A stretch of 64,000 bases of DNA from Caenorhabditis elegans (taxonomy: Eukaryota > Nematoda > Chromadorea > Rhabditida > Rhabditidae). The stretch covers positions 930,001 through 994,000 of the forward strand of contig NC_003281.10 in assembly GCF_000002985.6 (NCBI RefSeq). Direction: 5' to 3'. Below, one piece after another: positions 1-64,000 of the stretch (position 1 is its first letter; every line of letters begins with the position of its first letter). The notes beneath the pieces are model-generated. The model did no database searches and was not told the DNA's origin. It saw only the letters and a list, made by a program, of their open reading frames with translations. A program made the translations under genes and the position numbers.

Positions 1-1030
1 ATTTTTTATTTGAGCTGCGATAAAATTCCCATAATGTTTAATTGAAATAGAGAAATGAATGAAGATCAATTCGGCAAATACCTGACCTTTGCATTTCCCG
101 TATTATGTTATTTCTTTTTAAACATACGTAAAATGTAACTTATGTGATTATTGTTTTCAAAAATGAAATACTGAGAAACGACCAAGTCAACGGTATAGGG
201 TATAGGGTAAGAGCAGGGTACATGACAAAGGGAAAGGTCGGATTATAATTGTATTTTTATATGGTAGGGTAGCGTGAAATAAAAGTAAGAAATAAATGCT
301 CATAAAAACTCATGAAAGGTCTAGTTGAATGTATTCCTACTATTGGAACATCAACAAGAACGAAAATATGTAATTCAAACTAGATTTGATAATCTACAAA
401 ACCACATGAAGACAGACATCTTTCTCACTGTCGATCACATTATGAATGAAAACACAAGTTACAACGGGAAAATAAGAATAAAAAGAAAATAAGAAGGAAA
501 GATAGATCAGCAGTGAGCAGTGCCGCCAACTGTTTTATGGAACCTCGTGAGTATTGGTTTGAGGAGACGAATGGATGCCACAGACACAAGACAATAAACA
601 CCGACTTACTGCTACCAAATGTTTGGAAACTTCTCTGAAAAGGAAAACAAGATAATTTTTTTGAAGTGAAACATAACAAAAAAATCCACTCACAGGTGGT
701 TCACCACCTATAAGAAATCATCAAGAAAGGAAACTTTCACCTTATTTGAATTGTATAAATAACAACAATATAGAAATTAATTTTAAAAAAGCGCGCAAAA
801 ATGTATATCTCGGTTTTGCAAATAAAAAAAAGAAAAAAATGTGTATTTGTATTCGTGACTTAGTAGGAAGTTAGTTTATATAAACCTATAAACTAAAGCT
901 GATTCAGCCAGCTTCTTGGTGCTTTGATGTGTAAAAAAAATTCGTGAACTTTTCGTGCACATTTCGTGAACTTTGAACTATGTTTCATGGCATTTTACTG
1001 AATTAAATGTGAGACAAAAACTGAAAAATG
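1..1030. other. intergenic, no gene recognised
   Basis: AT-rich sequence with several poly-A/T runs. The only long open frame, on the minus strand at 440-679, is low-complexity and hydrophobic. It has no splice context or recognisable motif, so I treat it as chance. Confidence 0.6.
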
Positions 1031-1105
1031 TTCGACGAAAAATAAAATGTTAGACGAAAATTAAAATAATAGACGAAAAAGAAAATGTTAGACAAAAAAT
1101 AAAAT
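1031..1105. repeat. short tandem repeat, about 19 bp unit
   Basis: Four or so imperfect copies of a unit built on GACGAAAAATAAAATGTTA sit immediately upstream of a different tandem repeat, the first of three unrelated arrays in a row. Confidence 0.7.
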
Positions 1106-1110
1106 GGTGG

Positions 1111-1245
1111 CGGCCAGAGTCACTTCTTATGGTGAACGGCCAGAGTCACTATATTTGGTGAACGGCCAGAGTCACTTCTTATGGTGAACGGCCAGAGTCA
1201 CTAATTTTGGTGAACGGCCAGAGTCACTAATTTTGGTGAGCGGCC
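1111..1245. repeat. tandem repeat, 26 bp unit
   Basis: Five copies of a 26-bp unit start at 1111 and share the core CGGCCAGAGTCACT. The centre varies (TCTTAT, ATATTT, AATTTT) and each ends GGTGAA or GGTGAG. A truncated sixth copy runs straight into the next array. Confidence 0.9.
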
Positions 1246-1719
1246 AGCAACAGAGAGTAAAATATAGTGGGAAGCCACAGAGAGTAAAATATAGTGGGAA
1301 GCCACAGAGAGTAAAATATAGTGAGAAGCCACAGAGAGTAAAATATAGTGGGAAGCCACAGAGAGTAAAATATAGTGGGAAGCCACAGAGAGTAAAATAT
1401 AGTGAGAAGCCACAGAGAGTAAAATATATTGGGAAGCCACAGAGAGTAAAATATAGTGGGAAGCCACAGAGAGTAAAATATAGTGGGAAGCCAGAGAGAG
1501 TAAAATATAGTGGGAAGCCAGAGAGAGTAAAATATAGTGGGAAGCTAGAGAGAGTTAAATATGGTGAGAAGCCACAGAGAGTAAAATATAGTGGGAAGCC
1601 AGAGAGAGTAAAATATGGTGAGAAGCCACAGAGAGTAAAATATAGTGGGAAGCCACAGAGATTAAAATATATAGTGGGAAGCCAGAGAGAGTAAAATATA
1701 GTGGGAAGCCACAGAGAGT
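1246..1719. repeat. tandem repeat, 27 bp unit, about 17 copies
   Basis: Near-perfect repetition of a 27-bp unit with core CACAGAGAGTAAAATATAG. Variants are AGAG for ACAG, GAGAAG for GGGAAG and one 2-bp insertion near 1670. Because 27 is a multiple of three, the array gives repetitive open frames on both strands. These have no independent support as genes. Confidence 0.95.
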
Positions 1720-1730
1720 TCGAGAAAGAA

Positions 1731-1838
1731 TTCGAGAAAATTCTGGAATGTTCTAGAAGCTTCTGAAAAATTCGAGAAAATTCTGGAATGTTCTAGAACC
1801 TTCTGGAAAATTCGAGAAAATTCGTGAAATTTCTGGAA
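1731..1838. promoter_or_regulatory. heat-shock-element array
   Basis: From 1731 the sequence alternates TTC and GAA every 5 bp without a phase slip: TTCgaGAAaaTTCtgGAAtgTTC and so on to GAA at 1836-1838. That is about 22 alternating pentamers; only the one at 1766-1768 (AAA) deviates. HSF trimers bind three inverted nGAAn pentamers, so this could hold several trimers. Whether it drives transcription here is inferred; no gene start is obvious within 1 kb. Confidence 0.85.
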
Positions 1839-1976
1839 TTGTTGTGGTGAGACCTATCGTGCTGAGACCCATTGTGGTGAGACCCATAAAAATTTGAGCG
1901 GGAAATTCAAAATTTATGAGAACATTTTTTTGAGGGAAATTCAAGTTTTCTGAAAAACTATTTTTGTTTTAGTTCC

Positions 1977-2030
1977 TTCTGGAAGTTTCAAGAACTGGAA
2001 AATTCGGGAAAATTCTGAAATGTTCTAGAA
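1977..2030. promoter_or_regulatory. second heat-shock-element cluster
   Basis: TTC and GAA triplets at 1977, 1982, 1987 and 1992 keep 5-bp phase. After a phase slip the pattern resumes at 2003, 2008, 2013, 2023 and 2028, with AAA at 2018. It is shorter and less perfect than the array at 1731-1838 and lies about 140 bp downstream of it. Confidence 0.7.
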
Positions 2031-2344
2031 CCCCTGTAGGACTTTTTCTTTGTTTTGCTACAGCAATGTTCAAAGAACTTAGTAATTAATTATTCAGACT
2101 TCTCCAGTTAAGAAAAGTTTTTAAGTTATTTAAAAAAAATATAGCTCTGTAAAATTTTTTCGAAAGCCTGATAATGACAATGTGTAAGAAAAACCAGAAA
2201 ATTCTAATTGTCTCTGTGAGTTTTCTGAATCGTATACCATGGAAAGTGAAAATGCGATTTCATCGATAAAGTGCCGACTTTATTTTGATGAGGCATTTGT
2301 GAATGATTAAAAGGGCATCTATGCGTTTTACATTTTAAACTCCG

Positions 2345-2383
2345 CCAGTCGTTGGCCGCGCCGGAGGCGCGGTCATCGGCTGG
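2345..2383. repeat. GC-rich palindrome (possible Helitron-type 3' end)
   Basis: CCGCGCC (2356-2362) and GGCGCGG (2366-2372) form a 7-bp stem with a 3-nt loop. Outer arms at 2345-2354 and 2374-2383 match at 8 of 10 positions. The palindrome ends in CTGG followed by T. A hairpin close to CTRR before a T is the known form of Helitron 3' ends, but no 5' end was found, so this reading is tentative. Confidence 0.45.
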
Positions 2384-3030
2384 TTTATTATAATTTTAGT
2401 TATGAAATTTTGCAACATCAAAGGTGGAATTTTCATTCATTTTGGATAATAATTGCTTGTCTGAACAATCTTGTTAGATAGAAAAAAAGTTTCTAAAACT
2501 GTATAATAAAAACAGTCCATAGCTAAATTGTATTCGACATCAACTGACTTCCACAAACAGCCCCACTATGTCGATACAACTGATTCGATTCAAATTACAA
2601 CAGTTTCGGGTTCAATTTGAATTTTCATTCATGTTTTTACTCTAAGAATATATATTCATGCATTTTTAGCTGAAATCAATCTATGTGACCAGGGGTATGC
2701 GACTCTGTATGCCTAATTGGCACAAGACCATTCATTCAGACACGTCATCGGTTGTAAACTCTTCCTCATCGTCACCCCAATGTACCAAGTTATGAGAACC
2801 ATTTCCAGAATTGCCCGTTTATCCTTCATTTATAACTGGAAGACAACTATTGAATGTTTAAAACTACTTATATGGTGCAAAAAGACAAAATATCGTAGTA
2901 AAACATTTCAAAGACAGTTTGAAAATAAATTTTCGATTGGAAATTGATATAGTGCTTGGTTTTCTGTAATAAAATGTTAACTAAAAAATTCTTCGAAGTC
3001 TAAAAATATAATTTCGTGAACTCTCTTGAT
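2384..3030. repeat. duplicated intergenic segment, copy 1 of 3
   Basis: This stretch recurs with high similarity at about 13777-14310 and in shorter, more diverged form at about 16590-16950. All three lie among the minus-strand F-box genes, so they look like flanking DNA carried along by gene duplication. The open frame at 2717-2947 is not preserved as a recognisable protein. Confidence 0.75.
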
Positions 3031-3584
3031 TTTATGGTATAATATCTAATTTTGGAAGCTTTGTAAAACATTATTTTCATGGATTTTACTTTCTTTGATG
3101 AATTTTTTCTACAAAAAAGTTTATTTCAGTTTCACTTTTTTGTATTGGTACATCATCAATTTTTATCAATTCTGTGTATTTCTTACACTTTTTAATGAAA
3201 CGACAAACTCTCGTTTAAACTATCACACAAACAAACCAAATTGTCATGGAAAAAGCTTATGAGACAAGCTGAATTCTGAAAAGTCTTCATGGGGTTAGGG
3301 AACACTCATTTTAATAGTTCTGGAATTTCAATAGGTTCAATCCGAAAATTTATGATTGAAACACTGGAGACAGACTGAATTCTGAAAATCCTGGTAATAC
3401 GTACTAAACTAGGAAAGCCAATTTCTTTGAAATGTTTTTATTCATAAAAATGGTACCAATAAGTATGAATAGAATGGGATTTATTTATTTCCAAAAAAAA
3501 TAGTAAAATGAAAAACAAAACAAAATCTCGGAAAAGAACCACTTTTTCAGACTTTTTTACTTACAATCAAACTAATAGGGATTT

Positions 3585-6067
3585 TCACAATCTTTTCACA
3601 TTCAATTTAAAATGGTTTTTATTCAGATACTGCAAATCTTCAAGAAAAATACCGAATTTGTCGTTACCATTTGAATATTCGATATTAAATTCATTGCCAT
3701 AGTCCGATTTAAATACTTTTGCAATTTCCATCGGATTTATTTTTGAACTGACAAAATATATCGTGCAACTTTGGAATGTACTTCTTCTCAAAAGATCCTG
3801 CAAAAAAGATAATTAAATGAAAAACAAGGTTGTCTTACATCTCTTATTTGTATCGCGGTATGTGCTGAAAATTCGTCCAATTTGTAAATATAAAAGCATT
3901 TGAAATGGAAAAAATGGACAATGGCATTCGTACACTCAACTCTACGACTATTAATGCTAAATTCTTCAGCATTTTTCCAATGCTCCAAATGGATTATTCT
4001 TTCGAATTGGTCAATTGACTTTATCCCATCTAATTCAATACTTTTGAGCACTTTAGCATCAAACCATGAAAGAATCGTAAGGACTTCATCAAATGAAAAG
4101 TAACTAAGTTCTATTTGCTGCACGTGAATACATTTTTCGGCTTTGAAAATCTTAATGAAAGTTGTAACAATGTCGCATCTGTTTTCCGTAAAGTTCCGAA
4201 TTGCAATTTTCCGTGCGTGCTTCGATAATATCTTAAAATCCTTGGCCGCTTTTTCCACAAAGTTTTCTCCGTCAATCAACTTTGTCTGTTCATTGTGGAT
4301 CACATTCGAACTCGAACTGTCATTTTCTGCTGTATTATATATGATTTCAGTTCCACTCCATATTTCGACTTCATCTTTCCTCAAGTACAAATAGATGTAG
4401 TCAAAACGTAATCCAATTTTATCGACAGCAGTTCTCAAACTGCGACAGACTTTTCTCGCTCTCAGTCTGTAATATCAGGTTGTCCCATAAGTTTTTGTAC
4501 TATTTTTTTTTTGAAAAAAATTTATTTCTCTCAAGCGACAAGTAGTACTATTCACACAAGTATTCACCATTAGTGTCCACCACTTGTTGCCATTTACTAG
4601 GTAACATCATGATGCCACGGGAGAAGAAATCCGGCGAACGCGATGAGAAGAAAGTGGAGAGTTCAGTTTTGAGATGCTCTTCGTCGTCGAATTGCTTGTC
4701 GCGCATGTAGTCACTGAGAGACAAGAACAAATGGTAGTCGGTTGGTGCGAGATCTGGAGAATATGGTGGATGCGGTAAAACAGTCCAACCAAGATCTTGC
4801 AGCTTTTGGAAAGTCTTCTTGGCGACATGAGGCCTAGCATTATCGTGAAGAAAATATAGTTTTTCATATTTTCCGTTGGTCTTTTCTGCAACTCGGTCCA
4901 ATTGGGCACAATAGTAATCAGCAGTGATAGTTTTATTAGTTGGCAACAATTCCCAGTGCACGGGTCCTTGAACACCCCACCAGACACAGATCATAATCTT
5001 TTTTGGGTGAAGATCAGGCTTTGGCGTCGGTATTCCTTTCTCACCGATCGGAAGCCATTGACGTTTTCTGGAATGGTTAACATAGAGCACCCACTTCTCA
5101 TCTCCAGTAACCAGATTGTTCAGCCAATCGAACTTTCGACGAAAAGTTAGAAGTTGAGTACAAACGTTGACCCGAGTGAGCTTCTGTGATGCCGAAAGTT
5201 CATGAGGCACCCAAATTCCAAGTTTTGAAGTAAAACCAAGGCGACCCAAGTGACGTGCAATTGTGCTATGACAACACTCAAGCTTCTCTTCCATTTCACG
5301 AAGACTAAGACGAGGCTCTTCCTCCACCAGCTTCACTAGGTCTTCTTCATTTAACTCTACCGGTCGCCCAGAACGTTCTATTTCTTCGAGACTGAAGTCG
5401 CCGTTCTTGAACTTTTGAAACCAACTCTTTGCTGTATTATAAGAGAGTGCTCCCTCACCTATCGCACCGCATATGTTTCGTTCCGCTTCCATTGCTGAAT
5501 GACCAAGACGAAATTCATAAAGAAGAAGCAATCTAACGTCTCGACGTTCAAGTTTGATGATTGTCATCGTGGCAAAGTAGAAATGGATGAAATGAATCTT
5601 TTCTGAAAGGGGACGACCCGACCTTGACACGACCTACGATGAAAAAATTTTAAAACTTTCTAGAAGTTTTGGAAAAATATTTGAAAAAAAGTACAAAAAC
5701 TTATGGGACAACCTGATAAATAAATCTTATTTGAGTGTGGCTATGAAGTTACTTTTTAGAAAATCTCCTCTATTGATATTTTAGCTTGGAATGCAAAACA
5801 AGCCTTTTTTGAAATCGGAATGAATAGAATTGTGCCAAAGAACAAATATTTCTTAAATTCTGCGCAGCACATTTAATGTTTAATTGTACTTTTACAAAGG
5901 AAATACGACACTTTGAATGGTTCTAATTTTGGAACACTCGGAAAAATAACTAACCGATCCATGGTCTCCATCTTTTCCAAAACTAGATTAGCGATATTTA
6001 AAGGCATATTGAGAAAAGTTGGCAATACCAGATTTTTCTGATGTGTCTTCGGCGCGATATCGGTCAT
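3585..6067 (-). CDS. F-box/FTH (fbxa-type) protein, intact, mariner in intron 1
   Basis: Exons are 6067-5955, 4466-3839 and 3797-3585, giving 317 residues. Exon 1 encodes the F-box (about residues 13-37), which in this family binds the SKP1-like subunit of SCF ubiquitin ligases. Exons 2 and 3 encode the FTH (DUF38) domain that probably recognises the substrate, including the hallmark LEHWKNAEEF and, in exon 3, LLRRSTFQSC then PMEIAKVF. The start was chosen because a TTTTTCAG acceptor (likely SL trans-splice site) lies 12 bp upstream and paralogues start at the same place. Intron 1 is 1488 bp because a mariner sits in it, ending 8 bp from the acceptor. The substrate is unknown. Confidence 0.85.
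4475..5716 (-). mobile_element. complete mariner element with 27-bp TIRs
   Basis: Perfect 27-bp terminal inverted repeats starting TCAGGTTGTCCCATAAG lie at 4475-4501 and 5690-5716. They are flanked by TA on both sides (4473-4474 and 5717-5718), the expected target duplication. The element is 1242 bp and carries an uninterrupted transposase. It lies in the same orientation as the host F-box gene, inside its first intron. Confidence 0.95.
4548..5567 (-). CDS. mariner transposase, intact DD34D
   Basis: An uninterrupted reading frame starts at the Met at 5567, giving 339 residues, the usual size for mariner. The frame also extends upstream to 5630, which would add 21 residues. An N-terminal helix-turn-helix region (around SYNTAKSWFQKF, with the linker RSGRP) should bind the inverted repeats. 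The catalytic core has TGDEKW, LHDNARPH and SPDLAPTDYHLF. In numbering from the upstream Met, D177, D263 and D298 match the DD34D spacing exactly (34 residues between the last two). It cuts and pastes the element at TA sites. With intact TIRs the element may be autonomous, although activity cannot be judged from sequence. Confidence 0.95.
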   Translation of the reverse strand: MTIIKLERRDVRLLLLYEFRLGHSAMEAERNICGAIGEGALSYNTAKSWFQKFKNGDFSLEEIERSGRPVELNEEDLVKLVEEEPRLSLREMEEKLECCHSTIARHLGRLGFTSKLGIWVPHELSASQKLTRVNVCTQLLTFRRKFDWLNNLVTGDEKWVLYVNHSRKRQWLPIGEKGIPTPKPDLHPKKIMICVWWGVQGPVHWELLPTNKTITADYYCAQLDRVAEKTNGKYEKLYFLHDNARPHVAKKTFQKLQDLGWTVLPHPPYSPDLAPTDYHLFLSLSDYMRDKQFDDEEHLKTELSTFFSSRSPDFFSRGIMMLPSKWQQVVDTNGEYLCE

Positions 6068-6273
6068 TTTAGAAAGTTCCTGAAAAACTAAAAATTTGGT
6101 CAGATATGTTTGAAGATTGGAAAATTGAATCAAGAAATTAAGAAATTCAAGTTAACAAGAAAAAATATTGAAAATGAAATGAAAACCAAGTCAAATTGTG
6201 ATGCGGCTGTCATTTACAGGAATAAAAAAGTGTTTCGAAAGAAATTTGACTGGTTGTGACAGTTTGAAATACT

Positions 6274-6338
6274 TTATCAGTTTAACTTTCTTTCTCTATG
6301 TCTCTCTCTTTTTCTCTCTAATACTTTTTCTTATCAGT
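6274..6338 (-). promoter_or_regulatory. paired GATA sites upstream of F-box gene 3585-6067
   Basis: Two ACTGATAA sites (read on the minus strand) lie at 6274-6281 and 6331-6338, about 210 and 265 bp upstream of the start codon. ACTGATAA is the preferred site of the intestinal GATA factor ELT-2. The same pair with the same spacing recurs near several paralogues. Confidence 0.6.
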
Positions 6339-6379
6339 TTTCCGCTGACATGTGGTTTTTGAGTCAATGAATTTAATTT

Positions 6380-7230
6380 ATAACTTTTCCCAGGTAGAGT
6401 AGCGCAATAGGCAAAATGTTAAAAAAAAAGGTGCCAAAATGACAATGATCTACTCTCGAAATTTATCAATCTATCATTGGACTTTTTTGCTCCACAGAGG
6501 CTGGCGGAGTTTACAAGTGTACGACGTGGTTCAACTTTCATTTAAATCTGTATAAATGGGACATAAATGAATATTTCGAATGCTAAATGCAAAAAGAATC
6601 AGCAAAAAAGCTCACAGCCCCGTCCTTCTCTGCCGAAAAACGCCGTTTCAGGATCGATTGCTGAATTTTGGCAGTATGGGTAGTTAACGAGCCGTTAAAG
6701 AGATGCTCTGACTGTAATCTCAAAAAAAAAAAACTTTAGATATATGTTTTTTTAATTAATCAATAATTAACCAAGTATGACAGAATCCAAATAATCAGAT
6801 CATCAGAATGAATACTGGTAAAATAGATTTAAAAACATATGAGTTTTTTGAGCATCATGAGGCCCACACTCGTTCTAAAAAGAAATATTTCTGGCGCGCA
6901 GGAAAAACTAAACTTAGGAGACACTATTTTGTTAACAAAACGCTACCTACTATGAAGCAACACTGATCTGATCTTATTCTTAATTTGTCCTTTTTCCTTC
7001 CACGTCTTGATCTCTCCTTTGAATATTCTTGATTTGATTTTACTCTTGATGACGTTTTTTTTCTCTATTGTGTTTTGTCTGTATTTTTTCTATCTGAAAA
7101 TCCTGGTAAGATGGACCAAAAGAGAAAATTTTTTGAAGTGTTTTTAAATTTATTAATCAAAAAAAACTTAGAAATACCAAAACTTGCCAGAATATGAAAA
7201 TGTGTTTAAGCTTCTTCACTTTCGATCAAT
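6380..7230. other. intergenic, no gene recognised
   Basis: AT-rich DNA between two minus-strand F-box copies. It contains the motif CTGGCGGAGTTTA at about 6501, the reverse complement of a motif beside the palindrome at 2345, and a GCTCTGACT..AATCTC stretch near 6701 that recurs near 9654. I see no coding sequence. Confidence 0.5.
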
Positions 7231-7310
7231 ATTTAAAAAATTTTCACAATCTTTTCAATTTAAAATAGATCACATTAGTTCGAATTAAATGGAAAACAAG
7301 ATTATCTTAC

Positions 7311-7974
7311 ATCTCTTATTTGTATCGCGGTTTGTTCTGGAAATTCGTCAACCTGGTGAATATTGAAACATTTGAAATGGAAAAAATATACAATCATTGT
7401 ACTGGCAATCGTACACTTAAGACTATTAATTCTAAATACTTCTGCATTCCCTCATTAATCCAAATGGATTATTCTTTTGAATTGGTCAATTGACTTCACC
7501 CATTCCAATTTAATAGTTTTGAGTTCTTTAGCATTAAAACGTGGAAGATTCGTAAGAACATCATCAAGAGATAAGTTCCATAATTTTACATCCTTCACGA
7601 GAATACATGTTTCGAATTTCAAAAACTCATTCAAAGTTGTAACAATGTTGTCATCATTTGAATTGAAAATTTCAATTTTCTGTGCGTGCTTCGATACTAT
7701 TTTAAAATCCTTGCCCGCTCTTTCCACAAAGTTTTCTCCATCGATTAACTTTTCATGTCCATTGTGAATCATGTTCGTACTGCCATTTGCTGCTTCAGTA
7801 TATCTGATGTATTCGTATTGAGACATAAATACATCTTCAATCTCTTCAACGTCAATTCCATTCCAACATATATTGACTACATCTTTCCCCAAGATCAAAC
7901 CGATGCAACCAAAATGTATTCCAAATTTGTCGACAGCAGTTCTCAAACTGCGACAGACTTTTCTCGCTCTCAGT
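7311..7974 (-). pseudogene. F-box/FTH pseudogene (exon 2 only)
   Basis: The FTH-encoding exon 2 is bounded by a good acceptor (at 7974) and donor (at 7311). Where intact copies read HLEQWKNAE, two adjacent codons have become TAA and TGA (7452-7457); the frame then continues normally to IQIRD. Exon 3 has been almost entirely deleted: only its last few codons survive near 7235-7270, joined directly to intron sequence. No F-box exon is found upstream. The exon also carries an extra acidic stretch (around VEEIEDVF) that its paralogues lack. Confidence 0.85.
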
Positions 7975-8384
7975 CTGTAACAAATACATGTTCATTTCAG
8001 AGTAGCAATGATGTTACTTTTGGAAAATTTCCTCTATTGGTGTCTTATGCAATACGAGCATTTTTTGAAAACGGATTACCTAAATATAATTATGCCAAAG
8101 ATTAATTATTTTTTTCAAAATTTATTTAAAATCTGCCCATCAAAACTGGGAGAGGGGAATTAAGAAGATGACTTTCAGCAATACAATACAAAAATATTGA
8201 AAATCATTGTGGCCTGGGATTTTTTAGTCCACGGCCACCCGGTTTGTTTCCCGATCGATGCACCTTTTTTTTATTTGAGTCACAAGTAGGAGACAATAAG
8301 AAAGGGGGAAAATATAACAGAGTGGAGAATAAGAAAAGGATGAAACAATGTTGGAAGATAGCTTGGGGTTTGACGATAAAATGT

Positions 8385-8404
8385 GCCCGTCCTTGCGGAC
8401 GGGC
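8385..8404. repeat. strong hairpin GCCCGTCC/GGACGGGC
   Basis: An 8-bp perfect stem with a TTGC loop lies within a GC-rich patch (about 8380-8530). The patch stands out from its AT-rich surroundings and resembles a dispersed repeat more than a gene. A poly-T run does not follow. Confidence 0.6.
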
Positions 8405-8641
8405 TTCTTTTATACTCCTGCCCCCGGAGCCCGAGGATCTGTGAGTTGCCAAAAGCTGCGGCCGACGCCTCGCGGGTCTGTGCGCAAAAGTCTTGTGGCC
8501 ACACGTGGCGTCAGGCTGTCTCATTACAGTTTGATCTACAAAAAATGCGGGAATATTTTTCCAAAAAATTGTGACGTCAGCAAGTTCTTAGCCATAGGCA
8601 CTTACTAGCCATAAACTTTGCCAAATTCAAATCAATTTCAG

Positions 8642-9437
8642 ACTCGTCACCCGAAAAGTGTGCCAAAGCCTCAGAACCGCAGTTGATCGCACTGAAATTC
8701 GAATACACTGCTGCTACTGCTGCAGAAAATGAAAGTACAACTATATCATGCAATGGACAATATAAGACCATCAACGGAGAAAACTATAGGAAAATCGCTT
8801 TTCAGGACCTGGAAACCGTACTAAAACATGCTTCACGGCTCCGCTTATGCCTAGTTGGAGCTCGCCGCATGGTCACCTCTTTTATAAACGCTTTGAAAGC
8901 CAAAAAGTGCGTTCACGTGAAGAAATTAGAGCTTGTGTATTGCTCAGCCACAGAGATTCTCGGAATTTTGCCGTGGCTTGATGTTCAAGTTCTCGAGCAG
9001 ATTCAGTTGTCGGATACTGAAATAAGCAATCAACTTGAGAGGTTTGCTCATCTGGAGCAATGGAAAAATGCAAAAATATTCAAACTATCCGAGTCTCTGT
9101 TTTCCTGCAAACGAATTGAATATCTGTTTCACTTCGAACAGTTTTCCATCAAAGTTTCCGATTTTCCAATAGAAATTGCAATTAAAATTCGAGATGTAAG
9201 TTTTAACTCTGTGTGTTTTTTCTATCTAAATCTGTAAAATTTCAGGATCTCTTGACAAGAAGTAAATTCCAGAAATGCAAGATCACATTTAAAGGATCAA
9301 AGTCAGATCCGGTTGAGCTTGCAAAAATGTTTCAGTATGCTGGTTATAAAGAGTTTTCCATAGAATTTCGAAATTATTCAAATGTTCCCCAGGAATGGGG
9401 GCTTTTTATCGAGAGATTGAAAAATTGTGAAGCTTGA
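8642..9437 (+). pseudogene. F-box/FTH gene fragment, frameshifted
   Basis: Exon 2 (8642-9195) begins after a TTTCAG acceptor and reads RKVCQSLRTAVD. It then loses about 25 codons and changes frame near 8685; from there the FTH domain runs cleanly to IKIRD. Exon 3 (9246-9437) is intact, with LLTRSKFQKC and PVELAKMF. No F-box exon is visible in the 500 bp upstream. The deletion removes the strand region that follows the conserved RTAVD motif, so I call this a pseudogene, though an alternative upstream exon could restore frame. Confidence 0.75.
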
Positions 9438-9439
9438 TT

Positions 9440-10018
9440 ATAATTATTTTTTAGGTATCGGGATAAATATTTAAAAAAAAATTTCATTTTGATATTTTTT
9501 ATTGAATAGCTGATACAATAACTATCATCGAAATCCCGGAAATTCCGTGAAAACTGCTGGGAACTTGAAAACCCCAAGAATGCTTAACAAGTCATCAACA
9601 GATCCCCCAGTCCCTGTTCCTGCAAAAGTTTCTGTAAAAAGTCTGTAGAAGGGTGCTCTGACTACAATCTCAAAAAAATAACCTAGCTGAAACCCTTTTG
9701 CACGCAATTTTAAAAATCTCTAGAACTTAAATCTCAACAGTTTTAATTTTTCTAAATAAGCTTTTTCAAAAGTTTTATAATTAAATTCTTTGAACTCTTT
9801 TTGATTTTGCTCACGTGCTCTCATTCTACTATCTCTCGATAAGCACGATAACCATCAAGGACACTAAAAAATGACTGTGTGCAACTTTTTAGCATTCCAA
9901 TTCTACTCCCGTCCGAATTTTACTCAAAACTAACAACATGAACAAGAATTTCGTTTATTAATTTAAGAACGAAAATTTATTAAAAAATAAACAAAATATT
10001 TTTCGGGATATCCCGGAA
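9440..10018. other. intergenic, no gene recognised
   Basis: AT-rich spacer with a short less-biased patch (about 9530-9660) that has no recognisable protein in any frame. Confidence 0.5.
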
Positions 10019-10327
10019 TCAAACTGAAAGGGGTTTTAACAATCTTTCCACCTCGAGTAAGAAATAGATTTTTTTATGTACAGGTAAATGTCGAAACGAA
10101 ATATTGAATTTATCGTTATCATTTGAAAATTCAATCTCATATTCATTGCTGCCGGTATAGTCTGGCTTGAATACTTTTGCAATTTCAATCGGATTTGTCT
10201 TTGTCTTTGATTTTTCAAAATAAATCAAGCAGCTTTGAAATGTACTCCTTCTCAAAAGATCCTGCAAAAAAAGAAAATGAACTGAAAAACAATATTTATT
10301 ATCTTACATCTCTTAATTGTATCGCGG
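10019..10327 (-). pseudogene. F-box/FTH remnant: exon 3 fused to a promoter region
   Basis: A complete FTH exon 3 (10261-10019, with LLRRSTFQSC and PIEIAKVF) is preceded by a normal intron and the last few codons of exon 2 (IQLRD). At about 10327 the sequence jumps to the 5'-flank type found upstream of intact copies. One deletion therefore removed exon 1 and nearly all of exon 2. Confidence 0.85.
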
Positions 10328-10532
10328 ATATCTAAATATATGATTGGAAAATTGAACCTGGAAAATAAGAAAATTCAATCTAACGAGGATAAGTATTAAA
10401 AATAAAATGAAAACCAATTCTGGGAATCGAACACACAGAGACTGTAATATGACCGTCATTTACAGGAATCAAAAAAGTTGTTCGAAAGAAATTGAAAACG
10501 ATTTGAAAAAAGTGTTGACAGTTTGGAATACT

Positions 10533-10594
10533 TTATCAGTTTAACTTTTTTTCTTTGTGTCTCTCAATTCTCTCCAATACTTTTTCTTATCAGT
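10533..10594 (-). promoter_or_regulatory. paired GATA sites (orphaned promoter copy)
   Basis: ACTGATAA on the minus strand occurs at 10533-10540 and 10587-10594, in a 5'-flank copy whose downstream gene has been reduced to the remnant at 10019-10327. Confidence 0.5.
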
Positions 10595-10878
10595 TCACAA
10601 CTGGCATGTGGATTTTGAGTTAATAAATATACATTTTTGCATAGATTTTACTATCTGTGATGATATTTTTCTAAATACATAAACCTTCTTTGAGCTCTAT
10701 TTCTTGTATATCATTAACTTTTAACAATTAAGTGTATTTCTTACACTTTCAAATGATGCGACTAATTTTACTCCTGTATGAATAGAATGCATTTTTTTAT
10801 TTTCAATAATAAATGAACGAAAATTAAGATAAAAGAAATACAAAAATCTCGGACAAAAAGATTTTTTTTAACTTACAA

Positions 10879-13458
10879 TCAAACTGAAAGGGATCTTTTC
10901 ATATTCAAATAAAAATAGTCTGAAACCTCTTGGAGCGAAATATCGAATTTGTCGTTACCATTCGAAAATTCAATCTTAAATACGTTTTCGCCAGTGTAGT
11001 CCGGTTTGAATACTTTTGCAATTTCAATCGGATTTGTCTTTGATTTGTAAAAAGATATATCGCAACTTTGAAATGTACTTCTTCTTAAAAGATCCTGAAA
11101 AAAAATTAATTGAATGAAAAACAGGGTTATCTTACATCTCTCATTTGTATTGCAGCCTGTGCTGGAAATTCGTCAGTGCGGTTAATAGTGAAACATTTGA
11201 AATGAAAAAAATGAACAATCATTGTACTGGCAATCTCAGAACAATCAATTTTAACAACTTCTGCATTTTTCCATTGCTCCAATTGGGTTATACGTTCAAA
11301 ACGGTCTATTGAATCCATCCATCTTAATTCAATAGTTTTGAGCTCTTTAGAATCAAACCATGAAAGAATCGTAAGGACTTCATCAAAACCGAAAGTGCTA
11401 AGATCTATTTCTTTTACGTGAATACATTTTTCGGCTTTGAAAATCTTAATGAAAGTTGTAACAATGTCGCATCTATTTTTCGTGAAGTTAACAATGTAAT
11501 TTTTCCGTGCGTGCTTCGATACTATTTTAAAATCCTTGGCAGCTCTTTCCATAAAGTTTTCTCCATCAATCAACTTTGTCTGTTCATTGTGAAAAACATT
11601 CGTACTGCCATTTGCTGTTTTAGTATATATGATTTCAGTTTCACCCCACCATATTTCGACTTTATCTTTCCTCAAGAGAAAAACGATGACACCGAAACGT
11701 AATCCAAATTCATCGACAGCAGTTCTCAAACTGCGACACACTTTTCTCGCGCTCAGTCTGTAACAAATAACTGGTTATTTCAGTGTGGCTATGATGTTAG
11801 TTTTGAAAATTTTTCTCTATTGCTGTTATATTATGTTGTGAAAAAAGTTTTCTCCGAAATTTCACTCCAGTTCATTTTCTCATTAACTTTATTCTTAGTC
11901 ACTATCAATCAACCATATAATTATCATTACTATTCACAACTGTGAGCCACCTATTGGGAGGATCGTCGACCCTCTTCTTCCAGAACGCGGGCGAGCGCGA
12001 GTCGAAGAAGTCGTTCACTGCCTTTTCGAGGTCCTCAAACTTTGCAAACTTCTGATCTCTAAGGAACAGCTTGAGCGGGCGGAAAGGTGACAATCCGAAG
12101 GTGCAATGTCCGGCGAGTACAGTGGATGATTCAGCCGAGCTCCTGCAACTTGGCCTGGGTGTCCTTTGCCACATGAGGGCGCGCGTTGTCGTGAAGAAGG
12201 TGGACCGCGAAGTGTATTGGGTGCTTTTCTTGGACTGCAAGAGCGAGCGAGTTCAGCTGATCAGAAAAGGTGGAAGCCGTGATTGTTCTGTCTTGCGGAA
12301 GCAAAAGCAGCATATCCTTCGCCCCAGGCGCAGCACAGCAATCACTTCTTATTATGGAGCTCCGGATTTGGCTGCACGGGCGGCCTCTCGTCATGTACAT
12401 CCCGACGGAACAATAGGTGGCGTTATTATAGAGTAGCCAGCTCTTGGTTCCGGTAACTATGTCCGCCAAAAAGTCTTTCCTCTATTGAGTGAGAAGCGGA
12501 GACTGACAGATCATCGCACGTGTCTGCATCTGAAAGAAGAAGAGAATGAGGCACCCATCTCGCCATCACTCTTCTGTAGCCGAGCACGTGGAAGTGGTTT
12601 CTGATGGTGTGGTTACTACATTGGAACTATGTTGCCAATTCACGTGTAGTTTCATCCGGCTTCTCCCTCACGGCGGCTCGCAACTGATCATCATGAGAGA
12701 AGGCCTTTCTGAGCGGTCATTGTCATCGAGGTTCTTAAATCCAGAAGCGAAGCGAGCGAAACAATAGCGAACAGTGTGATCAGTGACGGTATCCTTGCCA
12801 AACACGTTCCATATTTTAGCGGCCGTCTCAGCCGCACGAGCGCCACTCTTCCACTCAAAGAAGATGAGCAGTCAAAATTGTGGTCGAGAAAGTTCATTCA
12901 TCGTGGCTCGATCAGCAAGCGCGCGCGCTTTATACAGGCTTGGGGGAGATGATTCTAGGATGATCTACAACATTCTATTATAGAATAGTCCAGAAAGGTG
13001 CAGAACTTTCCGGGGCAAAACTTTCAAAAATTTCGGAGAAAACTTTTTTCACAATCTAATAGTTTGGAATGCATGATGTAGCATTTTAGAAAACGGAATG
13101 AATATAATTGTGCCAAAAATAATTATTTCTTGAAATCTACACATCACATTCAATTATCAGTTGTACCTTTAGAAAAATAAATACGACACTTTGCATGGTT
13201 CCAATTTTTAGACACTCGGAAAATTAACTAATCGATCTATGATTGCTAGGCCACGACACGATTTCTAGGTAATATTTTTTCACTTTCTCCTGACTTTTTC
13301 CTCATTGACCAAACTCTTTTTTAGTGAAAAAAGATAATAACTCACAGATCCACGAGATCCATTTTTTCCAAAACTAGGTTAGTGACCAGCAGATCCATAT
13401 TGAGGAAAGGTGGCATTACCAGATTTCTCTGATGTGTCTTCGAATCGATGTCGACCAT
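10879..13458 (-). CDS. F-box/FTH (fbxa-type) protein, intact, mariner remnant in intron 1
   Basis: Exons are 13458-13346 (F-box), 11757-11136 and 11094-10879 (FTH), giving 316 residues with no internal stop. Exon 1 reads MVDIDSKTHQRN, then the F-box ending VLEKMDLVDL. Exon 2 has KVCRSLRTAVDEFG and TQLEQWKNAE; exon 3 has LLRRSTFQSC and PIEIAKVFKPDY. A TTTTCAG acceptor precedes the start. Intron 1 is 1588 bp and contains a decayed mariner plus a degenerate second copy of exon 1 (about 13190-13245), so the functional F-box exon seems to be a later replacement. It is a close duplicate of the gene at 14873-16278. Predicted SCF substrate adaptor. Confidence 0.8.
11834..13056 (-). mobile_element. 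decayed mariner element
   Basis: Terminal inverted repeats with core TTGTGAAAAAAGTTTTCTCC (about 27 bp) lie at 11836-11862 and 13028-13054. TA dinucleotides stand just outside (11832-11833 and 13057-13058). The transposase is on the minus strand in several frames: an N-terminal HTH region near 12660-12900, then LHDNARPHVAKD, then DFFDSRSPAFWKKR near the end. Frames are broken by at least two shifts. The TIRs differ from those of the element at 4475-5716, so this is a second mariner family. Confidence 0.85.
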
Positions 13459-13670
13459 TTTGGAAAGTTCCTGAAAATCTGTATATTTGGCCAGACAGAT
13501 TTGAAAATTGAAAAATATAAAAATTCAATTTAACGAGGAGAAGTATTAAAAATGGAATGAAAACTAATTTTGGGAATCGAATGATTGTCATTATCAAGAA
13601 TCAAAAAAAAGAAGTTTTTTGAAAGAAATTCAAAAACGATTTGAAAATGGGTGTGACAGTTTTGAATACT

Positions 13671-13732
13671 TTATCAGTTTAACTGTATTTCTCTATGTCT
13701 CTCAATTCTCTCCAATACTTTTTCTTATCAGT
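13671..13732 (-). promoter_or_regulatory. paired GATA sites upstream of F-box gene 10879-13458
   Basis: ACTGATAA (minus strand) occurs at 13671-13678 and 13725-13732, about 215-275 bp upstream of the start codon, with the same arrangement as at the other copies. Confidence 0.6.
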
Positions 13733-13776
13733 TTACAGCTGACGTGTGATTTTTAAGTCAGCAAATACAAATATTT

Positions 13777-14310
13777 ATTATAATTTTAGTTATGAAATTT
13801 TGCAACATCAAAGGTGGAATTTTCATTCATTTTGGAGAAACAATCTCACTACGTCGATACCACTGATTCAATTCAAATTACAACAGTTTCGGGTTCAATT
13901 TGAATTTTCATTCATGTTTTTACTCTAAGAATATATATTCATGCATTTTTAGCTGAAATCAATCTATGTGACCAGGGGTATGCGACTCTGTATGCCTAAT
14001 TGGCACGAGACCATTCATTCAGACACGTCATCGGTTGTAAACTCTCCCTCATCGTCACCCCAATGTACCAAGTTATGAGAACCATTTCCAGAATTGCCCG
14101 TTTATCCTCCATTTATAACTGGAAGACAACTGTTGAATGTTTAAAACTACTTATATAGTGCAAAAAGACAAAATATCGTAGTAAAACATTTCAAAGACAG
14201 TTTGAAAATAAATTTTCGATCGGAAATTGATATGGTGTTTGGTTTTCTGTAATAAAATGTTAACTAAAAAATTCTTCGAAGTCTAAAAATATAATTTCGT
14301 GAACTTTCTT
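13777..14310. repeat. duplicated intergenic segment, copy 2 of 3
   Basis: Nearly identical to 2384-3030, except for a roughly 100-bp deletion near its start. It ends abruptly at about 14313 against 5'-flank sequence of another F-box copy. Confidence 0.75.
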
Positions 14311-14529
14311 GATTTGTTCCTGAATATCTAAATATATGATTGGAAAATTGAAATAGTAAAATAAGAAAATTCAATCTAACGAGGAGAAGTATTAAAAATG
14401 AAATGAAAACCAATTCTGGGAATCGAACATACAGAGACTGTAATATGACCGTCATTTACAGGAATCAAAAAAGTTGTTCGAAAGAAATTTAAAAACGATT
14501 TGAAAATGGGTGTGACAGTTTGGAATACT

Positions 14530-14591
14530 TTATCAGTTTAACTTTCTTTCTTTGTGTCTCTCAATTCTCTCCAATACTTTTTCTTATCAGT
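14530..14591 (-). promoter_or_regulatory. paired GATA sites (orphaned promoter copy)
   Basis: ACTGATAA on the minus strand occurs at 14530-14537 and 14584-14591, in a 5'-flank duplicate without its own gene. Confidence 0.5.
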
Positions 14592-14872
14592 TCACAACTG
14601 GCATGTGGATTTTATGTTAATAAATATACATTTTTGCATAGATTTTACTATCTGTGATGATATTTTTCTAAATACATAAACCTTCTTTGAGCTCTATTTC
14701 TTGTATATCATTAACTTTTAACAATTAAGTGTATTTCTTACACTTTCAAATGATGCGACTAATTTTACTCCTGTGTGAATAGAATGCATTTTTTTTTTCA
14801 ATAATAAATGAACGAAAATTAAGATAAAAAAATACAAAAATCTCGGACAAAAAGATTTTTTTAAACTTACAA

Positions 14873-16278
14873 TCAAACTGAAAGGGATCTGTTCATATTC
14901 AAAAGAAAATAGTATGAAAACTCTTGAAGCGAAATATCGAATTTGTCGTTACCATTTGAATATTCGATATTAAATACGTTTTCGCCAGTGTAGTCCGGTT
15001 TGAATACTTTTGCAATTTCAATCGGATTTGTCTTTGATTTGTAAAAAATTATATAGCAACTTTGGAATGTACTTCTTCTTAAAAGATCCTGAAAAAAAAA
15101 TTAATTGAATGAAAAACAGGGTTATCTTACATCTCTCATTTGTATTGCAGCCTGTGCTGGAAATTCGTCAATATGGTTAATAGTGAAGCATTTGAAATGA
15201 AAAAAATGAACAATCATTATACTGGCAATCTTAGAACCAATTTTAACTACTTCTGCATTTTTCCATTGCTCCAATTGGGTTATACGTTCAAAACGGTCTA
15301 TTGACTTCATCCAATTTAATTCAATAGTTTTGAGCTTTTTAGCATTAAACCATGGAAGATTTGTAAGAACCTCATCAAATGAGAAGTGCCGAAGTCTTAT
15401 TTCCTTTACGAGAATACATTTTTCAGTATTCCAAATCTCATTGAAAGTTTTAATAATGTCGCGTCTATTTTCCGTAAAGTTCCGAATGTCAATTTTCCGT
15501 GCGTGCTTCGATAATATCTTAAAATCCTTGGCCGCTCTTTCAACAAAGTTTTCTTCAGCAATTATCGTTTTCTGTCCATTGTGAGTCACATTCGAATTAC
15601 CATTTGCAGCAGTAGTATATCTGATTGTAGTTCCTCTCATACATATTTCGACGTTATCTCTCCCCAAGAACAAGTTGATTTGATCAAAGCGTAATCCAAA
15701 CTTATCGACGGCGGTTCTCAAACTGCGACAGACTTTTCTCGCTTTTAGTCTGTAACAAATAAATGTTCATTATGGTGTTACTTCTGGAAAATTTCTTTAT
15801 TTCTTTCAAAATGTAAAAAAACCGGGACAGTGAAAATTCAGAAAAAATTCAAAGTAACAATACAAAAATATTGAAAATCATCGCAGACAAGCATTTTTCA
15901 GTCCCCGGTCGCTTTTTGCGCGAGAGTTTAAATTGTTTAAGTTTTTCGTTGACAAAAAAATGGAGAATTTCAATGAATTTTCCGGGTTTTCTTATGCAAT
16001 AAATGAACGGTTTTTTTTAATATTTAAAGAAAAAAAATGATAATAACTCACAGATCCTTGAGCTCCATCTTTTCCAAAACTAGATTAGCGATATTTAAAG
16101 GCATATTGAGAAAAGTTGGCAATACCAGATTTTTCTGATGTGTCTTTGGCGCGATATCGCGCGAACTTCCCTTGTGGCGGATGGGGATAGTGGCACCTAA
16201 ACAGTGCCACGGGAGCTTTCCTACCAACCAAATACCAACGATAATACCAACTGTAATACCAACTGTAATATCGGTCAT
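14873..16278 (-). CDS. F-box/FTH (fbxa-type) protein with in-frame 38-residue insertion
   Basis: Exons are 16278-16052, 15749-15131 and 15088-14873, giving 353 residues with no stop. FTH motifs are as in the paralogues: QLEQWKNAE, LLRRSTFQSC, PIEIAKVFKPDY. Exon 1 is 114 bp longer than in the other copies. After MTDI an extra stretch begins TVGITVGIIVGIWLVGKL and ends RDI, after which the usual APKTHQKN and F-box resume. The inserted DNA preserves frame. The hydrophobic start could add a membrane or signal-like character to an otherwise cytosolic SCF adaptor, but this is inference. The gene is a recent duplicate of 10879-13458. Confidence 0.8.
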
Positions 16279-16484
16279 TTTAGAAAGTTTCTGAAAAACT
16301 AAAAATTTGATCAGACATGCTTGAAGATTGGAAAATTGAATCAGGAAATTAAGAAATTCAAGTTAACATGAAAAAATATTGAAAATGAAATGAAAACCAA
16401 GTCAAATTGTGATGCGGCTGTCATTTACAGGAATAAAAAAGTTTTTCGAAAGAAATGTGACTGGTTGTGTCAGTTTGAAATACT

Positions 16485-16553
16485 TTATCAGTTTAACTTT
16501 CTTTCTTTGTGTCTCTCAATTTTCACTTGCTCTCCAATAATTTTTCTTATCAG
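16485..16553 (-). promoter_or_regulatory. paired GATA sites upstream of F-box gene 14873-16278
   Basis: ACTGATAA on the minus strand at 16485-16492, and a second site (CTGATAA) at about 16547-16553. Confidence 0.55.
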
Positions 16554-16936
16554 GTAACAGCTGATGTGTGCTTTTTTGAGTCAGTAATGTGAAAGTTATG
16601 AAATTTTGCAACATGGAATTTTCATTCATTTTGGATAATAATATGCGACCCCTGTAAACTGTCCTTTTGTTTGCTTGTTTGAACGAGCTTGTTAGATCAA
16701 AGAAAAGTTTCTAGAACTTTATAATAAACATAGTCCATGGCTAAATTGTATTCGACATCAACTGACTTCCAGAAACAATCTCACTATGTCGATACAACTG
16801 ATTCAATTCAAATTAAAATAGTTTCGGGTTCAATTTAAATTTTCATTCATGTTTTCAATCTTAAAATATATATTCATGCATTTTTAGCTGAAATCAATCT
16901 ATGTGACCAGGTGTATGTAACTCTTTATGCCTAATT

Positions 16937-17646
16937 TGTTGACACGTCAGCTAATCGAAGGGAGTCGGAAACCCACTGACGGTCAATTCGCGCGGATGGA
17001 CTCGGAGCATAATATCGAAGGACGCGCGGATAAGCATGTTGTGAGGATTCAATAACAGAACACAATTATCACACGAATTCAAGTTTATTTATCCATTCCC
17101 GTTTGTTTTGGGTGGATTGAATATAATAAAGAAAGTATGAAAATAAATTATATTTTAGGCCCAAATTGAGGGATTGACGTTGGAAATGGACTTGAAGACG
17201 TGCAAACGGGCAAACAGGAACCGGATCGTGTGGATCTGTGTCCACACGAATTAATGGAATGAGAAAATATGGAAAAACTCATTAAAAATATATATTTCGG
17301 AAAAAGTAGAAGGAAGAGTTAATCTGTGTCGCTTTACTATAAAAAACCGAATCATCTGTACCGCGCAAACGATACTCCGCTATAACGCTGCACGGCGTTT
17401 AGTGGGGCGCGTTTGCATCGGGGCAGAATGGCGGCTTTTTGAATAATGGATTTTAGGGGAAAACACACTTAGCTAAATTGGGAAATAAAGGACGACTGAG
17501 AGATGGTGAGTGAGGGAGCCAAGATCTCAGTCCTAAAGTCCTTTAGGTTGAGATATTCCTGAGGGATCACGGGGAATCGACAACATTCCGGGGGTGAAGA
17601 ATCCGACAACACTCTATCTCGATCAGCTCGATCAGCACTTGTAACA
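16937..17646 (-). mobile_element. candidate solo LTR or other insertion
   Basis: About 710 bp of base composition unlike the surroundings interrupts the duplicated intergenic segment. On the minus strand it begins TGTTACAAG and ends GTCAACA, the TG...CA form of LTRs. It contains a TATA-like TTTTTTATAG followed further on by AATAAA. I could not find a clean target duplication or any retroelement genes, so other insertion types remain possible. Confidence 0.3.
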
Positions 17647-17859
17647 CCGAATTTCATGTTATCTTGTCAACTGAGACTGTCTGAAATGTTTCCCCCTCTT
17701 CAAAATTTTTGGCTTATTCCAAGCGTATTGTGTTCATCATTTCCATTTCTTTTCCGTTTTTTTATTTTGTTTTTCATAATTACACTGTTTATTAATCAAA
17801 TTTTGACAAGAAATCGAAAGTCTTTCGAAATAAAACATACAATTTTTTCAGAGCTTTCG

Positions 17860-18250
17860 CATGAAAAACCAAAGAATAGAACCAGTTTCAAAGTTTGCAT
17901 TATCAATTGAATACTTAATAGAGAACTCATTGCCGCCAGCATAGTCCGGTTTGAACACGTTTGCAATTTCGATTGAATTTGACTTTGATTTCTCACATCC
18001 TATGTCGCAACCTTAAAATTCACATTTTTTCATTAGATCCTGAAAAAACGATCAATTATCAAAAAACACATATCCACAATTCCAACGTACATCTCTAATT
18101 TCAGTTGCAATATTTGTTGGAAAGCTGTCCAGTTGGATCTCGAACCATTTTAAATGAAACAGATGTACGATTTGTCTGTTTTCGAGTAAAGAATCATACA
18201 GATGTAACTTTTTTGCACATTTCCATAGATCCAGGGAAGTGATGTTCCGT
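17860..18250 (-). pseudogene. F-box/FTH pseudogene fragment
   Basis: The C-terminal part of FTH exon 2 (about 18250-18096, with LDLWKCAKK and IEIRD) is followed by an intron and exon 3 (about 18042-17860). Exon 3 has TAA where paralogues read STFQGC, and its end is eroded. The 5' half of the gene is missing: at about 18250 similarity to the family stops. Confidence 0.8.
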
Positions 18251-18589
18251 GCAGTCCTGACACCATTTAGTCATGAATGCTCTCTTCCTTTTGAATAAGT
18301 ACAAACAACTCAGAATTTAAGATTGTTTCAAAATGAAAATGGAACATTAATTGTCTATGTTTTTGGAAAGACTTTTTTTGCAGAAATGCATAAATAATTT
18401 TATTTTTATTTTTAAAAAAATTGCTAAAAAATTAAAAAATTTTTCATGAAATATACATGTCGTTGGAAGCAAAAAGAACAGTACAAATCTATGTTTAGAT
18501 TTTTTATTAATCAAATTTTTACGAATGTCTATTACAATTAAAGCTTTTCATAACTTTTGCACAAAAAACCAAAAAATAGAACCATTTAA

Positions 18590-19055
18590 AAAGTTGCATT
18601 GAATTCCAAAATTAACATCATCGATTGAATATTCAATTGAAAACTCATTTTTGCAATTTTAATTGGATTAACTTTGATTTGTCACATTGTATACGGCAAC
18701 CTTGAAATGTGCTTTTTCTTATGAGATCCTGAAAACAATTAATTATCAAACAAATAAACACATTTCCGACTTACATCTCTAATTTTAATCGCAATATGTG
18801 TTGGAAAGCTGTCGAGATTAATACAGATCCATTGAAAATGAAACAGATGTTCGATTCGTCTACTTTCAAAGATAGAATATAAAAGACCAAACACTTTTGC
18901 ACACTTCCATTGATCCAGACAAATGATACTTTCAAATTGGCCATTTATGTCGGTACCAAACAATTCAATGTTTTCCAGAACGTTCGTATCAAAACACTGA
19001 AGAATATTGACAACTTCATTGGGCGCGTGATAACAAAAAAACCTTTGGTCCAAAA
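18590..19055 (-). pseudogene. F-box/FTH pseudogene fragment
   Basis: The second half of exon 2 (19053-18775) is open, with VNILQCFDTN, LDQWKCAKVF and AIKIRD. Upstream it breaks off into unrelated DNA. Exon 3 (from 18728) starts LIRKSTFQGC but loses a base soon after, and it carries an internal deletion after the IAK motif. It is most similar to the intact neighbour at 19363-20498, so the pair probably arose by tandem duplication. Confidence 0.8.
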
Positions 19056-19362
19056 AATTTATAATTTAATTTCGGACATTCTTTATATGCATCACAAAAA
19101 AACTGGACCAACCGATTTGAGATCCACGCACCCAAACGTTTAGGTATACGGTACAGGTACCACTTCTCAGGCCGTGGATGAGGCTAGACGACATGCCTAT
19201 TGACTGCCTATTAACTGTTTTGCAGGGCGACTGGTGGTTGCCCTTTCTCACTTCTTTTGCTTATCTTCTTGCATTAAAATCATATTTAGCTAAATCTAAA
19301 TTTAGATTTTTTATTAATCAATTTTTGACAGGAAATTAAATGACTTTCGAAATTAATGTTTT

Positions 19363-20498
19363 TCACAATTTGTGCATGTCAAACCGAGAACTAGAATTCC
19401 TAAAAGAATTGAATTGAATTTTAAAGTTTGCATTATCGTTTGAGTAGTCAATTTCAAACTCATTGCCGCCATCATAGTCCGGTTTGAACACTTTTGCAAT
19501 TTCAATTGGATTTGACTTTGATGTGTCACAATATATCTGGCAACCTTGAAATGTACTTCTTCTCATTAGATCCTGAAAACATTTGATCATCAATTAAAAC
19601 GCTTTAATTGTAACTTACATCTCTAATTTTGATTGCAATATATGTTGGAAAGTCGTCCAGTTGGATCTGGAACCATTGAAAGTGGAACAGATGGTCAATT
19701 AGTTTATTTTCAAGCTTATCACCAAACAGACTGCATTTTTTCGCACATTTCCATTGATCCAGATGAGCAATATTTTCAAACTGCCTGTTTATGTGAGTAT
19801 CCCACAATGCAATGCTTTCCAGAACTTTGGTGTTACAATACTGGAGAATAGTGATGACATCATTGAATGAGAAATTGACAAGTTTTATTGTCTTCACGTG
19901 AATACATTTAACTGATTTCAAAATTTCAATAAATGATTTGATAATCTCGTGTTCATTGTGCTCGTTAGAAATTCTTAATTCCGATGTGTGCTTCAATACT
20001 GTTTTTAAATCTTGGAATGCTATTTTCATAGAACTTGCTCCTTCGATAGGTGTTTCTTGATTTTCGTCCTTTCTCACAGTTGAACCTCCGTTTTCTGCAT
20101 CGGTGTATCTGATGTGAAATCCGTCCATCCCCAATTCGAAGGCATTCTTCCATATGTGAAAAATGATGTAATTAAAATGAATTCCAAATCTATCAACACA
20201 AGTTCGCAAGTTTCTACACACTTTACGGATTTTCAAACTGCAAGAAAAAACTTTTTTTTCAACTGGGAAACTTTGAAAATATATTTTTAAAAAAACAACT
20301 CACCGATCCATGGGCTCCAACTTTTCCAAAACTTGATCGACGATATTTATTGGCATATTGTAAAGCGTCGGGGATATTGGGCCGAAACTGAAAAACAAAA
20401 CCATTTTTCAAAAATTTCCTTTTTTCAAATTCATTTTTTCATTACCTTCTATGGATCCTCGCCAGTTCATGTTGAGCATCTCGGTTGGAATCAGACAT
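19363..20498 (-). CDS. F-box/FTH (fbxa-type) protein, intact, four exons
   Basis: Exons are 20498-20446, 20387-20304, 20237-19619 and 19572-19363, giving 321 residues. The first exon encodes an 18-residue leader (MSDSNRDAQHELARIHR). The second has the F-box (SPTLYNMPINIVDQVLEKLE). The last two carry the FTH domain (KVCRNLRTCVDRFG, HLDQWKCAKK, LMRRSTFQGC, PIEIAKVFKPDY). Phases agree at every junction. The extra 5' exon is shared only with the gene at 26357-27795, so these two represent an older layout or a separate subgroup. Predicted SCF substrate adaptor; the substrate is unknown. Confidence 0.85.
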
Positions 20499-20881
20499 TT
20501 TCGGAAATTTATCCGAAAATTCCAAGGTTTACAACTGAACAATCCAATTTGAGAAAATAACTTGTGTATGACACAATGAAATGCACAGAATCAAATAAAA
20601 AATTAAGGAATAGCAAGCGTTTATCAGTTCAAACAAGTCTGCAATTTGTCGTCAAATCATGCGCCTGCGTACACTTTCTTTGCTGGCAAAAGGAGAATGA
20701 TTTGAATTGAAACGTTAATGTTTTAGACCTAGCAATATTATTTTCGAAGCCTAAAAATGAGAATTTGTAGTAGCGAAATAAACATTTACCAGTTTTTTTT
20801 TCTTTTTTTCTCCCATTAGCATTTTTTCTCTCCCAGCTGTTCTACGTTTACCCTATAAATTTTTGCAGGCAAATTTCAAAA

Positions 20882-22055
20882 ATGTCTACTTTGCTGGATA
20901 TGCCTGTAGAAATAGGCAAACTAGTTTTGAAACGCATGAAGCCCGTGGAACGGTGAATTTTTTCAGTGGGTTTTCAAAAATACATAAATAGAAGTTTAGG
21001 AAGCCTCACGGACTCTCTCTCTACTTTCTTGTTCCCTTTAAGCCTAAGCCTAACTTAAGCTTCAGTCCAAGCCCGAGCTAAGCCTAAGTCTAAGCCTAAG
21101 CCTAAGCCCGAATTTAAGCCTAAGCATAAGCCTAATCCTGAGCCTAAGCCTAAGGCTAAGCCTGTAGTTTTCAAATAATTTTTTATAATTTCAGACTGGT
21201 CTGCCGAAAAGTGTGTAGAAGCTTGAGAACCGCGGTGGACAGTTTTGGAATTCGCTTCAATAGTGTTTCAGTGGATTTGTATGATGATTATGTTTTAATG
21301 GACTTGAACGGATTAAGCATCAAATACAAAAGTGAAGAAAATGGGACCTCTGCTGTATATTGCAATGGGAAACGTATTGCCAGGGAAGAAGATTATTTGA
21401 AAGTAGCGTTCGAGGATTTAATGGCAGTAATGGACCAAACCTCACAATTGTGCTTCAGAAACAAAAGAAAAGAGCTTCTCAACAGCATAACCTCCGTTAC
21501 AGACATTTTGAAAAATAAAGAAAATCTCTGCGTGAAGGAAATATTACTTAACACATTTTCATTTGATGATGCCTTGCTTATTCTTCCGTGTTTCAATGCT
21601 CAAGTCCTGGAAAGTATCGAGTTATGGGAAGCTGCTCCGATTGACCATTGTGAACGGCTCACCGGCTTGGACCAGTGGAAAAATGCGAAACGTTTCCGAA
21701 CTCACGATTCTCGGTTCCAGAATGAAAAATTGCAAATTGGACAGTTGTTTCATTTTGAAAAGTTTCAAGTCGAATTTGATAATTTCTCAATTCTAGACGT
21801 TACGAAAGTCAAAGAGGTAAGTTTTTAAGTTTTAAGTTTTGAAAAAAAATTGACTTTCAGGATCTCTTGAAAAGAAGCGAATTCAAAGAATGCTCTCTCA
21901 TAATTGGTAGGTTCGATTCAACGCCGTTCAAAATTGCACAATTATTCAAGCCGGATGTTGCTGAAGACATGAAATATGAAATCAAATATTCCGTGGATAA
22001 TAAAATATTCGTGATTTTTATTAATAGACAAGTGTTCTGCTGTGAGCTTATGTAA
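20882..22055 (+). CDS. F-box/FTH (fbxa-type) protein, intact
   Basis: Exons are 20882-20952, 21195-21816 and 21861-22055, giving 295 residues. Exon 1 is short: MSTLLDMPVEIGKLVLKRM is the F-box, starting almost at the N-terminus. A TTTGCAG acceptor lies about 13 bp upstream of the ATG. Exon 2 has KVCRSLRTAVDSFG and LDQWKNAKRF; exon 3 has LLKRSEFKEC and PFKIAQLFKPD. Intron 1 holds degenerate TTAGGC repeats. It is divergently arranged with the gene at 19363-20498 and in tandem with 22544-23803, with which it shares the short first exon and repeat-bearing intron. Confidence 0.85.
21038..21168. repeat. interstitial TTAGGC-type repeats in intron
   Basis: Many degenerate GCCTAA units, mostly AAGCCT, fill intron 1 of the F-box gene at 20882-22055. 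TTAGGC is the nematode telomere repeat. Confidence 0.9.
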
Positions 22056-22543
22056 CCTTTTCCCCAAATTTTTTTATATTACGAATCTCATAATTATCAA
22101 AACACCCACATTCCACACTTTCCTGGCAAAATATTTGATCCGATCCTCTTTTCCTCACTATCACTGAAAACCTTTTATTAAAAAAATCGCGTTTTTTTCT
22201 CCACTCGCATTTTTCCATTAACTTGTATTTTTCCATAAGTTTATTCATAAAATCTTCGCTTTTTATTTGCTTTTTCCATTATACACTACATTATACATTA
22301 TACACAAAAAACTAATATTTCAATAAGAAAGAATAAAATTCGTTATTTTTGAGATGTCGTCAACTCAAGTGCCGAGTACGCAATAACACAAAACGTGACG
22401 ACACAATGCACAATATGGGAATTTTATAGCTTTCTTACCAGGAATGGGCAGCAATTTCTGTTTTGGCAATTGTCGAGTTAGCGAAACAAGTTTCAAAATT
22501 TTGAAAATTTTACTGTTTCTAAAATTCCAGATATACTTCAAAA

Positions 22544-23803
22544 ATGCCTGAATTGTTGGATATGCCTTTGGCATTGGTTAACCAAATTCTGGAAAAGTTG
22601 GATCCCGAGGACCTGTGAGTTGTTTAATCTATTTTTCTGTAGTTTTCGGAAGCTTCACAAAATCTTTCTACTTTAAAAAAACTTTTAGTAATTGATTTTA
22701 TTTCTTTAGAAGTTCGAGCCCCGTGGGCCAGGCTAAGCCTAAGCCTAGGTCTTAAAGGGGGCTTAGGTAAGCCTAGGCTTAGGCCTAAGCTTGAGCATAA
22801 ACCTAAGCCTAAGCCTAGGTCGAAGCCTAAGCTTACGCCTAGGCCTAAGCCTAAGCCTAAGTGTAAGCCTGAGCCTAAGACTAAACTTATAATTCCAGAC
22901 TGGCATCCCGTAAAGTGTGCCAAAAATTGAGAACCGCTGTCGATAAATTTGGGATTCATTTTAACGCGATCGAAGTCATTTGTACCGTGGACAATATTTT
23001 AATGAAACTGAACGAAAGCCTCATCACATACACCAATGCGAGCAAAAGTGGTACTACTGTAACTTACGAGTGTCGCCGAAAAACTATAGGAAATGAAGAT
23101 TTCACAAGCAGAGCTTTTAAGGATTTGGAAATAATATTGGAGCAAGTACCGAAATTTACTTTTCGAATTGAACTCTACGATTCGAAAAGAAAAAACCAGA
23201 AAAATATGACCAAATTTATCACTTCATTTATAAACTTTTTGAAGGCAAAGGACTGTATTCACGTTAAGGAAATACATTTCAACAGGCTTTTGTTCGATGA
23301 TATTCTCTCAATTCTTCCATTCTTCAATGCTAAAGTATTGGAAAATATCAAGTTATCGGAAACTGATAATCTGAAAAAATTTGAACGACTCGCTTGCTTG
23401 GAGCAGTGGAAAAACGCGAAAACATTTGAAACTCCTTGGGTCCTGGTTCATAATTGTCAAATTCCAATTGAACAATTATTTCACCTGGAGAGGTTCAAAA
23501 TCGTCATAGATGACTTTTTCAAACAAAATAGAATTGATATCAGGGATGTAAGTTATCGTTTGTATTTATTTATCTAATTTTCAATTCGCATGTTCAAATT
23601 ATTTTTAGGATTTACTGCAAAGGAGTACATTCCGGAAATGCGAAATTTTGTTTGAAAAATCGAATTCGACGCCATTTGAAATTGCTAAATTGTTCAAGCC
23701 TGACGTTTCTAAAAGTGACAACTATGAAGTTGAGTTTTCAATAGGCGGCAAAATGTTCAGAATTATTTCTTCTACAAATTGTTTTTTGTGTGAGATTTTG
23801 TGA
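22544..23803 (+). CDS. F-box/FTH (fbxa-type) protein, intact
   Basis: Exons are 22544-22614, 22899-23547 and 23609-23803, giving 304 residues. Exon 1 (MPELLDMPLALVNQILEKLD) is the F-box. Exon 2 carries KVCQKLRTAVDKFG and CLEQWKNAKTF. Exon 3 has LLQRSTFRKC, PFEIAKLFKPD and the ending CEIL. An AATTCCAG acceptor lies 13 bp before the ATG, consistent with trans-splicing. Exon 2 is 27 bp longer than in its upstream neighbour owing to a lysine-rich insertion (around DSKRKNQKN). Intron 1 is filled with TTAGGC-type repeats and a further block follows the stop codon. Confidence 0.85.
22728..22890. repeat. interstitial TTAGGC-type repeats in intron
   Basis: GCCTAA and TTAGGC units in mixed orientation occupy intron 1 of the F-box gene at 22544-23803, in the same position as in its upstream paralogue. 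Confidence 0.9.
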
Positions 23804-23834
23804 CTAAATTTGTCCTCCCCCCTCGGCGGACCAG

Positions 23835-23993
23835 CAAAGCCTGGTAGTAAGTCTAAGCCTAAGCCTGGTAGTAAGCCTAAGCCTAAGCTTTAGCATGAAC
23901 GTAAGCCTAAGCCTTAGCATAAAAGTAAGCCTAAGCCTAAGCCTGGTAGTAAACCTAAGCTTTAGCCTTAGCATGAAAGTAAGCCTAAATCCC
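23835..23993. repeat. interstitial TTAGGC-type repeats, 3' flank
   Basis: GCCTAA units alternate with GGTAGTAA and GCATGAAAGTAA spacers just downstream of the F-box gene at 22544-23803. Confidence 0.85.
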
Positions 23994-24328
23994 TTTTAAA
24001 TATTGTATGTAAAATTGTACTTTTCCACCTTTCACTTATAAAATAATGTGTTCATTTACTTATGTACATTTTATTAAATTAATAAACATATTTTAAAATA
24101 AAAAGTGTTTTCTTTCTTGTGCATTTGTTGGTTATAATTTTAAAATTTGCCGATTTTGAACAATTTTTTTGTTTTGATATTTTGCAAACAAGAGGAACAC
24201 AAAAACGTCTCAAAAAGCGGCCGACACGTTCGGGGTTCCGCGCCGCACTGTACATGGCCGGTGAGCCCTAGTAAGCACATAAAACAATTCGCTGCAGATA
24301 TCATTTATTCGCAATCCAACCAAAAAAA

Positions 24329-24621
24329 TCAATAGTGTGGATCTTTTCTGTAAGCACATCTATCAATGTCACATCGCCTCAATTTGGAGCAATCTGCATC
24401 CGACGAACACTTGGGTTGACAGAACTTTTTGCCTTCCTGACCTCTGAAACCACACAGTTCATTGCTTTCACATTCAGAGTCATCCGAACAAGTTTCGCGT
24501 GCACATCCAAGGGCTGATCCTGAGATGAAGATAGCGAAGAAGATTGCCTTAAATAAAAGTTACGAAGTTGGCCAGTTTTGTATTTTTGAATTTTTCAACT
24601 TACCAAAATGAGAATCTTCAT
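24329..24621 (-). CDS. small secreted cysteine-rich peptide
   Basis: Exons are 24621-24604 and 24547-24329, giving 78 residues. A hydrophobic signal peptide (MKILILAIFFAIFISGSALG) precedes a mature part with nine cysteines, spaced C4C5C5C10C3C5C5C4C, ending in YRKDPHY. The KCSSDADC stretch recalls whey-acidic-protein-like cores, but spacing does not fit a family I can name. The first exon is only MKILIL. It lies head to head with a paralogue at 24957-25253 across 335 bp. Secretion is a sound inference; the role (defence, signalling or protease inhibition) is unknown. Confidence 0.8.
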
Positions 24622-24956
24622 TTTTCTTGACTAGAAGATTAGATTGTTTGATGGTTTTTTCTATATTTCTGGGCTTTTATACCAATTGAAATCTATTCCA
24701 TACATGGCACAAAGATTTTGCACCGAAATAAATAAAGATAACAATTGGTAATTGTTCATAATATTTCACTTTCTATAGATACTTGTGCACAATTGCATGT
24801 ACTTTTTTTTCAGAGAACTAAAAAGCTTTAGTGAATGGAATTCAATTTACCAAAGGCCTTCTACCAAAGGACATGACTAACAATTCTGGTAAAAAAATTT
24901 GGTATAAAAACATATCAATATACGTTAAACCACCAACCGATCTATTGATTAACACA

Positions 24957-25253
24957 GTGAAGCTCATCGTTTTAGTAAGTTAAACTCCAGAATTTACTAT
25001 CTTAAAATACGATTTCTTTAAGGTAATCTTTTTTGTGCTCTTCATCGCAACATCAGTCAACGCATGCTCTCGCCCGACTTGTCCGGATGATACAGAGTGT
25101 CCTGAAACCGATGTATGTGGTTATAGAAACCAGACGACAGGCAGCAAGTTTTGTTTATCGAGATGTTCGTCGGACGCAGACTGTGATGAATTTAGACGAT
25201 GCGACATTGATAGATGTGTTTCAAAAAAATATCAAGCCCGTACAATTTACTGA
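24957..25253 (+). CDS. small secreted cysteine-rich peptide, start codon GTG
   Basis: Exons are 24957-24974 and 25023-25253. They encode a paralogue of the peptide at 24329-24621 with all nine cysteines at matching places (CSSDADC, RRCDIDRC). Exon 1 aligns codon for codon with the paralogue's MKILIL, but its first codon is GTG instead of ATG, and no in-frame ATG exists nearby. Splice sites, signal peptide (VIFFVLFIATSVNA) and an AATAAA downstream (25277-25282) are intact. It could be a recent pseudogene, start at GTG, or use an undetected upstream exon. Confidence 0.65.
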
Positions 25254-25259
25254 TTGATC

Positions 25260-26340
25260 AATTTGCTTTTATCACTAATAAAAATGTTTGCAAGCAAGGA
25301 AGTTCAATATTTTATGAAATTGAATCAAAGGGCTAACCATTTTACTGTTAGTTTTTTGAATAGCACCTAAATTCTTCTTGCATACTTTTTGGCAAATGAA
25401 CAGAGAAGTTTTTTAAGCTCATGTGCACCCCCACTACAGCATCCACTAGAGAATTGTGCACTTGTGAACATCGTAGTGATCTAGTTTCCCAGATAGACAG
25501 TCTTTCCCGGGCTGCACTTCTAAGGATTTTTGGCTTCTTAGGCTATTTCTCAGAATTTTTATTCTCGGTCCGCGTAGGGAGCCCAAAAGAAATGACACTA
25601 GGAAATCATTTTTCCCCTCTGCAATGACACTGCCACATTTTTTCGGATCAATGCAAAATCATTGGGGTTTAGAATGTCCACCCGCAGTAGCAATATGCAA
25701 TTGACAAGACAATTATGAGTAGTGTTAGACGGCCCTTTCTTCCCAGCAAAGGCAACGTCCATTTACAGACAACACAACTTGGTACATTGTGAGCGGCTAG
25801 CTTTTCACTGCAACTTTTTTCGAACGTTTTTTCGAACGAACGAACGAAGTTTTGAGAATGCTGGTCACAATTTACTGCAGATCCTTGACGCTAAAATCAA
25901 GTTTCAGAACTTTCCGAAAATATAGGCACCCAGTTTTTGTCATTTTTTCTCTTTACATTCACTATAAAGAGTTGATTTTCATTTAGCCTACATATAGTCT
26001 TATTATGTTTTTAGGCCAAAATCGAAACGTAAAGCAAGAAAATCAATAATTGAATTGATGGGGTTGTTCCTAATTTTTAATGTTCGTAACGGAAATATAT
26101 TCCGCAGTCATAATTTTTCTGTGTTTCTCTGCAAAAATTAACAATAGCAAGAAGTCAATATGAAAATGATAAGAGAAAACCAAGGAGGCAGAATAGAGAA
26201 TATTGGGAAAGTAACGAGGGAGAACATTTCAAACTGATAAGAAATTTCTGCATTTCAAATGATTGTTTATTCGGTACATTCAAGTTTTCCTTCTTCATTT
26301 TTCTTTCCATATTTCCTAATTAATATGTTTCAGAGTTTCA
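25260..26340. other. intergenic, no gene recognised
   Basis: Mixed-composition spacer; a less AT-biased patch (25400-25900) contains frames on the plus strand without splice context or familiar motifs. An isolated ACTGATAA lies near 26234, about 120 bp upstream of the next F-box gene. Confidence 0.5.
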
Positions 26341-26356
26341 ATAAATTTTTATAAAA

Positions 26357-27795
26357 ATGCCTTCTATCAACCCGGATGCTCAACGTGCATTGACTGAAAA
26401 ACGTGGAAAAGAACTTGACAAATGGATTGAAATGAAATGTGTTCGATTTATGAGCGGGTAAGTAGTTATTACCAATTAAGATTATTTTTCAAATGAAATT
26501 AAAATGTAATTGATGTTTATTTAGAATAGAACCCTTTTCACCAACGCTTTCCGATTTGCCTACAGAAATAATTCATCATGTTGTGGAAAAGATGCAGTCC
26601 ATAGATCGGTTAGTTTTTTTTTGAATGTTCTAAGCTAAGAACCTTGTAAAATTTCGTATTTTTGCACTAATTGTTTTAAATCCGTTTTCTAAAAATTTCC
26701 GTATTGAATTTCATGCTAAAATATCAATAGTGGAAATTTTTCCAAAATTAACATCATAGCGACTTTGAAGTGAACATTTGTTTGTTACAATATTTTTGTA
26801 TTGCATTTTTCATAGTTGTTTCCTGAATTTTCACTATCCCAGTTTTCTTTACCTTTTCGAGAAATTTTTTTTTCTAGAAGTGACATCATAGCCACACTGA
26901 AATAAACATTAATTTGTTACAGACTGAGAGCGAGGAAAGTGTGTCGCAGTTTGAGATCTGCTGTCAATAAATTTGGATTACGTTTTGACCACATCCTTTT
27001 GTACTTGCAGAAAGAAAGCATCGAAATATGGTTAGGTCGCCCTAAAACAATATATACTACTGCAGCAAATGGCAGTTTAAGTGTGATCCACAATAGACAG
27101 GAAAAGTTAATTGATGGAGAAAACTTTGTGGAAAGAGCGGCCAAGGATTTTAAGATAGTATCAAATCACGCAAGGGAAATTAAAATTTGGAAGAACACGT
27201 ATGATAGACGCGATATTTTTACAACGTTCACAGCGTTTCTGTGTTCCAAAAAGTGTATTCTCGTGGAAGAACTAATTCTTTGGGACTTCTCGTTAGATGA
27301 AATCCTCACAATTCTTTCATGTTTTGACGCAAATGTGCTCAAAAAGCTCGAATTACAATGGATTGAGTCAGTTGACCAATTCAAGCGAATAACTCGTTTG
27401 GAGCATTGGGAAAATACAGAAGAACTCAAAATTTGGGTTTCTAACTTTGACAGTGCAATAATTGTCTATTGTTTTCATTTCAAATGCTTTGATATTCACA
27501 AATTGGACGAATTTCCAGCACATATCGCGATACAAATAAGAGATGTAAGGTAGCCTTGTTTTTCATTTAATTTTTTTTTTTGCAGGATCTTTTGAGAAGC
27601 AGTACATTTCATAGTTGTAATATATCTTTTGACAAATCAAAGTCAAATCCGATTGAAATTGCAAGAATGTTCCAACCGGACTATGTCGGCGGCAATGAAT
27701 TTAAAATTGAATTTTCAAATGGTAACGACAAATTTGATATTTCGCTTTGGAACTTTGATGCAAACAATTATCAATTGAATGTGAAAAGATTGTGA
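26357..27795 (+). CDS. F-box/FTH (fbxa-type) protein, intact, four exons
   Basis: Exons are 26357-26457, 26525-26608, 26923-27544 and 27586-27795, giving 338 residues. Exon 1 encodes a charged leader (MPSINPDAQRALTEKRG...). Exon 2 holds the F-box (SPTLSDLPTEIIHHVVEKMQ). Exons 3-4 are the FTH domain (KVCRSLRSAVNKFG, RLEHWENTEE, LLRSSTFHSC, PIEIARMFQPDY). Phases are consistent throughout. It is closest in the FTH domain to the minus-strand group at 3585-16278 but has the longer 5' layout of 19363-20498, so it may be a chimera of two subgroups. AATAAA follows the stop (about 27881). Predicted SCF substrate adaptor. Confidence 0.85.
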
Positions 27796-27799
27796 GAAT

Positions 27800-28680
27800 C
27801 AATTTCCATTTCGTTGTAAGTGGAAAAGACTCAAAAAGTTTTTTCCGAAATTTGTATTGTTTTGGTTTTTCTTTTATGAAAATAAATACAACTAACCCAT
27901 TCTATTCATACTTATTGTTCAATTTTTGTAAATAAATACACGTTGATTTCCTATTTTGGTGCGTCTTACCAGGATTTTCAGAATTCAGCTGGTCCCCAGT
28001 TTTTCTATGGCACTTTGGTCGTTTTTGTGATAGTTTCGGAAAAAAACTTTAACGGAGTAAAATTGAACTGAACAGCTGCAAATCTTTGACTCGAAAATAA
28101 TTTTTTATGATCTTTTGATATGTGCAATAAACCCATTAAAATGCCAGAACTGTTGGAATAAATACAGTAGTCAGGAGTGTTTCCTAACCCCACGAATCCA
28201 CCCGGTTTGTGGTCATACATCATGCTAAGCTTGTTTCGACTTGTGTTCACACATGATTTGTCAAGCATATGAAGCTAGCTCCGGCCAAATAGTCGGTAAG
28301 ATAACTCCCAGTGCGATACTGAATTATAAATTTTGTTGCAGAGAATTATGCGATTCGGAATTTTTCAAGCAGTACAAATGTTGTTGTTATAGTTTTTAAT
28401 GTTTATGACAACTTTCAGAAAATGAGCAGCTATAAAAACAATTTTCCCTGAGAAATAATGTGTAATATAAATAATTTATCATCATGCTACATATTTCAAA
28501 GTTTTATGTGAAAAGATTAACACAGTGAAACGTATTCAATTTAAAAAAAAATCATTGTCAAAAATTTTTCATTTGTAATTACAGAAAATAGACCGTAATG
28601 ATAAAATATACCTGTTAAAAATTTTAATATCAACATTTTTTAAAATAGTTTTTTTGGGCATTGCAAAAAAAATTATTATC
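27800..28680. other. intergenic, no gene recognised
   Basis: AT-rich 3' flank and spacer. Part of 27960-28000 resembles, in inverse orientation, the sequence near 3360-3410 beside the first F-box gene. I see nothing coding. Confidence 0.5.
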
Positions 28681-28684
28681 AAAT

Positions 28685-29630
28685 TCCCGCGCTGTATGGT
28701 AACACATGAAGCGCTCTTTTACATGAGCTTTTCGCGCGACTGCCACGTCATACGTACATTCTTCTATCGAATACTGATAGCTGAATAAATTTCCTTCAAT
28801 TTGACCCAAAATTTGTAATGTTTCCCACTAAGGTGCAATTTTAATCACCTCGGCAATTTGGCGAACCCTTTCGAAAAAACGGTGTTTGGCACGCGGCACT
28901 TCCCACACAAACACACCTCCCACGCACGCCAATAATTTTCAGTTGTTTGATTTTTATGTTAAATTCAAAGTTAAAGAAGTGAAGAAGCGTTTTTAATTGT
29001 TTTTGTAGCATATAAACATTTTCTGTGTCGACACTGGCGCCTAGCAAGAACTTTTGAATATTTCATGAATTCAGCTTTGCGAAATTTACACCGTTTTTTT
29101 TTGTTTCACAAGGCGTAACAACCCACAAAATCATCCGAGCTAAATTTTTTATAAAAATTCTGAAAAGTCAGGTAAAAACGTGCCGAAAAGTGCTAAAATG
29201 AATTTTTCTTCATACTGCTGCCGCCGCTCACATCCATCTTTCTGGCGACTGAGTCATTCAAGACTTAAACTACTGCCACAGTCCATGACGGAAATACCAC
29301 GACAGAAATTTTTTGGATGTTTGTTTTTAAAGAATCTCCAGACCAAGAGCATTCTCTGAACTTTAAAAACTTGTGAGACACTTGATGGTTTCCTCGAAAA
29401 AAAATGTAAAAATCCCGCAGAATGCCTACTTGCGTGCCATCAAGAACGTAATCTCAAAAGTTCTGAAGGTCTGCAGCGATGCGGATGGGAATATTTTGAA
29501 AATTCAAAACGTTCATCTGGTCAGTATTTTATGGAGAACAAAACTTGTACAAATTGATGTAATAACTCTCTCCACACGTGAAGTTATAGAGCTGCAAACG
29601 TGTTACCATACTTTTGGCCCACCCTGTATT
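28685..29630. mobile_element. possible decayed Tc/mariner-type element
   Basis: The right boundary reads, on the minus strand, TACAGGGTGGGCCAAAAG then TATGGTAACAC; the latter 11 bases also occur near 28694. A plus-strand frame at about 29420-29520 (PQNAYLRAIKNVISKVL, then KVCSDADGN) resembles the C-terminal end of Tc/mariner transposases. Other parts are too decayed to align by eye. Confidence 0.35.
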
Positions 29631-30071
29631 AAAGGTGGAGTAGCGCCAGTGGGGATTTTGTCTATATGCACTTACTATAATCCAATACAATCAAATATAA
29701 TAATAAAACATTTCAAAAAATTTTAGATTTTTCAAAATTTCCGGTCAAAGTTTTGGCAAATTGCCAAAATTTCGAAAAATACGAGCTTTTGAGGATATCT
29801 AAAGAAATGTCGCATGTTTCGACCCTTACAATGTTTTAATACAAATATTTTAAACAAAATTGAAACATAAAAAATGTCGAAAAAAAAAAATTTTTTTTTC
29901 GGTCGGCTTCCGAAATTATGAATGGCAAAAACTGAGTAATTGTCACTTTTTGACAGTAAATAAAAATTTTTCAAAATTTTTTTGAAAAGTTTTATCATGA
30001 TATTTGGCCATTATGGAACCAAAGGAGAGGTTTTTAACAATTTCCCCACTGGCGTTACTCCACCTTTAATT
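29629..30071. mobile_element. MITE-like element with 27-bp inverted ends
   Basis: TTAAAGGTGGAGTAGCGCCA (29629 on) is repeated in inverted orientation at the right end (about 30044-30070) with one mismatch. The 443-bp interval has no reading frame with known motifs. Both ends carry TTAA, which could be part of the target. Confidence 0.65.
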
Positions 30072-30267
30072 GTGATTTCACCGTTTTTGCTACAATAAAT
30101 GACGTGAAACACCCTTTGTTAGCTTTTCAGACATTTTTCTGTAATGTTTAGCGATATTTTTTATAGAAAAGACGGAAAAATTGAATTTTTTGTGCGCTCA
30201 AAAATAAGTTCAAAAATAATTATCTCATTAAAAAAATATTGCAAAATTAAACAAAATCATAATACAT

Positions 30268-31305
30268 TTAAATTTTTGAATTACATTTTTTTACAGAAAA
30301 CCAAAGATGAGACTGACATTCAATGGCAAAAGTGTCATTATTGTTTGAATATTCAAACTTAAAATAGATGTCACCAGCATAGTCTGATTTGAATACTTTC
30401 GCAATTTTAATAAGGTTTGCCGATTTGGCAAAACTTATTTCGCATTTTTGAAATGTACTCCTTTTCATTAAATCCTGCAAATAGGTCAATCAAAAGACGG
30501 AACACTGGAATCATAACTTACATCTCTAATTTGAACTGCATTCTGTACTGATAATTCATCAATTTCAATAGTAAATTCTTCAAAGTGAAAGCAATGTTCA
30601 AGTTGTTTAGTGCTGGAAGGATAACAACAATATCCATACTTTGTTGCATTTTTCCACTGATCCAAAGGAATGATCCGTTCGAATTGAACAACTTGGTCCG
30701 TTTCTATCAAAAGAATATTTTTCAGCGTTTTGGCATCAAAATATGGAAGAATAGAAATGACATGTTCGAATGAGAGCTTTTCAATTATCGTTTTTTTCGC
30801 GTGAATACATCCAACTGATTTCAAAGTTTCCAGAAAAGATGTGATAATGTCGTGTCTATTTTCTAAATTGTTTTTAATGAAAAATATTGATGCGTGCTTT
30901 AAAACAAATTTCAAGTCATTGAGTGCTAATTCCACAAAGTTTCTTCATTTAAATCGTCTTGGTTGTCCCTCGTCACAGTGGTACCAAGTCACAGTGGTAC
31001 CACCATTAGGTTCATCAGTATATACCAATACATTTTCGTCAAATTCCATCCTAATGCAGTTGTCATTCATTGCAAATGCGACTCCATCAAAACGAATACC
31101 AAATTCATCAACGGCTGTTCTTAAACCTCGGCACACTTTACGAGATCTTAGTCTGAAATCATTTTAGTAATTTCCTACTAATATAGATTTAAAAAAAAAC
31201 AACTCACAGATCATTGAGCTCCAAGTTTTTGAAAATTAGGTTAGCAACATTAAGAGGCATATCGAGCAAAGTTGGCGATACTTTTTTCGAAAAACAATCA
31301 CCCAT
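30268..31305 (-). pseudogene. F-box/FTH gene with premature stop
   Basis: Exons are 31305-31208 (F-box: SPTLLDMPLNVANLIFKNLE), 31152-30522 and 30474-30268 (LMKRSTFQKC, IKIAKVFKSDY). Splice sites and overall phase are intact, but exon 2 has an in-frame TGA at 30945-30947. A 16-bp tandem duplication (30972-30987 and 30988-31003) lies just upstream of the stop. Relative to paralogues a base also seems missing by the ENFVEL motif, so the net change is +15 and frame is regained after a shifted stretch containing the stop. Without read-through the product ends before the FTH core. Confidence 0.8.
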
Positions 31306-31920
31306 TTTGGAAATATCTGGAAATAAAAAAAATACGGTCAGGCACATTGAAAAAACAAAAAATTTGAACCGGGAAAATAAGAGGTCGTCTTCCCAATCTC
31401 TCTAGCAACAGATGGTAGAATGAGAGCCTGTGAGAACAGATTATATGAGCGGGTAGACTTGAAAAACGGACACCTATTTGTCGTCCTAATTGGTCTCTGC
31501 CGTTATTAGACTTGCAGATAAAATCTCAACAATGTCTGCTCGATTTGCCTGCAACTAATTATCCACAAAATTGAGCATAGAAAGTGCTAATAAAATTAGA
31601 ACTAAATTTTAAAAAATCTCGATCAAATCAAACATTTCTTTTCAATGATTTTTTGAAACTACCTATGTATGTTCTTCCAAATAATTAATTAAAAAATGTA
31701 ACTACCGCTGCTTTTTTTTTCGATTAGAGTCAAAGCATCCTTCTACAGCTTGTGAACTACCATAGATCATTGTCATAACAATTTGTTTAATTCTGAAAAA
31801 TTTCCTTTGTTTTATGGAAGGAATAATTCAATTATGTAATCAGTTGAAAACAGATAAATGATCTATGGAACCTTCATTATAGGGTTTTTGATCATTTCAA
31901 CCTGGAATTTAAATTAAAAA

Positions 31921-31972
31921 GGATTAAAAGACGATCCGCTCTGAAAGCGCTAAGCACTGCGGATCTGGGTTA
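31921..31972. repeat. dispersed repeat, one of two copies
   Basis: A roughly 52-bp stretch built on GACGATCCG..AAGCGCTA..GCACTGCGGATCTGGG recurs in inverse orientation at about 56473-56525 inside an intron of the TBC gene. Confidence 0.7.
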
Positions 31973-32073
31973 TAATTTAAGCCTCGTCCTAGCCGAGGAC
32001 TGTCGCGGATAACCCAGCGAAATTCTACTAAATATTTGTATTTATTGACTAAAAAAGCACACGTCAGCTGTAA

Positions 32074-32135
32074 ACTGATAAGAGAAAATATTGGAGAGAA
32101 TTGAGAGACATAGAGAAAGAAAGTTAAAATGATAA
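32074..32135 (+). promoter_or_regulatory. GATA sites upstream of F-box gene 32304-33526
   Basis: ACTGATAA at 32074-32081 and a one-base variant (AATGATAA) at about 32128-32135 lie in a 5' flank similar to those of the minus-strand copies, about 170-230 bp before the ATG. Confidence 0.55.
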
Positions 32136-32303
32136 AGTATTCCAAATTGTCATCACTATTTTCAAATCGTTTTAAAATTTCTTTCGAACAACTTTTTTTG
32201 ATTCCTGTTAATGACGGTCGTATCACAGTTTTTCTCTGTGTGTTTGGTTTTTAAGTTGTCACTTTATTGTTTTCAGATTGCCAGAATCGAGAAACTTTCC
32301 AAA

Positions 32304-33526
32304 ATGATCGACATCGATTCAAAGGCACATCAGAGAAATTTTTTATTGTCGACTTTCATCAATATGTCTCTGGATGTCGCTAACCTAGTTTTGGAAAAGA
32401 TGGAGCCTATGGATCTGTGAGTTAATTTCATTTTTAACATAAAACAATGCGTTTGGTCAATGAGGAAATTATTTCAAAATGTGGTGCTTCTCATCAAGCT
32501 TTCATTAGTTGAAAAACCATTTTTGTATTGTATTTTTCATAGTTATTTCCTGAATTTTCACTGTCCCAGTTATCTTTAACTTTTTGAGAAAAAAAAATAA
32601 ATTTTCCAAAAGTAACATCATAGCCACTCGAAAATTAACATTTATTTGTTACAGACTGAGAGCGAGAAAAGTTTGTCGCAGTTTGAGAATTGCCGTCGAT
32701 AAAATTGGATTTCATTTCGGTTACATCAATTTGTCCTTGATGAAAAATGAAGTCGAAATGAAATTGAGTGGAACTAAAATCAGATATATTACTGCTGCAA
32801 ATGGTAATACGAATGTAATTCACAATGAACAGACAAAGTTGATTGATGGAGAAAATTTTGTGGAAAGAGCGTTTAAGGATTTGATGATAGTGTCGGAGCA
32901 CGCACTGAAAATCATAATTAGAAATTCGAAAGATAGCGACATTGTTACAACTTTCAATAAGCTTTTGAAATCCGAAACATGTGTACCCGTAAAGGAAATA
33001 AGACTTTTGTATTTCTCCTTTGATGAAGTCATCACGATTCTTCCATGTTTTGATGCAAAAGGGCTCAAAATGATGGCCTTGGAATATGTTGCGTCAAATG
33101 ACCAATTCGAACAAATAACCCATTTGGAGCAATGGAAAAAGGCAGAAAATGTTGAGCTTTCGATGTCTGTTATTGCCAGTACAGTGATTCTTAACTCGTT
33201 TCATTTCAAAAGTTTCATTATTCATCAGGTTGACGAATTTTCAGCACAGACCGCAATACAAATAAGAGATGTAAGATAACCTTGTTTTTCATTTGATTAT
33301 CTTTTTTTTGCAGGATCTTTTGAGAAGAAGTACATTCCAAAGTTGCGAGATACATTTTGACAAATCAGAGACAAATCCGATTGAAATTGCAAAAGTATTC
33401 AAACCGGACTATGCAGGCGGCAATGACTTCAAAATTGAATTTTTAAATGGTAACGACAAGTTTGATATATGGCTTGAAGAGTACCTATACAATTATTGTT
33501 TAAATGTGAAAAGATTTTTAAAATAG
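32304..33526 (+). CDS. F-box/FTH (fbxa-type) protein, intact
   Basis: Exons are 32304-32416, 32655-33270 and 33314-33526, giving 313 residues. Exon 1 (MIDIDSKAHQRN, then the F-box ending VLEKMEPMDL) follows a TTTTCAG acceptor. Exon 2 has KVCRSLRIAVDKIG and HLEQWKKAEN; exon 3 has LLRRSTFQSC and PIEIAKVFKPDY. It belongs to the same subgroup as the minus-strand genes at 3585-16278 although it lies 16 kb away on the other strand. Its 5' flank, including the GATA sites, is conserved too, so the whole unit was inverted or copied. Predicted SCF substrate adaptor. Confidence 0.85.
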
Positions 33527-33889
33527 CTTTCAGTTGAACTGTAAGTGAAGAAGTCGGAACAAGTTTTTTCCCGAGATTTTTATTTAATTTTTGTTTTTTT
33601 TTTTCAATTAATGAAACCCATTTTATTAATGTTTATCGTTCTATGTTTTTGATCAAGTTAAAAAACAGCTCAAAGGCATTTGTGTTCCTCTTTTGTTGTC
33701 TCTTTGGGTTATTTTTTAAATGACAATTTTTTGTGATTGTTTGATAGTTTTGAGTAGAGTTTACTGTATCATTTGAAAGTGTTAGAAATATACCGAATGA
33801 ATAAAAATTGATGATATACAACACAATAATTAAATATATAGTTCTTGATTTATTTCCGGCAAAAAACTAATCAAAAATAATATATTTAT

Positions 33890-34270
33890 TAGATTGATAG
33901 TCCTTGGTTGCCAAATTGATACGTGGATTCCACAACTCGATTAACTTCATTAAAAATTGGATTGAGATCAACTCTTCTAGCAGATCTAAGTACCGAACCA
34001 AGTACTTCTCCTGGAATTTCAAGTGGGCTCAGCAGAGAGAATCCGAAACTTGGAGCCCAGGCGACAAGGTACGGTAAGGTAAGGGAAGGTAGACCATAAA
34101 ATTCATGTTGAATGAATTTTGAGCATTTTCCTATTACAGGGCTCTTTTTATACGAACCTCTTATGCTTTATACAAGTCTTGGAAGTGGAACAGATAAAAA
34201 AGTGTACAAAGATTTTTTTGATAAAATCAAAACCAAATCAGAAAATGATTTTAGACGTTTGAAATTAAAT
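33890..34270. other. unresolved coding-like sequence
   Basis: Two stretches look coding but fit no gene model. On the minus strand 34065-33890 reads in good codon usage as APSFGFSLLSPLEIPGEVLG, continues for about 35 residues and ends at a TAA followed by AATAAA. On the plus strand, after a CTATTACAG acceptor at 34139, a 48-residue frame ends at the TAA at 34282. They may be remnants of different duplicated genes. Confidence 0.35.
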
Positions 34271-34279
34271 GTGTGTGAC

Positions 34280-35979
34280 TTATAAGGAACAATTCCAGAC
34301 AACGAAATGAAGAGAGGCAGGTTCAATTAGCATTGATGCCAATATTCCATCACTCTTTCGTTCGATATCAACCCATTTACTACAATCGATGAGGTACGGC
34401 TTGCGCTTTGATGTCGAGCTGAAAAATAGAGTCTAGGCATATTTATGTTATCTTGATACCTAGGCTTAGGCTTAGGTAGAGGCTTAGGCTAATCAATCTG
34501 AAAATTGAAAAATTGGCAAATTTCGCTTTAAAAAGCATTAAATTTACTAATAGTTTCATAGGAAAATAAAAATGAAAATTTACACTACAATTCCTTGAAA
34601 AAATCTACTTTTTCAAGAAGATATAATAAATAAGCCTAAATTACCTATGTGATTTCTAAGTATGTTCGGCGGCATAATCCCCGATTTTTTCAGGCCTGTC
34701 TGGTCCCCAACTCACTTGTACATTTTCGGTCTTCTATTCAAACTCCATGGCTTAGATTCAAATTCACGAAGTATAACATCACTGTCAAACGTATTGTGGG
34801 TGAAATCTAGTTTTATCTCAAGTAACTCGATATTTTCATGTCGTCGACTATCAATCCATTGATTCAAATAGCGTATCACTTCTGAATTCGAGAAAAATGA
34901 GTAGTTCAGAGATAGGTGATTCCCCTTGAATTAAGATGCAATTGTTGGTGCAAGTGACTTGGATACTCCAATCCAAAGATCTTCACAGTCTTCCAATAAA
35001 CCAATGTGGTCTATCAAATGATTGGTATCCCGGGCATCGATATCCACAATTGGCCTTGCACGGAACAACTCCAAAAATTCACGAATGGTATCAATAGTTA
35101 CCTCCCTAGTCCCGTACCGAAACACCCCGATATGCTCAACTTCCTTTAAAACCGGAATGCAGCTGAAATCTGGCTGCCTGTGATTGTCGAACATCACATT
35201 TTGGAAATTGACGATACGTGGTAAACCGTGGATATGTAGTAACAAGTTGGAAATGGCTTCGTGAAATGATTTCAGACTTGATCCGTGGTAACATAATGCG
35301 TGTATATTGGAGAAATAGGTTTCTTTTATGCTGGAAAGAAAATTGAATGGGGAATTTTTTAAGTACTACTATGCTTTAATTAGGGCACCCAGCTGAGTGA
35401 GGCGTTGTGTGTGTGCAATAAAGCAGCCGACACGTTCGGGGTTCCGCAGCTAGGCGTGAAATGAGTAGCTGTGTGTGTGTGCGCAACGTAGTGCGAAGAG
35501 GTGGTTGTTTGGAAGCGACCGACACTTTTGGGGTTTCCCGCCGCACTATAAATTCGGCAACATGCGGCTTGAGAGACGCCGTGGAACCGGCGGAGGCGCC
35601 GACCTCATGAGAGCCCTAACTTTAATATCATGGTGCATCGCAACACCATGGATCCTAAAACTAACCTGCATCTTATCAATGACCGTCCGACCATCATCCC
35701 AAACCAATTGGCATTTTCCATCACTTCTTCTCTAGTTTGATAAATTAATTCAAACTTCGTGCTCTTGGCTTCTCTCTTCATAGAAATTATATGTTTATGA
35801 TCATGATGTCTTGTGACGCATGTGTGCTAAATTGTGTCGAATTCATTTCTCATCGAGTTTTTCATTGCAGTATGCACCTTTAAGGAACACGACGAGAGAG
35901 GGATGAGGTTGATGTATTCCATTTCAGTGAATATTCCATTTCGAACGACTGTCGGGAAGTTGAATAGTTTGAAAGGCAT
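34280..35979 (-). pseudogene. F-box/FBA_2-like (fbxb-type) gene with two in-frame stops
   Basis: Exons 35979-35666, 35330-34716 and 34418-34280 join in consistent phase to 356 codons. The first carries an F-box (MPFKLFNFPTVVRNGIF). The second and third resemble the FBA_2 domain of C. elegans fbxb proteins, with VIRYLNQWIDSRRHENIELL and, near the end, WVDIERKSDGILASM then FVVW. TAG at 35827-35829 and TAA at 34931-34933 interrupt an otherwise open frame with no shift, so inactivation looks recent or the stops are bypassed. Intron 1 contains a GC-rich repeat (about 35390-35610). Domain assignment is from memory of the family and is moderately sure. Confidence 0.6.
35390..35610. repeat. GC-rich dispersed repeat
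   Basis: Two similar blocks containing GCCGACACGTTCGGGGTTCC and a variant, separated by TGTGTGTGTG. Related blocks lie at about 24217-24262, 40935-41260 and 49095-49310. Composition is far from the AT-rich background. Confidence 0.7.
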
Positions 35980-36039
35980 TCTGGAAGCTTGATTGTTGGC
36001 TATTATGAACGTAGGCAATAATCAGGTAAAAAGCAAAGT

Positions 36040-36520
36040 GTGCAGTAATCCCAGAGCACCCCTAAAGTATCATTACAGTACTACAGTAACCCTACAGTAA
36101 CCCTACAGTAATCATAAAGTAATCATGAAGTTGTCCTAGAATATCAATACAATAATGCTACAGTACCCCTACATGAATCCTACGGCAAACGATTTCTTCC
36201 GGCAAATCGGCAAACCGGCAATTTGCCGAATTTGTCGACAAAAAAATTTGAAAAAACACAGTAATTTTACAGTGATCCTATGTTTTATGTAAAAAAACGA
36301 AAAAAAACGAGCAGAAATATTCGTAACCTGACCACACAGAAATTTATCGAGAATGCCCGCATGCTACGTCATGGTACACACAGGGCCTGCCTGTTGTATT
36401 TATAATATTTTGATCGATAACTGTTCGTGCACCTGCTGTGCCTGACCTGCCATCTTACACACCAGTCGGCCTGTATTCCAATGTTTCTGTTGAACAGCTG
36501 TGTGTCATGCAGGGCCTATT
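36040..36520. repeat. dispersed repeat, inverted partner at 51370-51880
   Basis: It begins with several CTACAGTAA..CCTACAGTAA units, then GCAAATCGGCAAACCGGCAA, then a segment with GAGAATGCCCGCATGCTACG and GTTCGTGCACCTGCTGTGCC. The same order appears reverse-complemented at 51370-51880. Confidence 0.85.
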
Positions 36521-36653
36521 GTATTTTTAAAATTGATTTTTGCAAGTGTGCCTAGTTTTTATTTTCAAACTCGAGTAATATGATAGTTCTTTGCGCATTT
36601 CAGTTAATTTTTTAAATAGTGTAAACTAAAAAAAACATTTTCATGGAAACTCT

Positions 36654-39600
36654 TCATTCATTCAGTACAAAAAAATTAATCGACGAGGCCAAGTTTAGGA
36701 TAGACAAGAATGGATCTATTTGGTTTTCCATTTTCGTCAAATTCATGAAGAGACTTCTCAGGTTTTTTCTCTTTGATGCGGCGCCCGTCTCTGCTAGCCA
36801 TATGGTCAACGCGAGCAGTATTTGTAGCCGAATACCAATCATTGAAGATGCCGCAATAATAGTCGTACTCCTTTCTGCACGTGGCTTTTTCTTAGAGGCT
36901 TCTTCAAAAAAACCAACCTCCATTAGACGCATGAATACGCCGTACAACGCGAACGAGTATAGTTGATAATTCGGGAAACACTCGGCACGCATTCGCAAAA
37001 GAACGTAAAGAATGTCACGGTCCGATTGGTCGCTGGTCAGTCCGGGAATCATTTGGCACGCGAGTTCGATATCTGTAGTATTGTATGATTAAATTTTAAG
37101 TCTGAAAAATCACGTACATGCAAAACAAGCCGACTTTGAGATTCCATTTTTGCAGTGAACAATGACTGGCGTCGTGTTTGTATTCACTTTGTCCAACAAA
37201 TCCAGCATAATTTTGGGGCTTTCCGGAACCAAACGATCCTTCCATCCTCTGTACCAAAGATGCTCGATTGTGAATTCCGGTTGATCACTGAAAAGGCTAG
37301 CGTTAGATAGGCTTCTTCCGGTACTTACTCAAACTTGACCAACAACTGGCGAACTTCGCCTTCGTCATCAAACTCCATCGACTTTTGAACACATCGCACT
37401 GATCCACCATCAAACTTGATCTCGCCACCCTCCGCCAATGGCACATACTCCGCACAAGCTTCACTAGTATCCCAATCTAGATTATGCGTGGGCTCCATAT
37501 TCTCACAAAGTTGCACGATAGACTTCGAGCGCTCCTGCATCGCCATCCACCAAAACTTTTCAATTGTCGAGTTGCGCGTTTTGGTTTTGTGTTGTGGGCT
37601 TTGGGTAAGAATCATGCGAAGGTTATTGGGAAATATGACTTTGCTTGCGTGAATGTAACCGTCCACAAATCGCTTCCCATATCCAACAAGAGCATTTTGG
37701 GAATTGGCAAACATTGACACAGTATATCTGAAAATTTTAAATTGGTGGTTGGCGGCCAAGGTTACGGCGAAAATTCCAGAAAAGTGACAAATCCACAAAC
37801 CTCTGATCCTTCTCGTGACCTATCACCCAATCAGTTAAAATTGTAACAGTCTCTTGACAACACCAGAGCACTTGTCCTTTAATATACTCGGAGAAGCGTT
37901 CCCAACTATTTTTCGGGGGGTCCACTGGTTTTGGATACTCCGCAATGTCTTTCACCACCTTTTCCATAAAGCCATTCGAGGATTTTTTGGCGTACTTTGT
38001 GGGATTTACAACTGAAACATGGAGATAATGAAGATAATAGTTTTAACTTATTAAAATAACTAACCCATCTCAATCGGATTCATTGGTTTATACGCGTTCG
38101 CATTGTCGTCTACATGATCCTGATAGTCGATTGGATTTTTTTCAGCCAACGCGCCGTGTTTTATTTGTTCCATAAGCACTTTCTCCTGCTGTTTATGTTT
38201 TTTTTAATTCATCTGGTCAACTTCTTCGGTGTGTTTTTTATCCAACAATTTTCTCATATCTTCATTTCTCCTCTGGTGCTCGTCCACTTTTTTTCGATTT
38301 CTCACCTCTACATACTTAAGAACTCCCAGAACAATTAAAATTCCACCGAGAACTGGCACGAGTATTGCCAAACTAATGTAAAGCCACGAAGTCCAGCTGA
38401 AAATTGAAAAGTTTCATTTTATTGTAAAACTTCCTAATCTTACCTATCCCAGAATCCTGAAGACTCTGGGGTTCCCCCAGATGAACTGGCTATTGATGTT
38501 TTGTTAAGGTTTGCAAATGAAGTGTCTAGGGCTTGAAGTTACTTTTTCGAACTAGCAAATGCAGATGCATGACTTGCAAAGTCTAATCCAACTGTATCAA
38601 GTGTATCCAGCATTTTCAAAAGACCATTCAGCGATTGAATCTTGCTCTCCTCGATCAACTTGATCACTGAAAATTTTAAATTTAATTTGTAAAGTAACAA
38701 TAAACTGATAACCTGATTGCTTGATAGCCATGAAGTCTCCTTTGACACCTTGAACTTTCGAAGCTGCTTCAAACACTCCAGAGTGATCCGCTAACTTCGG
38801 TGAATTCGAAACTTTCACAGTTCCCATGAACTTATTCAAACTTGTTGCCATTGTCTCCAGCTCAGCACTCAACGTCGCCAATCTCTTCAAATTCTGTTGA
38901 TCCTTTGCATCTAGGGTTACCTTCGACATCTCTTTCTGAACAGTTGAACACAATGATTTCAGATCGTTCACATCTAACTTCATGTTCAAAGCTTCGTTCA
39001 TACTGAATATTCCACGTGTTGCTGATCCAAGAACCGACAGTTGACTCGATGCATTCTTCAATTGATCCATCACACTCACAGCGGCACGTTTTGTCTTGAT
39101 CTTCTTCCCTTCGATAAAGTTCTTCAAATCTTTCAGCTCTTTCTTCATCTTCGGTAGATTTCCAACAGTTGAACTGATTGACAGTGGAACTTTTGTGGAT
39201 TTTCGCAAGAGTTGAATGGCTTCAATCACTGGTTTCACGTGTTTGATCTCTTGCATATCGTTCAGCGGATTGATGGCATTGAAGAACTTTGTTACATCTT
39301 CCATAACAGCAGAGGTTTTCAGTGTATCGGAAACACTTTTGGCAATTGTTGGGGTCTTGGTGTCTGAGAGTACTTCGAAAGAACTGTTCACTGATTGAAC
39401 TATCTCACGAATTGGCTCAAAGTCAGTAGAATTCCGAAAATTTTGTTAGTGTTAGAAATTTTATGTTCCATCTTTTTTTGAGCTATTTTCAATATTCTAA
39501 CCATCTTCTCTTTGTTTTCTTGGTTGTTTAGAGTTTTTATAACTTCGACTACTTTGCCGAGTGAACTTATTTTCACCGAGAGAGATTTCATGTTGGAAGT

Positions 39601-41708
39601 GAGAGCTCCAAAAAGTTGTAGACTCGAAGCGTTAACAGCAGAAACATTGATCTTGATTTTATCCGCTTTCTCTGCTAGTGGACTAGTCGACAACTTTGTA
39701 AGTTGTCTTCCAAGTTCACTAATTTTCGATATTTCCTTGAACATATCACCTGGGTCTAATCCAAACGAAGTAACAACCAATCGAGAAAACTTGTCAAGAT
39801 CCCCGAGAAGAGTCAGTGAATCGAAAATATTTGGTGCTTGTCCCATGAAAGCCTGCTTAACCCATTGTTTACCCAAATCATCACTAATCAAATTGATATC
39901 ATGGATACCGTTGATGAGCCCAGGAATGTGCTTGAACACCAAGTTACCATGCTTCTGATGACGGAGGACGACGGCTTTTCCCAAGTAATCGATTTTCGGA
40001 AGAATACCTTCTAACGTTTTTGAAACCAATCCCAAGCTTTTGATGTTATCAACAAACGTTGCAATAAGCTTGCTGATGTCTTTTGTCAAAACTACAACGT
40101 TATCCTTGTACTTTGCAACAGCGTCATTCAGAGGCAGAAGAAATGGAAAACTGCTATCAAAACTTTTGAGAATTTCACTTTTTGAGATTTCTTCAAGTTC
40201 AGTAACGTTAATTTGCTTCAAATCGACTATAGTGCCGTTCAATCTTTGCACATAAACAACAAAATTTTCTATAATAAGGAAAGCGGGTTCAGCTTCGGCA
40301 TCTGTGACATTTTTAGCTGAAACAACAGTCATTGCTTTCAGAAAATTTATAAGTCTTTCAATCAGCTTGTTCACTTTCAGACCCTCATACTTCGTAGCCA
40401 AATGGTCAACAGCTTTCAAGTACGTATGATTCGTAGGAAAACTGAACTTTCCATCCAACCCTCTCACGTCATTGGCAATTGAAGCAGACAGAAAAATCTG
40501 TGTCTCAACAGCTTTAATGTCATTTGTAGCCGACAGTTTTGTAGAGAGTTGGTTAATCTGATCAACTACAGTAGTCAACTTAGCTCCATTGATTCCAACA
40601 ATTTGAGAAGTGGTTAGAGATCCAATATTGAGCAGCTCGGAGATAAGCTCTTCAGATGGAATGGTATTGTTGACAAGTGATTGTTGAAGGTAAATTCCAT
40701 TGATAATGCGGGATATCATGTGCATTTGATTGACTGATTTGGATAGTTCTTCTGAAAATTTAATCAATGAAGGTTAAAGTAGTCTAGGAATTGACTAACC
40801 TTTTGTAGCACGACGAGTCAAATTGTGATGGAATTCTTTGATAGATGAGCCCGTAGAGTTCAGAGGAGCATCTGTAATAGCATGTATTAGTTAATGTAGA
40901 CAAGCCTTTTAATAGACTTTTTCATGAGTCTATTAAAAGGCTTCCATGTGAGAGCGGTGTGGCGTCGGCGAGAGCGGCGCGGCGTAGTCATTTGGAGCGG
41001 CCAACATGCTCGGGGTTCCGCAGCTTGTCGTGGAACAAGTGGCTTGGTGTGTGCGCATAAGGGCTTCCATTACGGCGCCGGTTCGTCGCCGTCGCCGGCC
41101 GGTGAGGCGCCTCAAACAGTCTCACTCCGCCACTAACGCCGCAACGTATCCGCATGTACAGTGCGGCGCGGAACCCAGAATGTGTCGGCCGCTTCCAAAT
41201 AACCAGCTTTCGCACCACGTTGCGCAAAATAGCGTTGCGCAAACTACGGTGTGCAGCCGTCTACTTTGAACTTTTTTTGAACCTTCATTTCTGAGTTTAT
41301 TTTGAAGAAAAAAGACACAAAATGAAAAAAGCCACGTTTCATGTGTCAGTTCTCTCGGACTCTCGGAGTTACTTTTAGCTCTGAAATATATATTCTACCA
41401 ACCTTTCGCTGCACGAATCAAATGGCGTTCGTATGGTTTGAGGGAGCTATCGACAGAGTTTAATGGATTATCTGAAACAGAGGGACATTATTCATGCAAA
41501 ATACTATCTACAATTATTACCTCGAAATTGCAGACTATCCGCAGAGGATATGAAGACTAACAAGATGAGTGATATAATTGGAAATATCCCTGAAAATTTT
41601 AAATTCATACTCTGAAAACGCTCTGGAAATACTTGAGATTCAAAAACTCACCCATCGCTATCGTTTTCCGATTTTTACTCGAGAAGTCCGCCGAATTGAA
41701 ACTTTGAA
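36654..41708 (-). pseudogene. WSN-domain receptor tyrosine-phosphatase-like gene, disrupted
   Basis: Exons read as 41708-41652, 41471-41403, 40871-40800, 40751-38713, 38666-38444, 38396-38065, 38011-37801, 37737-37329, 37287-37118 and 37072-36654. The product would have a WSN-like start (SVNQMHMISRIINGIYLQQ), a long helical ectodomain, a membrane segment (LYISLAILVPVLGGILIVLG) and a phosphatase domain (YIHASKV, IEKFWWMAMQE). The signature is HCKNGISKS, with Lys replacing the catalytic Arg, and the acid loop is WKDRLVP instead of WPDHGVP. Lesions are a probable frameshift near 39420, TAA at 38539-38541 (Ser in the paralogue) and TAA at 38204-38206. An alternative intron (GTGAGA to AAACAG, about 38300-38190) could hide the last stop. 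Signal peptide exon not found. Confidence 0.7.
40935..41260. repeat. GC-rich dispersed repeat inside an intron
   Basis: A strongly GC-rich block containing GCGGCC, CGGGGTTCCGCAGCTTGTCG and GCCGTCGCCGGCCGG sits between two short exons of the WSN-phosphatase-like gene at 36654-41708. It resembles the blocks at 35390-35610 and 49095-49310. Confidence 0.75.
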
Positions 41709-42800
41709 CTGAAGAATAATCGGGAATGAATTGATTTGTTATGCAACGTTGATTAACCTTACACGTTTGTTTTTATTTAATTCTAGAAGAAAGTGCCACG
41801 AGAATGCCACGTTTTCGTAGGAATTACGTAGGAAAACGTGAATAATTTATTTTATTGTTGTCTTTTTTTTCTGCATTTTTTTTTCAGAAAACTCTCGGCA
41901 TTTACCCAGTTTTCTGCCCAAATTTCACTAAAAAAATGCGTCAAAAAAGAAAAAAAATCGTCTCATTTTAGCTATCAAAAATTGTCTGCGAAAATAATTT
42001 AACCAGTTTTCATTTGAAAATTCATCTTTATTGCCCGCAAAGGGTGAAACTCAAAGTTTGCTCCAATTTGTGCTAAACTAGGATATAAAGTTGGCAAAAC
42101 TTGAGTGAAAAGCTGGAGGTAAACGCCTAGAATTAAAAAAAAACTATCCTAAAAGTTTAAAAGCGCCAGTTTTCAAGAAAACTACAAATTAAAACTGCAA
42201 ACTGCAATTTTCAATTCATATTTTTCGCTCTGAAAATAGTGGAGATTCAAAAACTCACTTATCGTTAAACTGAAGTGAAAACGGAAATAAATTGATTTGT
42301 CATGCAACGTTGATTAGCGTTACACGTTTATTTTGATTTTATTCTAGAAAAGTGCCACGAGAATGCCACGTTTTCCTAGGAATTGAGAAAATCTAACGTG
42401 AATAATTTATCTAATTTTTTTTCTTTTTTTGAAAACACTCGGCATTTACCTACAGCTTTTTGCCCAAGTTTCACTAACTTTTAGTCTAAATTTTACCCAA
42501 AAATTAACGACCTTCACTCAACCCAAGTTTAACCAGTTATATGCCAAGAAGATCTGATTTCAGCTATCAAAAATTGTCTGGTAGTTTTTAAATTCAAATT
42601 TTGTCAAAAAAAAAATACAGTCTCCATGCATTTTCCTCAAATGGCCAAAAAATTTAACCAGTTTCAAGTTGAAAACTAATCTTTATTGTCCGCAGAGGGT
42701 GAAACTCAAAATTTGCTCCGATTTGGGCGCTAAACTAGGATAAAATGTTGGCAAATCTTGACCGAGAGCATTTAGGTAAATGCAGAGAAGCCCTAAAAAA
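41600..42800. repeat. tandem duplication, unit about 560 bp
   Basis: 41600-42150 and 42200-42800 share the same order of landmarks: TTGAGATTCAAAAACTCA-like, ATGCAACGTTGATTA, AGTGCCACGAGAATGCCACG, then GGGTGAAACTCAAA and CTAAACTAGGATA. Copy 1 contains the 57-bp candidate 5' exon of the gene at 36654-41708; in copy 2 that exon is degenerate. Confidence 0.8.
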
Positions 42801-44749
42801 TCTAAAAAAAATCTAAAAATTTTACAAATTTACACTAAAGTCTTTACAATGACTTTGTTTCACAAACAGACTAAAGTCAGACAGAAAAAAAAATCAAATT
42901 TTACCTTCCCAGGCTTCCGAAACACCTCAAACCATCTACGGAGCCGTGCGCACTAGACCCCCTCAGCACTGTTTTTGGCATATTAGAGTAAGTTTTCTAA
43001 TTTTTTTCAGTTAAAAATTTGAATTCTACTTTCATTTTTGACCCTAAGACGCCGCGTTTTTCACAAAAATTTGCGAATCTGTGCATTTTGTCGTAAGACA
43101 TGGCGCATCAAAGGGTGTTTGCGTATTTTTGAAGCTACAGTACCCGAAATTCGTTTAAAATAAAGGCAGCACTCTAAAATTAGTGTCGTGGGGGTTTTTT
43201 TTTGCGCAGAACTCAAATTCTCGAACAAGTACAAAAAACCTGTTTCAACTAGCTGTAAACAGATAAAAACCACAATCAGAGCCAATCACTTTATTTTTTG
43301 CTCATGCATTCTAGTTAACTTTGGCCAAGGGAGATTTCTCTTTCATCACAGTTGCATCCTTGCCTTGTTCCTTCGACTTGTCAACACCTTCTTCGGTACT
43401 TTTCTTCTGATTCATTTGTTTTTTGCCCATATTATCGAGTTTCTTGAAATAATTGTCCCGCTGCTGGACTTGGTAGCCCGCAATTAATTTGTAATACTGA
43501 ACAGCATCTTTGAGCATCTGTTTGAGGTCTTCTGGATATTCTTCTTCGAAGTTGTTCATCATCTACAAAAATTAGGACCTCTCGATTTGAAATTTAATGA
43601 ACCAAATTAATTTAGAAAAAAAAAAACAACGTTTTTTAATTAAGTTGCATGCGATTTCTAGCCGTGTACTCCGCTGAGGATTTTTTCTAGAAAAATAACA
43701 GTTGCCCAAGAGAAGTATACGGCCAGTAAGAATTAATCTCGAATACCCACTCGTTTAAAAAGCAGAAAGATTCCAGCATCAACAAACGCAAGTTCCAAAC
43801 CCGAGGTAATTGCCATTGCACGTTGTTTCCGAAGATCATCAATCAGATCAGCCACGTTCATATCTCCACGCGTCTCGATGATTTTTTGGAAGCCAATGAT
43901 CATTCCTGCAGTAAGGAACTATTTTAGTGAACATTTAAAAGTAAATTTGAAAGTCAAAATAAGTTTTGTTTCTTAATTTTGAATTTTGAGGTTCATCATC
44001 TTTTCGAGATTCAATAGTAACAAAAATTTCTTAAACTTGAACGCTTACCTGCCAAAACAGCTGAACGAGAGACACCATCAACGCAGTGGACGATCGCTGT
44101 CGTTTCGTATTTCATAAGGAACATAGCCGCCAAACCAGCACCCCTGTGATCTTCGAGAGCGTTCAAACCATTCCAATCCAGGACCTGGTGGTGTGTAATT
44201 TTGAATTCCTCACCATCACTGAAACTAGTGTTTTTGTACTAGTTTTTTTTCTCGTAAAAAGTACGAAAAAAAAATCTTTCAAACTTACTCGAAATTTAAA
44301 GTCAGTTTACGCGTAATGATTCCAATATACTCCCGTTCGTAATTCGTGCATTTGACAGAGCCACCTTCGAACTCGCATATTTCGTTCTTCTTAAGAGGGA
44401 AATATTCCGAGCTAGCAACAAACGCCTGACCATCTGCAGGATTTTGTTCAACAAAATTACACATCATTACAATAGCCGTCGCCTTCTCCTGTCTCGCCAT
44501 CCACCAAAATTTCTCAATCGTCGAGTTACAGGGCTTCTTTCATGCGTGTTTGTGGGTCTTTGGTTTTACCGGATTCACTGTAAGACTTTGTGGTGACTGC
44601 GTCAAAATCAACTTTAGTCCATTTTGACATGTGACGTAGCTCGCGTGAATGTAATCGTCGGCAAATCGTTTTCCGTAACCTTTTAGAACGACACGTGTTG
44701 CTTCCAAAAGTGGTACTTCGACTCTGAAAAACCCCGATATTACCAATCA

Positions 44750-44940
44750 TAAGCCTAAGCCTAAGCCTACGCCTAAATCTAAGCCAAAGCCTGAGCCAAA
44801 GCCTGAGCCAAAGCCTAAACCAAAGCCTAAGTCAAAGCCCAAGCCTAAGCCTAAGCTTAAGCCTAAGCCTAAGCCAAAGCCCAAGCCTAAGCCAAAACTT
44901 AAGCCTAACCCTCTTAAAAATCTACAAGAAGGTTTTTCCC
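44750..44940. repeat. interstitial TTAGGC-type repeats in intron
   Basis: About 30 degenerate AAGCCTAAGCCT and AAGCCAAAGCCT units in intron 5 of the gene at 43311-49588. A second block lies at 45048-45085 and a third at 45690-45808. Glycine/leucine-rich frames on the minus strand are by-products of these repeats. Confidence 0.9.
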
Positions 44941-45085
44941 TGCGCTTGGAGCGCAAAAGAAAAGAAAAAGGTTATTTAGACTAAGGCACAACCCCAATTT
45001 GGATAAATCATTTGAAATCCCCAATCCAACAAGCCCAAGGACAAGGACAAGCCCAAGCCTAAGCCTAAGCTTAAGCCTAAACCTA

Positions 45086-45688
45086 ACTAGGGAATGGTGT
45101 TACCCCTGCAATCGCTAGGAGGACAAAACAAAGTGAAAATGGAAGATCAGATCTATGGCTACAAGAATCAGTTTTTGAAATCTGCTAAACTCGGTCCCAA
45201 AGCTGAAATTTTCGGTCTTAAAAAGTAGTCCTCTTTTTGCTCAAAATGCCGTTTTTCGTGTGTAGAAGTGGCTACATAAAAGTTTGGCACTGCAGCCGCC
45301 GTTCGAATGGCCGATTGGTGAACTCTCGTGCTCATTAATCTAAAGGTCACGGGTTCGTTCCCCACTAGGTATTAATTTTTTTTTGAATTTTTCCTCTAGC
45401 ATGAAATATGCACAAAAACACGGTTTCTTCCGTTTTTTGGTAACTTCGGAATAAATTTTTTGGTTCCTGGGAATCATAAAAGTAATTTGGAAACTTTTTG
45501 GAAGTTTTCTTTTTTTGATAAATTTTCACTTTTCTCCCACCTGATGTATGCACATTTTTAAAAAATTTCAGCTTTGGGACCGAGTTTAGCAGATTCCAAA
45601 AACTGATTCTTGTAGCCATAGATCTGATCTTCCATTTTCACTTTGTTTTGTCCTCCTAGCGATTGCAGGGGTAACACCATTCCCTAGT
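45086..45688. mobile_element. foldback element with about 126-bp inverted arms
   Basis: The left arm (45086-45211) and right arm (45563-45688) are near-perfect inverted copies, starting ACTAGGGAATGGTGTTACCC. I noticed one mismatch. The 350-bp loop contains a tRNA-like stretch. TTAGGC-type repeats abut both arms, so the element inserted into, or arose within, an interstitial telomere-like tract. Confidence 0.85.
45303..45368 (+). other. tRNA-like sequence inside the foldback loop
   Basis: A-box-like TGGCCGATTGGTGAAC, a CTCATTAATCTAAAGG segment resembling the anticodon arm of tRNA-Met (CAT), and B-box-like GGGTTCGTTCCC occur in the right order and spacing. The acceptor and T stems do not pair well, so this is not a functional tRNA gene. 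Confidence 0.5.
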
Positions 45689-48600
45689 AAGTCTAAGCCT
45701 GAACCTGTGTACAAGTCTAAGTCAAAGTATAAGCCTAGGCCTAAGCCTAAGCCTAAGCCAAAGCTTAAGCCTGAACGTGAGCCTAAGCCTAAACCTAAAC
45801 CCAGCCAAGCTCTCAATTGAATAATTTTTTAAAGCATTACCTGTGATCTTTAGAGTGATTTTTGACAAGATCCGACACTGCGGGTGTTTTCTTAGCAAGC
45901 ACTTTCATCTTGTTCGCGTAAATGATGTTATAAAATGTTGCTCCAAAATCGTTTTCCAAACGCTTTGCAGTACTTTGCACCCGATATAAACGATCACTAA
46001 GATATTTTCGAACAGCAGATATTGGTGGGATGAATGCCGAGTCTGTGGAAAACAGTGTGAATTAAAAATATTTCAGAATACAAAAAATTGAGCTTACTGT
46101 CGATTTCTTGATCACCGGACTGCGTGTTTAAATTGACAAAGTCAATATCCTTTAGTGCAGGCTCTCTTTTCCAAAAAAAAAAATGCAATCACAGCAACAG
46201 GCACTGCAACAATTAAAAAAGATGCAACGCCGATGATGATATAGGACCAAGGTGAACTTCTGAAACATATAATAACTGATGAAAGACTAATAATCACAAA
46301 TCAACTCACTTTTCCAAGAAACTCAATTCCTTTGTTGGAGAAGATCCAGGGGATCTGGGAGATTGACTTCCTTTCTGACCTTGAAGCTTAGACGTGGCTT
46401 TGCTGTACGCAGTGAAAGATGTGTCCAGTGCTTGCAAGGACTTGGCAGAGTCATCGAAAGCTTTGGAGAACTTGGCGGAATCATAGATTTGAAGAGATCT
46501 CAGAAGGCTCAAGAGTGTGTCGAGTTGGGATGCTGATGCTGATCTTCTTCTTCTTGTCGACAGGCGATCCTTCAACTTTTCCACAGAACCAATGATAGCT
46601 GGCAAGTTGATTTTGATTCCCGGAACTTTTTTGGCATCTTGGAAGAATCCAGAATAATTAGAAAGTTTGAAGGATTTCACTGGTTTCACAGATTTCTTAA
46701 AATCTGAAATGGCCGTCTTGATCCTGTTCAACTCGTCCTCCAATCCATCCAGTGAATTCAAATTCTTGACATCTGATGGATTCAACTGATGCTTCTTCAT
46801 CTCTTCATCAATCACAGCTTTCAACTCCTTCACAATCTTCAAATCAACTGTCTGGCTACTCATCATCTGCATATTCGTGATTCCACGTGTTGCCATTCCA
46901 ACCACTTGTGATCCTACAGAAATGTTAGTGAATGTTGACAATGCTTCAGTTTCCATATGCTTTGAAGTTTTGATTCCTTTGATGTAGTCTCCTAGTACTT
47001 TGAGAGTGCTTTTTAGTTTTGGCAAATGACCTATTAAAGTACTCAGATCAACTTTTTTGAATAATTTTGGATCTCTATAGTCTCTGATGACTTCAATAAC
47101 TGGCTTCAATGAATCAATCCCCTTGATATTCTCCAAAAACTTTATGTCATCTAGGAAACTTTTCAAGTCGTCAACAAAAGTAGTAAGGTTACCAAAACTC
47201 GTTTGGATTTTTGTGACTGTTTCCGTAATAGTTGGCGCTTCTTTCAATTTTTGGGCAGCTTTCTTGGCAGGTAGAATCAACTTGTAGATGTCTTTGAAAT
47301 CCGAACTTTTCTTAAATAATTCAAGTTTTCCTTCAGCTGCAGTCGTTATGTTTTTCATCTTCTCCAATTTGATCGTGTTCTTTGCAGATCGTAAAGTTTT
47401 TGAAAGGTGGACCAAAATTTCAAGAGCAGCGAGCTTCGAAGAAAGCAACTTCATTTTATCAATAAGTTGACCGATGACGTCAATCGCAGGAATCCTGATT
47501 GCAGATTGAGGAATCTCAATACCTGTGACAGTCCCAATCAAAGGCCTTACAATAACAGTGAGATCCTTAAGACTGTTGACTTTCTGATACAGGTTAGACA
47601 CATCCTTGAAAATCTTTTCCTCGACCGGCACAATCGATAGATCAACCTGCTGTGCATTGTTCCCCAAAGTCTTCAATTGATTCAAGGCCTTTCCCAGATT
47701 GTAAGCTTGTCCATCAACTGTCTTATTCACCCATTCATTCTTCAAGTCAGTAAAGATCATTTGAATATCTGAGATTCCATTTAACAATCCTGAGATTATC
47801 TTGAAATTAACCGATTTTTTAAGACTTCGAGACAAGAATAACTCATGAAGTTGTGAGATCATCGGAGCTTCTGGTTTTATTTTTTCAGCCAGTGTGTTCA
47901 ACTTATTGATGTTTTCTTGGACTTGGGGTAGGAGAGAACCATCTAGACTGTTTTTATATGGGAAAAACTCAGCCACTGCTTTGTAGACTAAATTGAGGGA
48001 AGGATAGGAAATGTGAATGTTTCGGAGATGCTGATTTTGTGCGTAAACATTATATTCTTCCAAAGTCCAATCTTTGAATTTTGGTAAATGAGGCGCCATG
48101 TCACTTAATTTGATATTAGCGTCATCATCACTGGTCACTCCTTCCATACTTTCCATTTCGTTTAGAAAAATAACAATTCCTTTTGCAAAAGAATCTACTT
48201 TGCTCCATTTTATCTTCAATGCATCAAGTTGAGTCTTGTATACATCGTCTTTAGGAATAATGCTCCCTGGGACCACACCCTTAGTCTTCTCATAAACAGA
48301 CGCAAACATCATAAGCTGTTCCTCAAGCTGCTCACTACTCGAATCTAATTTCCTTTGGAGCCCATTAATCCCATCAACAATCTCAGTTAACTTATCAGTA
48401 GTGATTGCAGATATTTGAGTAGGAGTGATAGTTCCAAAATGAAGTAATTCAGGGATTAGATCATCAAAAGTGATAGTTCCATTGGAGAGTCCATATTGCA
48501 TAGAAATACCAGTTGTAATACGAGAAATCATTTGCATTTGGTTGAGTGAAGACGAGAACTCGTCTGAAAAAAAATCAATAACTATTATAGTGGAAACATT

Positions 48601-49000
48601 TTCTAGGAATATATGAATCAGGGGACGTGCGGCAAGTTCTGTAGTTAGCTGGCTAAGAATTGAAAATCCTTTATTTTATGGAAACTGGGCGACGGGTATC
48701 ATGCTCGGCAAAACGTCGCAACTTCATAGCATACTCCTGCAACTTAATAAAAACATTTATATAACTTTGTAAAAAGCTGTTAAGAAGTTGCGAAAACCAA
48801 CGGGATTGTGAGCGAAATTTAGCTTTACATCTGCTAAGAAATTGCAAAAGTCGTCTGAAAAGCTGCAGAAGTTTGCTTAAAAGCTAAAATGCCTAATTGT
48901 TGTTAAGAAGTTGCAAGAGTGTGCTATGAAGTTAGGCCGTTTTGCCGAGTGAATTGATATGGCCAGCCGACCAACGCCCCGGTCCCAGGGAAGACGATAG

Positions 49001-49075
49001 TGGCCGGCGCCGGGATTGAACCCGCACCATGTGAGTGGAAGGCGCACCTTATCCACTAGACCACCACACACGCCT
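49001..49075 (-). other. tRNA-like sequence (Gly-UCC-like)
   Basis: Read on the minus strand: GTGGTCTAGTGGATAAGG (A box), GCGCCTTCCAC (anticodon arm with TCC), then GCGGGTTCAATCCCGGC (B box, T arm pairing 4 of 5). Extra bases in the anticodon loop argue against a working tRNA. It lies in intron 2 of the gene at 43311-49588. Confidence 0.45.
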
Positions 49076-49094
49076 CTTCTCTCTACTAAGTAGG

Positions 49095-49310
49095 GCTTCC
49101 ATCTCGGCGCCGGTGCGGCGCCTTCGCCGGCCGGCGAGGCGCCTCAAACAGCCTCAAGCCGCCACTTTTGCCGTCATTGAAAAACACGTAAACTTATTTT
49201 CATTTATAGTTTTTTTTCCAAAACTTTTTTAAAGCGGCGAGCGGCGACGGCGAAGGCCGGCCGGCGTGAGGCGCCGACGCCGCGTCGCGCTCACACGGAA
49301 ACCCTACTAC
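49095..49310. repeat. GC-rich inverted repeat
   Basis: GCCTTCGCCGGCCGGCGAGG (from 49120) and CGAAGGCCGGCCGGCGTGAGG (from 49251, in pieces) form inverted arms around an AT-rich centre, in the same intron as the tRNA-like sequence. It is related to the repeat at 40935-41260. Confidence 0.75.
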
Positions 49311-49589
49311 TAAGTGCTTTTCGTTCATTTTGCCACTTTCTGAGCTTAAAAAATTCCCATTTTGCGGAATTTGCCGCACACCCCTGATCTGAATCTTTCT
49401 TTAACTTACCAGTTGCACGTGGATTTCTGTTGAACAAGTATTCATAAGCTTTTCCAATACCATCAGGGGCACGTTCATAAACAAGTCGACCAGCGTGTAC
49501 ATTATGCCATAGTATCAACGATACTATAGGGATAATTAACTCTGAAAATGTACAAAAATTGAGAGGAATTTCAAACTGACTTACTCATT

Positions 49590-52030
49590 TTTACGATTCC
49601 AAGAACGGATTTTAAAATTGAGAGTTTGAAATTGGAAAACTCGAAGTAATGATTAAATATTGACTGAATAAAGTTGAAAAGCACAGTTTTGTATTTGAAT
49701 AGTTAAATTTTTCCGAAAATATGTGTTTTTTTCCACCTAAACTACACAGCCACGTGTCAAAAACTTTGTCAATAGAGCACATTCTCAAAGTTACTTGGTT
49801 CAAAAAAGTACTCGCTACACTGGAAAATTGGCTGAAAGGCGCGCAAAAAAGTCAAGAAACAACCAACTCACTCATTTTATATTTGAAGAATTTCGTATTT
49901 TCAAGCAGCAAACTTTTGATGATTTGGACAATCGAAAAGTGAAAAACGTGGAATAATTTGGAATTTTGTCAAAATGTGGAAAATGTGGAGCACGTGAATA
50001 TTCAATTTTCGAATTCAAGTTTTTAGTTTTGTTTAGAAAATTTATTTAGTTTTTTTTAGAGCACGTTCAAGGAATAAAAACGTGAAAAATTGATTTAATT
50101 TCTGCGCCTCTCATTTTTAAATCAAAGCGCCAGCTTTCTGGAAAAATACAAGCAAAATTGAAAAATATTATTAGAGAATGATGGCGATTTTTCAAGCAAA
50201 GCGGATTTAAATTTTGAAAGATAGATTATGCCTAGATCTGCCTTGTTGCTGCCGCCTTGCCTGCCTCCGTGTCACCCTCATGCCTACCTACGCCTACCTA
50301 CGTCTACCTACTTAATGCCTATTTAATGCCGCCGGACACCTGCGCAAAGAAAATAATAAGCAACTCACTCATTTTTAATGAAGAAATTCCTTATTTTGAA
50401 TCTCAAACTGCTGATGATTTGGACAAATTGAAAATCGTGGAATAATTCAAATATTGATCAGAAATTGATTTTTTACTATGAGACACGTGGAGTTGATTTA
50501 TGTGCTTCACGGGAATATTCTTATTTTAAGAAAGTCGAAAAAGTTGAGAAAGTTTAAATTTTACACGTTTATAGAACAAATTCATTTACAATTTTAAGCT
50601 TTCTCAAATGTTATCGGATTAAAATTTAAAAAAATGAGTATATTCTAGAGCTTCCAATCCGGTGCGCCGCGGAACTCAAAAAGTAAGAAAAAACCACCAG
50701 TCGCCCAAAAAAAGACCCAAAATAACTGTATAGTTGTCGATGATCACCTGCTCCCGCACTTCCCGGGAGGCTAAATTTTCACAACTTAGTACATAAGAGG
50801 GCCTAGTTTTTATTATTTTATTACGTCTGTGGCCTCCTCGATTGTGTCACACAAGAGCGGCGCTATAGACGTCCCATTGTGTGAGTTCCATAATTCTTAT
50901 TGGAAAGGAAAATGGTACAATCTACGCAGGTGCAATCCGTATTATTAAGCTCTCTTGCCAAAAGACGTCTGACTGGAAAACCCAACAGCAGCTGAAAATT
51001 GATTTTAAAAAAATATGAAAAGAACTGATAAGAGCTTGCCACACCTTAAATTGAAATCGATTCTGTGAATTTCACCCAATTTTTGATTTAAAAAAATTAC
51101 GGGTTCAGTGCCAGGCTTGGGCTGGGCTTGGGCTGGCTAGTTAAACTCTCCAACCCTGCAAAACTTTTTCTCACTATTTTTTTTGAATACTTTGCTTTTT
51201 TTGGGCACTTTTTGGGCAATTTTTATGGTTTTTTGCCGGACTTTAGAATGTCTCATTTTCCGTCTTTTTTTTCTGCTTTTTCTGAATTCTTGAATTTTTT
51301 GGGATTTACATTTTTTTTTTCTCTCCCCCGCCCAGCCTAAGCCTAAATCTAAGCCTAAGTCAAAGCCTAAGGCACGCAGCTGTTCAACAGGGAATACAGA
51401 AAGACTGGTGTGTAATAGGCACAGCAGGTGCACGAACAATTATCGATCAAAATATTATAAAACAGGCCGGCCCTGTGTAGCATGACGTAGCATGCGGGCA
51501 TTCTCGATAATTTTCTGTGTGGCCAGACTACAGATATTTCTGCTGGTTTTTTGTTGCTTTTTCACATAAGATATTGGATATAGTCGGGGGTAATGTAGGA
51601 TTACTGTAGGATTACTGTAGTAGTACAGTTTTTTTTTTTCAAATTTTTTTGTCGAAAAATTCGTCAAATCGGCAAACTGCCGATTTGCCGGAAATTTTCA
51701 ATACCGGCAATTTGCCTCTTTGCCGATTTGCCGGAAATTTTCAATACCGGCAATGTGCCGGTTTGCCGGAAAAAATCGTTTGCCGCTCACCCCTGGGGGA
51801 TCACTTCATTAGTACTTTATAATTGTTGTAAGATTACTGCAAGAGCACTGTAGGATTACTGTAGGATCCATGTAGGGGTACTGTAACACTACTGTAATCA
51901 AAAAAGTGCCAACGAACAAAATACTCAAATTTTTAACAGTATTATTTTTTGTATCAGCACATTTCCAAAAACCAACATAAACCGAAACATTTTGCTGCAA
52001 ACCCTGAGCTAAGTTGATTCTGAAATTTGA
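49590..52030. other. intergenic, repeats only
   Basis: It contains two further copies of the first exon and flank of the gene at 43311-49588 (near 49873 and 50370), a CCTACCTACG short tandem repeat at 50270-50320 and TTAGGC-type repeats at 51335-51372. It ends with the inverted partner of the 36040-36520 repeat at 51370-51880. A less AT-biased stretch at 50660-50940 carries no motif I recognise. Confidence 0.6.
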
Positions 52031-52568
52031 TTCCAAACAAAACCCCCAATATTTTCACTGGTTCCAATAGGACGTATCATCTATCAAATAAACAAAGAAC
52101 CCCCCTTCCGCTCGTAAATTCCTTCTCCTCCTCTTCCTATCTTCTCTGTCACCGTCTAATCCTCTCGCGTTGTCTCTGTGTCTCTCACTCTCTCGCTCAC
52201 TCTAGTGACATTCCGCATTTTATCGATTTCGGCGCGGTTAATTTCGACTTTTTTCTCTTGCGTTTTTTTTTCTCAATTTTTGGAATTTTTTTTAAAGACT
52301 TGTGCTGCATTTTCAATGAGAATTTAAAAAAAATTGGATTTTTGATCAAATTCTAAGAGAAAAATCGAGTTTTATTCCAATTTTAAAATTTTTGCAAATT
52401 CATTTTAGACATTCTTATGAAAAATCAGTTTGTTCGGTAAAATCGACTTGCAAATTTAAATTTTTAAAGTAAAATTTCAATAAAAATTCAGTTTTTACCC
52501 ATTTTCCATTGAAAGAGTTTTTGTTGCCTGCGCCTCCCCTTCTATCACTGCTCTCGCTCTAGCTTCAC

Positions 52569-53235
52569 ACTTTAAAGGCGCACAACTCCGCGCAGATTAG
52601 AGATAGCTGAAAATTGTCAACTAACAAAATGTGTACCTTGAAATTTTAAACAAGTTTTTTTTTTAAATTTTTATACCACTTTTTTCCTCGGAGCTATGCG
52701 CCTTTAAAGTTGGGCGCACCTCCCCTTCGTGGTTCTCCCTGGGGTCGTCAACTTTAAAGGCGCATAACTTTGTACAAAACAGAGATATATAAAAATTGCT
52801 AACTAATAAAATATTTATCTTAACATTTTAAAGAATTTGTTAATTTTTAAAATTTTTTATACCTCTTTTTCCGCAAAGTTATGCGCCTTTAAAGTTAGGC
52901 GCGCCTCCCCCTCCACCTCTGAAGCCTCCAAATTTAAAGGCGCATATCTCCGCGGAGAGTAGAGATATCTAAAAATTGTTAACTGTCAGAATACTTATCT
53001 TGGAATTATAAACAAGTTACTATTTTTAAAATTTTTTTACCTCTATTTTCCGCGGAGTTACGCGCCTTTAAAGTTAGGCGCCATGCCCCCCTTCCCCTTA
53101 TGAAGCCTCCAACTTTAAAGGCGCATAACTCCACACAAAAGAATGCTATCAAAAACTTGTCAACTATCAAAATATTCATCTCGAAATTCTACGCATTTTG
53201 TTAGTACACAATTTTTTGATAGCTCTCAAATTCAA
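52569..53235. repeat. tandem repeat, 181 bp period, palindromic core
   Basis: Units start at 52569, 52751, 52931 and 53112 (spacings 182, 180, 181). Each begins ACTTTAAAGGCGCA and, about 135 bp on, carries the inverse TGCGCCTTTAAAGT. The fourth unit is cut short where the polypyrimidine tract and CAG acceptor of the TBC gene begin. Confidence 0.9.
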
Positions 53236-53260
53236 AAAGTTATGCCCGTTTTTCTTCCAG

Positions 53261-56200
53261 ATGCAAATCTCATCCACCTCATCAAATGGCAACTACGCGA
53301 ATATCGAACGGATGACAGTTTCATGTCCGCCGGAGACTTTCGACGAGACCGTACCTCTTAAACAAATAAAAAAAGAGCTCACTTTCGTAATAGAACGGCC
53401 TGAAAAACCAGGAGAAGTGAGTTTTTCTTAACTGAAATTCGGAAAATTCCAAAATTTTCCAGACATCCTCGCATCACGGCAGCAAACGAAGTTCCGTCTG
53501 CTATGAAGGCGACGAGGAGTACGATAATGTGGATGACGACGTGGCGATTGCAGAGAATCGGCACATTTCTGAAAATTTGGAGCATTTTGAAGAGCCCGTG
53601 AGCACGATGAGAGCTCAGAATTCGGTGAAATTTGCGGATAATATAGTGGAAAATCATCCGGAGACTGATAGATTCGGATTTTTTACGATACAAAATAAAT
53701 GGTAAGAATTTTTTTTTTGAATTTTCATGTCAAAATTCGAGTTCATCACCCCAAAATTACCCCACTACAAAAGTTTCAGCTCATTTGGAGCCAATGTCGT
53801 AAGATCTGGTGTATTGGGGTACGGTAGTCGGTGTTTGCGTACTTTCGGAGTTACAGTACCCCTCAAAACTTCAAATTAGAGCTAGAGACTTTAAACAAAA
53901 TCGTGGAAGGCCCAAATGTTACGCTAAATCCGAATTTGTTGATTTTTCTTATAAATAATGTGTGTGAAACCAAAATTAAAAAAAAAAACAGTTTTTTAAA
54001 CAATGAATTTTGGCGACAATATTTAAATTGGTGACTTTTCATGTCAAAGTTCGGATTCAGCACCCCAAAATTACCCCACCAGCAAAATTTCAGCTCATTT
54101 GGAGCCAATGTCGTAAGATCTGGTGTTCTGGGGTACGGTAGTTGGTGTTTGCGTACTTTCGAAGGTACAGTACCCCTGAAAACTGCAAATTAGAGCTAGA
54201 GATCTCAAGTAAAATAGTAAAACCCAAATTTTACGCTGAATTCGAGTTTGAAATTAAAATTTTCTTAACATTCAAAATTTCAGCTCCACGCCGCCAATAG
54301 ACTCAAAAATTCTACGACGACGAGAGAAAAAATGGATTCAAATGCTCGACAACTGGCGGTACTTCATGGATGAAAAATTTGAATTAGTGAAGAATCGATG
54401 TCGAAAAGGGATTCCGCCGAGCCTACGAGGCCGGGCGTGGAAATATTTAAGCGGTGCCACGTACCAGATGGAAGTATCTTCAAATCGATTTGTTTTTGAT
54501 GTGAGTTTTTGTTTTTCACAAGTTTCCCGTCAAAAATTTGTAAAATTAATATCAAAATCGAAGTTAGCATAAAATTTCAGTCTAGAACTATTTTAATAGA
54601 GTTCTGTAGCTTAATTTTGAAATTTCGAAGGATACTGTAGCCCCGGAAGTACGCAAACACCGACTACCGTACCCCAATACACCAGATCTTACGACATTGG
54701 CTCCAAATGAGCTGAAATGTTGGTGTTGGGGTAATTTCGGGGTGCTGAATCCGAATCTTGTCATAAAAATTTACGAATTCAAATATTTTCGCCGATTTCC
54801 ACTGTTCAAAAAACTATTTTCTAAAATTTTGGTTTCACATAAATTATTCATAAGAAAACTTGATAAATTCGAGTTCAGCGTAAAATTTGGGTCTTACACT
54901 ATTTTGTTTGAAGTCTCTAGCTCAATTTTAAAATTTCGAGGGGTACTGTAAGCCCGAAAAGTACGCAAACACCGACTACCAAACCCCAATACACCAGATC
55001 TTACGAAATTGGCTCCAAATGAGCTGAAATTTTTGGGCTAGGCTAATTTTGGCGTGCTGATTTCAAATTTCGCATTAAAATTTTTGTGAAACTGACAGTT
55101 TTCAAGAAAATCGCACAAATACTAATTTCAGTACTGTGTCAAACAAGCCGGTGACCCGAAATGGAACGACGATATACAGAAGGACTTGAGCCGCCAGTTT
55201 CCGGAACACGAAATGTTTGCCAGGGTGGGAAAGTACGGAAATAATGGGTGAGTTTGATTTTAAGGGTCCCGCCACGAAAAGGGGTACTGTAGCAGTGATT
55301 TTAGCTGTGTCAAAAATTTCCAAAATGACCGGAACCTAGGCATGATTATACTTTTCTGAAAGCTGAAAATTTGCTGATTTCAAAAAAATTATTTTGAAAC
55401 AGATTAGAGTACTGTAGACCAAAGTACGGTAGTTTTTTTCCAGGAAAAACGACCTTTTCGACTTGCTCAAAGCCTGGACAATTCTCCATCCGGAAGAGGG
55501 CTACTGTCAAGGACAGGCTCCAATTGCAGCGGTTCTCCTGATGCACATGCCGGTCCGCGACGCCTTCTACTGTTTTGTGCAGATCTGTCATAAGTACCTG
55601 CCCGGGTACTACAGCAGTGGCCTGGAAGCCGTACAAACCGATGGGGATATACTGACGAAGTTGATAAAGGACAGGAGTAAACTTACCTACAGACATTTTG
55701 TGAGTTTTCGGAAAAAATTTGATTTGAGAAAAAAAAAGCAAAAAAAAAATTTTTCTCGAAAAATTCAAAAAAAAAAAATGTTTCTCTTCACTTCCTTGAA
55801 AATTCATGTTAATATTCGAGTTCTACGCAAAAATTGGCTTTAAACCTTTTTTAGTTGAGGTTTCTAGCTCAATTTTTAAAATTCAAGGATACTGTAGCTC
55901 CAAATGTACGCAAACACCAACTACACACCAGATCTTACGACATTGGCCTGAAACAAGCTAAAATTTGTGGGTCAGAGTAATTTTGAGGTGCTGAACTCGA
56001 ATTTTGTATTGAAAACCTGCAAAACCCACTAGTTTTCACGTAAAAATGTTTTTTTGTAACATTTTGCATCTACAGTAACCCGATAGCTGTTGGGTTTCAA
56101 AAATTTAAAAGTTTAAATTTGGATTTACCACCTTAAATTTACCCTATCCCGCTTATGAATAAGGTGTGTGAAACCGAAATTTTAGAAAATAATTTTTTAA

Positions 56201-58286
56201 ACAGTGAATTTCGGCGAAAATATTTGAATTCGTAAATTTTTATAACAAAATTCGGATTCAGCTCCCCGAAATTACCCTAACACCAATATTTCAGCTCATT
56301 TGGAGCCAATGTCGTAAGATCTGGTGTATTAGGGTACGGTACTCCGTGTTTGCGTACTTTTGGGGCTACAGTACCCCTTGAAATTTCAAAATCAAGCTAG
56401 AGACTTTAAACAAAATAGTGTAAGACCAAAATTTTACGCTGAAGTCGAATTTATTAAGTTTTCTTATGAATGAATCCCAGATCCGCAGTGCATAGCGCTT
56501 GAAGAACGGATCGTCCTTTAATCCTTTAATCCTTTTTTTAATGTGTGTGAAACCAAAATTTTAAAAAATAGTTTTTTAGACAGCAAATTTCGGCGAAAAT
56601 ATTTGAATTCGTAAAATTTTATGACAAAATTCGGATTCAGCACCCCAAAATTAACCTAACACAAACATTTCAGCTCATTTCGAGCCAATGTCGTAAGGTA
56701 TGGTGTATTGGGGTACGGTAGTCGGTGATTGCGTACTTTTGGGGCTACAGTACCCCTTGAAATTTCAAAATCAAGCTAGAGACTTTAAACAAAATAGTGT
56801 AAGACCAAAATTTTACGCTGAAGTCGAATTTATTAAGTTTTCTTATGAATAATGTGTGTGAAACCAAACTTTTAGAAAATAGTTTTTTAGACAGCAAATT
56901 TCGGCGAAAATATTTGAATTCGTAAATTTTTATGACAAAATTCGGATTCAGCACCCCAAAATTAACCTAATACAAACATTTCAGCTCATTTCGAGCCAAT
57001 GTCGTAAGGTATGGTGTATTGGGGTACGGTAGCCGGTGATTGCGTACTTTTGGGGCTACAGTACCCCTGGAAATTTTAAAATTAAGCTAGAAACTTCTTC
57101 TCAAAAGTTTTAAAACCCAAATTTTGCGTTGAACTTGAATTTCACATTAACTTGAAGTTTTGAAACGTTTTTAGTCTAGAAAAATGTGAAAAAATTTCGC
57201 TCAAAATTTTTTTGTACAGATTTGCCGATTATCGATGTTTTTTTCTTGCAGAAAGCCAACGGAGTCGACCCAGCGTTATACATGATCGAGTGGTTTATGT
57301 GCTGCTTTTGCCGAACACTACCCTGGCCTACAGTACTCCGCGTATGGGACATGTTCCTGTGCGAGGGCGTCAAGATTCTGTTCAAAGTGGCGCTGGTGCT
57401 ACTGAAATTCGGAATTGGGACGCCGTCACAGATTAAACAGTACCCCGATATGCCTGCAATTGTGACCCGGTTACGGAATTTACCTGTAGAAATTATGGAG
57501 GAAGAGTTCTTGGTGCAAAAGGTGGGAAAATTTTGATTTTTGGAGAATTGGGCGAATTTTCATAAAAATGCAGCGTCAAATTCGAGTTCTACGCAAAATT
57601 TCAGTCTAGAATCTTTTTAGTAGATATTTCTAGCTTAATTTTGAAGTTTTGAGGGGTACTGTAGCCCCAAGAGTACGCAAACACCGACTACAGAACCCCA
57701 ATACATCAGATCTCACGATATTGGCTTCAAATAAGCTGAAAATTTTGGGTTGGGGTGATTTTACTATGCTGAGTTCGAATTTTTACATGAAAATAATAAA
57801 AACAAATTAGCCACACTTTCAGAAACCGAATTTTTTTCAGAAAACAAATATAATGTACGTTCAAAATAAAATAGCAAAATAAATATTGTGAAATTCGATT
57901 TCTACGCAAAATTTCATGCTAAAATTATTTTAGTAGAGCTTTCTATCTTCATTTTGAAGTTTGGAGGGGTACTGTAGCCCCAAGAGTACGCAACCACCGG
58001 CTACCGTACCCCAACACACCAGATCCTACGACATTGGCTCCAAATGACCGGAAACTTGCGGGTTAGGGCAATTTTAAGGTGCTGAACTCGAATTTCATAC
58101 TTAAAACCCTGAAAAAATCCTAGTTTTAGCAACAAAATAATTAAAATTTTGAAAGAAAAATTTTTTCGAATTTTTTTGTTGAATATTTGAAATATTTTTA
58201 AGATCTCCGAAACCAATCTAAACGACGCGGATATGGAAAAACTTCATTTTGGAGCCATGAAAACCCGACAAATGAGATTTGACTGA
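53261..58286 (+). CDS. tbc-10: TBC-domain Rab GTPase-activating protein, TBC1D10 group
   Basis: Exons are 53261-53416, 53463-53701, 54284-54500, 55132-55247, 55444-55699, 57252-57521 and 58203-58286, giving 445 residues in consistent phase. The N-terminal third is acidic and likely flexible. The TBC domain starts near [20 protein letters not shown]; the arginine finger is R225 in IQKDLSR and the glutamine finger Q265 in [24 protein letters not shown] and [11 protein letters not shown] are typical of TBC1D10/EPI64. It stimulates GTP hydrolysis by Rab proteins and so turns off membrane-traffic signals. The start follows a TTTTTCTTCCAG acceptor. The C-terminus is short; further exons or isoforms cannot be excluded. 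The symbol rests on the TBC1D10 match and memory. Confidence 0.88.
53730..58130. repeat. about ten copies of a 250-bp dispersed repeat in TBC introns
   Basis: The core is GCTCATTTGGAGCCAATGTC, then GATCTGGTGTATTGGGGTACGG and TTTGCGTACTTT in sequence. It occurs in forward orientation near 53780, 54090, 56290, 56680 and 56990, and inverted near 54680, 54980, 55920, 57690 and 58000. All lie in introns and both orientations occur within single introns. Confidence 0.85.
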
Positions 58287-58289
58287 CCC

Positions 58290-61200
58290 CTCCCCGCCCC
58301 CTGTTGTTATATTTATCGATTATTGATTTTTTTATTGATTTTTCAACACTCACTTTTTTGTTGTTTCCATCAAAAATTCCACGTTTTTTGTGTGCTTTCG
58401 CATCTTGCCATATACCTCAGAACAGCCAAAATAAAATTTCCCTGTGATTTTGGTTTTTTTTTTTTTGCAAAAAAACATTTTGGAATTTTTTTTGATAGGG
58501 AGAAGCCTTGCGGTGGGACTATGGTGAAGCCGTTTTTGATGAGGAGATAGTTTTGAAACCCTAAAAAATTCAAATGTTGGTTTCATGGGATTATATTACT
58601 TTGTTGGAAAAAAAAAATGGAAAATTGAAAAAAATTTTGAAATTTTTTTTCGAGATTTTTTTTCGAAAAATCATAAAAAACTCAAAAACAACCTGAAATT
58701 AATTTATTTGAATTTATCACACTGCGACCTTTCCAATGACCCCCAACATGCCTAGGCTCCGCCCATTTTCCCCAGTTTTTGCATATTTTGGGGTCCCGCC
58801 ACGAAAACTTGTGGATTACTGTAGCTAGCATTTTGTAAAAAAACTTAACATTTTCACCATTGAATAATATACGCTTTACAATTTTTTTCGGCATAAAAAT
58901 AACTGAAAATCTCGCATGAATTTGAAAATTGAATTTTTTGCAAACATTTTTTTTCCAAAATTTATATAAAAATCGTAATAATTCCAAAAGAACTAGAAAT
59001 CATATTTGATTGGTTTATTCAAATTTGTCACATTAAGACGTTTCCGCTGACCCCCGACATGCCTAGGCTCCGGCCAGTTTCCTTTCCCCAGTTTTTGCAT
59101 ATTTTGGGGTCCCGCCACGAAAACTCCTGGACTACTGTAGCTGCCTTTGTTCTGAAAGATTTGAAGGTTTTGGGACAAAATTGAAGATTTATTGAATGTT
59201 TTCAAGCAAAAAATAGGCTCAAAACTGGAGAAATTAACTCATTTTTTGAAATTTGGAATTTTTCACAAAAAAAATGGTTTTCGAAAATTTTTCTAAAAAT
59301 CGTAAAAATTCAAAAACTGTCACAAACCTATTTTAAACAACTTATTCAGGCTGATCACATTAAGACCTCTAATGACCCCCAACATGCCTAGGCTCCGGCC
59401 ATTTTCTCAGATTTTTGTAGTTTTGGGTCCCGCCACGAAAACTCCTGGATTACTGAAGCTACTTTTTTTCCGAAAACATTTGAGGGTTTTGGAGCAGAAT
59501 TGAAGGTTCATCAAGTTTTTTCGCCCAAAATTTAGCTCAAAACTCGAAAAATTACCGAAGTTTTGAAATTTTGAGCTTTTCGCAAAAAAAAAAAATTCCA
59601 AAATTTTTTCTCCGAAAAAAAAATTTCAGAACATTTTTTCGCGCGCGCGGGAATACTTCATTTTTGTTGAATATGTGTGTATGTATGCGCCACACACTTT
59701 TTTGAAATTCAATTTATTTCGCGTTTCCCCCCTCCCATCCTCCTGAAGCTTAAGCCAAAAAATGGGGAGGGGGGAAGATGTGCGAAATTCTGTTATCTCT
59801 TCTTTAGCTCCGTGGAGCACAAGCTGCTGCTGCTCCTGTGCTGCTCTCGTCTATTTCTCAATTTTTGTTCTTTTTCACCCCCTTTTTGCTCCAGAATCCC
59901 ATCGTCGTCCCCCAATCATGATGGCTTAAGACCCCTCCTAATGAAACATTTTTCATTATTTGGTTTTATGGAAGAGTCTTGGAGTCCTGGGAAATTTTTT
60001 GAATTTCTTACATTTTCAGCTTATATATTCCGTCAATTTTGAGTTCCGACACAGCTGAAAGCATAGCTACCGTACCCCGCGTGGCGAGACCCAAAATTTT
60101 TTAAATTGACGGAATATAGGCTTGTTGGGGGTCATTTGAAAGCTTACAATGTCCTAATCATAGAAATTTTAGTTTCAAATCTAGAAAATTAAACAATTTT
60201 TAAAAAATTGGGGAAAAATCTTTTCTTTTTGTTTTTTTCTGAAAAATCGTTTTTTGAAAACTTTGTGTGAAGTGTTGGTTCCTGATAGTGAGCATTTTCA
60301 TAAAAATTTTTGACTTCCTTACATTTTCAGCTTCAAAATGACCCCCATCATGCCTATTTTCCGATCACTTTGGGTTCCGACACAGCTGAAATCAGAGCTA
60401 CCGTACCACGCGTGGCGAGACCCAAAATTTTAAAACTAACGGAACCCAGGCATGATGGGGGTCATTTGAAAGCTAGAAAAAATCTTAACTTGATTTTTAT
60501 AATCTCATTTTTATAAACTTAATTTTTTAAAGAATTTTTGGAAAAATCTTTTTTTTTTCGGAAAAAAATAGGACAAAAAAATTCAACAATTTTTTAATAA
60601 CTTTTAATAACTTTTTGATCTCATTTCAATTATTTCCAACAATTTTTCCTGTCAAAGTCAAAAACTACACATAATTGCTGTTAAACTTTGCGGAAAAGTG
60701 ATGGAAAAAGCGCAAAAATTATGAGCGTCTCCGGGAGAGAGATGTGTGTTTTAAAACGCGCATTATTATGCTCTCGGCGGAGCTTGTGAAGCTTAAAGTG
60801 TTTTCTGGTTTTAGTAATAGGGTTTTTAGAAAAAAAATTGTGTCGAAAATTTATTAAAAATTTTTTTAAAATGTTTTGCTGCAAATTTTTTTAATTCGTA
60901 TTTTTGCAGCTTTATTCCCTATTTTTCGAATTTCTCATTTTCCTGGCTTCAAAATAACACCCATCATGCCTAGTTCCCGTTAATTTTGAGTTCCGACACA
61001 GTTGAAACCACAGCTACAGTACCCATCGTGGTGAGACCCAAATTATAAAAATCGATGGAATATAGGCGTATTGGGGGTTATTTTAAAGCACTCGATATCA
61101 CAAATGTAAATAATATAAATTCAAATTTAAAAAAAAAACCAAAAATTAATAAATTGTGGAGAAAATATAAATTTCTTCAAAAATTTTTTTTTTGAATATT

Positions 61201-61860
61201 TTTTGAATATTTTTTAAACACCCACTTAATTGTAGGTTTTTTTCCGTATCAGTTTTTGAACTTTTTTATTTTAGCTTCAAAATGACACCCATCATGCCTA
61301 GTTTCCGTCAATTTTAAGCTCCGACACAGCTGAAACCACAGCTACAGTACCCCGCGTGGCGGGACCCAAATTCTCGAAATCAAAGGAGTATAGGCAATAT
61401 GGGGGTCATTTTGAAGCTATTGTCGTTCTGAAATTAATAAATAAACTTCTTTAAAGATTTGAAAATCGGTTAAAAAAATTTTGGAGGATTGAAAAAAAAT
61501 GTTATTTAAAAAATGTTATCCAAAAAAAATTTAATACAATTTTTTCAGTATTAAATTTTAGTGTATTATCTTTTTGAAATATTTTTCAAATCAAAAACGT
61601 CCCTAACTAAAATACATTTTTCCGTCAGGCGATCTGGAGAAAATAAAAATATTGTGCTCTAAAAAGTGTCAGATTTCAGATATTTTATGACACTTTTTCT
61701 TTTTTTTTTGTAATTCCCTCCAATTTTAAAATTTTTTCATAAAATACGTGGTTTTCTGATGCCCTTAATTTTAGCGGTAAATTTTAAAAAAATTCGGAAT
61801 TTCTTTGTTTTTTAATTTTTTTCAAATTTCGTCCCAAAACATCGCAAATTTTCCCTAAAC
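58290..61860. repeat. intergenic between TBC gene and trp-1, repeat-rich
   Basis: Three units with CATGCCTAGGCTCCG and GGGTCCCGCCACGAAAACT lie at about 58730-58820, 59030-59130 and 59370-59450. From 60000 on come palindromic units with CCCCCATCATGCCTA..CTGAAA..GCTACCGTACC..GCGTGGCGAGACC (about 60020, 60330, 60960 and 61280). The stretch 59700-59900 is less repetitive and could include promoter. No gene is recognised. Confidence 0.65.
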
Positions 61861-61880
61861 CCTTCCATTTTCCAGCCAAA

Positions 61881-63428
61881 ATGACATCATCAGAAGCATC
61901 CGAGTTTCGGATGATTGAAGATGACGATGACGTCAGCAACAATGTCACGTGGACCGAGTCGGACAACTCGCGGCTCCGCGAGAAGCAGTTCCTGCTCTCC
62001 TGCGAGCGGGGAGATATTGGGAGTGTTAGGAAGCTTTTGGCTGGAATTTCAACGGAAACTTTTAATATAAATTGTTTGGATCCGCTTGGCAGGTAGGTTT
62101 GATAAAGTTTGAAAAAATTAAATTTTTGAAAAAAAATTTTTTTTTTCGAAATGTTGCAAATTTCTTTACAATTTCTACAATTTCTTTCTTGAAAATAAAA
62201 ATTTGAATTCAGCACCCCGAGAGCTTTCAAATAAGCCTCATCATGCCTATGATTTGTCAATTTTGAAATTCGACACAGCTGAAACCATAGCTATACTACC
62301 CCGCGTGGCGAGACCCAAAACTTTCAAAATTGATTAAACTAAGGCATGATGGGGGTCATTTAAAAGCTGAAAACGTCGATAATTTAAATTTTTTGAAATT
62401 AGCTTGAAAAATGGAAAATTTTGCAAAATTTGAGGAAAAAAGAAAAAATTTTTGTTTTTTGAGGAAAATTTTCTCGAACTTTTTAAATTTTCTCATATAT
62501 TTATTTGCATTTACGATACAAAAAGCTTTCAAATTACATCCAACATGCCTTGTTTACGTCAATTTTAAGTTCCGACACAGCTGAAATCAGAGCTACAGTA
62601 CCCCGCGTCGCGAAACCCGAAAATTTCAAAATTGACGAAACTTAGGCATGATGGGGGTCATTTAAAAGCTGAAAGCGTTGTAAATTCGAGTTTTATAAAT
62701 AAAATGCAATAGCTCTAATATTTTTTCGAGAAAATTTTGAAACTAATAAATTTTTGAAAAATTTTTTTTCAACATTTTTTAAACTTTTCTTTCCCCGAAT
62801 AAAATATATTTTATAGCATAGTACACTTGAATTTTTACGGGCTCCGCGAGTTCCGGTTTATATCTTATTCCCCCTCCCGGTTGCAGAAACGCGCTTCTCA
62901 TCGCAATTGAAAACGAGAACATCGAGATGATCGAGTTACTATTGGACCACAATATTGAGGTTTCGTTTTGCACACTTTTTTAAAGAAAAAAAGCATTTTT
63001 AAAATGTGCTCGAAAAATAAGCCTAAAGTGAGAAATTCTGGAAAAAAAAATTTTTTTTTGAAAATTTTATTTGGAATTTTTTTTTTGGAATTTTTTTTTT
63101 GGAATTTTTTTTTGAATTTTTTTCGAAGCCCTTAATTATTTGTTTTGAAATTTATTATTGTATGTCACAAAAACAATTTCTGCAACAGAAGCCAAATTGA
63201 AAATCTGGGCAAAAAAAAATTGTTTTTCACAGATTTAAATGTTTTTTTTTTCAAAAAAATTGTTCTACTTCGAAAATCTAAATTTTTAACTCATTTTTTG
63301 TTTAATTTCCAAAAATTTTACAATTTCAGACCGGCGACGCAATTCTCTACGCAATTGGAGAGGAAAACGTGGAGGCGGTGGAGATCATAGTGGAGCACCT
63401 GGAAAAAATGGACAAATTTGACTCGGAG
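61881..63428 (+). CDS. trp-1: TRPC-type cation channel, N-terminal ankyrin region (gene continues past window)
   Basis: The first three coding exons are 61881-62092, 62887-62959 and 63330-63428, 128 residues in consistent phase; a donor (GAG|GTACTT) leads to exons beyond 64000. The acidic start (MTSSEASEFRMIEDDDDVSN) is followed by FLLSCERGDIGSVRKLLAG and NALLIAIENENIEMIELLLD, the helix-turn-helix pairs of the ankyrin-like repeats before the channel pore in TRPC proteins. I recognise it as C. elegans trp-1, a plasma-membrane calcium-permeable channel. A TTTTCCAG acceptor stands 5 bp before the ATG, consistent with SL trans-splicing. Pore and TRP box are outside the window. Confidence 0.85.
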
Positions 63429-63930
63429 GTACTTTTTTCGAATTTTTTATATGAAATTTAACGTAAAATTTAGTTTCAGCGCACTGAGAGCTTTCAGAAA
63501 AGTATAATCATGACTGGGTTCTGAGAATTTTTAATTTTTCGGGAAAAAAATTGGGTCCCGTCGGGAAAAAGTCTCGGGGTACTGTAGGAAGCGAACTTTT
63601 CATTTTGGATTAACTTTTATAACAAATTCAGATAACTGGGTTAATTTTGAGATAGGTTTCAGGAAAATTAACCGAAAACTGAAAAAGGTACGAATTTTCG
63701 AAAAAAAATTTTTTTTTAATTTTCACAAAATGTTTTTTTTAGAAAATCTCTCAAATTGAAATTTTGAATTTTTCACATTTTAAGCTTCAAAATGACCCCC
63801 ATCATGCCTAGTTTACGCCATTTTCATGTCTTGACACAGCTGAAACATAGCTACCGTAACCCGCGTGGCGGGACCCAAAATTTCAAAGTTGGCGGAACCT
63901 GGACATGATGGGGGTCATTTGAAAGCTCTC
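62210..63930. repeat. palindromic dispersed repeats in trp-1 introns
   Basis: Units near 62210-62365, 62530-62675 and 63785-63930 each begin with a GCTT(T)CAAATGACCCCCATCAT-like arm and end with its inverse (GCATGATGGGGGTCATTT), with a CGACACAGCTGAAA..GCGTGGCGAGACCC core. A partial unit lies at 63485-63600. Confidence 0.85.
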
Positions 63931-64000
63931 AGTTAGCCCAGTGCAAATATTATAACATTTTTGTTAAAAGTTCAAAAAATTGGTTAAAAATTGTACTTTC

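Follow-up and report, generated by a model that had tools for sequence, protein, structure and literature searches.

Helitrons start with TC, end with CTRR just after a short hairpin, and insert between A and T. An array of heat shock elements (HSEs) is defined by at least three nGAAn/nTTCn pentamers that alternate and keep the same phase. The HelitronY4_CE transposon of C. elegans contains a 15-bp repeat, CCATCGTGG(T/C)GAGAC, and a 40-bp HSE repeat (PMC4039745); one copy has a published start at I:7868158 (PMC4595182), and a satellite at III:8344363 is listed as part of this element (PMC9918286). Helitron1_CE is an autonomous, Rep-helicase-encoding element with HSEs, and its induction depends on HSF-1 (PMC6765114). 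Furthermore, six Helitron-linked satellite families have been described, one of which has a 40-bp unit built on the palindromic decamer AGAANNTTCT (PMC4595182).

Helitrons hold 11,527 of the 18,766 genomic HSEs and cover 1.7% of the genome, and HSF-1 binds five Helitron types, HelitronY4_CE among them, with stronger binding on heat shock (PMC6927752). According to the same source, both HSF-1 and Pol II rise on heat shock at Helitron HSEs, and three genes with Helitron HSEs show a weaker heat induction in isolates without the insertion. The first-pass annotation of the locus under study had mentioned reports of HSEs in Caenorhabditis Helitrons, and for C. elegans this is published (PMC6927752). 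The scattering of HSF-1 sites by Helitrons is a published case of transposons rewiring a stress response.

The window is a stretch of 64,000 bases (bases 930001-994000 of contig 3), and the genome searches covered 100,286,401 bases in seven contigs. Close to the left end of the window, an HSE array lies between satellites and a conserved tail:

1001-1106, plus strand: 19-bp satellite, not of the Helitron family (tandem-repeat scan)
1104-1247, plus strand: 26-bp satellite, not of the Helitron family (tandem-repeat scan)
1246-1719, plus strand: 27-bp satellite in 17.5 copies, directly adjoining the HSE array; outside the Helitron family
1719-1838, plus strand: HSE array, a 10-bp/40-bp tandem repeat of alternating TTC and GAA (read directly; tandem-repeat scan)
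1839-2383, plus strand: conserved Helitron 3′ tail, 545 bases (genome sequence matches)
1844-1887, plus strand: 15-bp tandem repeat, GTGGTGAGACCCATC (tandem-repeat scan; PMC4039745)
1900-1966, plus strand: 34-bp tandem repeat, two copies, within the conserved tail (tandem-repeat scan)
1977-2030, plus strand: second, looser HSE cluster, within the tail that aligns with paralogous copies (triplet scoring)
2345-2383, plus strand: 3′-terminal palindrome, i.e. a hairpin ending in CTGG (2380-2383), followed by T at 2384

Between 1731 and 1838, the expected TTC or GAA is found at 21 of 22 triplet positions with an exact spacing of 5 bp, so that the run is an HSE array in the above sense. The only deviation is a change from GAA to AAA at 1766, and the first-pass reading of about 22 alternating triplets with one deviation was correct. 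The boundaries 1731-1838 that it gave are accurate for the phased run, but the array itself starts slightly earlier: its onset is read near 1719, the phase slips by 2 bases ahead of 1731, and the 40-bp period spans 1724-1838 in the tandem-repeat scan. The second cluster that had been reported at 1977-2030 is real, though looser, with four of four triplets at 1977-1994 and five of six at 2003-2030. When 1691-2090 was masked, the best phased run elsewhere in the window reached 5/22. The motif TTCNNGAANNTTCNNGAA has 36 matches in the window at ≤2 mismatches, compared to 11.2 expected, and 14 of these fall within 1731-2030. A literature search under RcS5, which we take to be an older name of the HSE-bearing repeat, retrieved nothing on the repeat.

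The tail (1839-2383) matches at least seven other genomic places at 92-96% identity, in the following called close copies, and these matches run from tail base 1, 3 or 4 through the last base. At least 12 further places match at 77-80% identity, beginning at tail base 50-76 and continuing through its end. Right ends were inspected for 15 loci; besides the window copy, these comprised 14 out of 29 further tail loci that were retrieved. All 15 have CTGG at the same base of the palindrome and T thereafter, and the flanks beyond are unrelated; a tail relative outside this set, at C4:10265382, ends in CTGC. The 27-base 3′ end occurs at 122 genomic places with ≤2 mismatches (62 forward and 60 reverse), compared to none for its reversed control at the same threshold. 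A shared 3′ end at 122 places together with differing flanks at the 15 inspected loci characterizes a family of dispersed copies. The first-pass annotation had pointed to the palindrome with its CTGG|T end, and this structure is indeed present: the hairpin has a folding energy of −18.1 kcal/mol (z −4.88), the mean for shuffles of the 45-base stretch that was folded being −9.2 kcal/mol. The window copy thus has a 3′ end of the Helitron type, with CTRR after a short hairpin.

To the left of the tail, 4.4 kb ending at the tail were examined for the seven close copies. Their layout is, from 5′ to 3′, a short 5′ end, a 123-bp minisatellite (present in six of the seven), a 40-bp HSE minisatellite, and the tail. 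Five of them, plus L025, a shorter relative, start with the 5′ end A|TCATTACC, and the A precedes the TC start in all six copies that have this 5′ end. Of the remaining two close copies, one has altered first bases and one is without a detectable 5′ motif. The five close copies for which both ends were found are 1,043-1,768 bases long and appear to be short non-autonomous elements. When single misses were allowed, the best phased runs of the close copies were 75/79, 27/28, 34/36, 28/28, 24/25, 40/41, and 24/24. The window copy therefore has the shortest best phased run of the eight copies compared. Its array had been described as far longer than a typical HSE, which holds in comparison with the promoters of heat-shock genes, e.g. 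hsp-70 with two HSEs (PMC6927752), but not in comparison with its own repeat family.

Genomic copies without phased pentamers had been named in the first-pass annotation as an argument against its proposal of an HSE-carrying Helitron. None was found among the seven close copies, which have phased runs of at least 24 triplets each, and 28 of the 29 tail loci retrieved besides the window copy have an array match; the exception is L022, for which there is no HSE-array match within the examined stretch. Many Helitron copies are described as being without HSEs (PMC6927752). Short-period tandem repeats are common in the window, and the phased triplets could thus be taken as a simple satellite that matches HSEs by chance and has no connection with either HSF-1 or a transposon. 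However, the best phased run in 50 simulated first-order Markov windows was 7/22, as opposed to the 21/22 observed, and each of the seven close copies has a homologous array ahead of this same tail with its terminus, so that the probability of a chance satellite is practically nil.

We conclude that the region of about 1719-2383 is almost certainly the 3′ part of a non-autonomous element of the HelitronY4_CE kind, which has lost its 5′ end and its 5′ half. The proposal of an HSE-carrying Helitron as the source of the array was thereby confirmed, because the published type is matched by the tail, the CTGG|T end, the hairpin, and both the 15-bp and the 40-bp repeat. Like HelitronY4_CE (PMC4039745, PMC4595182, PMC6927752), the window copy has both repeat periods, and the order of an HSE array followed by a tail with a terminal hairpin and the CTGG|T end is also shared. 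GTGGTGAGACCCATC is a rotation of the 15-bp repeat published as part of HelitronY4_CE, and the 40-bp unit of the window copy is a variant form that differs from the unit printed in PMC4039745. Two genomic positions support the assignment to the Y4 kind. First, the 5′ end TCATTACC is found with one mismatch at C1:7868163, and the published HelitronY4_CE start is only about 5 bases away. Second, the 3′ end is found with two mismatches at C3:8344960, about 600 bases from the HelitronY4_CE satellite on chromosome III mentioned above. The subfamily name Y4, as opposed to Y1 or Y1A, rests on the published repeat descriptions. In contrast to HelitronY4_CE, the window copy lacks both the 5′ terminus and the 123-bp minisatellite found in the close copies, and its array is shorter and abuts unrelated satellites.

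Two other described systems share single features with the window copy. Helitron1_CE (PMC6765114) also has HSE arrays inside a Helitron, and the satellite at II:14993697, which is listed under Helitron1_CE, lies about 0.8 kb from the tail-matching copy at C2:14994530. In contrast, contig 3 contains no Rep domain match; the 13 genome-wide profile matches are spread over six places on C2 and a single place on C6. Cele_Fam_7_40 is a Helitron-linked satellite built, like the window unit, on the palindromic decamer AGAANNTTCT, but it is a satellite classification only, and the term “heat shock” does not occur in the main text of the respective publication (PMC4595182).

The 5′ TC terminus of the family has no match at ≤3 mismatches across the whole window, and the 123-bp minisatellite is likewise missing. 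The window copy is thus a fragment, which lowers the case for a complete element, but not for derivation from a Helitron. Of the A and T that would flank an insertion, the truncated window copy shows the T after its 3′ end. The 5′ motif was not found in the close copy at C4:17155988 either, so that its absence is not peculiar to the window copy. The 5′ half may have been lost via deletion or via recombination with satellite DNA that was already in place.

The three tandem repeats to the left of the array were found as the first-pass annotation had described them. The junction between the 27-bp satellite and the HSE array has one genomic occurrence at ≤3 mismatches, and the 27-, 26-, and 19-bp repeats all occur elsewhere in the genome on their own. 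We inspected about 1.5 kb on each side of these satellite loci, some of which was that satellite itself. The loci comprised 14 for the 27-bp satellite in six arrays, 19 for the 26-bp satellite in two arrays, and seven for the 19-bp satellite in four arrays, and none of them had a tail, HSE array, or 5′ end within the inspected stretch. In addition, the three satellites are missing from all seven close copies in the stretches examined. The stretch 400-1110 has 16 other genome matches; 14 are within its 19-bp repeat part, and the remaining two, at C4:11887210 and C4:11888237, are short. The 19-bp and 26-bp satellites occur together also at C6:13306420-13306606 (L083), and therefore their origins may be linked.

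Sequence capture is known from Helitrons elsewhere, and the satellites directly abut the HSE array, so that the whole block of 1001-2383 could be envisaged as one composite Helitron that captured the three satellites as cargo and moved together with them. This is very unlikely in view of the single junction in the genome, the 14, 19, and seven satellite loci devoid of Helitron sequence, and the lack of satellites in the close copies; we thus set aside a composite element that includes the satellites. A variant, namely that one event joined the three satellite families to the 3′ end of the Helitron and gave rise to a composite, appears extremely unlikely. If true, the composite could be mobilised in the future from the intact 3′ end, and the satellites would be spread together with the HSF-1 array. 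The satellites occurring alone elsewhere and the junction occurring once in the genome indicate that the block of 1031-2383 is most likely a junction of two things and not one element. The first-pass view of this block as a Helitron was therefore correct for about 1719-2383 only, and it did not hold for the satellites. The satellite junction looks like a rearrangement at a single locus.

With regard to the origin of its regularity, the phased TTC/GAA run represents the 40-bp minisatellite of the element itself, i.e. a chain of overlapping heat shock elements, and its regularity most likely arose by tandem duplication of the 40-bp unit, which itself comprises eight pentamers. For a conservation test, we aligned 60 units of the 40-bp repeat from the eight copies. 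Over all letters, the TTC/GAA core has 0.051 differences per site and the spacer 0.066, which is not a significantly better conservation of the core (p = 0.14), and selection on the triplets was consequently rejected. Looser cut-offs, giving 62 and 67 units, resulted in p values of 0.14 and 0.40, respectively. The two letters behave in opposite ways, with the core being better kept for A (0.006 vs. 0.061 in the spacer) and worse kept for T (0.065 vs. 0.021). Moreover, shifting the core mask by one base yielded a larger contrast than the true register.

The nearest recognisable gene to the right of the array encodes an FTH domain and is located on the minus strand at about 3585-6151, its exon chain being a prediction. 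The frames 3788-4474 and 3585-3812, both on the minus strand, score above the Pfam cut-off for the FTH domain, and the F-box match of the frame 5873-6151 is below the cut-off. The 3′ side of this gene faces the array at a distance of about 1.5 kb. To the left, the three reading frames scanned (440-874 of the window) have no Pfam match at E values up to 0.1. No promoter was found beside the array, considering the nearest right-hand gene and the three left-hand frames. Selective maintenance of the array as an enhancer that makes a nearby gene respond to heat shock would be compatible with the near-perfect phase of 21/22 and with the low variation of core A. However, core and spacer vary about equally over all letters, core T varies more than spacer T, the shifted mask yields the larger contrast, the FTH-domain gene turns its 3′ side to the array, and the left-hand frames are without a Pfam domain. 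An enhancer role under selection is therefore highly unlikely, and a regulatory role of the array in general is less likely than its binding by HSF-1. From the type of element, HSF-1 would be expected to bind the window copy on heat shock.

The finding is already known in kind, because both the HelitronY4_CE repeats (PMC4039745) and Helitron-linked satellites (PMC4595182) have been published. The array is a remnant of a common, published HSE-carrying Helitron and therefore a real but ordinary feature; the published family accounts for each of the striking features, and the satellite junction is the only unusual point. What the window copy adds is a truncated, satellite-flanked example, which can serve as a comparison HSE array with no promoter identified adjacent to it.

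Several other features were observed in the window. A mariner-type transposon at 4473-5718 has 35-bp terminal inverted repeats that are 97% complementary and TA at both ends. It contains an uninterrupted frame of 361 codons on the minus strand (4548-5633) with the Pfam domains Transposase_1 and HTH_48, adjoins the frame 3788-4474, and apparently lies within the FTH-domain gene. Between 3585 and 9237, FTH-domain frames are found on both strands (3788-4474 and 7455-7991, minus; 8575-9237, plus), which probably form a local F-box/FTH gene cluster. TAAGCC, the complement of the nematode telomere repeat, forms six degenerate arrays, located at 21039-21163, 22768-22884, 23848-23988, 44750-44912, 45049-45086, and 45730-45798. 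PMC4595182 mentions that C. elegans has interspersed telomere repeats. Two tandem repeats have long periods, i.e. 181 bp with 3.4 copies at 52569-53188, and 311 bp with 1.9 copies and 92% matches at 56539-57142.
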